Below, piece after piece: positions 1 to 64,000 of a stretch of DNA of 64,000 nucleotides. The number at the start of each line of letters is the position of its first letter. Within the stretch, counting starts at the first letter, position 1. Below the pieces are notes generated by a model. That model was not told the DNA's origin. It saw only the letters and a program-made list of their open reading frames with translations, and ran no database searches. Made by a program: the position numbers and the translations under genes. The DNA is from Synergistaceae bacterium (GTDB taxonomy: Bacteria; Synergistota; Synergistia; Synergistales; Aminobacteriaceae): positions 124,001-188,000 of the forward strand of contig JAFUYQ010000017.1 in the NCBI GenBank assembly GCA_017470485.1. The letters are read 5' to 3'.

Positions 1-588
1 AGCCGGAATAGTCCTGACCACTTCGCGGAGTTCGTCAGATGCTTTACCGCTCCAAGTAACGGCACCGCCGAACGCGCACATACCGCCCATTCCCAAGACC
101 TCATTGAGGTATTCGAGTCCTCCGCTGTAGCAGTGAAAGAGCATTTTCAAATTCCTGTGAAGCGTCAGAATCTCCATAGCGTCATTCATTGCGTCCCTTA
201 TGTGAAGGATAACGGGCATGTCAAATTCTTCAGCGAACTGGAGCTGAAGCTCGAACATTTTTTTCTGAACGTCTCTGGGCGAATGGTCATAATGATAATC
301 AAGGCCGATTTCACCGACGGCAACAACTCTTTTGTTCTTCACGATTCGCCGGAACGCGTCAGGGATTTTATCGTAGCGTTTAGCCTCGTGGGGGTGAATG
401 CCTATTGAGGCGTAAAGCCCGAACTGCGAGAAGTCCTCAGCCATAGCGGCGGCCTCGCATGAGTCCTCGTAATCACAGCCGACTATGAGCATTTTCCGAA
501 CGTCCGCGTCAATAGCGCGTGTGATAACGGCTCTAGCCTCAAGCCTTAAATCTTCCGAGTTAATATGACAGTGTGAGTCTATAAGCAT
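1..588 (-). CDS. tatD: TatD family metal-dependent hydrolase (3' end beyond window)
   Basis: The reading frame begins at ATG 588 and runs off the left edge, so about 196 N-terminal residues are visible. They start MLIDSHCHI, the metal-binding HxH of the TatD amidohydrolase fold, followed by GIHPHEA, GEIGLDYHYD and PVILHIRDA, all conserved TatD blocks, and then HCYSGG. Family members are metal-dependent DNases/exonucleases, usually cytoplasmic, often tied to DNA repair or tRNA-linked quality control. It starts two bases after the ribF stop and is the last visible gene of the rimP-to-ribF operon, so it is probably co-transcribed. The C-terminal third with the last metal ligand is not visible. 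Confidence 0.9.
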   Translation of the reverse strand, partial: MLIDSHCHINSEDLRLEARAVITRAIDADVRKMLIVGCDYEDSCEAAAMAEDFSQFGLYASIGIHPHEAKRYDKIPDAFRRIVKNKRVVAVGEIGLDYHYDHSPRDVQKKMFELQLQFAEEFDMPVILHIRDAMNDAMEILTLHRNLKMLFHCYSGGLEYLNEVLGMGGMCAFGGAVTWSGKASDELREVVRTIPA

Positions 589-590
589 GT

Positions 591-1559
591 TTAAGTCATC
601 TCTGTATATGTTAGATTTAATATTTCCGTTAATAAGTTTTTCTGTGAACAATAAATTTCTTCTGCACTCTGTAAAAATTTCTTTGTATCCCCGTTCATTG
701 AGCCGTAAATTTTTCTGCATTCGTCCGTGTCATGAGCGATCTGCTTCATTAAAGCCTCTTTGCCATCAAACGTTATGATTCCTCTGAGCCTCTCAAGAAT
801 CATAATCATAACTTCGTTTCCGTAAATATCACCGTCAAAATCCATGATATAAACTTCAGCCCTTGTCTCGTGAACGTCATGGAACGTAGGGTTATTTCCG
901 ATTGATAATGCGCCGCAGTACCATGAGTTATTGACGAGGACAGCCGAAGCGTAAACGCCGTAGGAAGGAATGATTTTACCGCTCTTAATTTCAAGGTTGG
1001 CGGTCGGGAAATGAATAGTTCTTCCGCGCTCATTGCCGTGAATTATCCGGCTTATCATGAAGAACGGGTAGCCTAAAATTTTAGAGGCTGTCCTGACATT
1101 GCCGGAGGTGATATTCTCGCGGATACATGAGCTTGAATACTCAGGTTTCTTCAGGAGATCGGCAATAACGATTCGATTCACACCGTCAGACAATGCCATT
1201 TCGCGGATGGACTCTGCATTTCCTGAACGCCCGAAGCCGAAATGAAAATCACTTCCCATTACGAGTCCGTCAACGTTGAATTTTCTGCGGAGCAATGACC
1301 AGAATTTTCGGGGCGGCAATCTCATCATCTCATCATCGAATCTCAGGACATACATTTTCGGAATGCCAAGCACACGGCGGATCAGTTCTTTTTCCTGAAG
1401 GGTGAACAGCGTGCGTTTAATGCTCCCGATAAATTCCGAAGGGTGCGGATAAAACGTAACTACCCCCCAGTCATCGCCGATGGAATTTTCGCGGCATAAT
1501 CTCAGGAGTTCCGAGTGTCCTTTGTGAAAACCGTCAAACGCTCCGACAGTGATTAACAT
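591..1559 (-). CDS. ribF: Bifunctional riboflavin kinase/FAD synthetase
   Basis: A 322-residue protein of normal RibF length. It makes FMN from riboflavin and ATP and adenylates FMN to FAD. The N-terminal FAD synthetase domain opens with VGAFDGFHKGH, containing the nucleotidyl-transferase HxGH motif, and has the conserved SDFHFGFGRSG block near residue 105. The C-terminal riboflavin kinase domain has GRTIHFPTAN near residue 180, NNPTF, and the EVYIMDFDGDIYG strand. It overlaps the 3' end of truB by 7 bases, a common neighbour pairing, so translation is likely coupled. Nothing is missing. Confidence 0.96.
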   Translation of the reverse strand: MLITVGAFDGFHKGHSELLRLCRENSIGDDWGVVTFYPHPSEFIGSIKRTLFTLQEKELIRRVLGIPKMYVLRFDDEMMRLPPRKFWSLLRRKFNVDGLVMGSDFHFGFGRSGNAESIREMALSDGVNRIVIADLLKKPEYSSSCIRENITSGNVRTASKILGYPFFMISRIIHGNERGRTIHFPTANLEIKSGKIIPSYGVYASAVLVNNSWYCGALSIGNNPTFHDVHETRAEVYIMDFDGDIYGNEVMIMILERLRGIITFDGKEALMKQIAHDTDECRKIYGSMNGDTKKFLQSAEEIYCSQKNLLTEILNLTYTEMT

Positions 1560-2437
1560 AGCGAGTCTTTCGGGACGATTACATCAGGCTTGACGTAGTC
1601 GTACCCTGCGTAGCTTCCGAACCCCAAAAACGAATCGCCCTCAACGCATAACGAACCGTTCACGGAGATTCCGCGAGAGATTTTTACGGCCTGACGTATA
1701 AGAATGCTCATACCGTTGGTGAAGCTCTTAGCGTCCTTCGCGGAGACATAAATTCTTGTGAAGTTCTCTGCGAGTCTGCTCAAAGGCACTGGGGAAAATT
1801 CATCATCATCTGGCGAGTTGGCTTCATCAAGACTGAAAAGCCCTGTAGAGATTCTCACGAGTGATTTAACGTATGCACCGCAGCCCGAAATCTTCCCTAA
1901 ATCGTGCGCCAGTGTCCTGATGTATGTACCGCGTCCGCAGTGAACCTCAATCGTCATCGTACCGTCATCAGGATTGTAAGGGCTGATGATTTTCACACGC
2001 CGGAAAAATACAGGACGTTCCTTCATCTCAACGTCCTGCCCCGAACGCGCTAACTTGTACGCAGGCTGACCGTCAATTTTTATTGCTGAAACTGCCGGAG
2101 GCCTCTGCATTCTGTACCCTGAGAACCTGTAGAACGCCCCGTCAAGAATCTTCCCGTCAAAATCTTTATAGCCCTTCTCCGATACAAATTCACCCGAATA
2201 ATCATAAGTGTTAGTCTCAGCACCGAACTGTATCACTGCCCTGTAGACCTTCGGCAATGACATGACGTACTCGCAGAATCTGGCTGCATTCCCCGTGAGG
2301 AGGACGAGAAGCCCCGAAGCTGTCGAGTCTAATGTACCGGCATGGCCGACTTTAACGCCGAGTTTTTTGCGGACGATTGAGACGCATTTAGTTGACCTGT
2401 AATCTACCGGCTTATTGATGAGTATTAAGGCATTCAT
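1553..2437 (-). CDS. truB: tRNA pseudouridine(55) synthase
   Basis: A 294-residue protein that isomerises U55 of the tRNA T-loop to pseudouridine. It opens with ALILINKP and has the TruB motif GHAGTLDSTASGLL, with the catalytic Asp at about residue 37. Further family blocks are KVYRAVIQFGAETNT, RPPAVSAIKIDGQPAY and CGRGTYIRTLAHDLG. The C-terminal 80 residues form a short PUA-like tail. It overlaps nrnA by 26 bases and ribF by 7, inside the translation operon. Length is typical. Confidence 0.96.
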   Translation of the reverse strand: MNALILINKPVDYRSTKCVSIVRKKLGVKVGHAGTLDSTASGLLVLLTGNAARFCEYVMSLPKVYRAVIQFGAETNTYDYSGEFVSEKGYKDFDGKILDGAFYRFSGYRMQRPPAVSAIKIDGQPAYKLARSGQDVEMKERPVFFRRVKIISPYNPDDGTMTIEVHCGRGTYIRTLAHDLGKISGCGAYVKSLVRISTGLFSLDEANSPDDDEFSPVPLSRLAENFTRIYVSAKDAKSFTNGMSILIRQAVKISRGISVNGSLCVEGDSFLGFGSYAGYDYVKPDVIVPKDSLC

Positions 2438-3608
2438 GATATTTTCTGAGTATTGAAGATTCTAATTCGGCCATGACGCTTTTTGCAGGGTAATCGAAAT
2501 TACAGCCGGCAGCTTTCTGATGTCCTCCGCCCCCGAACTCCCTTGCGAACTCGCCAGCTCCGAAGGGCGCGCCGTCCCTTGAACGAATGCTCAGGCGTAC
2601 AGCACCGTCAGGGTATTCAGTGGCGACAGCGATGAACTTCACCCCTCTGACTGACATGAACATCTGCGAGAGCCCTTCAGTTCCAGTAGTATCGGCACCA
2701 GTTTCGCGGAAGTCGTCCGCATAGATCATTGAGACTGCAAAAATACCGCCCTCCCCGAAAACTTTTACCCTTGACAGCGCACGCGCCCAAATCTGTAAAT
2801 CGGCCTGATTTTTATTCTGGCTTATCCTGTCGGTCATTAACGCCGGTTCGACTCCCAATTTGATTAACTCTGCGGCTATGTTGTGGGTAAGGGGCGAGGT
2901 GTTCGAGAAGGAAAAGCCCCCTGTGTCGGTGAATATGCCAGTGTAAAGGCTCTCGGCTATCCTCTGAGTAATCACCCAGTTGTCAGCGTCAAAGATTCTG
3001 TAGAGCATTTCGCAGGTTGACGAGGCTGAACCGTCAACGCAGTTCACACGGGCATAAAGCGAATTATCCTCATGATGGTCGATGTTGAGGGAGTTAATTC
3101 CCTTGCCGGCCTCGTAGCCTGAGACACTTCTAGTTTCGCTCGCGCAGTCGAGAAATACATAGAGTGTTCCTTGGCATACTCCCCACGACTGAAGTCGGGG
3201 GATTCTGGTATCTTCAAACTTGCCTGATTCCTCAGGTCTTACTAGTTCTCCTCCAATAGTTGATGCCCCAACTATTTTTTTATTATAGCATACTAACGGC
3301 TTATCCCAATGTCTAAAGACAGGGGCTTGCGCCGAAGAATTTCGGTCATCAATGAAGCTGAAATCCTCGCATGTCCTGAAGTCCCCGAAGTGCGGTAAGT
3401 ATCTGTAGCCTTCGGGCAATTTCTCGTCAGGGCTGAACCATGAGACATTTTTGCCGAGATTAGTTCCTGCCTCAAAGAGTGCTGCTGCCGAACCCATAGC
3501 ATCACCGTCAGATTTTCTGTGGGTGAAGATTGCCCAGCTTTTATTTTCTCTGAGGGTTTTTGAGGCAGCGAGTAGGTCAGAGGGATTAAAGTTCCTGTTC
3601 ATCATCAT
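2412..3608 (-). CDS. nrnA: DHH/DHHA1 oligoribonuclease/pAp phosphatase with an in-frame insert
   Basis: NanoRNase/pAp-phosphatase of the DHH family, which degrades 2-5 nt RNAs and 3'-phosphoadenosine 5'-phosphate. All four catalytic motifs are present: HRKSDGDAMGS, FLDCASETR, NIDHHED (the DHH signature) and GIFTDTGGFSF. The C-terminal DHHA1 domain has GGGGHQKAAG. I place the start at ATG 3608 because AGGGG lies about 9 bases upstream; the frame is open to 3635. This gives 398 residues, roughly 60-80 more than usual. The excess is a block at about residues 89-147, between FSFIDD and TLYVFLDC, whose DNA carries IS200/IS605-like end hairpins (3168-3344). It interrupts no catalytic motif and has no stop, so the enzyme may still work. 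It overlaps rbfA by 23 bases and truB by 26. Confidence 0.9.
   Translation of the reverse strand: MMMNRNFNPSDLLAASKTLRENKSWAIFTHRKSDGDAMGSAAALFEAGTNLGKNVSWFSPDEKLPEGYRYLPHFGDFRTCEDFSFIDDRNSSAQAPVFRHWDKPLVCYNKKIVGASTIGGELVRPEESGKFEDTRIPRLQSWGVCQGTLYVFLDCASETRSVSGYEAGKGINSLNIDHHEDNSLYARVNCVDGSASSTCEMLYRIFDADNWVITQRIAESLYTGIFTDTGGFSFSNTSPLTHNIAAELIKLGVEPALMTDRISQNKNQADLQIWARALSRVKVFGEGGIFAVSMIYADDFRETGADTTGTEGLSQMFMSVRGVKFIAVATEYPDGAVRLSIRSRDGAPFGAGEFAREFGGGGHQKAAGCNFDYPAKSVMAELESSILRKYHECLNTHQ
3168..3344 (-). mobile_element. IS200/IS605-end-like remnant inserted in frame in nrnA
   Basis: About 177 bp (59 codons) that normal NrnA proteins lack. Read on the minus strand it has CCGAA-ATTC-TTCGG at 3327-3340, then CCCTGTCTTTAGACATTGGG (3305-3324), an interrupted palindrome, and at the other end CCCCCGACTTCAGTCGTGGGG (3181-3201), a near-perfect palindrome. 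The second closely resembles the subterminal hairpin at the right end of IS200/IS605/IS1341 elements. The part between is more A/T-rich and includes a run of seven A. No tnpA or tnpB frame remains, so this is an internally deleted, MITE-like copy. The boundaries are inferred from where NrnA homology stops and resumes, and could shift by several codons. Confidence 0.65.
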
Positions 3609-3978
3609 CGTAATTATTCCCCTGTCTGTAATCACTGCTGAACCCTAACTTGTCGAGAATGGCATCAATCTTCGCACCGTAAGCACTGCTTGTGTCAATC
3701 ACGAACTCAAGCGCAGGAATCCTTCTCAGCTTCACCGCCTGCCCAAGCAGTCCGCGCACAGCTCCTTTAATCTCGTTGAGATCCTTCAGTATTCCGGGAC
3801 ATTTACGGGCTTCAAGGGCTGTGAAATATACTTTAGCTTTCTCCAAATCCTTTGAGCATTCAACGCCGGTGATAATGATAGTCTTGACGCTTTCCTTCTT
3901 TATGCGGCTCTCGAAAATCAATGCAAGTTCGCGCTGAAGCTCTTTGTTTATTCTGGACATTCTGAGATTACTGCTCAT
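3586..3978 (-). CDS. rbfA: 30S ribosome-binding factor A
   Basis: A 130-residue RbfA that binds the 30S subunit and helps late 16S rRNA 5'-end maturation. It has the family pattern: N-terminal RMSRINKELQRELALIF, central VECSKDLEKAKVYFTAL, and C-terminal LRRIPALEFVIDTS. The last 20 residues are an acidic tail with YDDDEQE. The ATG overlaps the infB stop by 4 bases, so translation is coupled, and its end overlaps the start of nrnA. The order infB-rbfA-nrnA-truB-ribF is widely conserved. Confidence 0.94.
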   Translation of the reverse strand: MSSNLRMSRINKELQRELALIFESRIKKESVKTIIITGVECSKDLEKAKVYFTALEARKCPGILKDLNEIKGAVRGLLGQAVKLRRIPALEFVIDTSSAYGAKIDAILDKLGFSSDYRQGNNYDDDEQEL

Positions 3979-5930
3979 TGAAGTGTGCGTTTCTCCTCTA
4001 TGACATCATAGACTTCGAGAACGTCGCCCTCTTTGAAGTCTTGGAAGCCCTCAAGCGAAATTCCGCAGTCCATTCCGGCCTTAAGCTCTCTAGCCTCGTC
4101 CTTCTCATGACGTAGCGAAGCGATTTTGCCGTCCCAGATAACAATACCGTCCCTTATGACTCTGACTTTAGCGGTGCGCCTGACCAGTCCGCGTGTAACG
4201 TGTGAACCTGCAATAGTGCCGACCTTCGGAACACGGAATAATTTTCTGACCTCGACTTCACCGAGTGTGTCCTCGCGAAGTACGGGCTTCAGCAATCCGG
4301 CCATAGCGGCTTTTACATCATCAATAACGTCATAGATTACGTTATAGATTCGTATTTCCACCCCGTTGAGTTCGGCGACTCGTTTAGCGTTTCCGTCAGG
4401 TCTGACATTGAAACCGACTATTACGGCGTTTGACGCGGACGCTAACATTACATCACTTTCAGCGATTCTTCCGACACCCCTGTGAACGATTGAAACTCCC
4501 ACCTCATTAGTGGCGAGTTTCTCAAGAACCGCGCAGAGTGCCTCCAATGAGCCTTGAACATCGCACTTCACAACGAGATTCAAATGAGGCAACTGACCTT
4601 CCTCAAGGTTGGAATACAAATCCTCAAATGACGCTTTCTTGACTTCAGCGGCGGTATCACGCTCGTTAATTTTCGCGGCGGCTATAGCGTCTCTTGCCTC
4701 TCTCTCAGTTTTAACTACCCTGAAGGATTCGCCGGGATTAGGAACGCCGTCAAGCCCTAAAATTTCAACTGGTGTGCTTGGGCCTGCTTTCTTGAGTCCC
4801 TTGCCTGCCCAGTCGAAAAGCGCACGGGTCTTTCCCCAAGTCGAATTGAAGAGGACTATATCACCGGCCTTTAATGTACCGTTCTTCACGATTACGGTAG
4901 CTACGGGGCCTTTGCCTTTGTCGAGTCTTGCCTCGATTACGACACCTTCGGGGCTTGCGTTGGGATCGGCTTTAAGCTCCTGCATTTCGGCCTCAAGAAG
5001 GACTCTTTCTAGGAGGTCAGCGACACCGATTCCCTGTTTTGCCGAAATCTCAACCGCTCCGACCTCGCCGCCCCAGCCTTCAACAAAAATTCCAAGTTCG
5101 CTCAACTGCTGGCGTACTCTGTCAGGCTTTGCGCCCTGCTTGTCGATTTTGTTTATTGCGACTACCAATGGGACACCGGCGGCTTTAATGTGGTCGATTG
5201 CTTCCTTTGTCTGGGGCATAACTCCGTCATCAGCACCCACAACAAGAATTACAATGTCCGTAACCCCTGCGCCTCTTGCACGCATGGCCGTGAATGCCTC
5301 GTGTCCCGGCGTGTCAAGAAAGACTATCGGCTTTCCGTCCTGCATGACTACATATGCGCCTATGTGCTGAGTGATACCTCCGGCTTCGTGGGCGGCAATG
5401 CTTGAGTGCCTTATGTTGTCGAGCAGAGTAGTCTTTCCGTGATCAACGTGTCCCATTACTGTGATGATGGGAGGGCGTTCGGGTAGTTTCGGCTGTGAAG
5501 GGGGATTAGTCTTAGGCATGTTTGAAGCAGGCTGGTTCTGAGGCTTCGGCTGAGGCTGAGTCTGAATCTGCTGAGGCTTTACGCTCTGAGGCTGAGGGTT
5601 ATTATGCCCCTGATTCTTTGAGGGTTTGAACTCTCTTTCGGGCGGAAGTTTATCATCTTCGAGCCTTGAATTTTTCTCGTGCTTTTCATTTCGTTCAGGG
5701 CTGAATGAAGATTTATCTTTTGACGGTTCGGCGGAGTGCTGTTTCTTTTCCTGAGATTTAGCTTCGCTTGCCTCAGTGATTATGTTTTCGACTATACGGG
5801 CGGTATCCTCGTCAATCGAACTTGAATGCGACTTCACCGGTATATCAAGTTCCTGAAGGACTGCCAGTAATTCCTTATTGCTCTTGTTAAGTTTTCTGGC
5901 TAAATCGTAGATTCTTATCTTGTTATTCAA
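3975..5930 (-). CDS. infB: Translation initiation factor IF-2
   Basis: A 651-residue GTPase that brings fMet-tRNA to the 30S subunit and promotes 50S joining. Residues 1-52 are the IF2_N helical domain (KIRIYDLARKLNKSNKELL). Residues 60-150 are a low-complexity charged linker, then Pro/Gln-rich (QPQSVKPQQIQTQPQPKPQ). The G domain starts near 153 with GHVDHGKTT (160-168), DTPGHEA (207) and NKID. Domains II to IV follow, including GVGRIAESDVMLA and the fMet-tRNA-binding C-terminus. The linker is shorter than in enteric IF-2, so the protein is compact. It overlaps the YlxR fusion by 4 bases and rbfA by 4. Confidence 0.97.
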   Translation of the reverse strand: MNNKIRIYDLARKLNKSNKELLAVLQELDIPVKSHSSSIDEDTARIVENIITEASEAKSQEKKQHSAEPSKDKSSFSPERNEKHEKNSRLEDDKLPPEREFKPSKNQGHNNPQPQSVKPQQIQTQPQPKPQNQPASNMPKTNPPSQPKLPERPPIITVMGHVDHGKTTLLDNIRHSSIAAHEAGGITQHIGAYVVMQDGKPIVFLDTPGHEAFTAMRARGAGVTDIVILVVGADDGVMPQTKEAIDHIKAAGVPLVVAINKIDKQGAKPDRVRQQLSELGIFVEGWGGEVGAVEISAKQGIGVADLLERVLLEAEMQELKADPNASPEGVVIEARLDKGKGPVATVIVKNGTLKAGDIVLFNSTWGKTRALFDWAGKGLKKAGPSTPVEILGLDGVPNPGESFRVVKTEREARDAIAAAKINERDTAAEVKKASFEDLYSNLEEGQLPHLNLVVKCDVQGSLEALCAVLEKLATNEVGVSIVHRGVGRIAESDVMLASASNAVIVGFNVRPDGNAKRVAELNGVEIRIYNVIYDVIDDVKAAMAGLLKPVLREDTLGEVEVRKLFRVPKVGTIAGSHVTRGLVRRTAKVRVIRDGIVIWDGKIASLRHEKDEARELKAGMDCGISLEGFQDFKEGDVLEVYDVIEEKRTLQ

Positions 5931-6532
5931 ACGGCATTTTCCCCTTTCACAATGTTCAGGCCGGTTAATTTTTTCGCAAAGCCTGAAGCGAGGGGCAGTC
6001 CCACAATTTGCACGCTGCCCCTTGAACCTATAACTGAACTTAATTCTTCAATGTTCATGTCAAGCGCAATATTTTCGTATGATTCAGCGAACTTCCTGAC
6101 GCTCTCCGAACAGTCTGAAGCCGTCATCACCAAAACTTTCCTGCTCTCGCGTTCAATATTATCAGTCCCGATGATTAACGCTCCCGATTTTCTCGAAAGC
6201 CCCAAAACCGAACGCACCTTCAGCCCAATGTTAATCCCGAAAGATTTTGCGTGTTCAAGAAGTTCGAGCCTGAAATCGTCATTAACGGAAGTTCCCAGAA
6301 AATGAGCGAGGCTTCCCGACTTCACGCCTTTTTCGATGCACTCGGGGTCAGGGCAGATGTAAGCACCCCTTCCGGGAAGTTTCTTTGACGTGTCGATAAC
6401 GGGGCGGCCGTCAGGACTCTTCACGATACGAATGAGGCTTGATTTCCCGGATTTTGCCCTGCATACCGTGCAGCTTCTCAGCGGAATGTGCTTTTCGTGA
6501 TTACTGCTCTTCGTCTTCGTCGAATACGTCAT
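5927..6532 (-). CDS. YlxR (DUF448) - L7Ae-like RNA-binding fusion protein
   Basis: A 201-residue protein joining two genes usually separate in nusA-infB operons. Residues 14-85 are YlxR: PLRSCTVCRAKSGKS followed by DTSKKLPGRGAYIC and a second CPDPEC pair. Residues 100-190 are an L7Ae/L30e-type fold (YlxQ): GLSRKSGALIIGTDNIE and VIGSRGSVQIVGL. YlxR proteins bind RNA and have been linked to RNase P and transcription regulation; L7Ae-type proteins bind kink-turns. The start at 6532 lies within the 3' end of nusA (32-base overlap). I see a single uninterrupted frame, so the fusion appears real and not a sequencing join. Confidence 0.85.
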   Translation of the reverse strand: MTYSTKTKSSNHEKHIPLRSCTVCRAKSGKSSLIRIVKSPDGRPVIDTSKKLPGRGAYICPDPECIEKGVKSGSLAHFLGTSVNDDFRLELLEHAKSFGINIGLKVRSVLGLSRKSGALIIGTDNIERESRKVLVMTASDCSESVRKFAESYENIALDMNIEELSSVIGSRGSVQIVGLPLASGFAKKLTGLNIVKGENAV

Positions 6533-7625
6533 GGAATATGTCTTTCAATGTCGGCATTCTGTCGGGCTCAATCGTTGAGATATTGACCTTCCAGCCTGTC
6601 AGCTTGGCGGCAAGTCTGACGTTCTGCCCTGCCTTGCCGATTGCAAGAGACAACTGGTCGGGGTAAACGTAGGCTATTGCTTCGCGCTCATGGTCTAAGA
6701 CCGGCTCAATTCTGGCGACCTGAGCTGGCGATAAGGCATTCTTGATGTAGGTTAAGGGGTCTGAACTGTAGAGTATCACATCAATTTTCTCGTTCCTCAA
6801 TGCCGAACTGACCGCCTTGATTCTGACACCGCCGTTTCCTACGCAGGCACCTACTGGATCGACATCAGGATCTAACGTAACCAGCGAAACTTTAGCGCGC
6901 ATACCTCCGTCCCTTACGACTCCTTTAATCTCGATGATACCCTGCTGAATTTCGGGTATTTCGAGTTCCATTAGCCTTTTCAGGAGTCCGGGGTGAGTCC
7001 GCGAGACGGTGATTCGTGGGCCTCTGAAGTTGTTTTTAACGTCGAGGACGTAGAACTTCATCACTGCGCCGGTAAAATACTTCTCGCCGAGAATCCTCTC
7101 GCGCTTCGGGAGAATAGCGTCGGTTTTGTCATTGAGGTGAATAACGACCTGATCCCCATCGACCTTATAGACCATTCCGTTGACCATATCGCCCACTCTG
7201 TCGGCGAATGCGCTGTAGACGATTTTGCGTTCCTCGTCTCTAAGCCTCTGTGTGATAACCTGACGGGCTGTCTGTGCCGCAATCCTACCGAAATCAGCAG
7301 GGCTTCTCTCTATTCTGATAATCTTCCCGACTTCGGCATCTTTGTCTATATCGAGAGCATCGTCAATAGTAATTTCGTGTTCAGGGTCTTTGACGTAATC
7401 AACGACTCTTCGGAGTTCATTGACGGTGATTTCGCCGGTGTCGTGATCGACTTTCACTTCGGATAATTTCTCGCCCATTACGGAAGATGTACCGCCGGGG
7501 TGATACTTTCTGTTGTAGGCCGATGACAGTGCAGCCTCTAATGTTGAGATTATGACTTTGACATCAAGACCGCGTTCTTCAGCCAGCATGTCAAGGGCTT
7601 CAATAAATTCACGTCCGAGACGCAT
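6501..7625 (-). CDS. nusA: Transcription termination/antitermination factor NusA
   Basis: A 374-residue NusA, the length seen in bacteria without the C-terminal acidic repeats. Residues 1-125 are the RNA polymerase-binding domain (GREFIEALDMLAEERGLD). An S1 domain follows (GDMVNGMVYKVDGDQVVIHL). The KH domains include RTHPGLLKRLMELEIPEI, DPVGACVGNGGVRIKAV and YPDQLSLAIGKAGQNVRLA. It modulates pausing, intrinsic termination and antitermination. Its ATG shares one base with the rimP stop (TAATG), and its end overlaps the YlxR fusion. Confidence 0.97.
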   Translation of the reverse strand: MRLGREFIEALDMLAEERGLDVKVIISTLEAALSSAYNRKYHPGGTSSVMGEKLSEVKVDHDTGEITVNELRRVVDYVKDPEHEITIDDALDIDKDAEVGKIIRIERSPADFGRIAAQTARQVITQRLRDEERKIVYSAFADRVGDMVNGMVYKVDGDQVVIHLNDKTDAILPKRERILGEKYFTGAVMKFYVLDVKNNFRGPRITVSRTHPGLLKRLMELEIPEIQQGIIEIKGVVRDGGMRAKVSLVTLDPDVDPVGACVGNGGVRIKAVSSALRNEKIDVILYSSDPLTYIKNALSPAQVARIEPVLDHEREAIAYVYPDQLSLAIGKAGQNVRLAAKLTGWKVNISTIEPDRMPTLKDIFHDVFDEDEEQ

Positions 7626-8131
7626 TATTTTTTCCCCTTTCTGTTTCTTTTAGCTTTTTCATTTTCATCATTTCCGAACCTGTATATTAAATTTCCTCCT
7701 CTTATTGATGAGAACGGTATAATTTTTTCAGTTCCCTCGCAGTTCATCAATACTGAATCGCCGCTTACACCCTGAATTTTTCCGGTGAATGTTTTTCTGC
7801 CCTCAAGGAGCTTTGAGAGTCTGACTCTTGCCTCGCGGCCCTGAAATCTTTTGTAGTCATCAAGACGGTATAACGGTCTTTCGATTCCGGGCGAACTGAC
7901 TTCGAGATAGTAGCGTCCGTCCTCAAGTCCCGGAATTTCATCGGAGCTGTCGAGGTAGCTGTTGATGTGTCCCGAAACTAATTCGCAGTCGCCTGCGTTA
8001 ATCCCTCCGAGCGTGTCGATTAGGACTTGGAGCTTGAGCCTCCCGAACTCGGAGCGTATTCCGGCATGTACGCATTCATAGCCGAGTGATGTAACTATGT
8101 CTTCAATTTTATGCAAAAAATCTTCATTCAT
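7625..8131 (-). CDS. rimP: Ribosome maturation factor RimP
   Basis: A 168-residue RimP, needed for efficient 30S assembly. It has LGYECVHAGIRSEFGRLKLQVLID and the RimP signature YYLEVSSPGIERPL, followed by DYKRFQGREARVRL, and a lysine/arginine-rich end. As the first gene of the rimP-nusA-infB operon it would need a promoter in the 130 bases upstream; I see no strong -35/-10 pair there. The upstream sequence AGAGAGAAG could serve as a weak ribosome-binding site about 7 bases before the ATG. Confidence 0.94.
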   Translation of the reverse strand: MNEDFLHKIEDIVTSLGYECVHAGIRSEFGRLKLQVLIDTLGGINAGDCELVSGHINSYLDSSDEIPGLEDGRYYLEVSSPGIERPLYRLDDYKRFQGREARVRLSKLLEGRKTFTGKIQGVSGDSVLMNCEGTEKIIPFSSIRGGNLIYRFGNDENEKAKRNRKGKK

Positions 8132-8170
8132 TTTTCTGCTTCTCTCTTAAACCTGTATGACTCGAATAAC

Positions 8171-8201
8171 AAAAAAGGAGCGGGATTTTCCCAACTCCTT
8201 T
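8171..8201 (-). terminator. Rho-independent terminator after the secreted gene 8266-9315
   Basis: On the minus strand AAAGGAGTTGGG pairs with CCCGCTCCTTT through a loop of about four bases and is followed by a run of T (TTTTTTGTT). It lies downstream of the 8266-9315 gene and just upstream of rimP, so it separates the two transcripts. Confidence 0.8.
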
Positions 8202-8265
8202 CACGCTTAATTGTCATGAAATTATGAGGATTATAACGCAAATTTTTTTTGTGGCAAGTGGCAGA

Positions 8266-9315
8266 TTAATCTAAAGGGTAAGCGTGATACGGGAAAATCG
8301 TAAATCCCGGACTTGCTGTCTGCTTATAATAAACGGTTTCGCCGGGATAGAAAGCTACTCCAGCTCCTCGTTTGTCTGCCGGTCTTTTGCCTTTTGTGTC
8401 AACTTTCGATGGGTCACAGTGAAGCTCACAGCCTTCGGGGACAACAAGCTGAGTACCCTGCTCAACCCCTCTGTTGAAAACAAATCCTCTGTCTTTTACT
8501 GAAGTTAGCGTAATCGGGCCGTCAATTTTCCTGCCGCTCTTGCTTACGAGTTCGACTGTGGTTTTGTTCGGTGAGAATGTCCAGTTGGTGAATTGATACT
8601 TCGCGTTCTCGCGCCACATTCCCTTGACATCGCTCCAATACTGCCACTGGCGGCCTTCAGGCTTTGAAGGTGTTACATTATCCGGTGTGTCAGGCTCAGG
8701 CTTGTACTGCGTCGTATCATCAATCTTGTCTTCTCTGTCCGCTATGAAAGGAGAGTGAATTCCTGTCTCATCGTCAATCTTGCCTATGGGTAAAACTTCT
8801 GTAGTGCCGTCGTCAATATTCTTCAGTTGATTCTCCGCAAGCATAGCGTATTTAACGCCGTTTTCAGCTCCGAAATTTTCATTGACGTTAATCTTTCTGG
8901 TTTCATCAATGCCGTCCTCTTCGAGGAGAAGCTGTCCGGCACTGTTGTAATGCCTTGCGTATATCTCGAAGAAATGTTTTCCGTCTTCCGTGTACTCATA
9001 GCCGTATTCGGTGAAGTAGAGGTTATTGTCTCTGCCGTCTTTAGCTTTTTTGCCGAGCCTGTCTCTCAAAGCGCGCCTGTACCTTGCCGAATTGCCTGTG
9101 TAGTACCGCCTGACGATGACGTAGGGAATACCGTTAATCTTTCCGTAATTACCGAGCCACCATTTCATAGCTTCCCCGTCATGGCCAAGTTCCTGTCGCT
9201 TCGCCTCGTCCCAGTTCTGTTTTTCCGCGTCAATGACTGTAGCTGATACTGAGGAAATCCGTGTGACGCTAAAAAACATAAACATGAGCATTGAAACACA
9301 AATACTCTTCTTCAT
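8266..9315 (-). CDS. Secreted protein of unknown function
   Basis: I do not recognise a family. ATG 9315 is chosen because GGGAGG lies 8-9 bases upstream and residues 1-25 then form a signal peptide (MKKSICVSMLMFMFFSV, cleavage near SSVSA); the frame is open to 9378. The mature part of about 325 residues has no transmembrane segment. Residues 30-130 are rich in Tyr/Arg/Asp with YGYEYTEDGKHFFEIYARHY, reminiscent of repetitive beta-strand folds. A Pro/Asp linker near 195-225 leads to a beta-rich C-terminal part with VPEGCELHCDP, which holds the only two Cys of the mature protein. It is monocistronic with its own promoter and terminator, and is probably periplasmic or surface-located. Confidence 0.75.
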   Translation of the reverse strand: MKKSICVSMLMFMFFSVTRISSVSATVIDAEKQNWDEAKRQELGHDGEAMKWWLGNYGKINGIPYVIVRRYYTGNSARYRRALRDRLGKKAKDGRDNNLYFTEYGYEYTEDGKHFFEIYARHYNSAGQLLLEEDGIDETRKINVNENFGAENGVKYAMLAENQLKNIDDGTTEVLPIGKIDDETGIHSPFIADREDKIDDTTQYKPEPDTPDNVTPSKPEGRQWQYWSDVKGMWRENAKYQFTNWTFSPNKTTVELVSKSGRKIDGPITLTSVKDRGFVFNRGVEQGTQLVVPEGCELHCDPSKVDTKGKRPADKRGAGVAFYPGETVYYKQTASPGFTIFPYHAYPLD

Positions 9316-9349
9316 GTTAATTTTCCTCCCGCGTGTGATTTGAATATTT

Positions 9350-9378
9350 ATTTTATGTGTCAGAGAAACAACGCGCAA
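9350..9378 (-). promoter_or_regulatory. Sigma70-type promoter for the secreted gene
   Basis: On the minus strand TTGCGC (9378-9373) is followed after exactly 17 bases by TAAAAT (9355-9350), about 35 bases before the chosen start at 9315. Spacing is ideal; each box has one or two mismatches to consensus. Confidence 0.55.
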
Positions 9379-9395
9379 GGGGGCATTTACTTAGG

Positions 9396-9424
9396 CTTAA
9401 AGGCTGGAGGGATTTTGCTATAAT
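9396..9424 (+). promoter_or_regulatory. Probable terD-rpoZ-coaBC promoter
   Basis: A perfect TATAAT -10 box lies at 9419-9424, 32 bases before the terD start and divergent from the promoter at 9350-9378. The -35 (CTTAAA, 9396-9401, 17-base spacer) is poor, so only the -10 is convincing. Confidence 0.5.
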
Positions 9425-9455
9425 AGCCGCATTCAGAGAAGGAGGGTATAAAGTC

Positions 9456-10031
9456 ATGATAAATTTGTTCAAAGGCCAGAAAGTTGACCTCACTAAAGGC
9501 AATCCGGGACTGTCAAAAATTCTTGTCGGTCTAGGCTGGGATACTAAGAAATATGACGGCGGTTTCGATTTCGACCTTGACGCGGCGGCATTCATACTCG
9601 GCTCAAACGGAAAAGTCCTGAGCGATTCTGATTTCGTTTTCTATAACAACCTGAAGCACTCATCTGGAGCAGTTCAGCACATGGGAGATAATTTGACCGG
9701 CGCAGGAGAGGGCGATGACGAACAGATAAAAATCGACCTCAGCAAAATTCCGGCCAACGTTGACAAAATAGCTTTCACCGTAACAATTCATGAGGCTGAC
9801 GCAAGAAAACAGAATTTCGGGCAGGTCTCGAACGCATACATACACATTTACGATGAGACAAATAACAAGGAATTAATCCGTTACGATTTGGGCGAGGACT
9901 TTTCGATTGAGACTGCTGTAGTAGTCGGCGAAATTTACCGTCAGGGAAGCGAATGGAAATTCAACGCGGTAGGCTCCGGCTTCAAGGGCGGACTCCGCGC
10001 ATTATGCCAGAATTTCGGCGTGAACGTTTAG
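9456..10031 (+). CDS. terD: TerD family (tellurium resistance/stress) protein
   Basis: A 191-residue TerD-domain protein. The start at 9456 follows GGAGGG by about 9 bases and gives the typical N-terminus [13 protein letters not shown]. Family blocks are [41 protein letters not shown] (Asp-rich Ca-binding loop), and [19 protein letters not shown]. TerD proteins are cytoplasmic calcium-binding proteins associated with tellurite, phage and membrane stress. Usually several ter genes occur together; here it stands alone ahead of rpoZ. It is 15 bases from rpoZ and is probably co-transcribed with it. Confidence 0.92.
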
Positions 10032-10046
10032 AGGTGAGAATACCAC

Positions 10047-10319
10047 ATGAAATTCTACGATTTGGAATGGCTCGCAGGTAAATGCGGAACTGACAACAAA
10101 TACGAAATCACCGCCAAAGTAGCGGCGGAAGCTAGGCGCGAAAGTGAAGAGGCTTCACACGACAAAACTAATCCGGCTAATGAACGCTACATCTCAAACG
10201 TACTCCTTGAAATCGAGGAGGACAGAAGCCATCTTAATGCTAAGTCAGACGATACACAGACGCAGGCTGAAACAGCAGAAATTGAACCGGCAGTAACAGA
10301 AACAGCAGTAAATGAATAA
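10047..10319 (+). CDS. rpoZ: RNA polymerase omega subunit
   Basis: A 90-residue protein. YDLEWLAGKCGTDNKYEIT and VAAEARR match the omega core where tRNA-synthetase-like helices bind beta', and SNVLLEIEEDR matches the usual ALEEI segment. The 30-residue tail is acidic and Thr/Glu-rich. The placement directly before coaBC and priA, as in many bacteria, supports the call. The similarity is modest, so the name rests partly on context. It overlaps coaBC by 8 bases. Confidence 0.8.
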   Translation: MKFYDLEWLAGKCGTDNKYEITAKVAAEARRESEEASHDKTNPANERYISNVLLEIEEDRSHLNAKSDDTQTQAETAEIEPAVTETAVNE

Positions 10320-11502
10320 CTTTAAGGAAGGCCGCAAAATTCTCTTGGGAGTCACAGGAGGAATAGCGGCCTATAAAATTCCCTCACTGGTACGCCTCAT
10401 TAAGAAATCAAATTGTGAGACAGAAATCATATTGACGGGTTCAGCGGAAAATTTCGTTACGCGAATGACCCTTGAAACTCTCTCAGGGAAAAAAGTCTGG
10501 ACTGATGATGATTTTGGCTCCTCAATTCCTCACATTAAATTATCTCAATGGGCTGATGTCCTCGTTATTGCCCCGTGTACCGCAAACACTCTCGCTAAAA
10601 TTTCTCATGGAATAGCTGATAACTTACTCACTTCCGCAATGATAGCTTCAGACTGTCCGGTGTTAATCTTTCCGGCCATGAACGAGAAAATGTACGGCAA
10701 TCCTGCGACTCAGGAGAATATCAACATTCTGAAGTCTCGCGGTGTGAAAATCGTTGAGCCTTCTGACGGCGAGTTAGCCTGCGGTGATTCAGGCAAGGGA
10801 AGAATGCCCGAACCTCATGACATTATGCACGAAATCTTCAGGGCATTATGTGTTCATGACATGGCCGGAAAAAATGTTCTCGTTACCGCAGGGCCTACAC
10901 ATGAATACATTGACCCCGTGAGATTCATCTCCAACCCCTCAACCGGCAAGATGGGCTCGTCAATGGCTCGTTCAGCATGGTACAGGGGCGCGAATGTCAA
11001 AGTCATTGCCGGGCCTGTTGAGATTGACGGCTGGGGAATGGAGTTCATTCACGTTAAGTCAGCCGTTGAAATGCTGAACGCCGTGAAAAATAATCTCTCA
11101 TGGGCTGATTATGTCGTCAAAGCCGCCGCTGTCGGTGATTATAAAGCGAAGGAATTCTCACCCGTCAAGCTCAAGCGCGAAGGTAAAGACTCAATTACCA
11201 TTGAGCTTGTCCAAAATCCTGACATTGCTGCCGAAATTGGAAGAGTAAAACGCGAGGGGCAAATCTTAATCGGGTTCGCCGCTGAAACTGACAACGTTTC
11301 GGAAAATGCACGTTCAAAAATTATCCGAAAGAACCTCGATTACATTCTCGCCAATGACGTTTCAGCTGAAGGTTCGGGCTTCGCTTATGATACCAATACT
11401 CTAAGGCTTATCCCAAGAAACGAGTCTGAAACTGAGCAGGTCTTCACGGGCTTGAAGGAAGATATTTCGTTTGATGTCTGGAGCAGAATAATTGCTGGTT
11501 GA
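10312..11502 (+). CDS. coaBC: Bifunctional phosphopantothenoylcysteine decarboxylase/synthetase
   Basis: A 396-residue Dfp protein of coenzyme A biosynthesis. The N-terminal flavin-dependent decarboxylase (CoaC) has ILLGVTGGIAAYK, the active-site His in SIPHIKLS (about residue 74), PAMNEKMYGNPA and the Cys-containing flap GELACGDSGKGRM (about residue 157). The C-terminal synthetase (CoaB) begins near 185 with NVLVTAGPTHEYIDPVRFI and contains KAAAVGDYKAKE and LIGFAAETDN. Both activities should be intact. It overlaps rpoZ and priA, consistent with one operon. Confidence 0.97.
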   Translation: MNNFKEGRKILLGVTGGIAAYKIPSLVRLIKKSNCETEIILTGSAENFVTRMTLETLSGKKVWTDDDFGSSIPHIKLSQWADVLVIAPCTANTLAKISHGIADNLLTSAMIASDCPVLIFPAMNEKMYGNPATQENINILKSRGVKIVEPSDGELACGDSGKGRMPEPHDIMHEIFRALCVHDMAGKNVLVTAGPTHEYIDPVRFISNPSTGKMGSSMARSAWYRGANVKVIAGPVEIDGWGMEFIHVKSAVEMLNAVKNNLSWADYVVKAAAVGDYKAKEFSPVKLKREGKDSITIELVQNPDIAAEIGRVKREGQILIGFAAETDNVSENARSKIIRKNLDYILANDVSAEGSGFAYDTNTLRLIPRNESETEQVFTGLKEDISFDVWSRIIAG

Positions 11503-13246
11503 AGTTGCTCTCCCCGAAATCTCTATGGACTCTCTGACCTACGAGAGCAGTATTGACCTCAAAGAGGGCGTAAGAGTCATTATCGAGGTAGGCAGAACAA
11601 AACGTACAGGCTTCATTCTCGGAGAATCAAAGAAGGAAATCCCCCTCAACGTTAAGATTAAACCCGTTGAGGGGATAATTGACGAAGTGCCGGTTATTGA
11701 CGCTGATGTCTGGGACTTGGCCTTGTGGTCAGCGAGGGTGAGCATGTGCGGCAACGCCTCAGCCCTTAAAGCCGCGCTGCCTGTTCAGGTTTACACCGGC
11801 AGCAAGGTTAATCCTCCTCCTGAGATTGAGTCAGCGTCCTCAAAATTTATTGAGCGGAACTGTTTTAACCCGTTAGATTCAGAACGGGTTAATTTTTTTC
11901 TGACCGAACTGGAATCGAATCAGCGAATCTTAATTCTTTTTCCGAAAAAAGATGAGGCAAAAGCGTTTTACTCGATTCTCCCCGAAAACCTCAAATCCGA
12001 AGCTGCCCTCTGGATTTCCGGCAGTCCCAAACTCTGGGAAACATGGACGATGATTCAATCGCGCAAAGCCCGAATCGTTGTCGCAGGTTCGGGAGGGGTA
12101 TTCGCGCCCTTAATGCCTCAAAAAATCATCGTTGAGGACGAGGCTAACCCTTCATATGTTATTCCATACAGCCTTAATCTTTCGGCAAGGAGTCTCGCAG
12201 GACACAGGGCGGCATTCCTCAAGGCCGAGTTCATTACGGCAGGGCGTATTCCGTCATTGAAGACTTACAGGCGCACGAAGCCCCGTGAAATTCTCAGGCC
12301 GGAACGAAAAAATATTATCCTTGCTGATATTCACCGTTCCAGAAAAGAGGAGATTAACGGCATAAAGGGCAGTATTCCGTTGACATACGCGCTGACGAAC
12401 AGGACACATCAGGACTTAGCGAAGGGGCGTAACGTAATCTGGATTCTCAACAGGTCGGGCGAATCATCGGAGGTATTCTGCGAGAACTGCGGCGAATCCG
12501 TAAGGTGTCCCAAGTGCGGAAGGTTAATGCAGGCGCGGAATGACGGTGAAATTCTGAAGTGCCGACGCTGCGGAATGTTACTCAATCTCCCTCCGAAGTG
12601 CGTGGAATGCGGCTGTCCGTTCCTCGCCGGAAAGAGGCCGGGAATTGAGGCACTCGCTAAAATCGCAGGGAAATATTTTCCAGAGGTTCACGTTTTCGTT
12701 GAGGGCATGAGTACATCGGGACTTCACGGGCTTATATTATCGGGACACAGGGGGCTTGAACTCTGCGGAAAAATTAACCCTTCACTTGTCGCATGGCTGG
12801 ACTTGGATTCGGAACTGTGGCAGACGAATCACAATAACCGTTTCAATGTCTTCAGTATGCTTCTTGAGTCCTACTGGCGGGGCCGTGAGAATGATTCCGA
12901 ACGGAAGCTGTTAATTCAGGCGCGGCGTTCAGGAATGAGACTGGCTGAAATGATTTCGAGGGGCTGGGGGAAATTCATACCTGACGAGCTGAAAATGAGA
13001 TATGAATTTATGCTTCCGCCTTACGGATATATTATCGAGGTTGAATGCAGTAGTAAAATATTGCGCGGAGAAATATTAAATCTTTTCATGAAGGCTGGTA
13101 TTTTCGTGATGGATCCGGGAAATGAATCGAATACTTTGTTCATTAACACCGAATCGCTTGATGATGTCAGAAAAATACTTGAGCCAAAAATTTTTCTCAG
13201 GAACACTAAAACTAATTACATCAATATCACAGTAAGGAGCGAATAA
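11492..13246 (+). CDS. priA: PriA-like primosomal protein with degenerate helicase motifs
   Basis: A 584-residue PriA relative starting at TTG 11492, overlapping coaBC by 11 bases. PriA normally binds stalled forks and reloads the replicative helicase. Residues 1-100 resemble the 3'-DNA-binding domain (VEVALPEISMDSLTYES). The zinc module is complete: Cys 330, 333, 339, 342, 357, 360, 370 and 373. The ATPase is not: no GxGKT Walker A is found and the DEEH box reads EDEAN (215-219), although neighbours such as RIVVAGSGGVFAPL and PSYVIPYSLNLSARS are clearly PriA-derived. It is about 100-150 residues shorter than most PriA. I infer a protein that keeps DNA and partner binding but has lost ATP-driven unwinding. 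Confidence 0.8.
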   Translation: MLVEVALPEISMDSLTYESSIDLKEGVRVIIEVGRTKRTGFILGESKKEIPLNVKIKPVEGIIDEVPVIDADVWDLALWSARVSMCGNASALKAALPVQVYTGSKVNPPPEIESASSKFIERNCFNPLDSERVNFFLTELESNQRILILFPKKDEAKAFYSILPENLKSEAALWISGSPKLWETWTMIQSRKARIVVAGSGGVFAPLMPQKIIVEDEANPSYVIPYSLNLSARSLAGHRAAFLKAEFITAGRIPSLKTYRRTKPREILRPERKNIILADIHRSRKEEINGIKGSIPLTYALTNRTHQDLAKGRNVIWILNRSGESSEVFCENCGESVRCPKCGRLMQARNDGEILKCRRCGMLLNLPPKCVECGCPFLAGKRPGIEALAKIAGKYFPEVHVFVEGMSTSGLHGLILSGHRGLELCGKINPSLVAWLDLDSELWQTNHNNRFNVFSMLLESYWRGRENDSERKLLIQARRSGMRLAEMISRGWGKFIPDELKMRYEFMLPPYGYIIEVECSSKILRGEILNLFMKAGIFVMDPGNESNTLFINTESLDDVRKILEPKIFLRNTKTNYINITVRSE

Positions 13247-13248
13247 AA

Positions 13249-13716
13249 ATTAACATCAACACAAAAATCATCGCAAGAGGCGCATTGATTGCCGCTGTTT
13301 ACGCTGCCTTAACGGTTGCGCTCGCGCCGATTTCCTACGGGCCTTTACAGTTCCGAGTCTCTGAGGCATTGACGCTTCTGCCGTTTTATCTTCCAGAGGC
13401 AATTCCCGGATTGTTCATCGGGTGCGTCTTCGCTAATTTCTACGGCGGCTTTGGACTTGCCGACATGGTCTTCGGAGGTCTTGCGACTCTGATTGCCGCA
13501 GTGCTGACGCGAAAATCTCCGAACCTATACATTTCCGCGTTATGGCCGGTCGTCTCGAACATGATTATAATTGGAATAATGCTTCACGTTTTGATTAATG
13601 TGCCGTTAATCGAGACGTGTATTTATATCGGTCTAGGCGAGGCCGGAGCATGTTACATCGTGGGAGTGCCGCTGATGAAGATTCTTGAGAAACAGAATCT
13701 TATATGCAGAAGTTAA
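13249..13716 (+). CDS. queT: QueT family queuosine precursor transporter (ATT start)
   Basis: A small ECF-type substrate-binding membrane protein thought to import queuosine precursors. Homologues begin NTKKIARGALIAALYA; here the matching residues INTKIIARGALIAAVY are only in frame if translation starts at ATT 13249. AAGGAG lies at 13234-13239, 9 bases before that ATT. The first standard start (TTG 13285) would cut off the conserved N-terminus and has no ribosome-binding site. The family motif LAPISYGPLQFRVSEAL follows, with PEAIPGLFIGC and about five membrane segments. 155 residues. It is the last gene of the rpoZ-coaBC-priA operon. Confidence 0.85.
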   Translation: MNINTKIIARGALIAAVYAALTVALAPISYGPLQFRVSEALTLLPFYLPEAIPGLFIGCVFANFYGGFGLADMVFGGLATLIAAVLTRKSPNLYISALWPVVSNMIIIGIMLHVLINVPLIETCIYIGLGEAGACYIVGVPLMKILEKQNLICRS

Positions 13717-13812
13717 TTAGTCATTTCTACGTTATTGCGCTTAAAGTTTGAATGTTAGAATGCAACGCGGATTTTTAAGGCGTTACAAAGATACAGGAGG
13801 AATTTATTTATA

Positions 13813-14283
13813 ATGTTTTCAAAGAAAGTCATCTTGCTTGCAGTTGCAGTTTCAATTCTCGTAATGAGCTTCGCAGTTTCAGCCTCAGCCGCTAAGAAAT
13901 CTTCATCATCAGCCCCTGCCCCTATAGCTTCCGAGAGCGTCGGTATCGTTGACAGAGGGTTAATCCTCGACAACCACCCGGGACTCAATCAGGCGCGCCA
14001 GCAGCTCGCAAACATCGCCAGACAGAAAGAGAACGAGGCTAAAGCAGCCGCCGACAAAGAAACTGATACCGCCAAAAAAGCTCAGGCAGTTCAGGCGAAG
14101 AGAATGGAACTTGCTCAGGAAGAACAGAAACTCATGGCACCCATTTACAGGGATTGCGAGCAGGCCGTCCGCGAAGTTGCCGTGAAAAGAAAACTCACGC
14201 TTGTTCTTGACAAGTTCGTTGTCTTAATCGGCGGAGTTGACATCACTCAGGACGTTATTCAGCAGTTATCCAGAAAGAAATAA
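13813..14283 (+). CDS. OmpH/Skp-like periplasmic chaperone
   Basis: A 156-residue protein with signal peptide MFSKKVILLAVAVSILVM and cleavage near SASA. The mature part begins with the OmpH pattern VGIVDRGLILDNHPGL and continues as a Lys/Glu/Ala-rich coiled coil (about residues 60-115), ending in a short strand region (LTLVLDKFVVLIGGVDIT). Skp/OmpH proteins form trimers that hold unfolded outer-membrane proteins. AGGAGG lies about 12 bases before the ATG. The gene follows queT after 96 bases and is likely transcribed with the next gene. Confidence 0.88.
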   Translation: MFSKKVILLAVAVSILVMSFAVSASAAKKSSSSAPAPIASESVGIVDRGLILDNHPGLNQARQQLANIARQKENEAKAAADKETDTAKKAQAVQAKRMELAQEEQKLMAPIYRDCEQAVREVAVKRKLTLVLDKFVVLIGGVDITQDVIQQLSRKK

Positions 14284-14298
14284 GACCCTCACAAATTT

Positions 14299-15498
14299 AT
14301 GCGTAAAATTTTTGCGTTACTCGTAATCATTTTATGCCTTGACGCATCTTCAAAAGGGGCGTTCCCTCTTCAGCCGCCGGACGAAAGAGTCCATGACTGG
14401 GTGTGGAACGTCCTTGCCGTACCTCCTCAAGGCGGCTGGAACAATGAACCCGGTAAATCAATCAAGACCGCTCTAACATGGTGCGAGCGCGAAATCTCCG
14501 AGAGCAGCAACGGTATCGGCGGCCATGACGTTAAATTTGTATTTCTATCCGAGAGCGGCGATATTCTTCCGAGAACCTCGCTTAACGATCCCCATACCGC
14601 CGCAGTAATGAGCTTTGCGCTCTCTCAGGAATTGGACAGCAGTTTAGTTTCCCGTCTTGCCGGAAGCAGTATGCCGTTGATGATTGCAGGAGGCGAGAAC
14701 GTTCTGATTGACAGCGGAGGCCGACCGGCGAGTAATATTTTTGCGCTGGACATGTACAGGGATTACAGGTGTCCGGCGTTCACGGAATACGCAAAGAGAA
14801 TTTTCCCCCGTGAAAAAAGAATCGCTTTAGCCGCGAGCCGTTTCACAGTAAATCAGGAAAGAGAAGCCAAAATCTGCTATTCCCTTCTCGACAACGAGGG
14901 ATTTATGCCGATGCCCTACTGGACGGACGCTTCAGCACGGGACAGCTATTACATGATGTCGGAGGAAATCGAGAGTTTTGAGGGCGAGGAAGCCGGAGTC
15001 GTAATATCGTTCATGGGGAGCATGGGAGCGCGTGAAATATGGCGGAACTTCATGAGGCTCCGAACAAGCTGGAGGCTCTGGAACGCCGCCGAACCTGATG
15101 AATTATATCTGTCATGCAGGGGAATGGTGTTCGCTGACCAGAATGTATTACTTTCAACTCTCGGAGGTTTCATTGAGACAAGAAGAATGCTCTGGAGAAC
15201 AAGAGCCATGCAGGTAAGCGATTCGGTCGCCGCCGGAAGGGCTGTCGCGCTCTATGAATGGTTCAAGAGGGCGGTTGACGTTATGCCACAGCCCGTTGAC
15301 GACATGCCGAGAGGTGTACTTCTCAGGAATCTGGCAGTAGTTAAGGCCATACCTTTCGGGAATCAGGTGTTGAATATTTCGCCGGTACTTCACAGGCCGT
15401 CAGCAAGAAATGTATTCATAGTTGAGGTTAGAGACAGAGAGTATTCGGAACTTGATACGGTGAACACAAGGGCATTGGTTTATGTGCCGGAATACTAG
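14299..15498 (+). CDS. Periplasmic protein resembling a type 1 periplasmic-binding fold
   Basis: A 399-residue exported protein: a hydrophobic N-terminus (KIFALLVIILCLDAS) forms a signal peptide. The body alternates alpha/beta, with LTWCEREISESSNGIGGHDVKFVFL and AVMSFALSQELDSS resembling the ligand-binding repeats of Leu/Ile/Val-type receptors (substrate enters a list of start times then VVISFMGSMGA). No transporter gene is next to it, so it may be a sensor-like or orphan binding protein. No clear Shine-Dalgarno precedes the ATG, which lies 15 bases after ompH, so it may depend on translation of ompH. The family assignment is weak. Confidence 0.6.
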   Translation: MRKIFALLVIILCLDASSKGAFPLQPPDERVHDWVWNVLAVPPQGGWNNEPGKSIKTALTWCEREISESSNGIGGHDVKFVFLSESGDILPRTSLNDPHTAAVMSFALSQELDSSLVSRLAGSSMPLMIAGGENVLIDSGGRPASNIFALDMYRDYRCPAFTEYAKRIFPREKRIALAASRFTVNQEREAKICYSLLDNEGFMPMPYWTDASARDSYYMMSEEIESFEGEEAGVVISFMGSMGAREIWRNFMRLRTSWRLWNAAEPDELYLSCRGMVFADQNVLLSTLGGFIETRRMLWRTRAMQVSDSVAAGRAVALYEWFKRAVDVMPQPVDDMPRGVLLRNLAVVKAIPFGNQVLNISPVLHRPSARNVFIVEVRDREYSELDTVNTRALVYVPEY

Positions 15499-15514
15499 CT
15501 CAGTGTTGTGAAGG

Positions 15515-15557
15515 GCAGTTTTAACGCTTGAATTTTTAGAACGTTAATTTCTGCCCG
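15515..15557. repeat. Inverted repeat between convergent genes
   Basis: GGGCAG and CTGCCC lie about 40 bases apart, with AACG and CGTT nested inside, in the gap between the 14299-15498 gene (plus) and the toxin (minus). It could act as a terminator for either side, but no T-run follows, so function is uncertain. Confidence 0.4.
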
Positions 15558-15616
15558 AAGTAAATCTAAATGAAGCAGAAAATAAAAAGGGATACACACT
15601 AGCTCACAAAGAATAT

Positions 15617-15895
15617 TCAGCGCAGATGTTTATAGATGTCCCCTCTTGAACCTGCCATAACAACGCTGACTATAATAATTTCCCCGTCTTCCATTCTGAA
15701 TATTACCCTGTAGCCGTCAATGGCAATTCTTGAATACCCTTTGAGTTTTCCCTTCAGGTTCTTGAAATTCACCTGCTCGCGATGGTCATCGTTTATCAGC
15801 TTCGATATGCTGTCTATAAATTCTTCCCGTATGTCCTCATGACGGACAAAGAATTTTTCTGCAACCTTGCTGTAAATTATTCTTACCGGACGCAT
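15617..15895 (-). CDS. RelE/ParE family toxin
   Basis: A 92-residue basic protein: IIYSKVAEKFFVRH at the start, then FKNLKGKLKGYSRIAIDGYRVIFRMEDGEIIIVSVV, the core beta-sheet of the RelE/ParE superfamily, ending GSRGDIYKHL. Its ATG overlaps the antitoxin TGA by one base in a shared ATGA-type junction. RelE types cleave mRNA in the ribosome and ParE types poison gyrase; the sequence alone does not settle which. It lies downstream of the RND pump operon on the same strand but has its own probable promoter. Confidence 0.82.
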   Translation of the reverse strand: MRPVRIIYSKVAEKFFVRHEDIREEFIDSISKLINDDHREQVNFKNLKGKLKGYSRIAIDGYRVIFRMEDGEIIIVSVVMAGSRGDIYKHLR

Positions 15896-16047
15896 CAGAC
15901 AAATATTATTTCGCTTCTGGCAATCTTCAAATCATCTTCCGTCAGATTCTCAATAGCCCGTAAAATTTCATCATTTTCTTCGTCAGATACTTCATCACTC
16001 TCTGTATCGCTAAATTCCATATAGCTGCGTTCCGCTAACTCTTCCAT
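15895..16047 (-). CDS. Small acidic antitoxin of the RelE/ParE pair
   Basis: A 50-residue frame starting MEELAERSYMEFS and ending ARSEIIFV. AGGAG lies about 9 bases before the ATG and its stop overlaps the toxin start. It is highly acidic (a run of Asp, Glu and Ser in residues 13-28), as expected for a protein neutralising a basic toxin. No classical ribbon-helix-helix or Phd/YefM DNA-binding domain is evident in so short a protein, so autoregulation is unclear. The antitoxin role is inferred from position and charge. Confidence 0.65.
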   Translation of the reverse strand: MEELAERSYMEFSDTESDEVSDEENDEILRAIENLTEDDLKIARSEIIFV

Positions 16048-16071
16048 GTGCAAAACATCTCCTTTTTTCAA

Positions 16072-16077
16072 ATTATA
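16072..16077 (-). promoter_or_regulatory. -10 box for the toxin-antitoxin pair
   Basis: A perfect TATAAT on the minus strand lies 25 bases before the antitoxin ATG, in the 63-base gap after the RND gene. No good -35 is seen 16-18 bases upstream. Confidence 0.45.
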
Positions 16078-16110
16078 GCAAGGGGAAAATCACATCTCCC
16101 CCTGCAAAAT

Positions 16111-19100
16111 TTATTCTTCTTCCTCATCTTCCGGACTCTGAACGTTATACGCTATCGCCGTAAGCACAGGAATAACCAGCAGCGTCAGTACCGTACTCAC
16201 CGTAAGCCCTGCCATAATCGTAACTGCCATAGGCCCGAACATTACGTCCCAGATTAACGGTGTCATTCCCAGAACTGTAGTCAATGCCGACATCGCTACC
16301 GGCCTGAGTCTCGATATTCCGTCCTCCACGATTGCCTCGTACTTGTCCCGTCCTGCCGCAAAATCCGCACTCACCTGATCAAGCAGCACTATCGAATTTT
16401 TCGCAAGCATTCCTACAAGACTCAGCACTCCTACTATAGCCAAGAAGCTCACGTCCATACCGGCTGCCCACAATCCAAGCACAACTCCTATCAAAATTAA
16501 CGGCAAGCATATGAAAATTATCGTAGTCTGACGGAAACCATTAAACAGGAATATCATTATCACAAACATCGCAAGTATCGCCGCAGGAAATGCTACTGCC
16601 ATTCCCTCAATCGACTCGTCCGAAAGTTCATGCTCTCCTCCCCATTCAAGCGAATATCCAAGAGGCAGTCTTATCGCTTCTATCTGGGGCGTAATCCTTG
16701 CAAGCATTTCGTCAGCGTTCGCGCCGTTCTTAACTTCGCTCATTGCCGTGATTATTCTGCTCCTGTCCCTTCGGATTATAATACCGTCCTCGAATGCCGT
16801 ATCAATCCTTGAAAACACTGTCCCTAAAGGCACAGCCCTGTTAGCCGTCGGCGACCACACAAGAAGCGAGCTGAGAAGGTCAACGTTATTCCGTTCCTCT
16901 GGGGTGAACGCCGCATATATTGCAAGCGACTTGTCGCCCTCCCGAAATGCCCCGACCGCAAAACCTGTTGTGGCTGTCTGCATGGCCATGTTGATTAACG
17001 GACGGCCTAATCCTAAATTCTGCATCTGGTCTTTCAGTATTACGGGGCGTATGACTTCGATTGGTTCGCGCCAGTCAGTACGTGTGAACTCAGATGAAGG
17101 GTCTTTCTCCATAATTCTCCGTGCCTGTTCCGCAAGCCTCCTCAGTGTTGCAGGGTCTTCACCGTAGAAACGGACTCCGATTTTCTCGCTCATTCCGCTT
17201 CCCCTCGCGAAAAGTCTGCAATACCCTGAAACTTCCGGCATACTGTCATTGATATATGCCTGAGTTTTTCTGAGCATGTCTCTTGTGTCCTCTGCATTCT
17301 TCATTTCTATCATGAGCTGCGAAAACGCCGTATTGTTGTCGGGAGGCGAGTACGTCAGCATGAATCGCAGACCGCCTCCGCCTATGAACTGCGAGACATT
17401 ACGGACTTCTTCATTTGAGGCTATGTAGTCGGCAAGTTCCTGAGTCCTTTTCTCCTGAGCCTCAAGCGATGTCCCTTCCTGAGAGTATAAATCAATGTTG
17501 AAATATACCGTCTCAGCGTCAGGGAAGAATGATGTCGCCATCGTTGAGAAAATATACATTGAGACAGCGAACATTCCTGCCGTAACCGTAACTGTAACTG
17601 CCCTGTGCCTCAGACAGCCTTCAAGAATTGACCTGTAAGCCCTGAATAAAAAACTGTCATAAGGATCTCCTTCAGTTTTCTGAGGCTTAAGGAGTGCTTT
17701 ACCGAGAACCGGCGCGGCTATTAACGCGGCAGCCCAGCTCAGCATCATTGATATTCCGACAACCTGAAACAGACTCCGAAGAAACTCGCCTGCCTGCATT
17801 TTCGACAGCCCTACGGGAGCGAATGCCATTACAGCTATGAACGTTCCGCCGAGCATTGCCCACTTTGAACCCTCAACCGATTCGGAGGCCGCGTCTTCGA
17901 TTGACATTCCGCGCTCAACGCCGACTAACATACCTTCGGCAACAACAATACCGTTATCGACAAGCGACCCCAGCGCGATAATCAACGCCGAAAGCGAAAC
18001 AATCTGCAAAGTTATTCCCATGTAGTTCATGATTACGAACGTCCCTGCAACTGTAATCAAAAGCACAAGACCTATTATCAGTCCCGAACGGAACCCCATG
18101 AATATCAGAAGGACTCCGACTACTATGGCCAGAGATTCGAGAAGGTTAATAATGAAGTCGTTGACGGATTTAGTTACCTGCTCCGACTGCATGTATATCG
18201 GCGTTAGCTCAATGCCTACAGGCCGGAAAGCCTCAAGTTCCCTGAGACGTTTAGAGACAGCCTGACCCATCTGAACGACATTGCCCCCATCAACCGTTGA
18301 TATACCGATTGCGAGAGCAGGACGGCTGTTGAATTTCAGCTTGAAGCTCTGAGGGTCAGCATAATCGCGCCTGACGTTAGCTATTTCGCGGAGCCTCGTT
18401 AAGTTTCCGCCCGAACTGCCGATTACGAGGTCGCCGATGTCTTCGACTGTAAGGATTCCGCTTGTCGGTGATATTCGTATGAACCTTTCGCCGAGAGTGA
18501 TGTTGCCGGTAGATGTGAGAGTGTTCTGCTGAGTCAGAGCCGCGAAGACCGCTAGGGGTGAAATCCCGAATGCTGACATTCTGCTTGCAGAGAACTCAAC
18601 GTAAACAGCTTCAGTCTGTTCGCCGAGTATCTTAACGCTCGCAACACCGTCAACAAGAACAAGATTTTTCTTCAGGAAGTCCGCGTAATCGTAAAGCTCC
18701 TTCATCGTGTAGCCGTCCCCGATTAGCGCGTAATACTGTCCGTAGACCTCGCCGAAATCGTTATTGATTAACACGGTCGTACCCGAAGGCATATAGACCT
18801 GTGAATCGTTTACTTTCTGGCGGAGTTTGTCCCAGATTTGAGGGAGTTCAGCGGAAGTGTATTCGTCCTTAATGTCAACATAGATTACCGAAAGTCCGGG
18901 CGTTGATCGCGAACGTATATGCTTGATTTCGCCCATCGTCTGAATTGCGTCCTCAAGCCGTGCGGTAACTTCCGTTTCGACTTCATAGGCACTCGCGCCG
19001 GAATATACTGCGCTTACTACAGCAGTTTTGATTGTGAATGAAGGGTCTTCGAGTTTTCCTATCTCGAAATAGGCCATGACACCGCCGATTAACGTCAACA

Positions 19101-19155
19101 GGCAGAGGAACACTACTACCCTGAAACGCTTAATGCTCGCTCTTGCAATGTCCAT
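16111..19155 (-). CDS. RND-type efflux transporter, inner-membrane pump
   Basis: A 1014-residue proton-driven resistance-nodulation-division pump (AcrB/HAE-like). Two halves each have one N-terminal helix, a large periplasmic loop and a six-helix bundle. Motifs include RVVVFLCLLTLIGG, the helix-4 region ALGSLVDNGIVVAEG and the helix-10/11 region VGMLAKNSIVLLDQ. The usual LVDDAI aspartate pair reads LVDNGI, a variant found in some RND subgroups. It is encoded 4 bases after its membrane-fusion partner. No TolC-type outer-membrane channel is encoded nearby, so the tripartite pump must borrow one. Substrates cannot be told from sequence. Confidence 0.92.
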   Translation of the reverse strand: MDIARASIKRFRVVVFLCLLTLIGGVMAYFEIGKLEDPSFTIKTAVVSAVYSGASAYEVETEVTARLEDAIQTMGEIKHIRSRSTPGLSVIYVDIKDEYTSAELPQIWDKLRQKVNDSQVYMPSGTTVLINNDFGEVYGQYYALIGDGYTMKELYDYADFLKKNLVLVDGVASVKILGEQTEAVYVEFSASRMSAFGISPLAVFAALTQQNTLTSTGNITLGERFIRISPTSGILTVEDIGDLVIGSSGGNLTRLREIANVRRDYADPQSFKLKFNSRPALAIGISTVDGGNVVQMGQAVSKRLRELEAFRPVGIELTPIYMQSEQVTKSVNDFIINLLESLAIVVGVLLIFMGFRSGLIIGLVLLITVAGTFVIMNYMGITLQIVSLSALIIALGSLVDNGIVVAEGMLVGVERGMSIEDAASESVEGSKWAMLGGTFIAVMAFAPVGLSKMQAGEFLRSLFQVVGISMMLSWAAALIAAPVLGKALLKPQKTEGDPYDSFLFRAYRSILEGCLRHRAVTVTVTAGMFAVSMYIFSTMATSFFPDAETVYFNIDLYSQEGTSLEAQEKRTQELADYIASNEEVRNVSQFIGGGGLRFMLTYSPPDNNTAFSQLMIEMKNAEDTRDMLRKTQAYINDSMPEVSGYCRLFARGSGMSEKIGVRFYGEDPATLRRLAEQARRIMEKDPSSEFTRTDWREPIEVIRPVILKDQMQNLGLGRPLINMAMQTATTGFAVGAFREGDKSLAIYAAFTPEERNNVDLLSSLLVWSPTANRAVPLGTVFSRIDTAFEDGIIIRRDRSRIITAMSEVKNGANADEMLARITPQIEAIRLPLGYSLEWGGEHELSDESIEGMAVAFPAAILAMFVIMIFLFNGFRQTTIIFICLPLILIGVVLGLWAAGMDVSFLAIVGVLSLVGMLAKNSIVLLDQVSADFAAGRDKYEAIVEDGISRLRPVAMSALTTVLGMTPLIWDVMFGPMAVTIMAGLTVSTVLTLLVIPVLTAIAYNVQSPEDEEEE

Positions 19156-19159
19156 AAAT

Positions 19160-20314
19160 TTAATCCTCCATTATTCTTACTTTCTGACCCTCGTGAAGGA
19201 AATAAACCCCTGCCGTAACGATTACATCACCGCCGTTAAGAGTACCGCCCTCAACATCAACATATCCGCCGTCATGTATCTGTCCGACATTAACAGGGAC
19301 TTTCGACACCTGACCAGCTGCGAAACGCCAGACGTAATTACTGCCGCCCTCGTTCAGAATTGCCGTTGAAGGTACGGAATAGACTCCCTGAGTTTCGGAC
19401 TTCTCGCCGTCCCCCAAGTAATCAAGTTCAACGCTGACCGACATTCCCGGAAGAATGCGTATGTCTCTTTGACCGGGCATAGCTGCGGTAACGGGATAAG
19501 TGTTAGCGGCGGTGGCCTGAGCAGCAACTTCCTTTATTGACAGAGGGAACTTCTTATCGGGCAGAGCGTCAAAACGTGCTGTGATGTCAAAGAGTTCGGC
19601 ATTGTTCTTGAGGTCTTGAAGATTTCTGACGTTATGGACTGGCGCAATAAGAATGTCATTGTCGGGAATGTTGAAGACGATTTCGAGAGTGTTCAAGTCC
19701 TGAAGACTGAATATAGTCTGCTTTGCGGTAACGTCCTGAAAATTCTCAACGGTTCTGCCAGTGATAACACCGTCAAAAGGCGCGCGGAGTTCAGTATCCC
19801 TTAGAGCGTCGCGGGCTGATTTGAGGCTGGCCTGAGCGGAATTGACTGCTGATTTAGCGACATCGACCTGAGTTTTGTATGTGTCATATTGAGCGCGTGC
19901 GATAACTTTCTGTTTGTAGAGGTTTTCGTAACGCTTGAAATCGGCCAGAGTATTGTTGTATTGAGCTTGAGCCTGAGAGACTGCGCTTTGAGCCTGAGAG
20001 ATTCGGGTATTGAAGTCTCTGGGGTCTAAGACTGCTAGGAGAGTGCCTTTTTTGACGCTTGAGCCTTTTTCGGCGTTAATTTTCTGGAGTGTGCCAGAGA
20101 CTCTGAATGAGAGGTCAGCCCGTTTACTGCCCTGAACAGTTCCGAAGTAACGCCTTGAGAATGATTCGTTACCGCCGTGAAGCCTTATAGTTCTGACGGG
20201 TCTGACGATTTCCTGCTGAGAGGGGGGAGTTTTAGATTTCCGGAGTTCGTTCAGGCCGTAGCATACGGCTGCGATAATTATGATGCCGGAAAGGATTTTG
20301 ATTACGTATTTCAT
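19160..20314 (-). CDS. RND efflux periplasmic adaptor (membrane fusion protein)
   Basis: A 384-residue HlyD/AcrA-type adaptor. Residues 4-23 form an N-terminal membrane anchor (VIKILSGIIIIAAVCYGL). The lipoyl half-motifs are GTLQKINAEKGSSVKKGTLLAVLD and LRAPFDGVITGRTVE, separated by an alpha-helical hairpin of about 80 residues (AQSAVSQAQAQYNNTLADFK). The beta-barrel and membrane-proximal domains follow. It is the first gene of the pump operon, with AAGGAG before the ATG. It bridges the RND pump to an outer-membrane channel. Confidence 0.93.
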   Translation of the reverse strand: MKYVIKILSGIIIIAAVCYGLNELRKSKTPPSQQEIVRPVRTIRLHGGNESFSRRYFGTVQGSKRADLSFRVSGTLQKINAEKGSSVKKGTLLAVLDPRDFNTRISQAQSAVSQAQAQYNNTLADFKRYENLYKQKVIARAQYDTYKTQVDVAKSAVNSAQASLKSARDALRDTELRAPFDGVITGRTVENFQDVTAKQTIFSLQDLNTLEIVFNIPDNDILIAPVHNVRNLQDLKNNAELFDITARFDALPDKKFPLSIKEVAAQATAANTYPVTAAMPGQRDIRILPGMSVSVELDYLGDGEKSETQGVYSVPSTAILNEGGSNYVWRFAAGQVSKVPVNVGQIHDGGYVDVEGGTLNGGDVIVTAGVYFLHEGQKVRIMED

Positions 20315-20480
20315 TAAGTCAGCTCCTTATGCGTAATTTTTAATGAATGTAATTATAGTTTTACGGAGCTGATTTGTACTGCACTGTATTACCGTAGATT
20401 TTTAATGCGTTTCATGGCCTCGTATAAAAAATTGAGCCTCACAGTTTTTCGTGAAGCCCGTTATGTTAGAGCGTTATTGT

Positions 20481-20771
20481 TCACATTCCGAAAATATCCG
20501 AGTGAGTCCCCGTGCGCGTAAGAGCCAAAATCAGTCTGTCCCCGTCAATCCTGTACACAAGCACCCAATCCGGCGTAATATGGCATTCTCTCATTCCCTC
20601 AAACTTTCCGTGAAGCTGGTGGTCTTTGTAACGCTGAGGCAAAATTTTCCCTGAAGCAAGAATATCAATGGCATCAATTATTTTTCTCTCGTCAGCTCCT
20701 CTTTGTATCATCTTTTTCAATTCCTTCCTGTAACGCGAGGACATTTCAATTTTGTACTTGTAATTATTCAT
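20481..20771 (-). CDS. yafQ: YafQ family mRNA interferase toxin
   Basis: Starting at ATG 20771 this gives 96 residues. It has the YafQ pattern SSRYRKELKKMIQRG, LPQRYKDHQLHGKFEGMRE, CHITPDWVLVYRI and ALTRTGTHSDIF; in YafQ the catalytic His residues lie in the HQLHG, CHI and THSDIF segments, all kept here. It would cleave ribosome-bound mRNA. The frame is open to 20789, but ATG 20771 overlaps the antitoxin end by 8 bases and fits the usual N-terminus. Confidence 0.92.
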   Translation of the reverse strand: MNNYKYKIEMSSRYRKELKKMIQRGADERKIIDAIDILASGKILPQRYKDHQLHGKFEGMRECHITPDWVLVYRIDGDRLILALTRTGTHSDIFGM

Positions 20772-21012
20772 CATCGTCATCGTCAGCAAGTACTGCTTTC
20801 ATCATTTCCTCCGCGCTGTAGTAAGGCCCTAAAAGGTTTCTGTTGTTCATCACATCGTCAATAGCCTCTTGTGTCTCTTTATTGAAAACAAGAAGGTTAT
20901 CAAGATAAATCAGAGCTTCACTTAATTTATCATCAGGCACAAAATCAATCGTCAGTTTCAGTTCATCTCGTAATTCTTCCGGCGTGTTGAGTCCGCCTCT
21001 GCATTCTGCCAT
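20764..21012 (-). CDS. Antitoxin of the YafQ pair
   Basis: An 82-residue protein upstream of and overlapping yafQ. GGAGG lies about 11 bases before the ATG. It has a helical middle (DDKLSEALIYLDNLLVFN) and an acidic tail (VLADDDDDE). It lacks the classical DinJ ribbon-helix-helix start, but YSAEEMMKAVLAD resembles the toxin-binding end of RelB-type antitoxins. The role is inferred mainly from position and charge. Confidence 0.75.
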   Translation of the reverse strand: MAECRGGLNTPEELRDELKLTIDFVPDDKLSEALIYLDNLLVFNKETQEAIDDVMNNRNLLGPYYSAEEMMKAVLADDDDDE

Positions 21013-21037
21013 AACCGCTATACCTCCTCAAAATTCA

Positions 21038-21062
21038 CCCCCCTCGAAAATTCAAAGGGGGG
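21038..21062 (-). terminator. Hairpin after glgB
   Basis: CCCCCCT (21038-21044) pairs with AGGGGGG (21056-21062) around an 11-base loop, between glgB and the antitoxin. The following T-content on the minus strand is modest (TGAATTTTG), so it may be a weak terminator. Confidence 0.5.
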
Positions 21063-21080
21063 CGTTGAAATTCCAGATGA

Positions 21081-23015
21081 TTATTCCTGTTCGTTCTTCG
21101 TGCTGAAGTGGAACATCACTATTCCTAACGGCGGAAGCGTCAGCGGCATTGAGTAGGGCAGATTATTCCACCCCGTCATCTCGGCCTCCATTCCTCCGCA
21201 GTTGCCGAGTCCAGAACCGCCGTACTTTGTCGAGTCGCTGTTCAGTATTTCCTTCCAGAACCCCGAACGAGGTACACCCACCCTGTAGCCGTAGCGCGGT
21301 ACAGGCGTGAAGTTCGCGGCGCAGAGTATGTACTCGTCATCGCTCTTTCCTTTTCTGAGCCAAACGATTACGCTCTGCTGCCAGTCAGAACAGTCTACCC
21401 ACTTGAAGCCCTCAGGGCTGAAATCAAGTTCATGAAGCGGCTTATACTTCTTCAGCGCATGATTGAGATCCCTTACCCAGTCCTGAATCCCCCTGAAGTC
21501 GTCCTTCTGGAGCAAGTGCCATTCACACGCCGAGTCGTGATTCCATTCAAGACCCTGTGCAAATTCACCGCCCATGAATAATAACTTCTTGCCGGGGTGC
21601 GCCCACATGTACCCGTAAAGTAAACGCAGGTTCGCTCTCTTCTGCCACCAGTCGCCCGACATCTTGTTGATTAATGAACCCTTCCCGTGAACAACTTCAT
21701 CATGCGATAACGGAAGCATGAAGTTCTCGCTGAACGCATACCAGATTGAGAAGGTCAGCTGATTCTGGTGCCAGCTCCTGTGAACAGGCTCATGGCTCAT
21801 GTAGTCGAGTGTGTCGTGCATCCAGCCCATGTTCCACTTCATTCCGAAGCCCAAGCCTCCCAAGAATACCGGCCTCGTTACCATAGGCCAGTCGGTCGAC
21901 TCCTCTGCGATGGTCTGAATGTTCCCGAAACGCCCGAATAACTCGCTGTTCATGTCGCGTAACAATGAGATTGCCTCAAGGTTCTCGCGTCCGCCGTAAA
22001 TGTTCGGAATCCATTCGCCGTTTTTACGCGAGTAATCGAGGTAAAGCATTGAGGCAACCGCGTCAATCCTCAGTCCGTCAGCGTGGTACTGGTCAATCCA
22101 GAACGCCGCCGATGAAATAAGATAGCTTCTTACCTCGTTGCGCCCGTAGTTGAAAATGTAGCTTCCCCAGTCGGGGTGATAGCCTTTTCGGGGGTCTTCA
22201 TGCTCGTAAAGCGCAGTCCCGTCATAGCGTGCAAGGCCGAAATCGTCCGTAGGGAAGTGGCTCGGTACAAAGTCGAGAATTACCGCGATGTTCTTCTTGT
22301 GAAGCGAGTCGATGAGGTACATCAAGTCCTCCGGCGTTCCGTAACGCGCAGTCGGAGCAAAGTAGCCGAGTGTCTGGTAGCCCCATGAGCCGTAGAACGG
22401 GTGTTCCATTATCGGGAGGAACTCAACAGCATTGAAGCCCATGTCCTCGCAGTAAGCCGGTAATTCTTCAGCCATTTCGCGGTAGGAGAGCGATAATCCG
22501 TCGTCCCAGTGCCTGCGCCATGAACCCATGTGAACTTCATAGACGCTGAGGGGAGCGGAGAGGTTCATTTTGTCGCCTCTGTTTGCGAGCCATTCCGAGT
22601 CGCCCCATTCGTATTCCGGCCAGTGGGTTATTGATGATGTTCTCGGAGGAAGCTCAAACGCACGGCAGAAAGGATCCATTTTCTCTTTGACTTCGCCGTG
22701 AGAGTTCCTTATGCAGAACTTGTAAAGCTCCCATTTCTGGAGGCCGGGTACGAATCCCTCCCAAATTCCTGAACCGTCCCATCTTGCCGCTAACGGGTGC
22801 GATTCAGTGTTCCAGTCATTGAAGTTTCCGACGACGCTGACTGACTGGGCATTGGGAGCCCAAACGCTGAAAGCTACGCCCTCAGTATTGTCAGAAGGGT
22901 CAACGAATTTCTGCGCGCCCATCTTCTCGTAAAGATGGTAATGCGTTCCCTGCTTGAACAGGAATATATCGTAGTCGGTTATTGGCGATACACCGTGTCT
23001 TATAGTGCCTGCCAT
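21081..23015 (-). CDS. glgB: 1,4-alpha-glucan (glycogen) branching enzyme
   Basis: A 644-residue GH13 branching enzyme that makes alpha-1,6 branches in glycogen. Residues 40-130 are the CBM48 domain (VAFSVWAPNAQSVSVVGNFN). The catalytic barrel has DGLRIDAVASMLY with the nucleophile Asp near 318, AEEST with the acid/base Glu near 371, and LPLSHDEVVHGKGS. A C-terminal beta domain follows. AAGGGGG precedes the ATG. No other glycogen gene is in this window, so it appears to be transcribed alone. Length is normal. Confidence 0.97.
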   Translation of the reverse strand: MAGTIRHGVSPITDYDIFLFKQGTHYHLYEKMGAQKFVDPSDNTEGVAFSVWAPNAQSVSVVGNFNDWNTESHPLAARWDGSGIWEGFVPGLQKWELYKFCIRNSHGEVKEKMDPFCRAFELPPRTSSITHWPEYEWGDSEWLANRGDKMNLSAPLSVYEVHMGSWRRHWDDGLSLSYREMAEELPAYCEDMGFNAVEFLPIMEHPFYGSWGYQTLGYFAPTARYGTPEDLMYLIDSLHKKNIAVILDFVPSHFPTDDFGLARYDGTALYEHEDPRKGYHPDWGSYIFNYGRNEVRSYLISSAAFWIDQYHADGLRIDAVASMLYLDYSRKNGEWIPNIYGGRENLEAISLLRDMNSELFGRFGNIQTIAEESTDWPMVTRPVFLGGLGFGMKWNMGWMHDTLDYMSHEPVHRSWHQNQLTFSIWYAFSENFMLPLSHDEVVHGKGSLINKMSGDWWQKRANLRLLYGYMWAHPGKKLLFMGGEFAQGLEWNHDSACEWHLLQKDDFRGIQDWVRDLNHALKKYKPLHELDFSPEGFKWVDCSDWQQSVIVWLRKGKSDDEYILCAANFTPVPRYGYRVGVPRSGFWKEILNSDSTKYGGSGLGNCGGMEAEMTGWNNLPYSMPLTLPPLGIVMFHFSTKNEQE

Positions 23016-23140
23016 AAAGAAATTACCCCCTTGTATAAAATTGTATTGGTGAAAATTTTGTCGTGCTTAAATTTTATCAAACCATACAGAAAACTCCCAA
23101 TCCTATAAATTTGGACTCTACCGAAGTGCTGCAGCTTAAC

Positions 23141-23183
23141 AAAAAAAACAGCTCCTCCCGTAAAATTGCTCAAGGGGGGAGCC
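23141..23183 (-). terminator. Terminator after the ABC importer operon
   Basis: On the minus strand GGCTCCCCCC pairs with GGGAGGAGCT (one mismatch) and is followed by TTTTTTTT. It lies just after the stop of the ATPase gene at 23192. Confidence 0.85.
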
Positions 23184-23191
23184 GTAAACTT

Positions 23192-24304
23192 CTAAAATCT
23201 TTGTCTTCTTGCTCTTTCGGCTTCAGCTTCCTTGTCCTCAGGAGGATACCAGCCGGGCGAAACAATCTCAATTCCGCACTGTTCGCCGGGAGCAAACACT
23301 ACGCGGTGAGGCGTTTGAATCTTCACAAGCTGACTGCCTACCGAAACAAGATATTCCGTCTTGTCCGTCAGGAATATTCGTTTCTCAATGCGCGTGATGA
23401 ATCCAGAATCCTTCGTCAGCTTTATGGCATTGGGTCTTGTGGCAATGACCATTTCGCTTTCGGCGTTTTCAGGAATCTGAAGGTCAATCGGCTGAGTCTC
23501 ATCGCCTTTCGGGAAGACCTTTCCGTCTTTCAGAACGACATTGATGAACGTTGATTCGCCGAGAAAATTATGAACAAAGCGCGAGTTCGGTTTCCTGTAG
23601 AGGTTTTCGGGCGTGTCAATCTGCATAATCTTCCCCATGTCGCAGACCATCATTCTGTCGGAAATCGCCATCGCTTCGGACTGGTCGTGCGTTACGAAAA
23701 TTATCGTGAAACCGAACTGCCTCTGAAGCTCCTTTATCTCAAAGCGCATTGTCTCCCTTAACTTTGGGTCGAGGTTCGATAAAGGCTCATCGAGAAGCAT
23801 GACTTTGGGATTCGTAACGATTGCGCGCGCTAATGCGATTCTCTGCTGCTGGCCTCCCGAAAGTTCCGAAGGGTACAGCTTCTCAAGACCGTCAAGCGAA
23901 CAATGCTTCAATGCCTCTTTAACACGTGCTTCAATTTCCTTCTTCGGTGTCTTCCTGATTTTCAGAGGGAACGCTACATTGTCAAAAATGTTCATGTGAG
24001 GCCACACTGCAAAAGCCTGAAAGACCATTCCCAAATCTCTTTCCTCAGGAGGAACATAAAGGTTCTTTGCCTTTATTGAGACCGGCTTTCCGCAAAGCTC
24101 AATTTCGCCCTCCGACAAGTCCTCGAAACCTGCAATCATTCGCAGAGTTGTTGTCTTTCCGCAGCCTGACGGCCCTAAGAACGAGAAGCATTCGCCCTCT
24201 TTAATTTCGAGGTTGAAATCGTCAACGGCTGTTACAGTTCCCATAGTGCGAGTCGTGAATCTCTTTGTAACGTGGCGGAGTACTACCTGATTTTTATCCG
24301 GCAT
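23192..24304 (-). CDS. ABC importer ATPase (FbpC/PotA-like), copy 1
   Basis: A 370-residue ATPase. Walker A is GPSGCGKTT, the signature ELSGGQQQRIALARA, Walker B VMLLDEPLSNLD, and the switch His is in FVTHDQSEAM. Residues 240-350 are a TOBE-type regulatory domain (VIATRPNAIKLTK). This subfamily powers importers of iron(III), polyamines, phosphonates or sugar phosphates. It is the last gene of the operon, 3 bases after the permease. Its residues differ widely from the other ATPase in the same operon (26027-27094), so the two are not a recent duplicate. Confidence 0.93.
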   Translation of the reverse strand: MPDKNQVVLRHVTKRFTTRTMGTVTAVDDFNLEIKEGECFSFLGPSGCGKTTTLRMIAGFEDLSEGEIELCGKPVSIKAKNLYVPPEERDLGMVFQAFAVWPHMNIFDNVAFPLKIRKTPKKEIEARVKEALKHCSLDGLEKLYPSELSGGQQQRIALARAIVTNPKVMLLDEPLSNLDPKLRETMRFEIKELQRQFGFTIIFVTHDQSEAMAISDRMMVCDMGKIMQIDTPENLYRKPNSRFVHNFLGESTFINVVLKDGKVFPKGDETQPIDLQIPENAESEMVIATRPNAIKLTKDSGFITRIEKRIFLTDKTEYLVSVGSQLVKIQTPHRVVFAPGEQCGIEIVSPGWYPPEDKEAEAERARRQRF

Positions 24305-24307
24305 TGT

Positions 24308-26023
24308 TTAAGCCCCCTTCCTGTCTTTCGTTATCCATGTAACAATCGAGTTGCAGATTATTATCAGCACAATCGCTATAGACGCTAGAGCCGCTGCCTG
24401 CGGAATCATTCCAGCGTCCCGAAGGGCGAATATCTGCACTCCGAGCGTCCTGCTGTAAGGCCCGTAGAGAAGTATTGATGTCGTCAGCTCCCTCATGGCC
24501 GGAAGGAATATCAGGAAGAAGCCTGAAACCATCGCCGGTTTAATCAGCGGAAGCGTTATGTCCCTCAATGACTCTGTGTGAGTCGCTCCGCACGCTCTGG
24601 AGGCTTCCTCAAGGGACGAATTGACCTGCTGTAATGAGGCTGAGGCACTCTTCATCGAGAACGAAAGGTAACGCGCCATGTATGCCACAAGAATTATCCA
24701 TACGGTGTTATACAGGGTAATTTTGAAGATTGCGCCCGACCACGAAAGTATCACTCCTATTGCAAGGACTGTGCCGGGTATCGAGTAGGGAAGTATCGAG
24801 AGGATTTCGAGAACGTTCTTTCCGCGAGGCTTAATCCTGTTGATGACGTAGGCAATCATCACTCCCAAGAACATACAAACGATACCGGCAGTTACGGACA
24901 GGAACAGCGAGTTCTTTATCGAGTCCATCGTAGCGGTTGAGGCGAAAACTTTTTCGTAGTTGCTGAATGAAAAGTTCTTCCAGACCAGCGGCAGACCGTA
25001 AGCCCTCACCAGTGCGACAAGGAATATCATCACCAGCGGAACTACAACGATTACCAGAAGCGTCAGGCAAGCCAGCAGAAGAAGAGGATATTTCGCGCCT
25101 CTGAGCTTTATGAGCGTGGGGCGCATTGACTTTCCTTTGATGATGTCATAGCTGCCGGAACTTAGAACCTTCTTTTGAATCACAAGGGCAATCGCCACGA
25201 CGGCCACAAGTAGAATTGAGAGGGCAGTTCCCTGCCTGATACCGTCAAAACTTCCGCCCGACTTGTTGATTAAGGCATATATCATCGTCGGAAGGGTGTA
25301 GATATTCTTCGAGAAGCCCAAAATTGACGGCACTCCGAAATGAGCGAGCGATGAAATCAGAATCAATAATGCTCCTGCCGATATTGCAGGTTTCACGAGC
25401 GGAAGGGTTATCTTCCAGATTACTTGGGACTGCCTTGCGCCTGCTATTCTCGCTGACTCCTCAAGCGTAGGATCCATTCTCTCCAATGCGCTGACTACCT
25501 GCATGAAAACAAACGGGAAGTAATACGAGCATTCGACGAAAATAATTCCGCCTATGCTGTTGATGTTCACGGGAGCGGTGCGGAGGTGGAAAGTTGACAT
25601 CAGCCAGCGGTTAATATAACCTGCTCTCCCTGAGAAAAGCAAATCCCATGCCATAGCCCCGAAGAACGGCGGGAACATGTAAGGAATCGTGAACAACGCA
25701 CGCATGAAGCCTTTTGCAGGAATATCGCTCCTTCCGAGAAGCCAAGCGTAGAAAAGCCCCATTATAGTTCCGAAAATCGTTACGGCTACGGCAATGATGA
25801 TTGTGTTTCCCATAGCTTTCAAATTTTCCTTGTCGAAGATGACTGACGTGAAAAGCGTTAAATCAAATTTCCCCTGATAGAAGAAAGCGTTATAGATTAT
25901 CATGAAGATCGGTATCACTACGATTATAAAGAGCAGAACAAAACTGAGTCCCGTCATGATACCGTCAAGCCCGATTTTCTTACCTTCCATAGCGGCGAGG
26001 TCTGACGTTGATTTTCTTCTCAT
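24308..26023 (-). CDS. ABC importer permease, fused double unit (FbpB-like)
   Basis: A 571-residue inner-membrane protein with about 12 helices made of two homologous halves, as in iron(III)/phosphonate-type permeases. Each half has an EAA-type loop for ATPase contact: EESARIAGARQSQVIWKITL near residue 190 and EEASRACGATHTESLRDITL near 470. It would form the channel for the solute bound by the protein at 27176-28162. It lies between the two ATPase genes with gaps of 3 bases on each side. Confidence 0.93.
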   Translation of the reverse strand: MRRKSTSDLAAMEGKKIGLDGIMTGLSFVLLFIIVVIPIFMIIYNAFFYQGKFDLTLFTSVIFDKENLKAMGNTIIIAVAVTIFGTIMGLFYAWLLGRSDIPAKGFMRALFTIPYMFPPFFGAMAWDLLFSGRAGYINRWLMSTFHLRTAPVNINSIGGIIFVECSYYFPFVFMQVVSALERMDPTLEESARIAGARQSQVIWKITLPLVKPAISAGALLILISSLAHFGVPSILGFSKNIYTLPTMIYALINKSGGSFDGIRQGTALSILLVAVVAIALVIQKKVLSSGSYDIIKGKSMRPTLIKLRGAKYPLLLLACLTLLVIVVVPLVMIFLVALVRAYGLPLVWKNFSFSNYEKVFASTATMDSIKNSLFLSVTAGIVCMFLGVMIAYVINRIKPRGKNVLEILSILPYSIPGTVLAIGVILSWSGAIFKITLYNTVWIILVAYMARYLSFSMKSASASLQQVNSSLEEASRACGATHTESLRDITLPLIKPAMVSGFFLIFLPAMRELTTSILLYGPYSRTLGVQIFALRDAGMIPQAAALASIAIVLIIICNSIVTWITKDRKGA

Positions 26024-26026
26024 TGC

Positions 26027-27094
26027 TTACGCCTCCTTTGCGTGATAAAAAACAGGATTGAGGAATCTAAGCCCGACTTCCGAACCTTCTTTGACCGCCT
26101 CAGCCCCGTCATCGAACGTGCTTCGCTGGACTCTTACTTCCTGACCGTTGAAGTCAATGAACATGTTGTACTCGCTTCCGAGAAAGACTGAGCGTCTTAC
26201 CCTGCCCCTGATTTCTGACGAATCGTCAAACACAATGTCATTCGGCCTCACGCCTAAATCAACCTGTGTTTTGTATTCGTCAGGGACAGCACCGTCATAC
26301 TTCATCGCGCTACTGCCATTGAAGAACCATGAGCCTGATTTTTCGGAGAGCCTGAAGAAATTTGACACCCCTATAAATTCAAAGACGAAACGGCTTGCAG
26401 GTCTTAATATTATGTCCTCGTCAGTGCCTATCTGGGATAATCTGCCCTCCGAGTCCATGATGGCCATTTTGTCGCAGAGCTGAAGGGACGCTTCCTGATC
26501 GTGAGTGATGTAAAGAATCGTTGTGCCGATGTTCTTCTGAATCTGCCGTATCTCTATGAGCATTTCCTCCCTGAGTTTAGCGTCAAGGTTCGTAATAGGC
26601 TCGTCCATAACGATGACTTCATCGGAGCTGACCAATGCCCTAGCGATTGCGACTCTTTGCTGCTGTCCTCCCGATAACTGGCTCGGAAGGTAGGCGGCGT
26701 AATCGGTCATTCTAACCTGCTCAAGGGCGTAACGGGCTTTTCTGTCCATTTCATCTTTGGGTATCTTGTGCTTCTTCATGGGGTAGCAGACGTTCTCAAG
26801 CACTGTCATGTGAGGCCATACCGCATAATCCTGAAACACTACGCCGATTCCCCGACGTTCTGGGGGAATGTTGATTCGTTTTTCTTTCGAGAAGACGCAC
26901 CTTTCACCGACATAAATTTCGCCGGAAGCCGGTTTGTTGAGGCCGAGAAGACAGCGCATTAAGGTAGTTTTTCCGCAGCCTGAGGGGCCTAGAAGACACA
27001 TTATCTGCGAATCCTCGACATCGAGCGAGAAGTCTTCAAGAATCTTCTTGTCGCCGTATGAAAAGGAAATGTTACTGAATTTTATTCCTGCCAT
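26027..27094 (-). CDS. ABC importer ATPase (FbpC/PotA-like), copy 2
   Basis: A 355-residue ATPase: Walker A GPSGCGKTT, signature QLSGGQQQRVAIARA, Walker B VIVMDEPITNLD, switch His in YITHDQEAS. The C-terminal TOBE-like region includes VDLGVRPNDIVFDD. AAGGAGG precedes the ATG. It is the first gene after the internal terminator. Together with copy 1 it may form a heterodimer under the fused permease, because the permease has two unlike EAA loops; this pairing is inferred. Confidence 0.93.
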   Translation of the reverse strand: MAGIKFSNISFSYGDKKILEDFSLDVEDSQIMCLLGPSGCGKTTLMRCLLGLNKPASGEIYVGERCVFSKEKRINIPPERRGIGVVFQDYAVWPHMTVLENVCYPMKKHKIPKDEMDRKARYALEQVRMTDYAAYLPSQLSGGQQQRVAIARALVSSDEVIVMDEPITNLDAKLREEMLIEIRQIQKNIGTTILYITHDQEASLQLCDKMAIMDSEGRLSQIGTDEDIILRPASRFVFEFIGVSNFFRLSEKSGSWFFNGSSAMKYDGAVPDEYKTQVDLGVRPNDIVFDDSSEIRGRVRRSVFLGSEYNMFIDFNGQEVRVQRSTFDDGAEAVKEGSEVGLRFLNPVFYHAKEA

Positions 27095-27116
27095 AAATTT
27101 TGCCTCCTTTCAGCAT

Positions 27117-27154
27117 TAAAAAACGGAAGCCTCAAAAAACTTCAAAGCCTCCGT
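27117..27154 (-). terminator. Intra-operon terminator between binding protein and transporter genes
   Basis: On the minus strand ACGGAGGCTT pairs with AGGCTTCCGT (ten pairs, two of them G-T) and is followed by TTTTTT. Lying directly after the solute-binding protein, it would let most transcripts end there, giving more binding protein than membrane complex. Confidence 0.75.
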
Positions 27155-27175
27155 ATTTGTTTTTCACATTGTTGA

Positions 27176-28162
27176 TTACTTCTTGAAGATGTTGTCGAAT
27201 GTGCTGAGTATCTTGTCAGAGTTAGCGGCGAGCGACTCAAGGTCTACGGTCATCGCTGACTTGGCGATAGCCTCGACATCAACGTCCTTCTGCTCTACGT
27301 CATCACGAACCGAAAGCAGGTTATTAGCGATGAGAATCTTCTGGCCGTCCTTCGAGAGAATGAAATCGTAGAGGAGTTTTCCGTTCTCATTGTTCGCGCT
27401 GCCTTTAACGAGTCCGATTGGCGAGAAAATTGAGATTAAGTCCTCCGGCAGATACGTGAAACCTATCGGCGAACCCTGAGCCATGAGGTTATGGGACACG
27501 TAGTCGAGCATTATTCCGACCTGATAGGCACTGGCGGCAACCTGATTATGAGTCGCAGTAGTTCCCGACTCAAGCTCACAGCCGTTAGCCCTGAGTTTCT
27601 TGAAGTATTCCTCGCCGTACTTAGGGCTTGCGAGCAATGCGGCAACAAAATACTTTGTTGTTCCGGCTGACGCAGGGTCGGTCATTACGATCTGGCCTTC
27701 CCATTTCGGGTCGAGTAAATCGTTCCATGACTTCGGAGCGTCCTCAGGGGTTACGAGCGCGGAATTGTAGCCTATGCCCATATTCATCATTCTTGCGCCG
27801 GTGTAAAAACCGTCAGGGTCAATGAACTTCGCGGCGATGGCTGACGCTTCGGGGGACGAATACTTCTCAAGGATTCCTTCCTTCTTGAACGAAAGGTAGT
27901 CCGAAGGATCCCCGACCCATATTACATCAGCGGCGACCTGACCAGCCTGATGTTCAGTGGCGATTTTCGTGATGACTCTTCCTGTTCCGGCGAAGTAGTA
28001 ATCCATCACTATGTCAGGATACTTCGCCTCAAATCCCTTCTTGATGGCAACGAGCTGATCTTCCTGCATTGAGGAGTAGAGCATGACTTTGCCTGACGGA
28101 GCGGCCATTGCGGAGGAGACCGCGAGAACCATAAACATAACAGCGAGTAAGATACGTTTCAT
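27176..28162 (-). CDS. ABC importer periplasmic solute-binding protein
   Basis: A 328-residue protein with a signal peptide (MKRILLAVMFMVLAVSSAMA). The mature part begins GKVMLYSSMQEDQLVAIKKG and has FAGTGRVITKIATEHQAGQV and the hinge segment PKSWNDLLDPKWEGQIVMTD, typical of the FbpA/AfuA/PhnS cluster. The adjacent Tyr-Tyr pair that binds iron in FbpA is not seen at the usual site, so the ligand may be an organic anion such as a phosphonate or sugar phosphate. It is the first gene of the importer operon and diverges from the sugar-kinase gene. Confidence 0.9.
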   Translation of the reverse strand: MKRILLAVMFMVLAVSSAMAAPSGKVMLYSSMQEDQLVAIKKGFEAKYPDIVMDYYFAGTGRVITKIATEHQAGQVAADVIWVGDPSDYLSFKKEGILEKYSSPEASAIAAKFIDPDGFYTGARMMNMGIGYNSALVTPEDAPKSWNDLLDPKWEGQIVMTDPASAGTTKYFVAALLASPKYGEEYFKKLRANGCELESGTTATHNQVAASAYQVGIMLDYVSHNLMAQGSPIGFTYLPEDLISIFSPIGLVKGSANNENGKLLYDFILSKDGQKILIANNLLSVRDDVEQKDVDVEAIAKSAMTVDLESLAANSDKILSTFDNIFKK

Positions 28163-28198
28163 GGAAATTACCTGCCTTTTAGATTAAAATTTATTTAC

Positions 28199-28228
28199 TT
28201 GGAATATTACTGTGTTTTTATATATTAT
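28199..28228 (+). promoter_or_regulatory. Promoter of the sugar-kinase gene
   Basis: TTGGAA at 28199-28204, an 18-base spacer, then TATTAT at 28223-28228, 44 bases before the start. The same stretch read on the minus strand contains TATAAT, which may serve the divergent binding-protein gene; its -35 is poor. Confidence 0.5.
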
Positions 28229-28271
28229 AGCGCATACACTACGAAAATTTATCATCAGGAGGCATTAGGGA

Positions 28272-29570
28272 ATGAAATACGCACTCGGAATAGATACAGG
28301 CACTACATCAATAAGCATTGCCGCACTCAATGAGGCTCATGAACTCTTAACCAGCCGAACGGTAAACCATAACGCTTTCATTAAAGGCAAGTTCCCGGAA
28401 TCACGCATACAGAACCCCGAACTAATCCGCGAAATTGTTATGTCCAATCTCGAATCTATCGTCTCAGAATACGGAAAGCCCTCAGCTATCGGCTTCACCG
28501 GCCAAATGCACGGGATACTCTACATTAACGCTAAGGGCGAGGCAGTGAGTCCTCTTTACACGTGGCAGGATCCAAGCGCAAATATTCCAGTCAACGGCGA
28601 GTCGTCTCTTCAGATTCTTCATGGTCATGGCCTCAAATGCTCGTCGGGTTACGGAATAGCAACTCATCTTTACCTCCAGAGAACTGGCAAAATACCCTCC
28701 GATGCCGTGAAACTCTCAACTGTCAGCGACTACATTGCTATGAGACTGTGCGGTAATTCAACGCCCGTTTTTTCGGCGGAAATGGCAGCAGGCTTAGGGG
28801 CGTTCAATCTCCGTGAAAGGCAGTTCGAGATTGACGCGCTCGAATCAGCAGGGGTTAATGTCTCATTCCTTCCGACGGTTCAGAAACGCTGTCAGATTAT
28901 CGGAACAAGCAGTTACGGAGTGCCTGTCGTCAGTTCAATGGGGGACAATCAGGCCAGCTTCAAAGGCTCGGTAACTGATCCCGATAAAACCCTCCTGCTT
29001 AATGTCGGAACAGGCTCTCAGGTTTCATTCATGACGCGCGGATTTGCGGAGGTTGAGGGCGATATTGAGCTTCGGCCTTACGGTGATGATTATTTGCTTG
29101 CAGGTTCTGCACTCTGCGGAGGAAGGGCTTACGCAATGCTTGAGGGTTTCTACAGGGAACTAGCCGGCAAGGAATGCTACAGCCTTATGAGCGGACATGC
29201 CGAAAAATTCCTGAAGTCTAACGGCCTTGATGAGGCTTGGGAAGTCGATACGAGGTTCAACGGCACGAGGTCTGACCCGTCAATTACGGGTAGCATTAAG
29301 GGAATAACAGCGGATAACTTCACGCCCGGCGCAATGACTGTCGGGGTGATTCGCGGAATACTTGAGGAGCTTCGCGGAATGTACACGGTCATGAAGAAAC
29401 TCACAGGCAGGAGCGCAAGCGTTATTGTCGGTTCTGGGAACGGACTCAGGAAAAATGAAATCATGCGGAGAATAGCCGGTGAATTGTTCGGGCTTGAGGT
29501 GAATATCCCTGAATATCAGGAGGAGGCCGCCAGAGGGTGCGCGTTGTTGGCAATGGAACAGCTCATGTAA
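28272..29570 (+). CDS. FGGY family carbohydrate kinase, sedoheptulokinase-like
   Basis: A 432-residue kinase. It opens with the phosphate-1 loop GIDTGTTSIS, then GFTGQMHGILY, TWQDPSA, SSMGDNQASFKGS with the catalytic Asp, LLLNVGTGSQVS, and LCGGRAYAMLE. These blocks match sedoheptulose kinases more than xylulo- or glycerol kinases. GGAGG lies about 9 bases before the ATG. Its divergence from an importer of FbpA/AfuA type hints at shared sugar (phosphate) use, but this is inference. The exact sugar is not determined by sequence. Confidence 0.85.
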   Translation: MKYALGIDTGTTSISIAALNEAHELLTSRTVNHNAFIKGKFPESRIQNPELIREIVMSNLESIVSEYGKPSAIGFTGQMHGILYINAKGEAVSPLYTWQDPSANIPVNGESSLQILHGHGLKCSSGYGIATHLYLQRTGKIPSDAVKLSTVSDYIAMRLCGNSTPVFSAEMAAGLGAFNLRERQFEIDALESAGVNVSFLPTVQKRCQIIGTSSYGVPVVSSMGDNQASFKGSVTDPDKTLLLNVGTGSQVSFMTRGFAEVEGDIELRPYGDDYLLAGSALCGGRAYAMLEGFYRELAGKECYSLMSGHAEKFLKSNGLDEAWEVDTRFNGTRSDPSITGSIKGITADNFTPGAMTVGVIRGILEELRGMYTVMKKLTGRSASVIVGSGNGLRKNEIMRRIAGELFGLEVNIPEYQEEAARGCALLAMEQLM

Positions 29571-29583
29571 AGTCTGAAGCAGT

Positions 29584-29613
29584 CCCCCCTCCGTCAAGTC
29601 ATGCGAAGGGGGG
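29584..29613. terminator. Bidirectional hairpin between the sugar kinase and lysC
   Basis: CCCCCCT (29584-29590) pairs with AGGGGGG (29607-29613) between convergent genes. T-rich sequence lies on both sides but no long T-run follows. Confidence 0.55.
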
Positions 29614-29619
29614 GCAATA

Positions 29620-30933
29620 TTAATCTTTCACGAAAGCATTATAGATAGCATTAACGGCCTGTTCAAAATCATCATTGAGGACTCCAACAATAATATTCAG
29701 TTCACTCGCGCCCTGATCTATCATTCGCACATTGATCCTCGCGTCCGCCAACGCCTGAAATATTCTTGCTGCTGTGCCGGTCTGGGACTTCATGCTCCGC
29801 CCTACAACCGCTATCAGCGCAATACCTGCTTCAACCTCAACCGACTCAGGCTCAACGAACTTCATGATTCTGCTCAATACACCCTGCTCATGCTCAATAA
29901 ATTTTGACTCATGAACTATAACCGTCATAGTATCTATTCCAGACGGAAGATGTTCAAGCGGTATGTCATTCTCCTCGAAGCACTGCACTACCTTCCTGTA
30001 GAAGTCAGGTTCAGAGTGCATAAGGTCTTTAGCGATTATTATCGAGCAGAAATTCTTTCGTCCTGCTATTCCTGTAATGGCGTACTTTGAACGTCTGGCA
30101 GTGTTCCCGACAATCCATGTTCCAGAATCTTCTGGGCGGTTAGTGTTCCTTATATTTATGGGAATGCCTGCGCTCTTGACGGGGAATATGGCATCTTCGT
30201 GCATTACGCTTGCGCCCATGTAGGAGAGTTCGCGGAGTTCCTTGTAAGTTATGCTTTCGATACGCGCAGGATTATTCACGACATGAGGATCTGACATCAA
30301 TAATCCCGAAACGTCAGTCCAGTTCTCATAGACCGCAGCCCTGCAGGCCCTCGCAACGATTGAGCCTGTAATATCGCTTCCGCCCCTCGAAAATGTTTTA
30401 ATCTTTCCGTCAGGCATTGAGCCGTAAAATCCCGGCACTACTGCTCCCGATAATCCCTCAAGCCTCGCTCCCAATGCCGGATAAGTTTTATCGCCGTCAA
30501 AATTCCCATGAGCGTCAAAAAATATTACGTCAGCAGCGTCAATAAATTCATATCCCAGAAATTCGGACATTATCAGACCGTTAAGATATTCACCGCGTGA
30601 GGCTGTGTAATCTTTTTCGGGGGCATTCCGTAATTTGTCCTCAATCCCGTCGAATGCCTCAGAAAGCGAGAGGCTGAGTCCTAATTCTGAGATTATTTCG
30701 CTGTACCTGTCCTTCACCGACTGGAAGGGAACGCTAAAATCTTCCCCCTTAACGGCGAGTTCATAGCATTCGTAGAGTAAATCAGTAATTTTTGTATCGC
30801 CGTCAAATCTCTTTCCCGGTGCGGAAGGCACTACATAGACTCTTGCCTCGTCAGCTCTGATGATGTCGCCTGCTTTTCGGAACTGTCCTGCGTCAGCTAA
30901 TGAACTTCCTCCGAACTTAACGACTTTTTTCAT
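29620..30933 (-). CDS. lysC: Aspartate kinase
   Basis: A 437-residue aspartokinase, the first step of the Lys/Thr/Met pathway. It opens KVVKFGGSSLADAGQF, with FSRGGSDITGSIVARA and ENWTDVSGLLMSDP in the kinase domain. Residues about 290-437 carry two ACT units (TMTVIVHESK; IALIAVVGRSMKSQTGTAARI), so it is probably feedback-regulated. It begins directly after the hom stop, in the order asd-hom-lysC. The kinase lacks a fused homoserine dehydrogenase, unlike ThrA. Confidence 0.95.
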   Translation of the reverse strand: MKKVVKFGGSSLADAGQFRKAGDIIRADEARVYVVPSAPGKRFDGDTKITDLLYECYELAVKGEDFSVPFQSVKDRYSEIISELGLSLSLSEAFDGIEDKLRNAPEKDYTASRGEYLNGLIMSEFLGYEFIDAADVIFFDAHGNFDGDKTYPALGARLEGLSGAVVPGFYGSMPDGKIKTFSRGGSDITGSIVARACRAAVYENWTDVSGLLMSDPHVVNNPARIESITYKELRELSYMGASVMHEDAIFPVKSAGIPINIRNTNRPEDSGTWIVGNTARRSKYAITGIAGRKNFCSIIIAKDLMHSEPDFYRKVVQCFEENDIPLEHLPSGIDTMTVIVHESKFIEHEQGVLSRIMKFVEPESVEVEAGIALIAVVGRSMKSQTGTAARIFQALADARINVRMIDQGASELNIIVGVLNDDFEQAVNAIYNAFVKD

Positions 30934-31956
30934 TTATTCACCCAGCACTCTGAATTTATGTCCCTGAGGTTTCGAGGGGGCATTAACGGACGCAACAGGC
31001 TGAAGGTCGGCGAAGCCGGTGTGAATATTCCTGCCGATATTCTTCGCGCATTCGATAACGTCTGAGACTACCGCGCTTGCTGTCGGTAATTTCCCTGCGC
31101 CCCTTCCGTAGAACATAACGTTATCAATCATGTTGCCCGTAACCATTACGCCGTTGAAGACATCATTGACACCGTAAAGCGGATTAGACTTCGGCACAAG
31201 GTAAGGAGCTACGACAACTGAATCATTTTCAGCCTCATACACTCCCAGAAGTTTCAATGACATTCCGTCAGCCTCAGCGTTTGAAATATCCTCCTGAGTT
31301 ATTCCCGTAATGCCCTCGCATGAAACCTGCTCATACGAAAATTTACGCCCTGATACTAACGAGGCCAATATAGCGATTTTACGTGCGGTGTCGTGTCCCT
31401 CAACGTCAGCAGCCGGATTGCGTTCGGCGAAACCTTTGGCCTGTGCCTCGCTGAGTGCCGACGCGAAATCCTTACCGGCTTTCATGTTGGTTAGTATGTA
31501 GTTGCATGTGCCGTTGAGGATTCCGGCGATTCGTGAGACTTTTTCATGGCCGAACGCTTCCCTGATAGTTCTGAGCAAGGGTATACCTCCCCCGACGCTT
31601 GCCTCGAAAAGGTATGAACAGTTATGTTCGCGGGCTATTGCGCTGAGTTCGACACCGTGAGCGTCAACGAGTTCCTTGTTTGAAGTGCAGACGGATATAC
31701 CGCGTTCGAGTGCAAGATGAGTGTAGGTGTAGGCAGGTTCTTTACCGCCCATTGTCTCGCAGACTACTTTGATGTCGGGGTCATTAACGATGATGTTGAT
31801 GTCGTTGACAACGCCCGGAATGTCTCTGATGTCGAGAATGTATTTAACATGAATGCTGTCGCCGAGAGTTTTTCTGATTTCGTTCTGGTTCTTCTCGATT
31901 ACTTCGGCTACTCCTCCGCCGACTGTCCCCAGTCCAAGTATTGCAATGTTAATCAT
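30934..31956 (-). CDS. hom: Homoserine dehydrogenase (short form, no ACT)
   Basis: Starting at ATG 31956 (AGGGG about 8 bases upstream) it is 340 residues. It has the Rossmann loop AILGLGTVGGGVAEV, SNKELVDAHG, FEASVGGGIPLLRTI and the dehydrogenase motif GILNGTCNYILTNM with DVEGHDTARKIAILASL. It reduces aspartate semialdehyde to homoserine. The usual C-terminal ACT regulatory domain is absent, so threonine feedback at this step is not expected. The frame continues upstream to TTG 31980 but without support. Confidence 0.93.
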   Translation of the reverse strand: MINIAILGLGTVGGGVAEVIEKNQNEIRKTLGDSIHVKYILDIRDIPGVVNDINIIVNDPDIKVVCETMGGKEPAYTYTHLALERGISVCTSNKELVDAHGVELSAIAREHNCSYLFEASVGGGIPLLRTIREAFGHEKVSRIAGILNGTCNYILTNMKAGKDFASALSEAQAKGFAERNPAADVEGHDTARKIAILASLVSGRKFSYEQVSCEGITGITQEDISNAEADGMSLKLLGVYEAENDSVVVAPYLVPKSNPLYGVNDVFNGVMVTGNMIDNVMFYGRGAGKLPTASAVVSDVIECAKNIGRNIHTGFADLQPVASVNAPSKPQGHKFRVLGE

Positions 31957-31966
31957 CTTCCTACCC

Positions 31967-33055
31967 CTACTTAGCCTCAATATACTTCTGGCTCACTAAG
32001 AGTTCAGCGCATTCAACCGCACCGCCCGCCGCGCCTCTGAGAGTGTTATGAGAGAGGCCGATGAATTTCCAGTCGTAAATCGTGTCAGGTCTTAACCTTC
32101 CGATAGTAACGCCCATTCCGCCCTCGTAATTGACATCGAGTGCGACCTGCGGCCTGTTATCTTCCTCCATGTACCTAATGAACTGTGCCGGAGCTGTCGG
32201 TAATTTCTCTTTCTGAGGAACTCCTGCGAAATTATTGAGGAGGCTGATTAACTGCTCTTTGCTGTCGGGCTTCTTCCTGAACTTAACGAAAGCTGCCGCC
32301 GTGTGTCCGTAAAGCACTGGAATCCTTACGCACTGTGCTGAGATTGAGGGTTCATTTGCCGGAACAATCTGACCGTTCTCAATGTGTCCGAAGATTCGGA
32401 GGGGTTCTTTCTCTGATTTTTCTTCCTCGCCGCCGATGTAGGGTATTACGTTGCCGACCATTTCCGGCCATGTGCTGAAATTTTTTCCTGCGCCAGAGAT
32501 TGCCTGATAAGTCGTAACGATTGCCTCGTAAGGCTCGAACTCGCGCCACGCCGCAAACGCCGGAGCATATGACTGTATTGAGCAGTTCGGTTTAACGGCG
32601 ATGAAGCCTCTTGAAGTTCCGAGACGTTTTTTCTGGAAGGGGATAACGTCCGAATGTTCGGGGTTAATTTCGGGGATAATCATCGGGACATCAGGTGTCC
32701 ATCTGTGGGCTGAGTTGTTCGAGACTACGGGTGTTTCGGTGCGTGCGTAATCCTCTTCGATTTTTTTGATTTCGTCCTTAGTGAGGTTGACCGCGCTGAA
32801 AACAAAATCTACTTCATCAGCGACCGACTTCACATCATTGACATCACGAAGCACTAAGCCTTTGACATTTTCGGGGATAGGCTCATCGAGAAGCCATCTT
32901 CCGTTCATGGCTTCAGCATAAGTTTTGCCCTTGCTGTTCGGTGAAGCCGCTATGACCTTAACGCCAAACCATTCGTGATTGTGAAGTATCTGTATGAATC
33001 TCTGTCCTACCATGCCTGTTGCGCCGAGTACGCCGACGCTTAATTTTCTCTGCAA
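31967..33055 (-). CDS. asd: Aspartate-semialdehyde dehydrogenase
   Basis: I place the start at TTG 33055, preceded by AGGGAG, giving 362 residues beginning QRKLSVGVLGATGMVGQRF. The open frame reaches 33160 but that extension is not typical. The active-site Cys is in VKPNCSIQ, as in the long (fungal/archaeal) ASADH branch, and GGMGVTIGRLRPD is near the C-terminus. It makes aspartate semialdehyde, the branch point of Lys, Thr and Met. It is the first gene of asd-hom-lysC and is divergent from the EIIA gene. Confidence 0.93.
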   Translation of the reverse strand: MQRKLSVGVLGATGMVGQRFIQILHNHEWFGVKVIAASPNSKGKTYAEAMNGRWLLDEPIPENVKGLVLRDVNDVKSVADEVDFVFSAVNLTKDEIKKIEEDYARTETPVVSNNSAHRWTPDVPMIIPEINPEHSDVIPFQKKRLGTSRGFIAVKPNCSIQSYAPAFAAWREFEPYEAIVTTYQAISGAGKNFSTWPEMVGNVIPYIGGEEEKSEKEPLRIFGHIENGQIVPANEPSISAQCVRIPVLYGHTAAAFVKFRKKPDSKEQLISLLNNFAGVPQKEKLPTAPAQFIRYMEEDNRPQVALDVNYEGGMGVTIGRLRPDTIYDWKFIGLSHNTLRGAAGGAVECAELLVSQKYIEAK

Positions 33056-33106
33056 AGCTGATTCACTCCCTGCTAAGTTGTCAAAAATTTCTGCATAGTA
33101 TATCAC

Positions 33107-33135
33107 TGACACGGACACATTTTCGGGATATACTA
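33107..33135 (+). promoter_or_regulatory. Sigma70 promoter for the EIIA gene
   Basis: CTGACA (33107-33112), a 17-base spacer and TATACT (33130-33135): five of six bases match in each box. The start codon lies about 50 bases downstream, after AAGGAG. Confidence 0.65.
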
Positions 33136-33186
33136 TTAAACTATCCGATTTACCTGCCAATTTTTGAACGTAAGGAGTAATTATTC

Positions 33187-33681
33187 ATGCCATTATTCAC
33201 GAAGAAAACACCTGCGCCCGTAGTTTTCCCTGCCGAGTTAAGCTCGCCTGTTGACGGAAACTTTGTGCCTATGTCCGAACTGAAGGACGAGGCTTTCGCC
33301 GGAGGAGCGTTGGGACAGTGCATCGGTGTCAAGCCCGAAAACGGAAACATCTGCGCACCCATTGACGGAGTCATCTCAGAGGTTACGGAGACGGCACATG
33401 CGGCAGTCGTCAAGGCCGGCGAAATCGAGGTACTGCTTCACGCCGGTATTCACACGGTGAACATGAAGGGCGAGGGCTTCAAGAACCACGTCAAACTCGA
33501 TCAGGTAGTCCGGCGCGGCGAGCCTGTACTCACGATGGACTTGTGGAAGGTCAGGAACGCAGGCTATGACGATACCGTTATCATGGCCGTGTCGAACACT
33601 AAGGACTTTGCGAAAGTCGAAGCCATTGTATCAGGCGGAAAGGTCAAAACAGGAGACGGCCTCATGAAGGTCAGCAAGTAA
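33187..33681 (+). CDS. PTS glucose-type EIIA (Crr-like) protein
   Basis: A 164-residue single-domain EIIA of the glucose class. The two active-site histidines are kept: His71 (TETAHAAV) and His85 (EVLLHAGIHTVNMKGEGF). Other EIIA blocks are LSSPVDGNFVPMSEL and ICAPIDGVISEV. The family passes phosphate from HPr to a sugar permease, and can also regulate transport and metabolism. No EIIB, EIIC, HPr or enzyme I is encoded here. It ends in the terminator-repeat at 33673-33720. Confidence 0.93.
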   Translation: MPLFTKKTPAPVVFPAELSSPVDGNFVPMSELKDEAFAGGALGQCIGVKPENGNICAPIDGVISEVTETAHAAVVKAGEIEVLLHAGIHTVNMKGEGFKNHVKLDQVVRRGEPVLTMDLWKVRNAGYDDTVIMAVSNTKDFAKVEAIVSGGKVKTGDGLMKVSK

Positions 33682-33720
33682 AAAATTCAGGGGGCATTGT
33701 GGAAGTCTGCAATGCTCCTT
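33673..33720 (+). repeat. 48-bp direct repeat, copy 1, with EIIA-gene terminator
   Basis: The repeat begins within the last codons of the EIIA gene (AGC AAG TAA), and includes a hairpin (GGGGCATTG, 33691-33699; CAATGCTCC, 33710-33718). About 41 of 48 bases match copy 2 at 35559-35606. The hairpin has few T after it, so termination may be leaky. Confidence 0.75.
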
Positions 33721-33746
33721 AACTTATCACCGGAGGCGCTTAGATA

Positions 33747-35567
33747 GTGTCAATAGTTTTCAAGTGCAAGATGTGCGGCGGCGACTTAGACATTCAAGAG
33801 GGAGCAACTATCGTTAAATGTCTCTACTGCGGAAGCAAGCAGACACTTCCCAAAATTGATGACGACAAACGAAGAAGCCTTTACAGCCGTGCAAATTATT
33901 TCCGTCAGAACGGCGATTTCGATAAGGCCGTTAAAATTTATGAGCAGATTTTGAGCGAGGACAACACTGACGCTGAAACTTACTGGTCGTTAGTTTTGTG
34001 CCGCTACGGTGTCGAATATGTCGAAGACCCTGCAACACATACTAGAGTCCCGACAGTCAACAGAACTCAGGCCATACCCGTAACCTCAGACGCTGATTAC
34101 AAAATGGCATTGAAGTATGCTGACGTTTCACAGTTTGCGGTATATCAGGCCGAAGCGAAAGCGATCGATAAAATTCAGCATGACATGCTCGAAATTTCAA
34201 GGCGCGAAAAACCTTTTGACGTTTTCATTTCGTACAAGGACAGCGACAGTAACGGCCAGCGTACTTTGGATTCGGTCTTGGCCGTTGACCTTTACGAAAA
34301 ACTCACTCAGGAGGGCTTCAAGGTCTTTTGTTCAAGAATTACCCTTGAGGACAAGATAGGACAGAAGTACGAGCCTTATATCTTCGCGGCACTCAATTCC
34401 GCTCCCGTAATGATAGCTCTGGGAACACGCCCCGAATATTTCAACGCCGTTTGGGTTCGCAACGAATGGAGCAGGTATTTGAATATGATTCACAACGGCG
34501 CTAAGAAAACGTTAATACCTGCTTTCAGGGACATGTCGCCCTACGAACTGCCCGAAGAATTTTCACACCTTCAGGCGCAGGACATGAGCAAGATCGGGTT
34601 CATGCAGGATTTGATTCGCGGTGTGAGGAAGTTAATCCGCCCCGAAACTCCCAAAGCCGAAACCGTCATAGTGAACGGCGGAACATCGAACGCTGCCCCC
34701 TTGCTCAAACGTGCGTCTATGTTCATAGCAGAGGGAGATTTTGAGAATGCAGAGGCTTACTGCGAGAGAGTGCTTGACATTGATCCCGAAAACGGAACGG
34801 CCTATCTCGGCAAGTTAATGGCTAAAAAACGCTTGAAGCGTCGCAGGGATTTCGCGAATTTACCGGAGCCTTTTGACAAAGATAATGACTACCAAAGGTT
34901 CGTGCGTTATGGGAATGCTCAAATTATCGCGGAACTTAAGGGGTATGTCGCGGCCATTAAAGACAGAATCAAGGAACAGGCTCGCATTGAGGCACAGCGT
35001 GAAGCAGAGCAAGCAGAACAAGCAAAAAAGAGAAGAAAACGTAACATCATACTTTCCGCCGCCGTTGCCGCCGTTATCATAATCCCTTTGCTCTGGATTG
35101 GGCATATTCGCTCCTCATTCATTGACATTTGCAGAAATGGAACTGAACAAGAAATCATCAATGCCATTAGTGGAATGGTAAATACTAATGAGGCACTGAG
35201 AATTACCGCAGGTCGCGGCAAAACAGAGGCTATGAAAGCACTGATTAAGGCCGGGGCTGAGGTCAACGCTAAGAACTATTACGGCATTACTGCGCTGATG
35301 AGGGCTGCAGAGAACGGCAACGCGGAAGCCGTAAAGGTGTTGCTTAACGCCGGGGCTGATGTAAACGCTAAGGACAATAACGTCGAGACTGCGCTGATAA
35401 AGGCTGTATGGAGAGGCAACGCGGAAGCCATAAAGGTACTGCTTAACGCTGGGGCTGATGTCAACATCAGGGATAAATACGGCAAAAGGGCAGTCGATTA
35501 CGCACGAGATAATTATTTGTTCCAAGGCACAAACGTTCTGAAACGACTCGAGCAGTTAAGCAAGTAA
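33747..35567 (+). CDS. Zinc ribbon-TPR-TIR-transmembrane-ankyrin protein
   Basis: A 606-residue multidomain protein starting at GTG 33747 after CGGAGG. Residues 7-28 are a zinc ribbon (Cys 7, 10, 25, 28). Residues 42-85 form a TPR-like helical pair (YFRQNGDFDKAVKIYEQIL). Residues 155-300 are a TIR domain: KPFDVFISYKDSDSNG, then GFKVFCSRITLEDKIG, with Glu209 (QKYEPYIF) where TIR NAD hydrolases have their catalytic Glu. Residues 318-350 are a second TPR-like pair, 400-430 a charged coil, 433-451 a membrane helix, and 484-580 three ankyrin repeats ending NAGADVNAKDN. Similar zinc ribbon-TPR-TIR proteins occur in gut bacteria; the membrane-ankyrin tail is the unusual part. Its role is unknown: immunity, signalling or host interaction are possible. 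Confidence 0.85.
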   Translation: MSIVFKCKMCGGDLDIQEGATIVKCLYCGSKQTLPKIDDDKRRSLYSRANYFRQNGDFDKAVKIYEQILSEDNTDAETYWSLVLCRYGVEYVEDPATHTRVPTVNRTQAIPVTSDADYKMALKYADVSQFAVYQAEAKAIDKIQHDMLEISRREKPFDVFISYKDSDSNGQRTLDSVLAVDLYEKLTQEGFKVFCSRITLEDKIGQKYEPYIFAALNSAPVMIALGTRPEYFNAVWVRNEWSRYLNMIHNGAKKTLIPAFRDMSPYELPEEFSHLQAQDMSKIGFMQDLIRGVRKLIRPETPKAETVIVNGGTSNAAPLLKRASMFIAEGDFENAEAYCERVLDIDPENGTAYLGKLMAKKRLKRRRDFANLPEPFDKDNDYQRFVRYGNAQIIAELKGYVAAIKDRIKEQARIEAQREAEQAEQAKKRRKRNIILSAAVAAVIIIPLLWIGHIRSSFIDICRNGTEQEIINAISGMVNTNEALRITAGRGKTEAMKALIKAGAEVNAKNYYGITALMRAAENGNAEAVKVLLNAGADVNAKDNNVETALIKAVWRGNAEAIKVLLNAGADVNIRDKYGKRAVDYARDNYLFQGTNVLKRLEQLSK

Positions 35568-35606
35568 AAAATATTAGGGGCATTGTGCGAGTCGGCAATG
35601 CTCCTT
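35559..35606 (+). repeat. 48-bp direct repeat, copy 2, with TIR-gene terminator
   Basis: It again starts at AGC AAG TAA, the end of the TIR gene, and carries the hairpin GGGGCATTG/CAATGCTCC followed by TTTTATT. It sits between the convergent TIR and ricT genes. Same length as copy 1, with about seven mismatches, clustered after the stop codon and in the loop. Confidence 0.75.
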
Positions 35607-36707
35607 TTATTCTTCAGGTTTAGAGCGTGGCTTCTTAGGTTTTTTCCGTCTTGGTTTCGGAATAGTTCCGCCCTCTGAGGCTTTCTGAATTTTAGGCTTA
35701 ACTTTTTTATCGCCCTTCGCCTTAACACCCCGTACTGACTTCACTCCCTGAGACTTTAATTTTTCCGCACGCGCCTTTATCGCCGCAATCCTTTCGGCAG
35801 CCTTGCGCTTCTTTTCCGCGAGTTCTTTATCCTCGCCCCATTCCTCGCCCTTTAGAACGGTGTCCTTGAAGTCAGGGAACTCGCTTATCGCTACAGGCAC
35901 AAGCCTACCTGTCGGAAATCTTATATTAACTCGCTCATTCCCTACATCAATGCTCTCAAGAACATATACTCCGCGCTCAGTCTTAATTTTTGCGCCCGGG
36001 CCGGGAAGTTTCGACCATACTTCGGAATACAGTTCCTTCTCGTATGACATACAGCACATTAACCGTCCGCATAACCCTGAAATCTTCGTGGGGTTTAAGG
36101 CTGACCTCTGCTCCTTAACTATTCTTATGCTTATCGGGCTGAAACCCCTGAGCCAGTAACCGCAGCAGCAAGGCCGTCCGCATGAGGATATTCCCTGAAC
36201 TATTCTTGCCTCGTCGCGAATACCAATCTGCCTCATCTCTATCCTCGTCCGAAATTCATACGCTAAATCCCGAACGTACTCCCTGAAATCCACACGCTGT
36301 CCGGCCGTAAAATAAAAATACAATCTCCGACGGTCTAACATGTATTCGACATCAACAAGTTTCATGCTCAGACGGTGTTCGGAAAGTATGTCCCTTCCGA
36401 CAAGAAGGGCTTCTTCCTCCTCGCGGCGGCACATGTAATAATTCTCTATGTCATCAGAGTCGGCCTCCCTCACAAATTCAACGTCCTGCAATACCGCCTC
36501 TGAAGCGTCCTCGAACTTCGATGTGTTACGCTTGTATTTCTCCTGCTGTTCAGGCGTTAGGACACCGCCGGGCAGTCCCATTTCATAACCCCTCGATGTC
36601 CTTAATACCGCCCAGCGCGGACGCTCAAGGTTAAAATTCATTCTTTCATCTATCTTCGCAAGCCCCAAATATCTGGGCTTACCAAATATCGTCAAGTATA
36701 CGCTCAT
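35607..36707 (-). CDS. ricT: RicT/YaaT-like PSP1-domain protein
   Basis: A 366-residue protein of the PSP1 (YaaT/RicT) family. The core has RRRLYFYFTAGQRVDFREYV, RTRIEMRQIGIRDEARIVQG, the Cys-rich segment SSCGRPCCCGYWL and CGRLMCCMSYE. In Bacillus, RicT joins an iron-sulfur complex that steers RNase Y. The C-terminal 75 residues are a Lys/Arg-rich tail that may bind RNA. It overlaps holB by 29 bases, a conserved neighbour order (tmk-yaaR-holB-ricT). Confidence 0.93.
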   Translation of the reverse strand: MSVYLTIFGKPRYLGLAKIDERMNFNLERPRWAVLRTSRGYEMGLPGGVLTPEQQEKYKRNTSKFEDASEAVLQDVEFVREADSDDIENYYMCRREEEEALLVGRDILSEHRLSMKLVDVEYMLDRRRLYFYFTAGQRVDFREYVRDLAYEFRTRIEMRQIGIRDEARIVQGISSCGRPCCCGYWLRGFSPISIRIVKEQRSALNPTKISGLCGRLMCCMSYEKELYSEVWSKLPGPGAKIKTERGVYVLESIDVGNERVNIRFPTGRLVPVAISEFPDFKDTVLKGEEWGEDKELAEKKRKAAERIAAIKARAEKLKSQGVKSVRGVKAKGDKKVKPKIQKASEGGTIPKPRRKKPKKPRSKPEE

Positions 36708-37428
36708 AATTCCCCTTTTCCTCTCTTAGTGTCAGGATTATCACATCACATAACATCGGTACTGATAAATTTTTCCGTGATGATATTATTTTCAGGCATT
36801 CAATACGTTCCGAAAGTGCCACATTGCCGGAACGGAGAGCATTCTCGCACCAGCCCTCCAAATCTCCCGTTACTGATTCCGAATCGTTATTTTTCCGCGC
36901 AGTCCTTAACCATTCAAGCCACTCAGCAGAATTTTCAGGCATTCTCTTTGGATTAACGCGCTCGTCCGAAATCAATACGCTGTAATGCGAACGGCTCTTC
37001 AGCGTCGGAAGAAATAATCTCCCGTCCTCCATCAAAAAAAGAATCACTCCATGATTCGGAGGTTCTTCAGCGAGTTTCAAGAGGCTGTTAGCCGCCTGAA
37101 CGTTAAGTTTATCCGCGCACCTCACTACAGCTAAACGCCTCTTTGATTCCATAGGCATCAACGCGAAATTCTCGATTAACCAGCGGCATGACCCCTCGTA
37201 ATTTGCTTTTGCAGGGTCGCCGATTACAGGAGGCTTATCGCCAGTTCCGATTATGATTAAGTCAGGGTGCGACAGCCTGTAACTTCCAAGTATAAGGCGC
37301 GATAACGACTCTATGATTTCATCATGCCACTTCAACGGCGCACATATCGCGCGGCATTGAGGAACGTTACCGGCCTCAGTCTCCTTCAGAATTTCGCGCC
37401 ACGTTACATTAGCAGTGAGATCAGACAA
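36679..37428 (-). CDS. holB: DNA polymerase III delta-prime-like subunit
   Basis: A 249-residue clamp-loader protein, shorter than the usual ~320. It has LAVVRCADKLNVQAANSLLKLAEEPP, the delta-prime signature, and a helical C-terminal part. The usual N-terminal P-loop and zinc knuckle are not visible; delta-prime subunits are often ATPase-inactive, so it may be only a structural clamp-loader subunit. The N-terminus begins WREILKETEAGNVPQCRAICAP. It overlaps yaaR by 25 bases and ricT by 29. Confidence 0.83.
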   Translation of the reverse strand: MSDLTANVTWREILKETEAGNVPQCRAICAPLKWHDEIIESLSRLILGSYRLSHPDLIIIGTGDKPPVIGDPAKANYEGSCRWLIENFALMPMESKRRLAVVRCADKLNVQAANSLLKLAEEPPNHGVILFLMEDGRLFLPTLKSRSHYSVLISDERVNPKRMPENSAEWLEWLRTARKNNDSESVTGDLEGWCENALRSGNVALSERIECLKIISSRKNLSVPMLCDVIILTLREEKGNYERILDDIW

Positions 37429-37862
37429 CCTTTTATCTCCTCCATTAATGCAAGTGCCTTAGTCCTGTTTCCCTCGTAAAGAAATGCCTCCTCTAATTCC
37501 TCCATTGCCTTTCCTGCCCGTTCAATCGTTACGTACATTTTTCGGTCGGTCTTGCGCCACCGCATATCACGTTTTATGCGTAGACCTTTGGCAGCTCTCT
37601 TCAGAAGTTCATGGAGAACATTCCTGTATTCCTCGATTAACCTTCCGCCCGGAAACACTGACAATTTGTCCGACAGGTCGTAGAGACGGTCTAACAGTTC
37701 TTCAAGCTCAGCTGCCTCCATAGCAGAGTCAAACGAAAACGATGATGACGCTATCGAGTTTGCAGGGCTTGCATGATTTCCGCTGTTAGAGCCGTATTCG
37801 ATTCTGGGCTGTGATGAGGCGGCAGGTTCATTTCCGCGCCGCTTTATCTGAATCGCGCTCAC
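37404..37862 (-). CDS. yaaR: YaaR family protein (DUF327)
   Basis: A 152-residue small helical protein of unknown function. Residues 1-45 are a variable Ser-rich stretch; the core is LEELLDRLYDLSDKLSVFPG, LIEEYRNVLHELLKRAAKGL and DRKMYVTIERAGKAMEELEE, the DUF327 pattern. It lies between tmk and holB, its usual place in Firmicutes and Synergistota. The 4-base overlap with tmk suggests coupling. Confidence 0.85.
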   Translation of the reverse strand: MSAIQIKRRGNEPAASSQPRIEYGSNSGNHASPANSIASSSFSFDSAMEAAELEELLDRLYDLSDKLSVFPGGRLIEEYRNVLHELLKRAAKGLRIKRDMRWRKTDRKMYVTIERAGKAMEELEEAFLYEGNRTKALALMEEIKGCLISLLM

Positions 37863-38476
37863 GTTACGGCCTCCAGACGCGACAGAATTTCCGCGCAGAC
37901 TTCATCTTCATTGAGTTCACCGCACGGCACTCGTATGAATCTCTCCGGCTCATCGTCCGCAATCCTCCTGTACGTTTCCGAAACATGCTTCAGTAACGGC
38001 AGACCTTCCTCCTCGAATTTATCGCTCTTATTTCCGCGCGATTTTATCCGCTCAACAGCAATCTCCGGCGGAATGTCGAGAAAAATCTTTATGTCAGGTT
38101 CAGGGAAATTGCAGGCTCTTATGATTCGTTTGACCTGCGAGAAGTTCAGCTTATGCCCACCCGACTGATAAGCAAGCGTTGACTCGTTATAGCGTTCGCA
38201 GATTACATTGAAGCCCTGACGAAGTGAAGGAAGTATCACCCTGTTCACATGCTCCGACCTGTCTGCAAGAAATAAAAGCAATTCCGACATGGCCGAGTAA
38301 CTTTTGCTGTCAAGTATAAAATCCCTGAGCGTTTTACCGTCCGGCCACCCTCCGGGCTCAAACGTCCTGACCGTTTTGCAGCCTGTACGTTCCTCAAGCC
38401 ACTCCGCAATTCTCAATGACTGCGTACTCTTTCCGCAGCCGTCTATTCCTTCTATGGTGATGAATTTCACTGACAT
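37859..38476 (-). CDS. tmk: Thymidylate kinase
   Basis: A 205-residue dTMP kinase. It has the P-loop GIDGCGKST, the TFEPGGWPDGKTLRDF substrate loop, LLLFLADRSEHV and the lid-side motif ICERYNESTLAYQSGG. It phosphorylates dTMP to dTDP for DNA synthesis. Length and motifs are complete. It starts one base after the S55 gene stop and overlaps yaaR by 4 bases. Confidence 0.96.
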   Translation of the reverse strand: MSVKFITIEGIDGCGKSTQSLRIAEWLEERTGCKTVRTFEPGGWPDGKTLRDFILDSKSYSAMSELLLFLADRSEHVNRVILPSLRQGFNVICERYNESTLAYQSGGHKLNFSQVKRIIRACNFPEPDIKIFLDIPPEIAVERIKSRGNKSDKFEEEGLPLLKHVSETYRRIADDEPERFIRVPCGELNEDEVCAEILSRLEAVT

Positions 38477-38477
38477 T

Positions 38478-40184
38478 TTATTTCTCCGTGTGGATTATAC
38501 GCCTCATCAGCCCGTCTACAACATATTCAGTGCTGTAGACTTTCAATGTTCCCTCTTTAATCCGGCGTTCTTTAGTCTCGCTGAGGTATTCTTCCTCTTC
38601 GGGAAGAAGATCTGATTCTTTGCTTTGTTTTGACTTTGCGCCCGATTTCTTTTTCCTGAGAATTTCGCCGAGAAGTCCGCCGGTTTTATCAGCGTTGAGT
38701 TCGGCAATCAGCTGGTTGTTGGAGTCGGCAGCACGAAATTCAGTCATAAGACGTTCGAGACTGCCTATTGATTTCCAGCCCCCTTCAATTCCTGCCTGAC
38801 CGAATGACTGAGTGCCTCCTCCCCTCACTATAAGCTCGATAACCCCGTCAGCGTCCTCAGGAATTTTCATCTTGAATTTTTCCGTTACTGTCTCGGAACG
38901 CCAGCCTCTCATCTTCACCGAGACTTCTATTTCATCGCCGGGCTTTGCCTCCTCAACAGTTTCGACTTCCTCTATCATAAGGACTTTCGGATTCTGAGTG
39001 GCCTCTATCGTAATTCTGAAGCCGGAGGGGAAAACGTCATTAAAAGGCTGGGTAAGGTAAGCGTTTATGATTGTCTTAACCTGCTTGAACGCCTCTGGAA
39101 TTATATTGTCCTCAGAGAAAAATATATCCTTTCTCGTCCAGCCGTTAGGGAGATTCTTGCCGTCAATCCTAAGCGTAACGCTCATAGTTCCCTGACCCTT
39201 CCGCCCCCACAGCTCCTCCGCCAATGCTGTGCAGACCGCCGAAACAAGTTCATCAGTAAGAAACTCATCGGCCACAGTCCTGAAGCGGCATTTATTCTCA
39301 GTGTTCCTGTCCAAGTCCCTGAAGACGAACTCGCCCGAAACCGATGGAGCATAATACCCCGTCCGACCTAGAAGCCCCGTCTCCCTGTCCTGAGTAACAG
39401 TTCCGTTAATGCCCGTGATTGACGCTATCTTGAACGGAAATGACGAACTGTTCACAAGGTCATGAACGTACACTCCTGCCGAAGGGTAATTGACCGCGCC
39501 CCTCTTGAGGAAGTCATGACCCATTGCGAGGAAGCCTCCGTTCTTAGCGGTAGCCGTAACTGTTCCTACCGCTGAGAGTTCGACATCGCCCCATACAAGA
39601 AGAACTCCTATAGCATCGCCCGGCCTGAATTTCTGAGGGGTTTCAGGATTTGCCACAGCACCGCCGGAATTTATACCTGCTCCCTGAGTGATATTAACTC
39701 CGAGTTTCCGCGATAATTCTGAGAGTGCCGGAGTGTTCGCGCTCAATCCCGAAATTGATACGTCAGTCAATGCGGGACTATTACGCCCTGTTTCGTACCG
39801 GCTCAATGAACACATTGTCTCAATCGGAATCATCAATGCAAGTGTCTGGTCTGAATTTTCCCAGCCGCTTCGGATTGCTCCGGCGAGCTTCCCTTCAATG
39901 AAGACCGGCGATCCGCTCATACCCTGAGCAAGTTTGACACCGCCCGTTAATTTCACGAGGACTAAATCTTTAACGTTATGATTCGGAATCTGAGGGATTA
40001 CGCTTATGATTTTAACGGGAACTTTTGAAGGCTCAGTTCCTTTCAGGACGGTCAGAAAGTAACCTGTCATTCCGGATTTAAGACTGCTTACGGGAATTAT
40101 TTTCTGTTCGGGAACAAAGTCAGCACCGTATGAACAGCACGAAAACCCAAGCAATACCGCAAAAATTAAGAGCCTCTTAAACAT
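38478..40184 (-). CDS. Exported SpoIVB-like (S55) peptidase-domain protein
   Basis: A 568-residue exported protein: signal peptide LLIFAVLLGFSCCSYG. The S55 region includes SSLKSGMTGYFLTVLKGTEPS, the nucleophile block QGMSGSPVFIEGKLAGAI (Ser near 90-92) and a candidate His in GGFLAMGHDFLKRGAV. SpoIVB is a spore-formation signalling protease in Bacillus; Synergistota do not sporulate, so this must do something else, perhaps envelope signalling. Residues 400-500 hold beta-rich repeats, and the last 60 are charged. It overlaps prfB by 8 bases. Confidence 0.82.
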   Translation of the reverse strand: MFKRLLIFAVLLGFSCCSYGADFVPEQKIIPVSSLKSGMTGYFLTVLKGTEPSKVPVKIISVIPQIPNHNVKDLVLVKLTGGVKLAQGMSGSPVFIEGKLAGAIRSGWENSDQTLALMIPIETMCSLSRYETGRNSPALTDVSISGLSANTPALSELSRKLGVNITQGAGINSGGAVANPETPQKFRPGDAIGVLLVWGDVELSAVGTVTATAKNGGFLAMGHDFLKRGAVNYPSAGVYVHDLVNSSSFPFKIASITGINGTVTQDRETGLLGRTGYYAPSVSGEFVFRDLDRNTENKCRFRTVADEFLTDELVSAVCTALAEELWGRKGQGTMSVTLRIDGKNLPNGWTRKDIFFSEDNIIPEAFKQVKTIINAYLTQPFNDVFPSGFRITIEATQNPKVLMIEEVETVEEAKPGDEIEVSVKMRGWRSETVTEKFKMKIPEDADGVIELIVRGGGTQSFGQAGIEGGWKSIGSLERLMTEFRAADSNNQLIAELNADKTGGLLGEILRKKKSGAKSKQSKESDLLPEEEEYLSETKERRIKEGTLKVYSTEYVVDGLMRRIIHTEK

Positions 40185-41284
40185 CGCCCCTTGCCTTCTG
40201 CCTCAGATATTCCATTATGAAGCCGTTAATGTCGCCGTCCAAGACTGACTGAATATTGCCCTTCTCGTAATTAGTCCTGTGGTCTTTTACCATAGTATAA
40301 GGGTGAAGAACATAACTTCGGATTTGACTGCCCCAAGTTGATTCTTTCTTCTCACCGACGACTGATGATAATTCTTCCTGACGTTCCTGTTCGGCTAACT
40401 CGTACAGTCTGCTTTTAAGAACGTGCATGGCTGTCTGACGGTTCATGTGCTGGGAGCGTTCGTTCTGGCAGGTTACGACTATGCCGGTCGGGAGGTGAGT
40501 GATTCTTACCGCGCTGTCAGTCCTGTTGACGTACTGCCCTCCTGCGCCCGATGCCCTGAAAGTGTCAATCTTCAAATCCTCCGGCTTTATCTCAATGTCA
40601 ACATCATCGCTGAACTCCGGCGATACTAAAACGCTCGCAAAACTCGTGTGTCTCCTGTGCGCCGAATCGAACGGCGATATTCTCACGAGCCTGTGAACTC
40701 CTCTTTCAGCTTTCAGGAAACCGTAAGCATATTCGCCCTCAACAAGTATCGTTGCGCTCTTAATGCCCTCGCCCTCGTCGGCAGTAGCTTCGATGACTTT
40801 TGCTTTAAGCCCCGAACGTTCGCAGTATCTGAGGTACATTCGCATTAACATTCCGGCCCAGTCCTGAGAGTCGAGTCCTCCCGAACCTGCGTGAATCATT
40901 AAAATCGCGCTGGCGTTGTCGTAAGGCTCATTGAGGAGAAGGAGGAGGCTTTCGCGTTCTAGCCTTGAACGTAAATCGGAGGCTCGCCGGAAAAATTCGG
41001 CCTCAAGTTCATGGTCATCATCTTCCTGAAGAAGAGTCTCTAACGTGATTAAGTCCTCGTATTCTGAACGTATGAATTTCCAGCTTTCTAATCGTGAATT
41101 AATCTGCGATAACTCTTTGAGAATTTCCTCATGACCTTCGGAGTTCCAGAAGTCTGCGCTTGAGGACTGCTGAGTGAGTTTCACCGACTGCGATTCTAAT
41201 GCGTCAAGGTCAAAGGCTGTCCTGCATATTCTGAATCAGCGTATGCAGTTCTTCCAGTTCTGTTTTAATATTGGGGTTCATCAT
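40177..41284 (-). CDS. prfB: Peptide chain release factor 2, with programmed +1 frameshift
   Basis: RF2 ends translation at UGA and UAA. The first codons begin at ATG 41284 (AAAGG 7 bases upstream) and read MMNPNIKTELEELHTLIQ, up to an in-frame TGA at 41212-41210 preceded by CTT. The +1 frame continues DLDALESQSVKLTQQSS and stays open to 40177. The total is about 368 residues. The anticodon-like SPF (RISPFDSAHRR) and the catalytic GGQ (GAGGQYVNRTD) are present. Without the shift the conserved N-terminus would be lost, so the frameshift is needed for the full protein. Confidence 0.95.
41209..41215 (-). promoter_or_regulatory. RF2 programmed frameshift site
   Basis: CTT TGA C on the minus strand, the shift site known from most bacterial prfB genes: low RF2 makes the ribosome pause at UGA and slip +1 into GAC. 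AGGA lies about 6-9 bases before CTT and may act as the internal Shine-Dalgarno-like stimulator, though it is weaker than the usual AGGGGG. Confidence 0.9.
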
Positions 41285-41331
41285 TCTAAACCTTTCGTGA
41301 ATAATTTTGTGAATTATCATAGCACAGCCAT

Positions 41332-41367
41332 CAAAAAAAATGCCCCGTCCCAAAATGAACGGAGCAT
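41332..41367 (-). terminator. Terminator after the giant CTERM gene
   Basis: On the minus strand ATGCTCCGT pairs with ACGGGGCAT (one G-T) around a 10-base loop and is followed by TTTTTTTT. It separates the 41382-46121 gene from prfB. Confidence 0.85.
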
Positions 41368-41381
41368 TAATTTTTTTCAAA

Positions 41382-44300
41382 TCAGCGTTTTCGTTTCAGA
41401 ACCGCGAGGCCGAGAAGCATTACTGCTCCTGAGAACGTCAGCCCTGCGCTGCAACCTCCGCTCGTTGAGGAGCCTACGCCTACGCTTTCGCCTTCGCCGG
41501 AACTGCTGCTTGTCGTAATAACCGGTGAATAAGTGTAGCCGGGTTCGAGGTATGCCGCGACGTTGACGTGCTTGTTAGCCGGAACTGTGTAGACTTCAGT
41601 ACCGCTGTCGTCAAGGAAAGTATAGTCTTCCGAGTAAGTTTCCGCCGCAGAAACATTCGCCTGATTCGTCATCGTCATGTCAAGGAAAATCGGCGAACCT
41701 ACGGGAAGATTATCGAGGCTCACTCCGAAGATGTATATAGCCGCCTTGTCAACGCTGACCACAGGGAGTATTACCTCAACTTTCCGCCCCTGCGCAACGA
41801 TACCGGCAAGCTGTCCTGACGGAATATCAGCCGAAGTTCTCAGCTCTCTGAACGAACTTACGTCCATCGAAAGAACAGGAGCATTACTGCGTCCAAGAGA
41901 CGTTCTGAGAGTATCTGAAACTTCTTCAAGGTTCACGCGCGGTGCATGTCCTCTTACTGATACAGCGGTGCCGTCAGTCTTTGTCTCTGTCTCCGCAGTG
42001 TCAGGAACTTTGTTCTCATCGTCAGGCTTTGTCTCTTCGGCGGGCTTTTCTTCGGCAGGCTTTTCCTCAGAAGGTTTCAGACCCTTGACGATTGCCACGT
42101 CATTGGAAGTTGCCTCAGCCGTGATAATCATCTTGTAACGCCCGTGAATGAGGTACGCCGCAACGTTGATGTAAGAATTTCCGTCAACAGCTCCCGAAAC
42201 GTTGCCGCTGTCGTCAATGAACATCTGACGAGTCTTATCTTCGCGTTCATCTTCATCGTAGTAGCGGTATCTGTATATGTCGCTCGACACCACAATGTCC
42301 TTTGACCTTGAAGGCTCGAAGAATATTTCTTTGACACCGCCCTTGATGTTGTCAACAGGCACGCGGAACATGTAGAAGCCCGAAGAGTTGATCTGCATTT
42401 CAGGGAGTACGACGGCAAGGAGCTGGGGAGTTTCCTTGTTAATCAAATCGTCCTTGAGTTCGTTGAAGACTTTTGTGGCATCTCTTGAGGCGATAACTTT
42501 CATTGTCCAGTCATCAAACACGTCCACGCCGTAAGGAAGGTTGAGTCCGTCAACAAAATCCCAGACCGCGTTATAAGCGTCGGGCGACGGGTCTTTGGGC
42601 ATAGCGAATCTCGGAAGCACTGAGAGTCCCTGAAGTCCTACGTTTTTAGGTGTCTCGTCATAGACCGGCTCTGGTGAGACAGGAGTTGTGCCGCCTGATG
42701 AACTTTCAGGATAAGTTGTCCAGCCTGAAAGCCTTGATGTATTTCCGTCAGCCTCAAGGGTCTTCATGAGTGCTTCAGCGTCATCGGTGAGACCTGGAAT
42801 CTCGTATTTCCCTGTCGAGGCGTTCTTAGAGGCTACCCAGATCTCGCGCGGCAATGACACGTATCTTCCTTCTCCGTTGCTCATCTGATACGTCATCGAC
42901 AATGTTGTCATTCCGGCCGATTTTCCGGTGAGCTTTACGGTTATCGTTTTGTCAGTGCTTGAGACCGTCTCGATTCCGGCAATGTCCGAGTTTCCGATTA
43001 AGGCCGTAATGTTCTCGGCGGGATTGTTCGGAACGGATAACGTAACTGTCTTGCTATCGCCGACATAAAGCATGAGAGGAAGCTGTGTTTTGCCAGCGTC
43101 CCAGTCCAACGGAATGAAGTCGTTGGGGTTTGAAAAGTCAACAGGGTTGAATATCCATCTGTACAGGAATCCGTCCTCCATGAAGCTAATCTCCGCTGGA
43201 CGCAGGAACAGTTCAGGCATATTCACAGGAACAGATCCGCTCTTGCTGTCATAATGAAGTGTCTCTTCACTGTTTCCCGTGTAGAAACGGACATCAACAC
43301 TCATAGCCGTGATACCTGACGGAACATCGATTTTATTGTCCTTGCTGTCAACGAAGTACCATTCAACGCTTTCAACATTGATACCCTTGCGGTTGAATTT
43401 CACGTATGGTCTTCGTGTCTCAGGACTGACCGCCTTAATGCCGTCAGGAATCGTGTAACTTCCGTTCTTGAGGTATGGGGAATAAAATTCCCATATCACT
43501 GTTTCACCCGGCATACATGAAAAATCCACAATATACCGAAGTGTTACGTACTCAATGCCGTTTTCAACGTAAGGATCGCTGTAATAAGGGGACAACATTG
43601 TTGAGGTAGTAGGCGGCAAAGGAGCATCGGGCGGCAAGTCCGCAGGAATATCCACAGATAAATATGCAATACCATCTGCGTTTCCAAAGTCTTCACCGTA
43701 GAGAGTTGCTGTTCTCAGTTTCCGTTCAAGGAAAATGGATACCCCTTCAGGGAAGGACTGATTTTCATCATAATAGGATTTACCCTCAATAAGCGGTAAA
43801 TACACAGTGGGCGCAGCAAAGCTCACTTTGAACTCGCCGTCATCTTCTCCGCTGTCTGAGGTTTTCTCCCTAACTGTAACTGTCTGAGACAGCCGCAAGT
43901 ATCTTGGATAGTATGGCTCGATGTTTTTGCGCACAAAGCTGATAGTTGTCGTTCCGTTTTTCAGACCTCGAACATCAAACGATATTTTGCCGTCATTGAT
44001 GTCCTTTGACGTGAATTTTGAGGGAGTTATTGTGAGAATGTCAGCGTCCCAGAGTAATGCCTCAACAGAAGCTACATTTTCAGAATCCTCGAAGAACATC
44101 ACAGTACCTTTAGCGGTCTGTCCTGCGGAAACTGAAGGGATATTCATGCCACTGCTGTAGTCCGTTTCCATCGGGTTAAATTCCCAGCTGTAGTCAACGC
44201 CGTTGTACGTATAGGATACACTGAAGTCGGAATAGTTCGCGTCAACATACCACGCAAAGTCTATTGTGCCCTCCGTGCCCTCAACGCGTTCTCCGTCGAT

Positions 44301-46121
44301 GTAGAGGTCAGTTATTCCCGAAGGCTTCACTTTCTGGGTTGTCCCGTCAGCGTTGACCTTCACGAACGACCATTCGCAGGAAACAACGCGGTCAATATCC
44401 AGAGATGAGCGTTTGAGCTGTAAATACGGTACGAACTGCTCAAGCTGCTGTTCTACGGTCAGTATCTTGTCGAGTGAAACTATCGAGGGAACAGGGGCTG
44501 ATGTGAGATTGAGAGCCGGCCTATCTGGAAATTCCAACCAGATCTTTACGTTTTCAAGTTCCTGAACGTTCCCGAATGACGGAGTACTAGCGTATTCTGA
44601 GTTATCATAAATATCTTGTGTGTTGAATCTCGAACCGCGACTGAAATAAAAGTCAGTTCCGACACCGGCATCAAGCGGGTAAGTAATCAGGCTGATTCCA
44701 TTCACTTGGTGCAACGAACCATTGACAAACCCGAAGTGTCCTCGTAAATCCGCATATTCTTCTTCCTCATGCCTGTCGCCGTTGATGTCATAGAACACTC
44801 TTTTTTCTTTTGACGCTCCTGTCATTCCGGCAATCGAGGTGATATACACTCCGCCTTCATCAGCTGAAGGATAGTACGGCCTCCCCTCAACTAACGCTAC
44901 CCTTGATACTTTCCTAAAAACAGGGTAAAGACTGCTTTTCCCTTCGGGAATATCAAGTTTCCCGTTCTCGTCAGTTACGTTAATTTCACGGAAATAACGG
45001 CCTTCTCTCGGAATGTAGATTTCAAGAACAGTTCTTCCGGGTACTCCAGCATTGAGCGTGAATGACAATACCGATTTATCCTCGACCGAGTCATTCTCCC
45101 AGCCCTTTCCTTGAGTGAATTTCACGGAGCTGTAGTCAACTTCAATCACTGAGGTATTACCGGCGGCTATCATTTCGCGGACGGCTTCAGAATCAGCGAA
45201 GTCGTCAGAGAGCTTCAAGGCTGACGGCAGTTTAATGGTGATGCTCTTCTTGTCTCCTGTCTTCAGCGTCAAAGGCTGTTTCGCGAGCTCCAAGTCCCTC
45301 CACTCTATCGAAGAAGAAGAACGGTACTCAGGCACTTTGAACTTCCATGTGTAGAGCGCGTTGCCCCTCTCGTAAGAGACCTCCAATTCATCTCCATAAA
45401 GATAAGAGTCTTCGAGTGTTATACGAGCCGGCACGCTTTTGGTGAAATCATTGTAGCTGCCCCCAGAGTAGTTGCCTCTGACTGTTACGACCGGAATATT
45501 TACGGCTACAGGAACTCCCCAGTCTCCAGACTTCACGAAATAGAGTTCTCCCGTGTAGCGTGAATTGTTGGGAGTGAGTTTGATGAACGGTACGATGTCA
45601 TTCTTCCCAATGCTGACGCTCTTGAGTTCCTCGATTTTAGGAACAATTGCGCTTCCCGTGATAATGTCGGGAGATGTGTAGAGATTCCACATTACCTTAC
45701 CGCCAATAAATTCCTCAATGCCGCTTGAGTACATTATCCGGTAATCAATAAACCTTCCGCTGTAGTCCGGCATGTATTCACTGTTGACCACATCACTGTA
45801 AGTGCTTTCCAATGGATATTTTCGACCCTGATACGGGCTGTCCGAACTTACCACAGTCAGAGTGCCGCGAGGAAATTGAATATTTCCCTTCCAGTTATCC
45901 CTGAACTTTCCGCCGAACCTGAGAGAGTCAGCCTTTAAGACTTTCACTCCCGAATAGTCCGGCAATCCACTTGAACTGAGGGTTATGCTTCCGCTTGTAA
46001 CGTAGCTGGTGTAGATTCCGAAACCGCTGAACGGGTTAGGCGGTACTGAGTCAGCAGCTCCGGCTATACCGGCCGTACACAACATAACGGCAAGCATTGC
46101 CCAAAAACAAAACCTACGCAT
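41382..46121 (-). CDS. Giant secreted protein with Synergist-CTERM sorting signal
   Basis: A 1579-residue exported protein. Signal peptide: RRFCFWAMLAVMLCTAGIAGA. The C-terminus has GGCSAG, a hydrophobic helix (AVMLLGLAVL) and KRKR, the tripartite Synergist-CTERM pattern, so it is probably cleaved and anchored on the surface. The body is a beta-rich string of repeat-like units: phrases such as WSFVK, YSSGMNIPS, SWEFNP/RWIFNPVDF and TVTLSVPNN recur at intervals of about 250-300 residues, suggesting Ig-like modules. A Pro/Glu/Lys linker (EEKPAEEKPAEE) lies near 1400. No enzyme motif is recognised; a surface adhesin or S-layer-like role is possible. Its own promoter and terminator flank it. Confidence 0.85.
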   Translation of the reverse strand: MRRFCFWAMLAVMLCTAGIAGAADSVPPNPFSGFGIYTSYVTSGSITLSSSGLPDYSGVKVLKADSLRFGGKFRDNWKGNIQFPRGTLTVVSSDSPYQGRKYPLESTYSDVVNSEYMPDYSGRFIDYRIMYSSGIEEFIGGKVMWNLYTSPDIITGSAIVPKIEELKSVSIGKNDIVPFIKLTPNNSRYTGELYFVKSGDWGVPVAVNIPVVTVRGNYSGGSYNDFTKSVPARITLEDSYLYGDELEVSYERGNALYTWKFKVPEYRSSSSIEWRDLELAKQPLTLKTGDKKSITIKLPSALKLSDDFADSEAVREMIAAGNTSVIEVDYSSVKFTQGKGWENDSVEDKSVLSFTLNAGVPGRTVLEIYIPREGRYFREINVTDENGKLDIPEGKSSLYPVFRKVSRVALVEGRPYYPSADEGGVYITSIAGMTGASKEKRVFYDINGDRHEEEEYADLRGHFGFVNGSLHQVNGISLITYPLDAGVGTDFYFSRGSRFNTQDIYDNSEYASTPSFGNVQELENVKIWLEFPDRPALNLTSAPVPSIVSLDKILTVEQQLEQFVPYLQLKRSSLDIDRVVSCEWSFVKVNADGTTQKVKPSGITDLYIDGERVEGTEGTIDFAWYVDANYSDFSVSYTYNGVDYSWEFNPMETDYSSGMNIPSVSAGQTAKGTVMFFEDSENVASVEALLWDADILTITPSKFTSKDINDGKISFDVRGLKNGTTTISFVRKNIEPYYPRYLRLSQTVTVREKTSDSGEDDGEFKVSFAAPTVYLPLIEGKSYYDENQSFPEGVSIFLERKLRTATLYGEDFGNADGIAYLSVDIPADLPPDAPLPPTTSTMLSPYYSDPYVENGIEYVTLRYIVDFSCMPGETVIWEFYSPYLKNGSYTIPDGIKAVSPETRRPYVKFNRKGINVESVEWYFVDSKDNKIDVPSGITAMSVDVRFYTGNSEETLHYDSKSGSVPVNMPELFLRPAEISFMEDGFLYRWIFNPVDFSNPNDFIPLDWDAGKTQLPLMLYVGDSKTVTLSVPNNPAENITALIGNSDIAGIETVSSTDKTITVKLTGKSAGMTTLSMTYQMSNGEGRYVSLPREIWVASKNASTGKYEIPGLTDDAEALMKTLEADGNTSRLSGWTTYPESSSGGTTPVSPEPVYDETPKNVGLQGLSVLPRFAMPKDPSPDAYNAVWDFVDGLNLPYGVDVFDDWTMKVIASRDATKVFNELKDDLINKETPQLLAVVLPEMQINSSGFYMFRVPVDNIKGGVKEIFFEPSRSKDIVVSSDIYRYRYYDEDEREDKTRQMFIDDSGNVSGAVDGNSYINVAAYLIHGRYKMIITAEATSNDVAIVKGLKPSEEKPAEEKPAEETKPDDENKVPDTAETETKTDGTAVSVRGHAPRVNLEEVSDTLRTSLGRSNAPVLSMDVSSFRELRTSADIPSGQLAGIVAQGRKVEVILPVVSVDKAAIYIFGVSLDNLPVGSPIFLDMTMTNQANVSAAETYSEDYTFLDDSGTEVYTVPANKHVNVAAYLEPGYTYSPVITTSSSSGEGESVGVGSSTSGGCSAGLTFSGAVMLLGLAVLKRKR

Positions 46122-46180
46122 AAATATTACCCTCCTACTTATTAAGATTGTGATGATTATTTGGAAAAATATGCGTGAAA

Positions 46181-46209
46181 ATAATAATATTTCTGAGATG
46201 AATCGTCAA
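46181..46209 (-). promoter_or_regulatory. Promoter of the giant CTERM gene
   Basis: On the minus strand TTGACG (46209-46204), a 17-base spacer, then TATTAT (46186-46181), about 60 bases before the start codon. Both boxes match five of six consensus bases. Confidence 0.65.
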
Positions 46210-46221
46210 GCCCTAATCTGC

Positions 46222-46227
46222 TATACT
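46222..46227 (+). promoter_or_regulatory. -10 box of the Na/Pi cotransporter gene
   Basis: TATACT, 31 bases before the TTG start; no convincing -35 at 16-18 bases. Confidence 0.4.
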
Positions 46228-46257
46228 CTGTAAAATATAAATGAGGAGGAATTACGT

Positions 46258-47880
46258 TTGAACATAACCACATTCTTCACTATCGCCGGAGGAGTCGCTC
46301 TCTTCCTTTACGGCATCAAGCTGCTCTCATCGTCCCTTCAGAATCTTGCTGGCGACAAGCTCCGCCAGCTTCTCGGAGAACTCACAAAAACTCCCCTTCG
46401 CGGAATACTCGTCGGAATTATCGTAACCGTACTGATACAGTCCTCAGCAGGCACTACCGTCATGACTGTATCATTCGTCAATACTGGGCTTCTCTCCCTC
46501 AAACAGGCTCTCGGCCTCATAATGGGCGCGAACATCGGTACAACTGTAACCGCTCAGCTCATCGCCTTCAACATTGACACCCTCGCTTTGCCTCTGCTTT
46601 TCTTCGGAGTGTTCGCTTCAATGATATTCAGCAAGAAACATCTCAGTTATCTCGCGAGCGGATTAATCGGTTTAGGACTGGTCTTCATGGGAATGCAGAC
46701 GATGAAGACCGCCTCTCACATAATCGCACAGCACAGGGAACTTTTACTCATACTCAGCCGGAATCCTATTACGGGAGTTTTTGCCGGAATGATTCTTACT
46801 GCCCTCATTCAGTCTTCAGCGGCCACAATCGGTCTTACAATCGCCGTTGCCTCTCAGGGGTTAATCACTCTTGACGCTGCAATACCCATAATACTCGGCG
46901 ACAACATCGGCACTACCCTAACCGCAATAGTTGCCTCGCTTAACGCTTCACGCCCCGCAAAACAGGCAGCATTAGGACACGTGTTATTCAATCTCATAGG
47001 AACAATAATATTCATGCTTGCGCTTCCGCTCTACAGGAGTGTGATAATCTCGACAAGCCCCGACATAGGCCGCCAGATTGCGAACGCTCACACAATTTTC
47101 AACGTCCTCAACACGATAATATTCTTCCCGTTCGTCTCGCTGCTCGCTAAACTTATCTCAACGATTATCCCGTTACGCCCCGAAGATAAACCCGAAGATG
47201 TCATGTACCTTGATCCGAACTTAATCAGCATTTCCAGCGCGAGCGCGGTTGAGGCGGTAAAAGATGAGCTTCTTCACATGGGCAATATCGTTCAGCGAAT
47301 GTTCGATTTAATCCGCGAGACGTTCTTTGATTTCGACGAGGCTAAACTTGAGGAAAGACGCAAGAAATTCGACAGCCTTGAGGACTCCGTCAACAAAATC
47401 ACCCGTGCAATCTCAGCTTATGCCTCAGAGATATGGCAGAGGGGAGTCAGCGATTCGGTTTCGACAGTTCTCGGGTGCTACGTGAACGCCTCACTTGACC
47501 TCGAAAGAATCGGAGACAGGGCAGAGAATTTAATTGAACGCGCTGACGTTATGAATCATTACCTTTCTGATGAGGCAGTCGGGGAGTTCCGCGACATGTA
47601 CGACACGACATGCCTTGCGATTGACACATCGCTTGCCTCGTTAAAGCATGAGAACAGCGCGCAGGCTTGGCAGGTAATCAGGGAAATCGAAAAGAAAATC
47701 GACTCTCAGGAAAAGAAATATAGAAAGAAACATATCGACCGTCTCAACCGCGGCGAATGCGACCCCGAAAAAGGCGTGAACTTCATCACCCTCCTAAGTA
47801 ATCTCGAACGTATCGGCGACCACAGCAATAACATAGCCGGTTACACTCTTGATATTCTCGCAATGAGCAGTAAAGCATGA
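46258..47880 (+). CDS. Na+/phosphate cotransporter family protein with PhoU domain
   Basis: A 540-residue protein starting at TTG 46258 after GAGGAGG. Residues 1-310 are two NptA-type membrane repeats: the signature QSSAGTTVMTVSFVN and its counterpart QSSAATIGLTIAVAS, plus GANIGTT and GDNIGTT. Residues about 330-540 are a soluble helical PhoU-like domain (SLEDSVNKITRAIS, ERIGDRAENLIERA, ERIGDHSNNIAGY). The family imports phosphate with sodium; the PhoU tail may sense phosphate. Its stop overlaps the pbpC start by 4 bases. Confidence 0.92.
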   Translation: MNITTFFTIAGGVALFLYGIKLLSSSLQNLAGDKLRQLLGELTKTPLRGILVGIIVTVLIQSSAGTTVMTVSFVNTGLLSLKQALGLIMGANIGTTVTAQLIAFNIDTLALPLLFFGVFASMIFSKKHLSYLASGLIGLGLVFMGMQTMKTASHIIAQHRELLLILSRNPITGVFAGMILTALIQSSAATIGLTIAVASQGLITLDAAIPIILGDNIGTTLTAIVASLNASRPAKQAALGHVLFNLIGTIIFMLALPLYRSVIISTSPDIGRQIANAHTIFNVLNTIIFFPFVSLLAKLISTIIPLRPEDKPEDVMYLDPNLISISSASAVEAVKDELLHMGNIVQRMFDLIRETFFDFDEAKLEERRKKFDSLEDSVNKITRAISAYASEIWQRGVSDSVSTVLGCYVNASLDLERIGDRAENLIERADVMNHYLSDEAVGEFRDMYDTTCLAIDTSLASLKHENSAQAWQVIREIEKKIDSQEKKYRKKHIDRLNRGECDPEKGVNFITLLSNLERIGDHSNNIAGYTLDILAMSSKA

Positions 47881-50099
47881 GGAAATACTTTGCTGTAATC
47901 TCTACCATATTAATTACTGTCTTAACGGGGATATTTTCGTGGCTTTACCTCACGATTGACATTAACCCTGACAGAGTTACAACGATTTTTTCATCGCCGG
48001 CACTTTATGACGTTAAGGGGAGACTGTTTCACGTAAGGCTCTCCCCTTCGTCAGAATGGCAGATACCCATACCGCTCGATGAAATGGGTAAATGGCTTCC
48101 GCTTGTCGCGGTCAACGCAGAGGACGGAAGATTCTACAGTCATTTCGGAATTGATGTTCTGGCGATGATGAGGGCAATAGCTCTGGACATCTCACGGGGG
48201 AAAATCGTCTCAGGCGCGTCAACAATAACCAGTCAGGTAGTAAGATTAGCAGTCTCAGAACGCGAAGGGCGAAAGCGTACCCCTTCAACAAAAATCCGAG
48301 AGTTCATAATGGCGTTGAAGCTCGAACGGAAACTCCCGAAGTCTAAAATTCTCGAATGCTATCTAAATTTAGCACCCTTCGGAGGAAATATCAGAGGCGT
48401 TCAGGCAGCGTCATTGATATATTTCGGGAAGACCGCCTCACAGATTTCACCCGGCGAAGCCTGCCTTTTGATTGGAATGCTCAAAGGCCCGACGCTTTAC
48501 CGCCCCGACACAAAGCCGAAATCGGCCTTTAAGAGACGCAACGAAATAATATCCCTCATGGAACGTAAAGGAGTCTTCACTCATGATGACGCGAGGAGGG
48601 CTTACCTTGAGGATCTGCCGAGACGGAAATTTGAACTTCCCTCAAGGGCGTGGCATTACTCAGAGCTGCTTCTCTCACAGAATCCAGAGCATTCACCAAG
48701 ATATGACACTGAACTTGATATTGAGGTTCAGACGAAACTTGAGGCAATACTCCGCCAGTCGCTCAATGAATTTCCTTCTGACGTAACTTTGTCGGCCGGT
48801 ATCGCTGACAATAAGACAGGTGGATTAACCGCTTGGGTAGGGAACGCACGCTTCAGCTACAGGAAGGACAGCCATTCAGCCTCATGGGTTGACTGCGGAC
48901 GCTCACCGCGCTCGCCCGGCTCAACCCTCAAGCCCTTCGCATACCTTGACGCAATCGAACAGGGCATACTCACACCGTCAACGCTCCTCGCGGACACGTC
49001 AGCGGCATTTTCGGGACGCGCACCGCGTAATTTCGACCTCACTTACAGGGGAGCGGTTACGGCGAGGACTGCGCTTCATGAATCACTGAATGCTCCGGCG
49101 GTAAGGGTCTTGCGTTCGGCAGGGAGCGGGAGGGTTTTATCGTTCATGAGGAACGCAGGGTTAAGACATCTCACTCAGTCATCGGAATATTACGGCGACT
49201 CGTTAATACTCGGAGGGTGCGACGTTACACTGCTTGAAGAGCTTGAGGCTTACACGATGATTGCTTCATTAGGGCTTCACCGCCCGTTGAAATTTCTCAG
49301 GGAGAGTCCTGACACAGGCGGAAGACTTGCGAGTGAGGCAGGGTGCTGGATAGTCAGCGATATTCTGAAGTACAACGGTGAACTTTCGCTTTTCGCGCGA
49401 GGAACACTTGGCGGAAAATGGCAGATTGCCCTCAAGACAGGAACATCATACGGGCTTCGGGACGCTTGGGCGTGTGCGTGGACACCTGATTACACTGTCT
49501 GCGTATGGGCAGGGAGGCCGGACGGTTCATCATGGGAGGGGTTGATCGGCGCGAGGGCTTCAGCACCTTCGGCGGTCAAAATTCTTCGTGCAGTCTCGCC
49601 TAAATCAACATGGTATGAGCGTCCGGAGGGATTAATTGCGCGTAAGGTCTGCACGCTTTCGGGGAAGCCTCCGTTAGCGTTATGTCCTTCAACGAAACTT
49701 GAATGGGCTGTCGAGGGCGTAACACGTACAACTCCGTGCGATCTTCATTCAATGAAAGAGGGCAAAGCTGTTGTTAATATGCCGGCCGGTTTCAGTGCTG
49801 AGGGCGGAAAGAACTCGCGCTTGAACATAATATCGCCCATTCCGGGAGCCTCGTACTTTAACGCGCCTTTGGACACCGAAAGGAAAATCCCCTTCAAGGC
49901 AGAAGGCTCAAAGGGGCGGATATGGTGGTATCTTGACGGCAGGTACATCGGGGCGTCAAGGATAGGCGAGACGTTGTTCCGTGAGATCCCTGACGGTGAA
50001 CATGTTGTAAGTGTTGCGGACGGTGATGGGAGGAGTTCGGCGGTTAATGTAAAAGTTTTCACGCCCGGTAAAAAAACGCCTGCTGAAAAGCTGTTCTAA
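47877..50099 (+). CDS. pbpC: Penicillin-binding protein 1C
   Basis: A 740-residue bifunctional class A PBP. Residues 5-27 form the membrane anchor. The glycosyltransferase domain has the catalytic Glu82 in AEDGRFYSHFG. The transpeptidase has SxxK at Ser349 (PGSTLKPF), SxN in HESLNAPA, and KTGTS at 520. The last 100 residues are the BiPBP_C domain typical of PBP1C (PIPGASYFNAP, IPDGEHVVSVADGDG). It polymerises and crosslinks peptidoglycan. ATGA overlap with the Na/Pi gene. The TnpB element follows its stop. Confidence 0.95.
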   Translation: MRKYFAVISTILITVLTGIFSWLYLTIDINPDRVTTIFSSPALYDVKGRLFHVRLSPSSEWQIPIPLDEMGKWLPLVAVNAEDGRFYSHFGIDVLAMMRAIALDISRGKIVSGASTITSQVVRLAVSEREGRKRTPSTKIREFIMALKLERKLPKSKILECYLNLAPFGGNIRGVQAASLIYFGKTASQISPGEACLLIGMLKGPTLYRPDTKPKSAFKRRNEIISLMERKGVFTHDDARRAYLEDLPRRKFELPSRAWHYSELLLSQNPEHSPRYDTELDIEVQTKLEAILRQSLNEFPSDVTLSAGIADNKTGGLTAWVGNARFSYRKDSHSASWVDCGRSPRSPGSTLKPFAYLDAIEQGILTPSTLLADTSAAFSGRAPRNFDLTYRGAVTARTALHESLNAPAVRVLRSAGSGRVLSFMRNAGLRHLTQSSEYYGDSLILGGCDVTLLEELEAYTMIASLGLHRPLKFLRESPDTGGRLASEAGCWIVSDILKYNGELSLFARGTLGGKWQIALKTGTSYGLRDAWACAWTPDYTVCVWAGRPDGSSWEGLIGARASAPSAVKILRAVSPKSTWYERPEGLIARKVCTLSGKPPLALCPSTKLEWAVEGVTRTTPCDLHSMKEGKAVVNMPAGFSAEGGKNSRLNIISPIPGASYFNAPLDTERKIPFKAEGSKGRIWWYLDGRYIGASRIGETLFREIPDGEHVVSVADGDGRSSAVNVKVFTPGKKTPAEKLF

Positions 50100-50317
50100 G
50101 CCTCAATGTTGTAGCGGACTAACATATAATATAATACTGCTGTAAATTGTTTAACGAATTTTCACCCGTAAGGAACGGGATAAATATATATATACAAAAA
50201 TATACAGGATAAGGAAGGCGTAGTAATAGTTATCAAAAATTTATAATGTGTTGTAAATAGTGTGTTATTTAGCAAGTTTTCTTACAGCCTTATAATATAA
50301 AAAAGGAGGTGGGAAGA

Positions 50318-51490
50318 GTGCTAAAGACGTTGCGTGTTATGTTAGTAGCGAATAAAAATCAGAACACACGGTTATTTCAGTTCGCCGGGACAGCAAGATT
50401 CGCTTATAACTGGGCATTAGAGCAGGAAAAGAAAAACTATGAAGCAGGCGGAAAATTCATAAATGATTATGAGCTTCGCAAACGTTTCACAGTGTTCAAA
50501 CAGGAGGCGGATAACAGGTGGCTTTACACGGTAAGTAACAACGTATGCAAGCAGGCCGTCAAAGATGCAGCAGATGCGTATAAAAAGTTTTTCAAAGGAT
50601 TAGCGGAACACCCGAAGTACAAGAGCCGCAAACGCAGCAAGCCGAGTTTCTATGTTGACCCGATAAAAATAAAGTTTACGGAAACACATGTGAAACTTGA
50701 GAACATCGTACTGAGCAAAAAGAAAAACCGTAAGACTGCAAACTGGTTCAGGCTTGCCGAACATGAGCGAATACCGATAGACTCAAAATATTTTAATCCT
50801 CGTGTTTCATTCGATGGGCTTAACTGGTTTCTGACCGTAGGGATTGAAATTGAAGAGCCAGCGTCCATAACAAGCGGTAATGACGGCATAGGAATTGACT
50901 TAGGCGTGAAAGACTTAGCGATATGTAGTTCAGGTCGCGTCTACAAGAATATTAACAAGACCAGCCGTGTGAGACGGCTGAAGAAAAAACAGCGAAAGTT
51001 GCAGCGTAAAATCTCACGGAAATACGAAAGAAACAAGAAAGGAGCAAGTTATCAGAAGACACGCAACATTATAAAAAGTGAAAAGCAGCTTTTACGACTA
51101 ACCCATAGGCTAACGGACATCAGAACGAATTATATTCAGCAGGTAACGGCCGAGATAGTGAAGCGAGAACCAAGTTTCATAGTCATGGAAGATTTGAATG
51201 TAAGCGGAATGATGAAAAATAGACATCTGGCACGTGCCGTACAGGAGCAGAAGTTAGCGGAGTTCTATAGGATAATGCAGTACAAATGCGACTGGAATGG
51301 CATAACGTTAATCACGGCGAACAGGTTTTACGCAAGTTCAAAGACATGTTCAGTGTGCGGAAATATCAAGAAAGACTTGAAACTATCTGACAGGACATAT
51401 CATTGTGAACATTGCGGAGCTGTAATTAACAGGGATTTTAACGCCAGTGTGAATTTGTACAAATATGGCAAATCAGTAATTAACCAATGA
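50318..51490 (+). CDS. tnpB: TnpB RNA-guided nuclease of an IS200/IS605 element
   Basis: A 390-residue TnpB starting at GTG 50318, 8 bases after AGGAGG; the upstream GTG 50309 overlaps that ribosome site. The RuvC-like triad is intact: Asp in GIDLGVKDLAI, Glu in IVMEDLNVSGMM, Asp in NRDFNASVNL. The zinc finger is CSVCGN and CEHCGA, with the helix SSKTCSVC before it. TnpB cuts DNA guided by an omegaRNA from the element's right end and helps the element survive excision. Without tnpA it cannot move by itself. Confidence 0.93.
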   Translation: MLKTLRVMLVANKNQNTRLFQFAGTARFAYNWALEQEKKNYEAGGKFINDYELRKRFTVFKQEADNRWLYTVSNNVCKQAVKDAADAYKKFFKGLAEHPKYKSRKRSKPSFYVDPIKIKFTETHVKLENIVLSKKKNRKTANWFRLAEHERIPIDSKYFNPRVSFDGLNWFLTVGIEIEEPASITSGNDGIGIDLGVKDLAICSSGRVYKNINKTSRVRRLKKKQRKLQRKISRKYERNKKGASYQKTRNIIKSEKQLLRLTHRLTDIRTNYIQQVTAEIVKREPSFIVMEDLNVSGMMKNRHLARAVQEQKLAEFYRIMQYKCDWNGITLITANRFYASSKTCSVCGNIKKDLKLSDRTYHCEHCGAVINRDFNASVNLYKYGKSVINQ

Positions 51491-51499
51491 CACGGAATT

Positions 51500-51650
51500 A
51501 TTGATATGTACCGATACGTTAGTCGGGAATTGAAGCCTCTGGAGCGTCATAGCAAACGTAAATAGCAGACCACCGCGAAAGCGGACGCTGAAGGAGGAAA
51601 GAAACATAAAAGTTAGCTCTATAACTTTTTATAAGTTTTCTGTAACGGTA
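51500..51650 (+). ncRNA. Candidate omegaRNA at the 3' end of tnpB
   Basis: The stretch after tnpB can fold: AGCGT (51543-51547) pairs with ACGCT (51585-51589), enclosing CCGC-GAAA-GCGG (51573-51584), a GNRA-capped stem. Guide RNAs of TnpB elements derive from this region and end at the right end of the element, with the guide reading into flanking DNA. The segment GTCGGGAATTGAAGCC resembles conserved omegaRNA parts. Limits are approximate. Confidence 0.5.
51608..51629 (+). repeat. Right-end palindrome of the TnpB element
   Basis: AAAAGTTA (51608-51615) and TAACTTTT (51622-51629) form an 8-bp stem with a 6-base loop, followed by A/T-rich sequence. It could be both the transposon end hairpin and a terminator. 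Confidence 0.55.
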
Positions 51651-51654
51651 TTAT

Positions 51655-53394
51655 ATGGCACGAAACAATTTTCACAGGCACAGGAATTTTGAGCCAGACC
51701 ATGAAAGACTAAGTTTTATACCATTAGGCGGACTTGGCGAAATCGGGAAGAACATGTACATTCTCGAATACAATGATGAAATTATCGTCATCGACTCTGG
51801 ATTGAAATTCCCTGACAGCGAACTGCCCGGCGTTGACTACATAGTCCCCGACATCTCCTACCTCGAAGCTAACCGCGATAAAATTCTCGCCATCATTATC
51901 ACTCACGGACATGAAGACCACACCGGCGGACTGCCTTACGTTCTGCCGCGTCTTAACGCGCCCCTTTATGGAACTCAGCTTACACTCGGATTAATCCGCA
52001 ACAAGTTACAGGACGACCTGCCGATGTTCCGTCCAGACATGCACGAAATCAGAGCAGGAGACGTAATCAAAATAGGCTCGTTCACAATAAGATTCATAGC
52101 GGTGGCACACTCAATCCCTGACTGTATCGCGCTGAGTATCGAGACACCTTTGGGGAGAGTCGTTCACACTGGGGACTTCAAGCTCGACAGTACGCCGGTT
52201 GACGGCCGTGTTACCGATTACGGAGCTTTCGCGGAGGAGGGCGACAAGGGGATAATGCTTCTTTGTTCCGACTCGACAAACGCCGAGCGTAAAGGCTTCA
52301 CTCCCTCAGAAAGAATAATCTCCGGCACTCTCGATACACTCTTCAGGACTTACAGGACGAAACGCATAATCATCTCGTCATTCGCCAGCAACGTTCACAG
52401 GATTCAGCAGGTCGCTGATGTTTCAGCGCGTTTCAACAGGAAGATAGCTTTCTTGGGACGAAGCATGATACGGAATGTTGAACTCGCAAGGGATACAGGC
52501 TACTTGAAGATTGACAGCAAGATGATTATTCAGATAGAAGAAATCTGGAAGTATTCGGATAATCAGCTCGTTGTCATAACGACAGGAAGTCAGGGCGAAC
52601 CTTTCAGCGGCCTCGTAACTATGAGCAGGGGCGAGAACAAAGCTATCGAACTCGGCGAACATGATGTAGTTTTCCTCTTAGCGTCCGTTATTCCGGGCAA
52701 TGAAAAACTCGTGAACAATACGATTAACAGGCTGTTTGCTCAAGGCTGCGAGGTAGTTTACGAGAAGGACAGACAGATTCATGTTTCCGGCCATGCCTCA
52801 AGCGAGGAACTCAAAATCATGCTGAACCTCACGCGCCCTCAGTATTTTGTTCCTGTTCACGGCGAGTATAAACACATGGTTAGGCATTCGCAGTTAGCGC
52901 AGGAAGTCGGAATCTCTCCCAGAAATATTTTCCTGATGAGCAACGGCGACATTCTCACCTTCACAAGGAACAATCCCCCAAAAAAGCACGGCCATGTCCA
53001 GTCGGGAGCGGTAATCGTTGACGGCAACGCCGCAGGAAGCATTAAGAGCGAAGTCCTCAAGGAACGCCGCGAAATTGCTGAAGACGGTGTAATGGCTGTA
53101 GCTGTAGCAGTTGATGACAGGGGTAATCTAGCCGCGCCGGTAGCGATTGAGACACAGGGGGTATTCATTCCTGAGGACAGCAGAGACATCTTCAAGGAGC
53201 TTTACGCCGTGAGCGAGCAGGCCGTTCAGGAATTGGCCGGAAGACGCGCAAACCCTGACGCTCTCAGAAGGACTATTAAAACACGGGTGAGGGACGTTCT
53301 GAGGAAACGTAACTCATCATTTGCAGTTGTTCTTCCGATTGTGTCGGTAAAGAGCAGGGACAATAATAACGTATTTGAGAAGGAATTTTTCTAG
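51655..53394 (+). CDS. rnj: Ribonuclease J
   Basis: A 579-residue metallo-beta-lactamase/beta-CASP RNase with 5'-exonuclease and endonuclease activity in mRNA decay and rRNA processing. Motifs: IPLGGLGEIGKNM, the metal site HGHEDHTGG, HTGDFKLD, SDSTNAERKGFT, beta-CASP TTGSQGEP and SGHASSEELK, then PVHGEYKHM. The C-terminal domain is complete. The ATG lies directly after the TnpB element's end; the 10-15 bases before it (AACGGTATTAT) have no Shine-Dalgarno match. UppP follows 18 bases later. Confidence 0.95.
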   Translation: MARNNFHRHRNFEPDHERLSFIPLGGLGEIGKNMYILEYNDEIIVIDSGLKFPDSELPGVDYIVPDISYLEANRDKILAIIITHGHEDHTGGLPYVLPRLNAPLYGTQLTLGLIRNKLQDDLPMFRPDMHEIRAGDVIKIGSFTIRFIAVAHSIPDCIALSIETPLGRVVHTGDFKLDSTPVDGRVTDYGAFAEEGDKGIMLLCSDSTNAERKGFTPSERIISGTLDTLFRTYRTKRIIISSFASNVHRIQQVADVSARFNRKIAFLGRSMIRNVELARDTGYLKIDSKMIIQIEEIWKYSDNQLVVITTGSQGEPFSGLVTMSRGENKAIELGEHDVVFLLASVIPGNEKLVNNTINRLFAQGCEVVYEKDRQIHVSGHASSEELKIMLNLTRPQYFVPVHGEYKHMVRHSQLAQEVGISPRNIFLMSNGDILTFTRNNPPKKHGHVQSGAVIVDGNAAGSIKSEVLKERREIAEDGVMAVAVAVDDRGNLAAPVAIETQGVFIPEDSRDIFKELYAVSEQAVQELAGRRANPDALRRTIKTRVRDVLRKRNSSFAVVLPIVSVKSRDNNNVFEKEFF

Positions 53395-53412
53395 GAGGAT
53401 TGAATTTCAATC

Positions 53413-54210
53413 ATGCTTCATTCATTGATATTGGGAGCGGTTCAAGGATTATGCGAGTTTCTGCCCGTTAGCAGTTCGGGACATCTGGCATTGTTTCAGA
53501 TATTCATGGGCTTTGACGAGAATATGCTGACGTTCGATATACTTCTTCATTTCGCGACGCTTCTGGCTGTTGTGCTTTACTTTTGGAGGGACATACTTCA
53601 GATTTTGTCTGACTGGTTCGGCGGCTGGTTCAGCAGTAAAAGGCGTTCGGGCTGGTCTTACGGCTGGGCGGTAATAATCGCCTCAATCATTACTGCCGTA
53701 ATAGGTCTTGCCCTGAAGTCAACCGCTGAGAAATTCTCGGAAAGCCTCACTCTTGTCGGAGCAGGTGAAATCTTCACCGGCCTCGTGCTGATTCTAATCC
53801 CTATACTTTCATCATCACGCGGAAATTCATCGCTCCTCAAAATCGCTATCGCTGTCGGAATCGCTCAGGGTATCGCGGTGCTTCCGGGAGTTTCGCGTTC
53901 CGGAATGTCAATAGCTATGGGGCTTTTCATGGGGTTGGGAATAACTGAGGCATTCAGATTTTCATTTCTGATTTCGATACCTGCAATTCTCGGCGCAACA
54001 TTGCTTGAATGCGTTAAGTTCATGAAATCCGGCGAGGCCGTATTCCTTCCTGAAGGTTACATGGCCGGTGCAGTCATAGCGTTTGTACTTGGGCTGGGAG
54101 CGTTAATCTTCATGCGTAGACTCGTGAACGCTAAGAACTGGGCATACTTCGGAATTTACTGCCTCATTGTCGGAGTAATTGCCGTACTTTTCGGAGCAGG
54201 TTTAATATGA
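53413..54210 (+). CDS. uppP: Undecaprenyl-diphosphatase
   Basis: A 265-residue integral membrane protein (BacA/UppP) that recycles undecaprenyl pyrophosphate to the monophosphate lipid carrier. The two signature regions are present: GAVQGLCEFLPVSSSGHL near residue 8 and GIAQGIAVLPGVSRSGMS near 155, each with its Glu/Ser/His or Arg active-site residues. About 7-8 helices. It overlaps maf by 4 bases. Together with pbpC it belongs to the peptidoglycan set in this region. Confidence 0.95.
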   Translation: MLHSLILGAVQGLCEFLPVSSSGHLALFQIFMGFDENMLTFDILLHFATLLAVVLYFWRDILQILSDWFGGWFSSKRRSGWSYGWAVIIASIITAVIGLALKSTAEKFSESLTLVGAGEIFTGLVLILIPILSSSRGNSSLLKIAIAVGIAQGIAVLPGVSRSGMSIAMGLFMGLGITEAFRFSFLISIPAILGATLLECVKFMKSGEAVFLPEGYMAGAVIAFVLGLGALIFMRRLVNAKNWAYFGIYCLIVGVIAVLFGAGLI

Positions 54211-54773
54211 GAAAAATAATTCTTGCGTCAGGAAGCCCGAGACGTAAATCACTCCTTGAGAGTCTCGGACTTGAATTTGAAGTTTACCGTCCAGATGTTG
54301 ACGAGACAAAAAGAAGAGGCGAGTCCCCTTCTGAATTATGCAGGAGGCTTTCAGCTTCTAAGGCTCAGGCAGGGGCAAAGGCATTTCCTGACTCTGTGAT
54401 TATTGCGGCTGATACTATCGTTGTTATTGACGGCGAAATTCTAGGGAAGCCCTCTGACCGTCAGGAAGCCGCCCGAATGCTCAGGCATTTATCGGGAAGG
54501 GAACATGAAGTTATTACCGGCGTTGCTGTCAGCTTAAAGGGTAAAACGCTCGTGAACGATGAACATACGCTCGTGAGGTTCAGGGAATTAACGGACGCTG
54601 AAATCTCGGAATACGTATCTTCCGGCGAAGGAGACGACAAAGCAGGAGCATACGCGGTTCAGGGCAAAGGCGCGCTGATGATAGAGGGCATAACGGGAGA
54701 TTACTTTAATGTTGTAGGTCTTCCGCTTTGCAGACTGGGTATTATGCTGAGGGCTGAAGGGGTAAACCTTTAA
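54207..54773 (+). CDS. maf: Maf family nucleotide pyrophosphatase
   Basis: A 188-residue Maf/YhdE protein hydrolysing non-canonical or dTTP/UTP nucleotides. It has ASGSPRRKSLLESLG, the catalytic ADTIVVIDGEILGKPSD, LSGREHEVITGVAV, and AYAVQGKGALMIEGITGDY at the active site. Its ATG overlaps the uppP stop (ATGA). Its 3' end overlaps the convergent lpxK fusion by 32 bases, so no terminator separates them. Confidence 0.95.
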   Translation: MRKIILASGSPRRKSLLESLGLEFEVYRPDVDETKRRGESPSELCRRLSASKAQAGAKAFPDSVIIAADTIVVIDGEILGKPSDRQEAARMLRHLSGREHEVITGVAVSLKGKTLVNDEHTLVRFRELTDAEISEYVSSGEGDDKAGAYAVQGKGALMIEGITGDYFNVVGLPLCRLGIMLRAEGVNL

Positions 54774-56955
54774 GACCGGCATAAACCCTTTCCCTGAATT
54801 TCCAGCCTAATACCTCACTGGTGTACCTCACAATATCATCACATGCTCCGGCATTCCCCATTCTTTTTCTGCCCGTCATGCTCATGAACTCATAGAGGCT
54901 CTTATCCTCAAGTACCCTCAAGGCACATTCAGCCATAGCCCGTGAAGTTCCTGACGTTAGAATTTCGGAATCGCCGAGCAGTTTTTTCTGAACTCTTTTG
55001 CCTTTGTTGTCGGGCGCGATTACTGGTATTCCCAATCCTGCGCATAACTGGTTAGCTGTTCCGCCCATTCCCAGAAGTATTCCTGCACCGTCTGAGGCTT
55101 CAGCGATTTCGTCAGAGGTCAGGGAAATTTTTATTCCGTTTTTGACGAGGGTATCGCCCGAATGAGTCCAGCCCTCCTCAGAACATGACCCGAAGAACGA
55201 TTCATAATCCAGCGTCGGAGCAAGTACCATTCTGAATGCCTCATGCCCCTTACCGTTCATAATCTCAACCGCTCCGAGTAAAATCTTAACGTCCCTTCCT
55301 GCACTCTTACGGCTTCCGGGCAGAAGAAGAATTACATTGCCCCTTCTGACTTTAACATCGCCCAGTAAATCCATGATGGGACTGCCGGAGTATGAAGCAT
55401 TGCCGCCGATCTGCATTGCTGTAGGCTCGTCCCTTGTCCAAGTTCGGAGGGTGAACGCGCGTATCAATGCCCTCTCCGTCCTCCAATGTCCTGAAATATA
55501 TACAGTCTTTGCCGTTGCCGCAAACATCGGACGTTTTCCTGAACCCCACAGGGTATTTAGCAAGAGATAAACATCTCCGACACATACGGGAGTAAGAATC
55601 CTCCGCGAGATTTTCCGCCAGTCATTAAGCTGTTCGCCGACCTGATGAAGAAGTCCGGCTCTCAAATCACCCCAAAGCTCCCTCAAGGAATACTTGAATA
55701 CCCCTGCCGAAGGCGTTACTGATTTCGCTGACATTACTTCAACTCCTGCGCGGCGGTATGACTCGCCCTTCCCCACAAGCGGGAACGCAGATATATCAGC
55801 GTAAGGGTAAGCAGCTTTCATCTTCACCGCAAGCACTGAGGCTATAGCGTCCTCGCCGTAACCGTTCGAGGCTATGACGATTTCGGGCTTCATAATCTGA
55901 GCCAGCTTCGCCGAAAATCTCCTGAAGTCCTTGATTTTCACCTTCACTTTCGGAACAGCAAGAGGCAGTGAAAATTCATCGGGCGATATTCCTGACATGT
56001 TCGCTAAATCCTTCTCGGTGCAGGCCATGTACTGAGCCTCAGTTCCGGCGGCCAGTCCGTTAATCATCTCAACGTCCTTATGAGTGTACCTGTGATGATC
56101 CCTGAATGCCGCACTTCCTTCGACCTTGCAGCCTCTTTCCTCAAGCGAACGTGTGAATGTCTCAGGGCTTCCTGTTGCCGAAAACGCGAAAACCCCTGAA
56201 CCTTCAGGAGGCTCGTTCATTATCCAGCCGTCTGAAACTATATCGGACATGAAAATATTTTCGGGGCTTGTGAATTTCCTGACAGTCTCGTAAATTTCAC
56301 GGAGCGATTTTGAGTCGGCCATTGATGATTTAGTGATTACGGTTATGTCCGCGCGTTTCAGGGCTGAAACCTTCTCGCGCATTATGCCGGAGGGTATTAA
56401 ACTTCCGTTCCCGAACGGGCAGAGAGCGTCAACAAGAACTATATCGCAGTCCCTTGACATTGCCTTATGCTGGAAAGCGTCATCAGCTATCACAAGTTCA
56501 ATGCCAAGTTCGCGGAGGGCATTAATCCCTTCGGTTCTTTTCTTCGAGACAGCCACAGGGACATCAGGCAGCTTCCCCGAAATCATTAACGCCTCGTCGC
56601 CCGTAATATCCCTTTCGCCATGACCGTTGATGATTATGGTTACGTCTTTGGCTTTCCCTTTGTATCCGCGAGTAACAATTCCGGCCTTAATTCCTTTTGA
56701 GCGCGCGTACTCGGCAAGCATTATCGTGAACGGAGTTTTATTCGTACCGCCGTAAGTGAGATTCCCAACGCTTATGACTGGCAGTGAAGGTTCCTCGTTA
56801 AAGAGAAGCCCGTGCGAGTGAAGGAAATCCGAGACTGACATGAAAATTCCCATAACCCATGAGAATGGAGTCAGTAACGCCCCGAAAAAGGGACTGTATT
56901 TTTTACCTTTGGCATGATTCATGTAGCGTTCAGATATTTCCGTAAAGTTCAGCAT
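54742..56955 (-). CDS. LpxK tetraacyldisaccharide 4'-kinase fused to an LpxB-related domain
   Basis: A 737-residue protein. Residues 1-345 are LpxK, which phosphorylates the lipid A disaccharide: VGNLTYGGTNKTP (62-75; P-loop with Asn where GGTGKT is usual), GIVTRGYKG, GDEALMISGKLP, IADDAFQHKAMSRD and RADITVITKS. Residues 358-737 resemble the lipid-A-disaccharide-synthase-related family: NGYGEDAIASVLAVKMKA, CVGDVYLL, ILLLPGSRKSAGR and LLGMGGTANQLCAG. I see one open frame. The ATG lies 26 bases inside msbA, after GGAGG. The fusion places two lipid A steps or regulators in one chain. Confidence 0.85.
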   Translation of the reverse strand: MLNFTEISERYMNHAKGKKYSPFFGALLTPFSWVMGIFMSVSDFLHSHGLLFNEEPSLPVISVGNLTYGGTNKTPFTIMLAEYARSKGIKAGIVTRGYKGKAKDVTIIINGHGERDITGDEALMISGKLPDVPVAVSKKRTEGINALRELGIELVIADDAFQHKAMSRDCDIVLVDALCPFGNGSLIPSGIMREKVSALKRADITVITKSSMADSKSLREIYETVRKFTSPENIFMSDIVSDGWIMNEPPEGSGVFAFSATGSPETFTRSLEERGCKVEGSAAFRDHHRYTHKDVEMINGLAAGTEAQYMACTEKDLANMSGISPDEFSLPLAVPKVKVKIKDFRRFSAKLAQIMKPEIVIASNGYGEDAIASVLAVKMKAAYPYADISAFPLVGKGESYRRAGVEVMSAKSVTPSAGVFKYSLRELWGDLRAGLLHQVGEQLNDWRKISRRILTPVCVGDVYLLLNTLWGSGKRPMFAATAKTVYISGHWRTERALIRAFTLRTWTRDEPTAMQIGGNASYSGSPIMDLLGDVKVRRGNVILLLPGSRKSAGRDVKILLGAVEIMNGKGHEAFRMVLAPTLDYESFFGSCSEEGWTHSGDTLVKNGIKISLTSDEIAEASDGAGILLGMGGTANQLCAGLGIPVIAPDNKGKRVQKKLLGDSEILTSGTSRAMAECALRVLEDKSLYEFMSMTGRKRMGNAGACDDIVRYTSEVLGWKFRERVYAGLKGLPLQPSA

Positions 56956-58648
56956 AAAGACCTCCCCTTGAGATTAACTGTTCATGAGTGCCGGACTCTA
57001 TGAACTGCCCGTTCTTTAACACAAAAATTTTGTCAGCGTTCTTAATCGTGCTGAGACGGTGGGCGATTATTATTGATGTCCGCCCCTTCATGGCCTGATT
57101 CAATGCTTTCTGAACCGCCTGTTCCGAAGCCGTGTCCAATGAGCTTGTGGCCTCGTCAAGAATCAATATTCTCGGATCTCTGATTACCGCTCTTGCAATA
57201 GCTATTCTCTGACGCTGACCGCCTGAAAGAGTTACGCCGCGTTCTCCGACAAGAGAGTCATATTTTTCGGGAAGACTCTCAATGAACTCGCTTATGTCCG
57301 CAATCGCGGCAGCCTCCCTTACTCTGGCCATGTCGATTCCGCCCAGACCGTAAGCAATATTGAAAGCTATACTTCCGCGCATTAAGATACATTCCTGAGG
57401 AACGATTCCAATCTGCCGCCTCAAATCCTTCAGCGAGAACTCCGAAATATCAACACCATCAATCAAGATTCTTCCTTTTGAAGGCTCATAGAATCTCGGA
57501 ATTAAATCGGCAATCGTTGACTTCCCCGAACCTGTAGGCCCTACGATTGCGATTTTCCCTCCGGCCTCAACTTCGATGTCAATGCCGTGAAGTATCTCCT
57601 GCTTGTCATAACTGAACGAGACATTCTCGAATTTCACGTTACCTTTAACGGCGATGTGTTGTTTGGGCGATGATGTGTCCTCCTCGACGGGGACGCTGAG
57701 AATCTCGCAGATTCTTTCGGCACTGGCTATACCAGTCTGAATGTAGCCCATCTGATTCATAACGCTCCTTATCGGCTGAACCATGAACGCTATGTACCCC
57801 GTGAAGGAAATCAGTTCGCCGGGCGTTAATTCACCGTTAATGACGCTCCGCCCCCCTACCCAGAAGACTACTGCCAGCGCAACAATCAGGAAAACCTCAA
57901 TCACTCCCGACAGTATCCCCTGAACGCTCACCGCCTGAAGAAGTGCTGCATAATTTCCGCGCCCTGCCTCCCTGAAGCGTTCGAGTTCCTCGTCTTCATT
58001 GGCAAACGATCGAACTACCCTCACCGCTGAGAATGCCTCCTGAGCCGTAGCGGTTATGTCGGCTAAATGCTCCTGAACGTTATGGCCTGCAATCCGCAAT
58101 TTCTTCCCTGCGAACGACAAAAGCATTCCTACAAACGGCAGAACAATAACGATAAGGCAGGTTAATTTCCAGTTGATGTATATGATGAACGCGAACATTC
58201 CGAGAAAGGTTATGAAGTTGAACAGTAAATCAATGAATGTTGTTGTTACGATGTTCTGAAGCGTAGCAGCGTCCCCCGTAATCCTGCTCATTAGTTCGCC
58301 GGTGCGCGAGGCGTAAATTGTTCCGAGTCTCATTCTCATCATGTGGTTGTAGAGGGCATTCCTTATGTCCATTACGACTCCCTGACCGGCCTCGTTCATG
58401 AAGTAACGCTGAAGGTACATAGTGATTGCTTTCAGCCCGAAGATGACGATTACGGCGAGACACATTACATTGAGCATGAAGGTATTTTTCGAGATTAACA
58501 CATCATCGACTACCGACTTGAACAGATACGGGGGCATGACATTGAGTCCTGATGACGCGAGCATGAAAACGACCGCCAAGAATATTTTGAGGCGGTATTT
58601 TCTCGTGTAAGTCCAGAGCATTAAGAGCGGTTCGGATTTTATTGTCAT
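56930..58648 (-). CDS. MsbA-like lipid exporter ABC transporter
   Basis: A 572-residue half-transporter: an N-terminal six-helix ABC exporter domain (residues 20-310) and ATPase domain with Walker A GPTGSGKST, signature LSGGQRQRIAIARA, Walker B ILILDEATSSLDT. Its lipid A neighbours on both sides suggest a role flipping lipid A core across the inner membrane (MsbA). Other exporter types share this layout, so the assignment rests on context. It overlaps both neighbours (ATGA with the LpxB-like gene, 26 bases with the fusion). Confidence 0.88.
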   Translation of the reverse strand: MTIKSEPLLMLWTYTRKYRLKIFLAVVFMLASSGLNVMPPYLFKSVVDDVLISKNTFMLNVMCLAVIVIFGLKAITMYLQRYFMNEAGQGVVMDIRNALYNHMMRMRLGTIYASRTGELMSRITGDAATLQNIVTTTFIDLLFNFITFLGMFAFIIYINWKLTCLIVIVLPFVGMLLSFAGKKLRIAGHNVQEHLADITATAQEAFSAVRVVRSFANEDEELERFREAGRGNYAALLQAVSVQGILSGVIEVFLIVALAVVFWVGGRSVINGELTPGELISFTGYIAFMVQPIRSVMNQMGYIQTGIASAERICEILSVPVEEDTSSPKQHIAVKGNVKFENVSFSYDKQEILHGIDIEVEAGGKIAIVGPTGSGKSTIADLIPRFYEPSKGRILIDGVDISEFSLKDLRRQIGIVPQECILMRGSIAFNIAYGLGGIDMARVREAAAIADISEFIESLPEKYDSLVGERGVTLSGGQRQRIAIARAVIRDPRILILDEATSSLDTASEQAVQKALNQAMKGRTSIIIAHRLSTIKNADKIFVLKNGQFIESGTHEQLISRGGLYAELYGNI

Positions 58649-59751
58649 ATTGAGTCTCCTGTGCCTGTTGCAATATCGCAGAGCCTCTCAGAAGCTCCGC
58701 TCGTTCCCGAACGGCTGAGAAGGTCATTGCGGAGGGCATTGAGTCTGTCCTCATCATCGAGTTCGGCGCGTAATTTTTCGGCAATCATCAGCGGTGTAAT
58801 ATTGCCCCACATCTCGACAAGAATATTCTGCCTGAACGTTCTGTTAGGGAGGGAGATATAACCGTTCCAATTCCTGACGGTACGGAGTAATGCCTGCCGT
58901 CTTATTGCCTGCCCGATTACAGGAAGCCTCGTTAAGAAACCTGCCGCCCCTGAAACGGGAATATAATTCAGGAATTTTTCTGGAGCCGCGACGATACCGC
59001 CTAGTCCGCAGTGCATCATCTCGAAATTGTTAGTACCCGGCTGAGTGATAGCGTAATCGGAGTTCCGCATGGCCACTCCTGCACCGGCTCTCACGGGATT
59101 GAGTCCGGCTTTCTGCCATTGCTTGAGTTCAATTTCGGGCATGAACTGAGGGAATAACGAGCGAATTCTCGCGGAGGGTATTAAGCGTTTGATTTCGTCT
59201 CGAAGTTCACAGAGCCAGCTCATTACAGCCGAACGAATCGAAGGTCTGCTTCCGGGAAGAAATAATATTCTTGGCGAATTGCTGTCTTTTTCCCAGTTCC
59301 ACCGCGATAATTCCGAAGGAGATAAATCGGAATTTACGGAGTCTTTAACGAGGTCGCCTATCGGAACAACTGAGGGGAAATTCACCTGCTGAGGGAATGC
59401 CGTGAGGAGATTAACGCCTTTAATATCTTTTCTGTGCCTGTAACTGTAAACGGTCAACGGGGCATTTGAGAACTTGGACATTCTCAGCCCGAATGATAAA
59501 TCGCCTCCCATTTGAATAATCCTGTCGGTACGTTCATTAGCGGCCTCGTGCCATATCACTGAAAATGACGAAGGGCCTTCAAGTTTATCAACGCCTAAGA
59601 GCGAAGCGGCTTCCCTTTCATGGCCGGAGGAGAACGGGCAGGGTAAGAGCCATAATGATATTGAATGTCCGCGTTTTCTAAGTTCGGAGGCAACGGGGCG
59701 AACCCAGCCCCATAATTCGCCCGGGCCGTTAGTGAGAATAGTAATACGCAA
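58645..59751 (-). CDS. LpxB-related glycosyltransferase-like protein
   Basis: A 368-residue protein starting at TTG 59751 after GGAAGGTGA. It opens with LTNGPGELWGWVRPVASEL, has LFLPGSRPSIRS and the substrate-site-like ITQPGTNNFEMMHCG, which match lipid-A-disaccharide synthase (GT19). Several canonical LpxB residues are not obvious and the family is divergent, so it may be the true LpxB or a relative. It is the first gene of the LpxB-like-MsbA-LpxK operon and is divergent from the secreted cluster at 59883. Confidence 0.75.
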   Translation of the reverse strand: MRITILTNGPGELWGWVRPVASELRKRGHSISLWLLPCPFSSGHEREAASLLGVDKLEGPSSFSVIWHEAANERTDRIIQMGGDLSFGLRMSKFSNAPLTVYSYRHRKDIKGVNLLTAFPQQVNFPSVVPIGDLVKDSVNSDLSPSELSRWNWEKDSNSPRILFLPGSRPSIRSAVMSWLCELRDEIKRLIPSARIRSLFPQFMPEIELKQWQKAGLNPVRAGAGVAMRNSDYAITQPGTNNFEMMHCGLGGIVAAPEKFLNYIPVSGAAGFLTRLPVIGQAIRRQALLRTVRNWNGYISLPNRTFRQNILVEMWGNITPLMIAEKLRAELDDEDRLNALRNDLLSRSGTSGASERLCDIATGTGDSI

Positions 59752-59801
59752 TTAAATCACCTTCCGTAAAAAATTAAGATAAAGCGTACTGAAAGATTTA
59801 T

Positions 59802-59807
59802 TATAAT
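59802..59807 (+). promoter_or_regulatory. -10 box for the secreted three-gene cluster
   Basis: Perfect TATAAT, about 75 bases before the start; no good -35 found at 16-18 bases. Confidence 0.4.
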
Positions 59808-59882
59808 ATTTCAATGATACAAAATCTCCATACAAGTTAATTAACATGAACAAAGATTTTCATGAAAGGAGAACTGAAAATT

Positions 59883-61133
59883 ATGAAGAAGGTTATTGCA
59901 GTTTCGTTTTTCATGTTAATGCTGGGCGTTAATTCTGCATATTCTTTCGGCTGGGACGATGTGAGCAGATACGCCGGCGACACATGGGACAGTATTACGG
60001 GTTACGTAACCGGCTGGTTCACATCTGAGGAAACGTCCGGCACTCCTCAGAACTCCGACGCTCTCCCCGAAAATATCGCAGGAAAATGGGACAAGCTGAG
60101 CAAAAATCTTAATGACGCTCTCGAACTCAGGGATAAGCAGGAGACATTACCCGACTCGTCATGGCTTCCGTTCACTGAGGACAAGCAGAGCAACAGCCGG
60201 AAGATTAACGAGATTCTTGACAGGGCACTTGATATTTTGTCGGGCGGCGACGCAGGGAATACACGTTCGGAGGCTGTGAGGCTCAGAACGAAAATATCAT
60301 CGCTGAGGGTTGAACTTGATGACCTCAGGAACAAAAGAATCACTGCTCCCGAAAGCACATATTTATTCTGGCAGATGACAAAGACAAAAATCGACTCCAG
60401 AATCAAAGAGGTCGATAAGGAAATTGAGAGAACCGAGTCTGACTTAAGGGACATAAACTCGAAATTGACCGCCGAACTTCAGAACATCGGACTCGAACTT
60501 ACTGAGTCCCAGACTGATATACTTCTCAATTCCGTAACGGGCGAGGATATTTTGCAGAACACCGTGATATTCGACAATGTGAAAGCTGTCGTTGAAAAAC
60601 TTGAGGAGCTTTCGCAGAATGACAGCAACACCCTCGAAATCACGAAGCGTTACACGGGAATGTATCTTGTACTGAATGACCTCTTAATTCACACGCAGGA
60701 GGAACTAATCAGGAAGATGGACGGCGAATATAAGCCCCGACTCCGCGAAATTATGACAGAGGCCGAATCGCTCAGAAGGGACGCTGAAGCTAAAAGCAAA
60801 AATAAGTCCTACACTCCCGAACAGAGAAATTCATTCTCGCAGAACGCCAAGTCAAATTCTGTTACCGTTCAGGCCGCTAAACTTTACGGCGAACTTCTTG
60901 ACAGTCAGAGAGGGGCGTTGATGTCGAGCCTGAGAAGCCTCAGATTAAACCGTGATTTAGCGGAGAACACTTACAGAACGGTGAGGAGTTCGGGCGAATT
61001 GAGAGGGCTTATACATTCGGGGCTCAATGTCTTTGACGCAATCGGAAAGCTGTCAATGCCGGAACTGAAAATATTTGAGAGCGGTATAATGAGGGCTGAA
61101 TTTGATGAAATTAACAGGAGGCTCAAAAGATAA
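59883..61133 (+). CDS. Exported coiled-coil protein of unknown function
   Basis: A 416-residue exported protein from ATG 59883 (AAAGGAG about 11 bases upstream); the frame opens at 59862. Signal peptide: KKVIAVSFFMLMLGVNSAYS. Residues 60-240 are charged helices with coiled-coil spacing (LRTKISSLRVELDDLRNK and KEVDKEIERTESDLRDINSK). The rest is also helical and rich in Glu, Arg and Asn. No cysteine is conserved and no family is recognised. It is the first gene of a co-directional set of three exported proteins. Confidence 0.75.
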   Translation: MKKVIAVSFFMLMLGVNSAYSFGWDDVSRYAGDTWDSITGYVTGWFTSEETSGTPQNSDALPENIAGKWDKLSKNLNDALELRDKQETLPDSSWLPFTEDKQSNSRKINEILDRALDILSGGDAGNTRSEAVRLRTKISSLRVELDDLRNKRITAPESTYLFWQMTKTKIDSRIKEVDKEIERTESDLRDINSKLTAELQNIGLELTESQTDILLNSVTGEDILQNTVIFDNVKAVVEKLEELSQNDSNTLEITKRYTGMYLVLNDLLIHTQEELIRKMDGEYKPRLREIMTEAESLRRDAEAKSKNKSYTPEQRNSFSQNAKSNSVTVQAAKLYGELLDSQRGALMSSLRSLRLNRDLAENTYRTVRSSGELRGLIHSGLNVFDAIGKLSMPELKIFESGIMRAEFDEINRRLKR

Positions 61134-61838
61134 ATGATGAAAAAGATTACCCTGTTCATTCTCGTGTTAGCCTTATGTTCTCAGGCGGCTGCAAGCGATG
61201 TTGAAGTCTGGCAGGATCCTTCGGTAGATTTCGGCGGACTCAAGAAGATTTTTGTAATGCCGCCGGATTTCAGTTTGAAGGCTGGTACTCAGTTAATGCC
61301 TCAGAAACAGCTGAGAGCAGATTTCTTCAACTGGACTGCTGACGGAATACGCTCGGCGTTCGGAAAGAAAAGCAAGCTCCTCGTCAAAACTCTCGATTCT
61401 GTTCTTGATGATATGAGTTTCATTAAGGGCGGTAATGTTTCCGTCAATGACCCCGATTTCTTCAGGAACGCCAGTGAAATGGGCTACACCGCGTTCATCG
61501 TTGCCGGTATAAGTCAGGAATTTGTGAGTGAACATGTACCCGAAACCACACGGACTTACACCGAGTACCGCGAGATTGAGAAGCGTGATTACAAAGGCCG
61601 TATCATTGAGACTATAAGGATACCTGAAGAGAGAACCGAGATTATTCCGGCTCATGATGTTACGTACCTTCATACCGTCTGCGAACCGAAGCTCTACAGC
61701 ACTAAAGACCCTCACGGAGATTACATAGGGGCAGTGAACTATAGGATTTACAGGGAGTATCAGGGAGGCCCTGTAATGAAAGTTGTCGAGAACATCACTA
61801 AGGCTTCAATGAAAAATCTCTTTGCAGGGAAGAAATAA
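61134..61838 (+). CDS. Exported protein of unknown function
   Basis: A 234-residue exported protein starting one base after the previous stop. Signal peptide: MMKKITLFILVLALCSQAAAS. The mature part has strands such as LKKIFVMPPDFSLKAG and the basic/acidic segment TYTEYREIEKRDYKGRIIET. The pattern, with an early FVMPPD strand and a long amphipathic middle, is like small outer-membrane-associated or penicillin-binding-protein-activating lipoprotein folds, but there is no lipobox and I do not name a family. Its AGGAGG lies 13 bases upstream, within the previous gene. Confidence 0.7.
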   Translation: MMKKITLFILVLALCSQAAASDVEVWQDPSVDFGGLKKIFVMPPDFSLKAGTQLMPQKQLRADFFNWTADGIRSAFGKKSKLLVKTLDSVLDDMSFIKGGNVSVNDPDFFRNASEMGYTAFIVAGISQEFVSEHVPETTRTYTEYREIEKRDYKGRIIETIRIPEERTEIIPAHDVTYLHTVCEPKLYSTKDPHGDYIGAVNYRIYREYQGGPVMKVVENITKASMKNLFAGKK

Positions 61839-61858
61839 ATCAGGAGGCTTAAAAACTA

Positions 61859-62599
61859 ATGATGAAAAAAATTTCCGCGCTTCTTCTCCTCTTAACGCTC
61901 AGTGTTCCGGCGTTCTCTGAGGAACTGAGAGTGATACCTTACCCCGACGGTATAGACACTCAGACCGAAGGGGCTTCGTCCGCACCGAAAAGCATCAATC
62001 ATTTGCCGTCAAAATATTTTGACACGGACAATGACTTCTTCACAATGAAGTCCAATGACACAAGGATAATCCTTACGAATTACCCGACTTACCAGCAGAC
62101 TAAAGAAAATACCTGCGGGCCTGCTGCCGGATTAACGGTGCTTTATTACTTCGGAGTTAAGGATTACGATGAGGCAAAACTCACCGATGAAATGAAGACC
62201 AAGCCTTACCCCATCGGCACGAACCCGAAGGATATGCTTGCGTTCTTTGAGCGTTTGGGCTGGGAGACTGAGAGCAGTTTAACTCACCCGAAATTCAATG
62301 ATGAAGATGAGTTCATCGAGTACGTTCAGGCAAAACTCAGGGAAGGTACTCCGATAATGGTCGAGAATATCGACTGGGGCGGTCATTGGAGGGTAATAAT
62401 AGGCTATGACTCAGTCGGAACTGACACGATACTTGATGACGTTCTGATTCTGACGGACTCGTATGACACATGCGACCATAAACAGGACGGCTATGTCGTC
62501 AATAATGCCGTGAAGTTTTTTGCGATGTGGTTCGACCATTCAATGTTCCCTGATGATATGAAGGAACAGCCGTTTATTACTGCAAGGCCGAAGAAATAA
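61859..62599 (+). CDS. Exported C39-like cysteine peptidase
   Basis: A 246-residue exported protein. Signal peptide: MMKKISALLLLLTLSVPAFS. The C39-like (papain-fold) domain has QQTKENTCGPAAGLTVLYYF with the catalytic Cys86, GGHWRVIIGYD with His175, and LTDSYDTCDH with Asp199. Such enzymes cleave peptides, often leader or signalling peptides or cell-wall-linked proteins; here no ABC transporter domain is attached. It has AGGAGG about 12 bases before the ATG, a leader very like that of the preceding gene. Confidence 0.85.
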   Translation: MMKKISALLLLLTLSVPAFSEELRVIPYPDGIDTQTEGASSAPKSINHLPSKYFDTDNDFFTMKSNDTRIILTNYPTYQQTKENTCGPAAGLTVLYYFGVKDYDEAKLTDEMKTKPYPIGTNPKDMLAFFERLGWETESSLTHPKFNDEDEFIEYVQAKLREGTPIMVENIDWGGHWRVIIGYDSVGTDTILDDVLILTDSYDTCDHKQDGYVVNNAVKFFAMWFDHSMFPDDMKEQPFITARPKK

Positions 62600-62607
62600 C
62601 AGAACTG

Positions 62608-62644
62608 AAAATCCCTCTGCCGAAATGACAGGGGGATTTTTTTT
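62608..62644. terminator. Strong bidirectional terminator
   Basis: A 12-bp stem (AAAATCCCTCTG, 62608-62619; CAGGGGGATTTT, 62629-62640) with a T-run after it on the plus strand. It serves the C39 gene and, on the other strand, the azlD end at 62646. Confidence 0.9.
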
Positions 62645-62645
62645 A

Positions 62646-62975
62646 TCAGGCGGCAAAGACAATCTGAACCAGCACCATATACAGAACAGTACCGGCTGTT
62701 ATGCTTATGAGGGTGTTGCGTTTCCAGACATGGAGAAGCACAACGGCGGCGCATGATAGAGCTTCAGGTATTCCGTGAGTGCCTGAGAGAATGTTCACCC
62801 CTCTGAGGCAGTACACAACGAGCATTGACATTACAGCAGGAGGCAGAACGCGCCCAAGATAAATTATGAATGAGGGACGTTTTTTCCCGAAAGCTATGAA
62901 CGGCAGAACCCTCAGAAGAATCGTTACAGCCCCCGAAATTATTACGATGTAACCGGCGTGAACATCAAACATCAA
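62646..62975 (-). CDS. azlD: AzlD-like branched-chain amino acid exporter subunit
   Basis: A 109-residue membrane protein with about four helices ([22 protein letters not shown] and [12 protein letters not shown]) and the AzlD pattern [26 protein letters not shown]. AzlCD exports branched-chain amino acids or analogues. It overlaps the azlC end by 11 bases, the usual azlC-azlD order. Confidence 0.9.
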
Positions 62976-63630
62976 TTCGCCCCCTCAATACGAACAGCAT
63001 TACAGTGATTGCCGTCATTGCGGGAATCAGGAATCCTTCAGCACCGAACATCAGCAGACACACAGCACTCGCAGTCAAGCCCGTAACCGCAGGATAATGA
63101 CACTCAGTGTTAAGCCACTGTTCAACGCATATACTCACGAACAGTGCAGTTAGCGCGAAATCTATTCCCCTTGAGTCGAATGGCAGTACCTTTCCCAGTA
63201 ATGCGCCGATTGTTCCGCCTGTTACCCAGTATGACTGGTCGAGCAATGACACCCAGAAGCAGTAATCCTCATCGTCATTCTCACAGACAAGCGAGTAAGT
63301 TTCATCGGTGAGGGCGTAAATCATGTATGCTTTTCTGAGGCCGTGAATATTTTTCCAGCGTTCCGACATTGATATTCCATAGAATAAATGCCTTGCGCTG
63401 ACCATTAAGGCTGTTCCTGCCGCTGAAGCAAGACCAGTTCCGCCCGTGAACATGTCGATACAGATGAACTGCATAGTACCGGAGTAAATCATCACTCCCA
63501 TCGAAAACGCCCATAACGCTCCGAAACCCTTAGTGCTGAGGAGGATTCCGAACCCAATCCCCAGCACTAAATAACCTGTCATTACCGGTATAGTGTCGTG
63601 AATTGCCCTGCGTATCACACCAGTTCGCAT
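62965..63630 (-). CDS. azlC: AzlC-like branched-chain amino acid exporter
   Basis: A 221-residue AzlC with about 6-7 helices: [48 protein letters not shown]. It is the larger AzlCD subunit. The start overlaps the 3' end of clpC by 16 bases. The pair of genes could be co-transcribed from the clpC side. Confidence 0.92.
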
Positions 63631-64000
63631 GTAAGTTCCTTGTCTTTGATGTTGACGCTTATTGTAGAGTCGCCCTCAGGAAGTTTCCCCGAAAGCATGA
63701 AGTCAGATAATTTGTCCTCAAGTATCGACTGTATTGCCCTCCTCAAAGGACGCGCACCGTATTTAGGCTTGTAACCCTTCTCAAGTATTTGCTCTTTCAC
63801 GTCATCGGCCACGTTAATTTTTACGCCCTTAGTGTCGAGCCTCGACGATAAATCATCAAGCATAGTGTCGATAATCTTCATCAGGTTATCGCGCGATAAC
63901 GGTTTGAACACTGCCGTTTCGTCAATGCGGTTCAGAAATTCAGGTCTGAATGTCCTGTTAGCCTCCTCAAGAATTATTGACTTTGTTCGCTCCCAATCGC
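63615..64000 (-). CDS. clpC: ClpC-type AAA+ ATPase, C-terminal end (5' part outside window)
   Basis: The frame continues past 64000; only the last ~128 residues are visible. They include the Clp_N/C second ATPase end RPEFLNRIDETAVF, KPLSRDNLMKIIDTMLDD, and the C-terminal domain GYKPKYGARPLRRAIQSILED, typical of ClpA/B/C. ClpC works with ClpP in proteolysis. The ending ELTCELV fits ClpC better than ClpB. The gene name is therefore likely but not certain. Confidence 0.82.
   Translation of the reverse strand, partial: DWERTKSIILEEANRTFRPEFLNRIDETAVFKPLSRDNLMKIIDTMLDDLSSRLDTKGVKINVADDVKEQILEKGYKPKYGARPLRRAIQSILEDKLSDFMLSGKLPEGDSTISVNIKDKELTCELV

Follow-up and report, generated by a model that had tools for sequence, protein, structure and literature searches.

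The protein encoded at positions 33747-35567 of the window, by which we mean the whole 64,000-nucleotide stretch of Synergistaceae DNA that was analysed, belongs to a family in which an inner chassis (zinc ribbon, TPR, TIR and a second TPR unit) is constant and the outer half, beyond the membrane helix, is exchanged. Its own outer half consists of ankyrin repeats. We regard the family as TIR effector proteins in membrane-receptor form; to our knowledge, bacterial TIR defence proteins are mostly cytosolic. The window protein may be a membrane receptor with a cytosolic TIR NADase and an exchangeable extracytoplasmic sensor, which would respond to phage adsorption or to another envelope threat, a reading that in our judgement could go either way.

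Domain layout of the window protein

A single, complete open reading frame with a GTG start encodes 606 amino acids (Table 1), arranged in the order zinc ribbon, TPR, TIR, TPR, membrane helix and ankyrin. The zinc ribbon follows the motif C7-x2-C10 ... C25-x2-C28, and its four cysteines are invariant in a 42-row alignment. Two TPR models from Pfam matched above their cut-offs, TPR_14 at residues 44-79 and TPR_1 at residues 321-349, and the TIR and ankyrin regions were recognized by TIR_2 (residues 159-282, E 1.5e-10) and Ank_2 (residues 487-576, E 8e-34). The mean hydropathy of the membrane helix (residues 434-452) is 2.65. The AlphaFold model of the whole chain, calculated with the 42-row alignment, contains all of these elements, with the helix pairs of the tail forming tandem ankyrin units; its mean pLDDT of 86.7 and pTM of 0.47 indicate that the domains are modelled well, but their mutual placing is not.

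An earlier interpretation made from the letters alone (the sequence-only reading) had placed a zinc ribbon, TPR, TIR, a membrane helix and ankyrins in one chain, and the open reading frame, Pfam and AlphaFold confirm this. It had also raised the doubt that the ankyrin-membrane tail might be due to frame errors. This doubt is removed by a 592-residue orthologue from the assembly of another species (G009; loci L033 and L081), which keeps the same complete layout including the ankyrins and thereby rules out both a frame error and an assembly chimera. The orthologues in two further assemblies, G002 and G023, are incomplete, as they run into the ends of short contigs.

Table 1. Positions of the features described in the text, with the strand and the basis of each assignment
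Feature	Sequence	Positions	Strand	Basis
Terminator-like 28-base palindrome, upstream of the TIR gene, past the EIIA gene	window	33691-33718	+	
Complete gene, zinc ribbon-TPR-TIR-TPR-TM-ankyrin	window	33747-35567	+	ORF, Pfam, orthologue with equal layout
N-terminal zinc ribbon, C7/C10/C25/C28	window	33756-33851	+	cysteine pattern, alignment
First TPR, aa 44-79	window	33876-33983	+	Pfam
TIR domain, aa 155-297	window	34209-34637	+	Pfam, fold match to known TIRs
Glu209 codon, invariant, off the catalytic position	window	34371-34373	+	alignment, model
Glu240 codon, candidate catalytic Glu, helix aC	window	34464-34466	+	alignment, model
Second TPR unit, aa 316-360, belongs to the conserved chassis	window	34692-34826	+	Pfam, model
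Long helix ending KKRRKRN directly before the membrane helix (inside-positive)	window	34917-35045	+	model, charge count
Single membrane helix, aa 434-452	window	35046-35102	+	hydropathy
Ankyrin tail, aa 477-594	window	35175-35528	+	Pfam, homology
Second palindrome copy, downstream of the TIR gene	window	35577-35604	+	
Intact DGR (VR, bAvd-like gene, TR, RT); target, the DUF6273 tail of a zinc ribbon-TPR-TIR-TM protein	L084	2683-4761		

TIR fold and the candidate catalytic glutamate

Conservation along the family chain is highest in the TIR. A model of this domain alone, of middling confidence (pLDDT 76), matched the TIRs of flax L6, RPS4, RUN1, SPARTA, AbTir and SARM1 in the PDB at Z 10-13, with SARM1 561-700 corresponding to residues 6-144 of the model. 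Trp236 is invariant in the relatives, and E209 and E240 are each present in 54/54 family TIRs, so that conservation alone cannot choose between the two glutamates and position decides for Glu240. In the AlphaFold model, Glu209 lies within YEPYIF and opens helix aB (209-218) after the BB loop, whereas Glu240 lies in helix aC (235-249), four residues past Trp236 (W236-xxx-E240), a spacing that we take to be that of the catalytic Glu642 of SARM1.

We built a profile from the 54 family TIRs and used it to search the PDB, where it matched a Toll-like receptor TIR, weakly a flax L7 TIR, and nothing else. E240 aligns with the glutamate of WCQYEL in the Toll-like receptor TIR (E 2.5e-5) and with that of WCLMEL in the L7 TIR (E 1.1, weak on its own), neither of which has a glutamate in the column of Glu209; in 7vu8, the residue aligned with E240 is the catalytic-position glutamate. 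Glu209, which the sequence-only reading had put at the catalytic position, was ruled out as the catalytic residue by its location in helix aB and by this alignment. What stands of that claim is a TIR with an intact candidate catalytic glutamate (as seen from TIR_2 and the fold matches), the residue being Glu240, which occupies the position equivalent to the catalytic glutamate of plant and animal TIR NADases. According to a review, the catalytic glutamate is required for NADase activity in all prokaryotic TIRs examined (PMC7282519). The window protein is a likely TIR NADase, with NAD cleavage predicted from sequence and model.

Membrane orientation and exchange of the outer tail

A membrane helix follows the TIR in 61 of the 70 complete family members, 59 of which have exactly one and 2 more than one; 9 have none. 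The helix of the window protein is preceded by 15 residues with 6 K/R and followed by 2 K/R, and among the 59 single-helix relatives the excess of K/R is on the N side in 58, equal in 1 and reversed in none. By the positive-inside rule, an N-side excess places the tail outside the membrane.

The outer tails themselves are diverse. Besides TPR, Pfam searches of 71 family tails detected DUF6273 in 47, RCC1 in 5, BspA-type LRR in 4, ankyrin in 2 and an M23 peptidase in 1, and the tail of locus L130 contains MORN-like repeats, judged by eye. The two ankyrin tails are those of the window protein and its orthologue. In L121 (7995-10457), the TIR is followed by a helix at 536 and by BspA LRR at 651-773; leucine-rich repeats of the same type past the membrane helix were also observed in L098 (2998-5580). 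Known proteins carry M23 peptidase and BspA LRR outside the cytoplasm, and DUF6273 likewise counts as a domain of extracytoplasmic type. The addition of a membrane-ankyrin part, described as less usual in the sequence-only reading, is therefore unusual with respect to the ankyrins (2/71 tails), but not with respect to the membrane helix (61/70 relatives): the helix is the family rule and the ankyrin tail a local graft.

The window tail is most similar to an ankyrin protein of its own genus that is secreted (L034, 51% identity), in which a signal peptide is followed by FLDLCRNGTAQEIINA, the counterpart in the window protein being FIDICRNGTEQEIINA. Others among its closest homologues are likewise secreted and carry signal peptides, and the genus has both secreted and cytosolic ankyrin proteins. 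Proteins of this kind are abundant in the window genus (genomes G000-G036), with at least 35 in some genome among the matches listed, many of them with signal peptides. The charge bias, the tail domains of the relatives and the secreted ankyrin homologues in the genus together point to an outward orientation of the ankyrins, a question on which the sequence-only reading had taken no side. A cytosolic tail, with the helix as a peripheral or reverse-oriented anchor and the ankyrins docking an effector or inhibitor beside the TIR, would suit the commonly cytosolic location of ankyrins and the several genus paralogues without a signal, but it runs against both the direction of the charges, in the window protein as in its relatives, and the secretion of the closest homologues of the tail, and we consider it quite improbable.

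A diversity-generating retroelement targets the tail in one relative

L084, from an uncultured Eubacterium MAG (CAMFQI010000115.1), contains an intact diversity-generating retroelement (DGR; Table 1). The 120-base VR (2683-2802) lies inside the DUF6273 tail of the TIR protein and the TR copy is located at 3390-3509; the two differ at 22 positions, at all of which (22/22) the template base is A. Since A accounts for 35 of the 120 template bases, the chance of such an outcome is about 2e-12. The bAvd-like gene scored 36.2 bits in Pfam, just below the cut-off of 40, and the reverse transcriptase (RT) scored 72 bits against RVT_1 and has the motifs SRYMDD and LGNQTSQ. In phage DGR target proteins, DUF6273 is hypermutated and was modelled with a C-type-lectin-like fold (PMC10743442). 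The hypermutation in L084 is strong evidence that the outer tail of the chassis serves as a recognition domain.

Among 20 more DGR-type RT loci surveyed in the order of L084, one of them cut by a contig end, we found a few DUF6273 genes and no TIR chassis; this rules out a common DGR link of the chassis and indicates that the intact DGR-TIR link is a rare one. Just downstream of the TIR gene in L085 (10559-10747), L087 (11776-12531) and L142 (11718-11867), decayed bAvd or RT fragments suggest that the link may formerly have been commoner. The window protein is not a DGR target of this type, as its tail has no DUF6273. A search of the entire window genome with the DUF6273 model returned nothing, but its controls stayed silent as well, so that this is no evidence of absence. 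The L084 element is relevant to the window protein because it hints that the tail of the chassis binds something variable. A search of the window genome with the L084 RT gave a single match, on contig C13, namely a DGR-like RT with a DIGNQTSQ motif (L234 832-2121; G000 C13:50180-51148) that is unlinked to the TIR gene.

Distribution and origin of the chassis

The window genome (G000, contig C10) is that of a rumen-type gut bacterium, and its nearest named relatives are Synergistaceae MAGs from ruminants. Within the phylum, matches were found in 15 of 188 genomes and 8 of 63 genera, and a wider scan, with one genome per species, yielded at least 530 confirmed relatives. The best 80 of these at least 530 are nearly all gut Clostridia, with 65-72% identity over 300 aa, in agreement with the statement of the sequence-only reading that zinc ribbon-TPR-TIR proteins are known in gut bacteria; other Synergistaceae with the whole chassis show 49-58% identity to the window protein. 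The window protein has the features that define the chassis family, i.e. a high-identity zinc ribbon-TPR-TIR-TPR part and then one N-in membrane helix.

In the maximum-likelihood tree, the window clade is nested in Bacillota (100/97) and the other Synergistota form a separate clade (100/99); the bootstrap of the tree had not fully settled. The position within Bacillota indicates that the chassis came to the window lineage from gut Clostridia, and inheritance within Synergistaceae is ruled out by the tree. The GC content of the TIR gene resembles that of the surrounding DNA, so the transfer was not very recent. The simplest history would be that a native exported ankyrin domain replaced the clostridial tail after the transfer of the chassis. 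An origin from phages or plasmids was also considered, and the chassis had no match in 50,697 phage records or 72,556 plasmid records. In the same genus, we observed a protein with the zinc ribbon and second TPR unit without the TIR (L070 1054-1818; G016) and another with the TPR unit and Sel1 repeats (L072; G036), both of which we regard as shuffled chassis modules.

The gut habitat of nearly all relatives found and the nature of the family tails (DUF6273/C-lectin, BspA LRR and RCC1 are typical binding domains) would also fit a role in adhesion or surface display, with a tail that binds host glycans, other cells or substrates and an inner half that only anchors it or reports attachment. An anchor, however, would have no need of invariance at a TIR active-site residue or of a chassis that is 65-72% identical across phyla, and we find such a role unlikely.

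Genomic neighbourhood and the SPFH operon

On one side of the window gene lie the EIIA gene (33187-33681), asd and hom, and on the other a PSP1-family gene. The window gene thus stands alone among housekeeping genes: no defence gene flanks it, and no Thoeris partner (ThsA-type or other effector) was found beside it. In G023, the TIR gene is next to asd, with no EIIA gene between them. The 28-base palindrome occurs in only two copies in the genome, which flank the TIR gene, and the genes preceding each copy both end in AGCAAGTAAAAAAT; palindrome and shared ends are possibly the scar of an insertion or duplication.

Clostridial TIR genes recurrently lie downstream of an SPFH (Band 7) gene and of a gene for a protein of ~233 aa with about four membrane helices. 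The SPFH protein, which often has zinc ribbons, is always encoded on the same strand as the TIR gene. Of the 57 loci where the upstream sequence extends to 3.5 kb or more, 41 had SPFH and 37 had SPFH together with the four-helix protein. In other Synergistaceae, the gene order is TIR-SPFH-four-helix. Both genes are absent next to the window gene; contig C1 of the window genome carries an SPFH-four-helix pair that is unlinked to the TIR gene. Most genomes of the window genus have SPFH proteins and no TIR gene, which rules out SPFH as a specific marker there. A search for defence genes around the homologues, proposed in the sequence-only reading, returned none that recurs beside family TIR genes, nor any recurring NAD-related effector; the recurring partners are the SPFH and four-helix membrane proteins. 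One IMG/VR contig classed as viral carries the entire SPFH, four-helix and TIR set (L158 3421-8466) and is possibly host DNA or a provirus.

The SPFH partner hints at clustering in membrane microdomains, and this keeps alive an explanation in which the family, SPFH and PspA-type repair proteins form an envelope-stress scaffold that organises microdomains, with the TIR as a protein-protein module or the source of a stress signal that serves neither killing nor defence. The frequency of SPFH and four-helix genes at the TIR loci fits such a scaffold, as do the unlinked pair in the window genome, the SPFH proteins without a TIR gene in most genomes of the genus, and a cluster of PspA/IM30, zinc ribbon and a second SPFH gene (L179 790-3595; G082 C13) that lies within a few kb of an operon with the order TIR-SPFH-four-helix. 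It fits less well with a TIR that is the best conserved part of the chain and has invariant Trp236 and Glu240, with DGR hypermutation of the tail, which suits ligand capture and not generic stress sensing, and with a window gene unlinked to SPFH; on balance we think it possible, if rather doubtful.

Comparison with known systems

PADLOC and NCBIfam defence models matched the TIR weakly. Against the NCBIfam model of Thoeris type III ThcB4, the window protein scored 35.5 bits and L084 29.9 bits, below the cut-off of 220. Thoeris ThsB, the candidate PDC-S66 and ThcB4 share with the family a TIR with a glutamate at the catalytic position, but the ThcB4 model, which covers aa 108-243, has no outer tail, whereas the window protein has one and lacks a Thoeris partner. 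SARM1, plant TIR NADases, SPARTA and AbTir share the TIR fold and the glutamate in helix aC after the tryptophan; they differ in their activating domains (SAM, NLR and Argonaute) and in having no such membrane helix. Four other proteins of the window genome (L236, L238, L239 and L240, on C23, C15, C1 and C3) have a TIR and then a membrane helix, with Sel1-type repeats in three, but the TIR is N-terminal and of another subfamily, with no zinc ribbon or TPR ahead of it and no ankyrins.

C-lectin sensors under DGR hypermutation have been described together with immune effectors, TIR among them, in Thiohalocapsa PB-PSB1 (PMC10907252) and in VMAP/iSTAND systems (PMC7159879), and in STAND and MoxR-vWA conflict systems, sensors diversified by DGRs are paired with TIR or CHAT effectors (PMC10907252, PMC7159879). 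Those systems are built on a STAND or MoxR-vWA NTPase, whereas in the chassis family no NTPase was seen and a zinc ribbon-TPR-TIR chassis is joined by one membrane helix to a DUF6273 domain outside; the window copy differs further in having no DGR and an ankyrin tail. With animal Toll-like receptors, the family shares an outer recognition domain (LRR in L121 and L098), one membrane helix and a cytosolic TIR, but the chain order is reversed, the TIR being N-terminal to the helix, so the likeness is one of design and not of membership. In a literature search on TIR proteins in combination with SPFH proteins, ankyrins, zinc ribbons or DGRs, which covered a minority of the subscription journals, we came across no description of the chassis, its SPFH operon or its DGR link.

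Proposed function and significance

Computation established the domain architecture, the TIR fold with Glu240 as candidate catalytic residue, the charge bias, the exchange of tails, the lateral transfer and, in one relative, hypermutation of the tail by a DGR. For catalysis, clustering, the ligand and a role in defence, we infer the following course of events. The window protein would act as a single-pass receptor that faces the cytosol with its zinc ribbon, TPRs and TIR and exposes the ankyrin tail to the periplasm. When a phage adsorbs or the envelope is threatened in some other way, the outer tail would sense binding or damage and the inner halves would cluster, an SPFH partner possibly promoting clustering in membrane microdomains; the clustered TIRs would self-associate and cleave NAD+, with Glu240 as the catalytic residue, and the outcome would be NAD depletion or an ADPR-type signal.

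For the family as a whole, we tentatively propose a bacterial counterpart of Toll receptors, in which a TIR NADase chassis of gut Clostridia and Synergistaceae would carry an outer domain that is exchanged (C-lectin, LRR, RCC1 or ankyrin) and that a DGR hypermutates in some lineages, and would respond to phage or envelope attack by SPFH-clustered NAD+ cleavage. The layout is that of a cell-surface immune receptor, with a constant cytosolic TIR, one helix and an exchangeable sensor that is rewritten by a retroelement in at least one species. If the proposal is true, gut bacteria would sense outside threats by TIR receptors whose specificity changes as tails are swapped and hypermutated in a targeted way, and hundreds of genomes would supply, with their outer tails, a list of testable ligand-binding domains.
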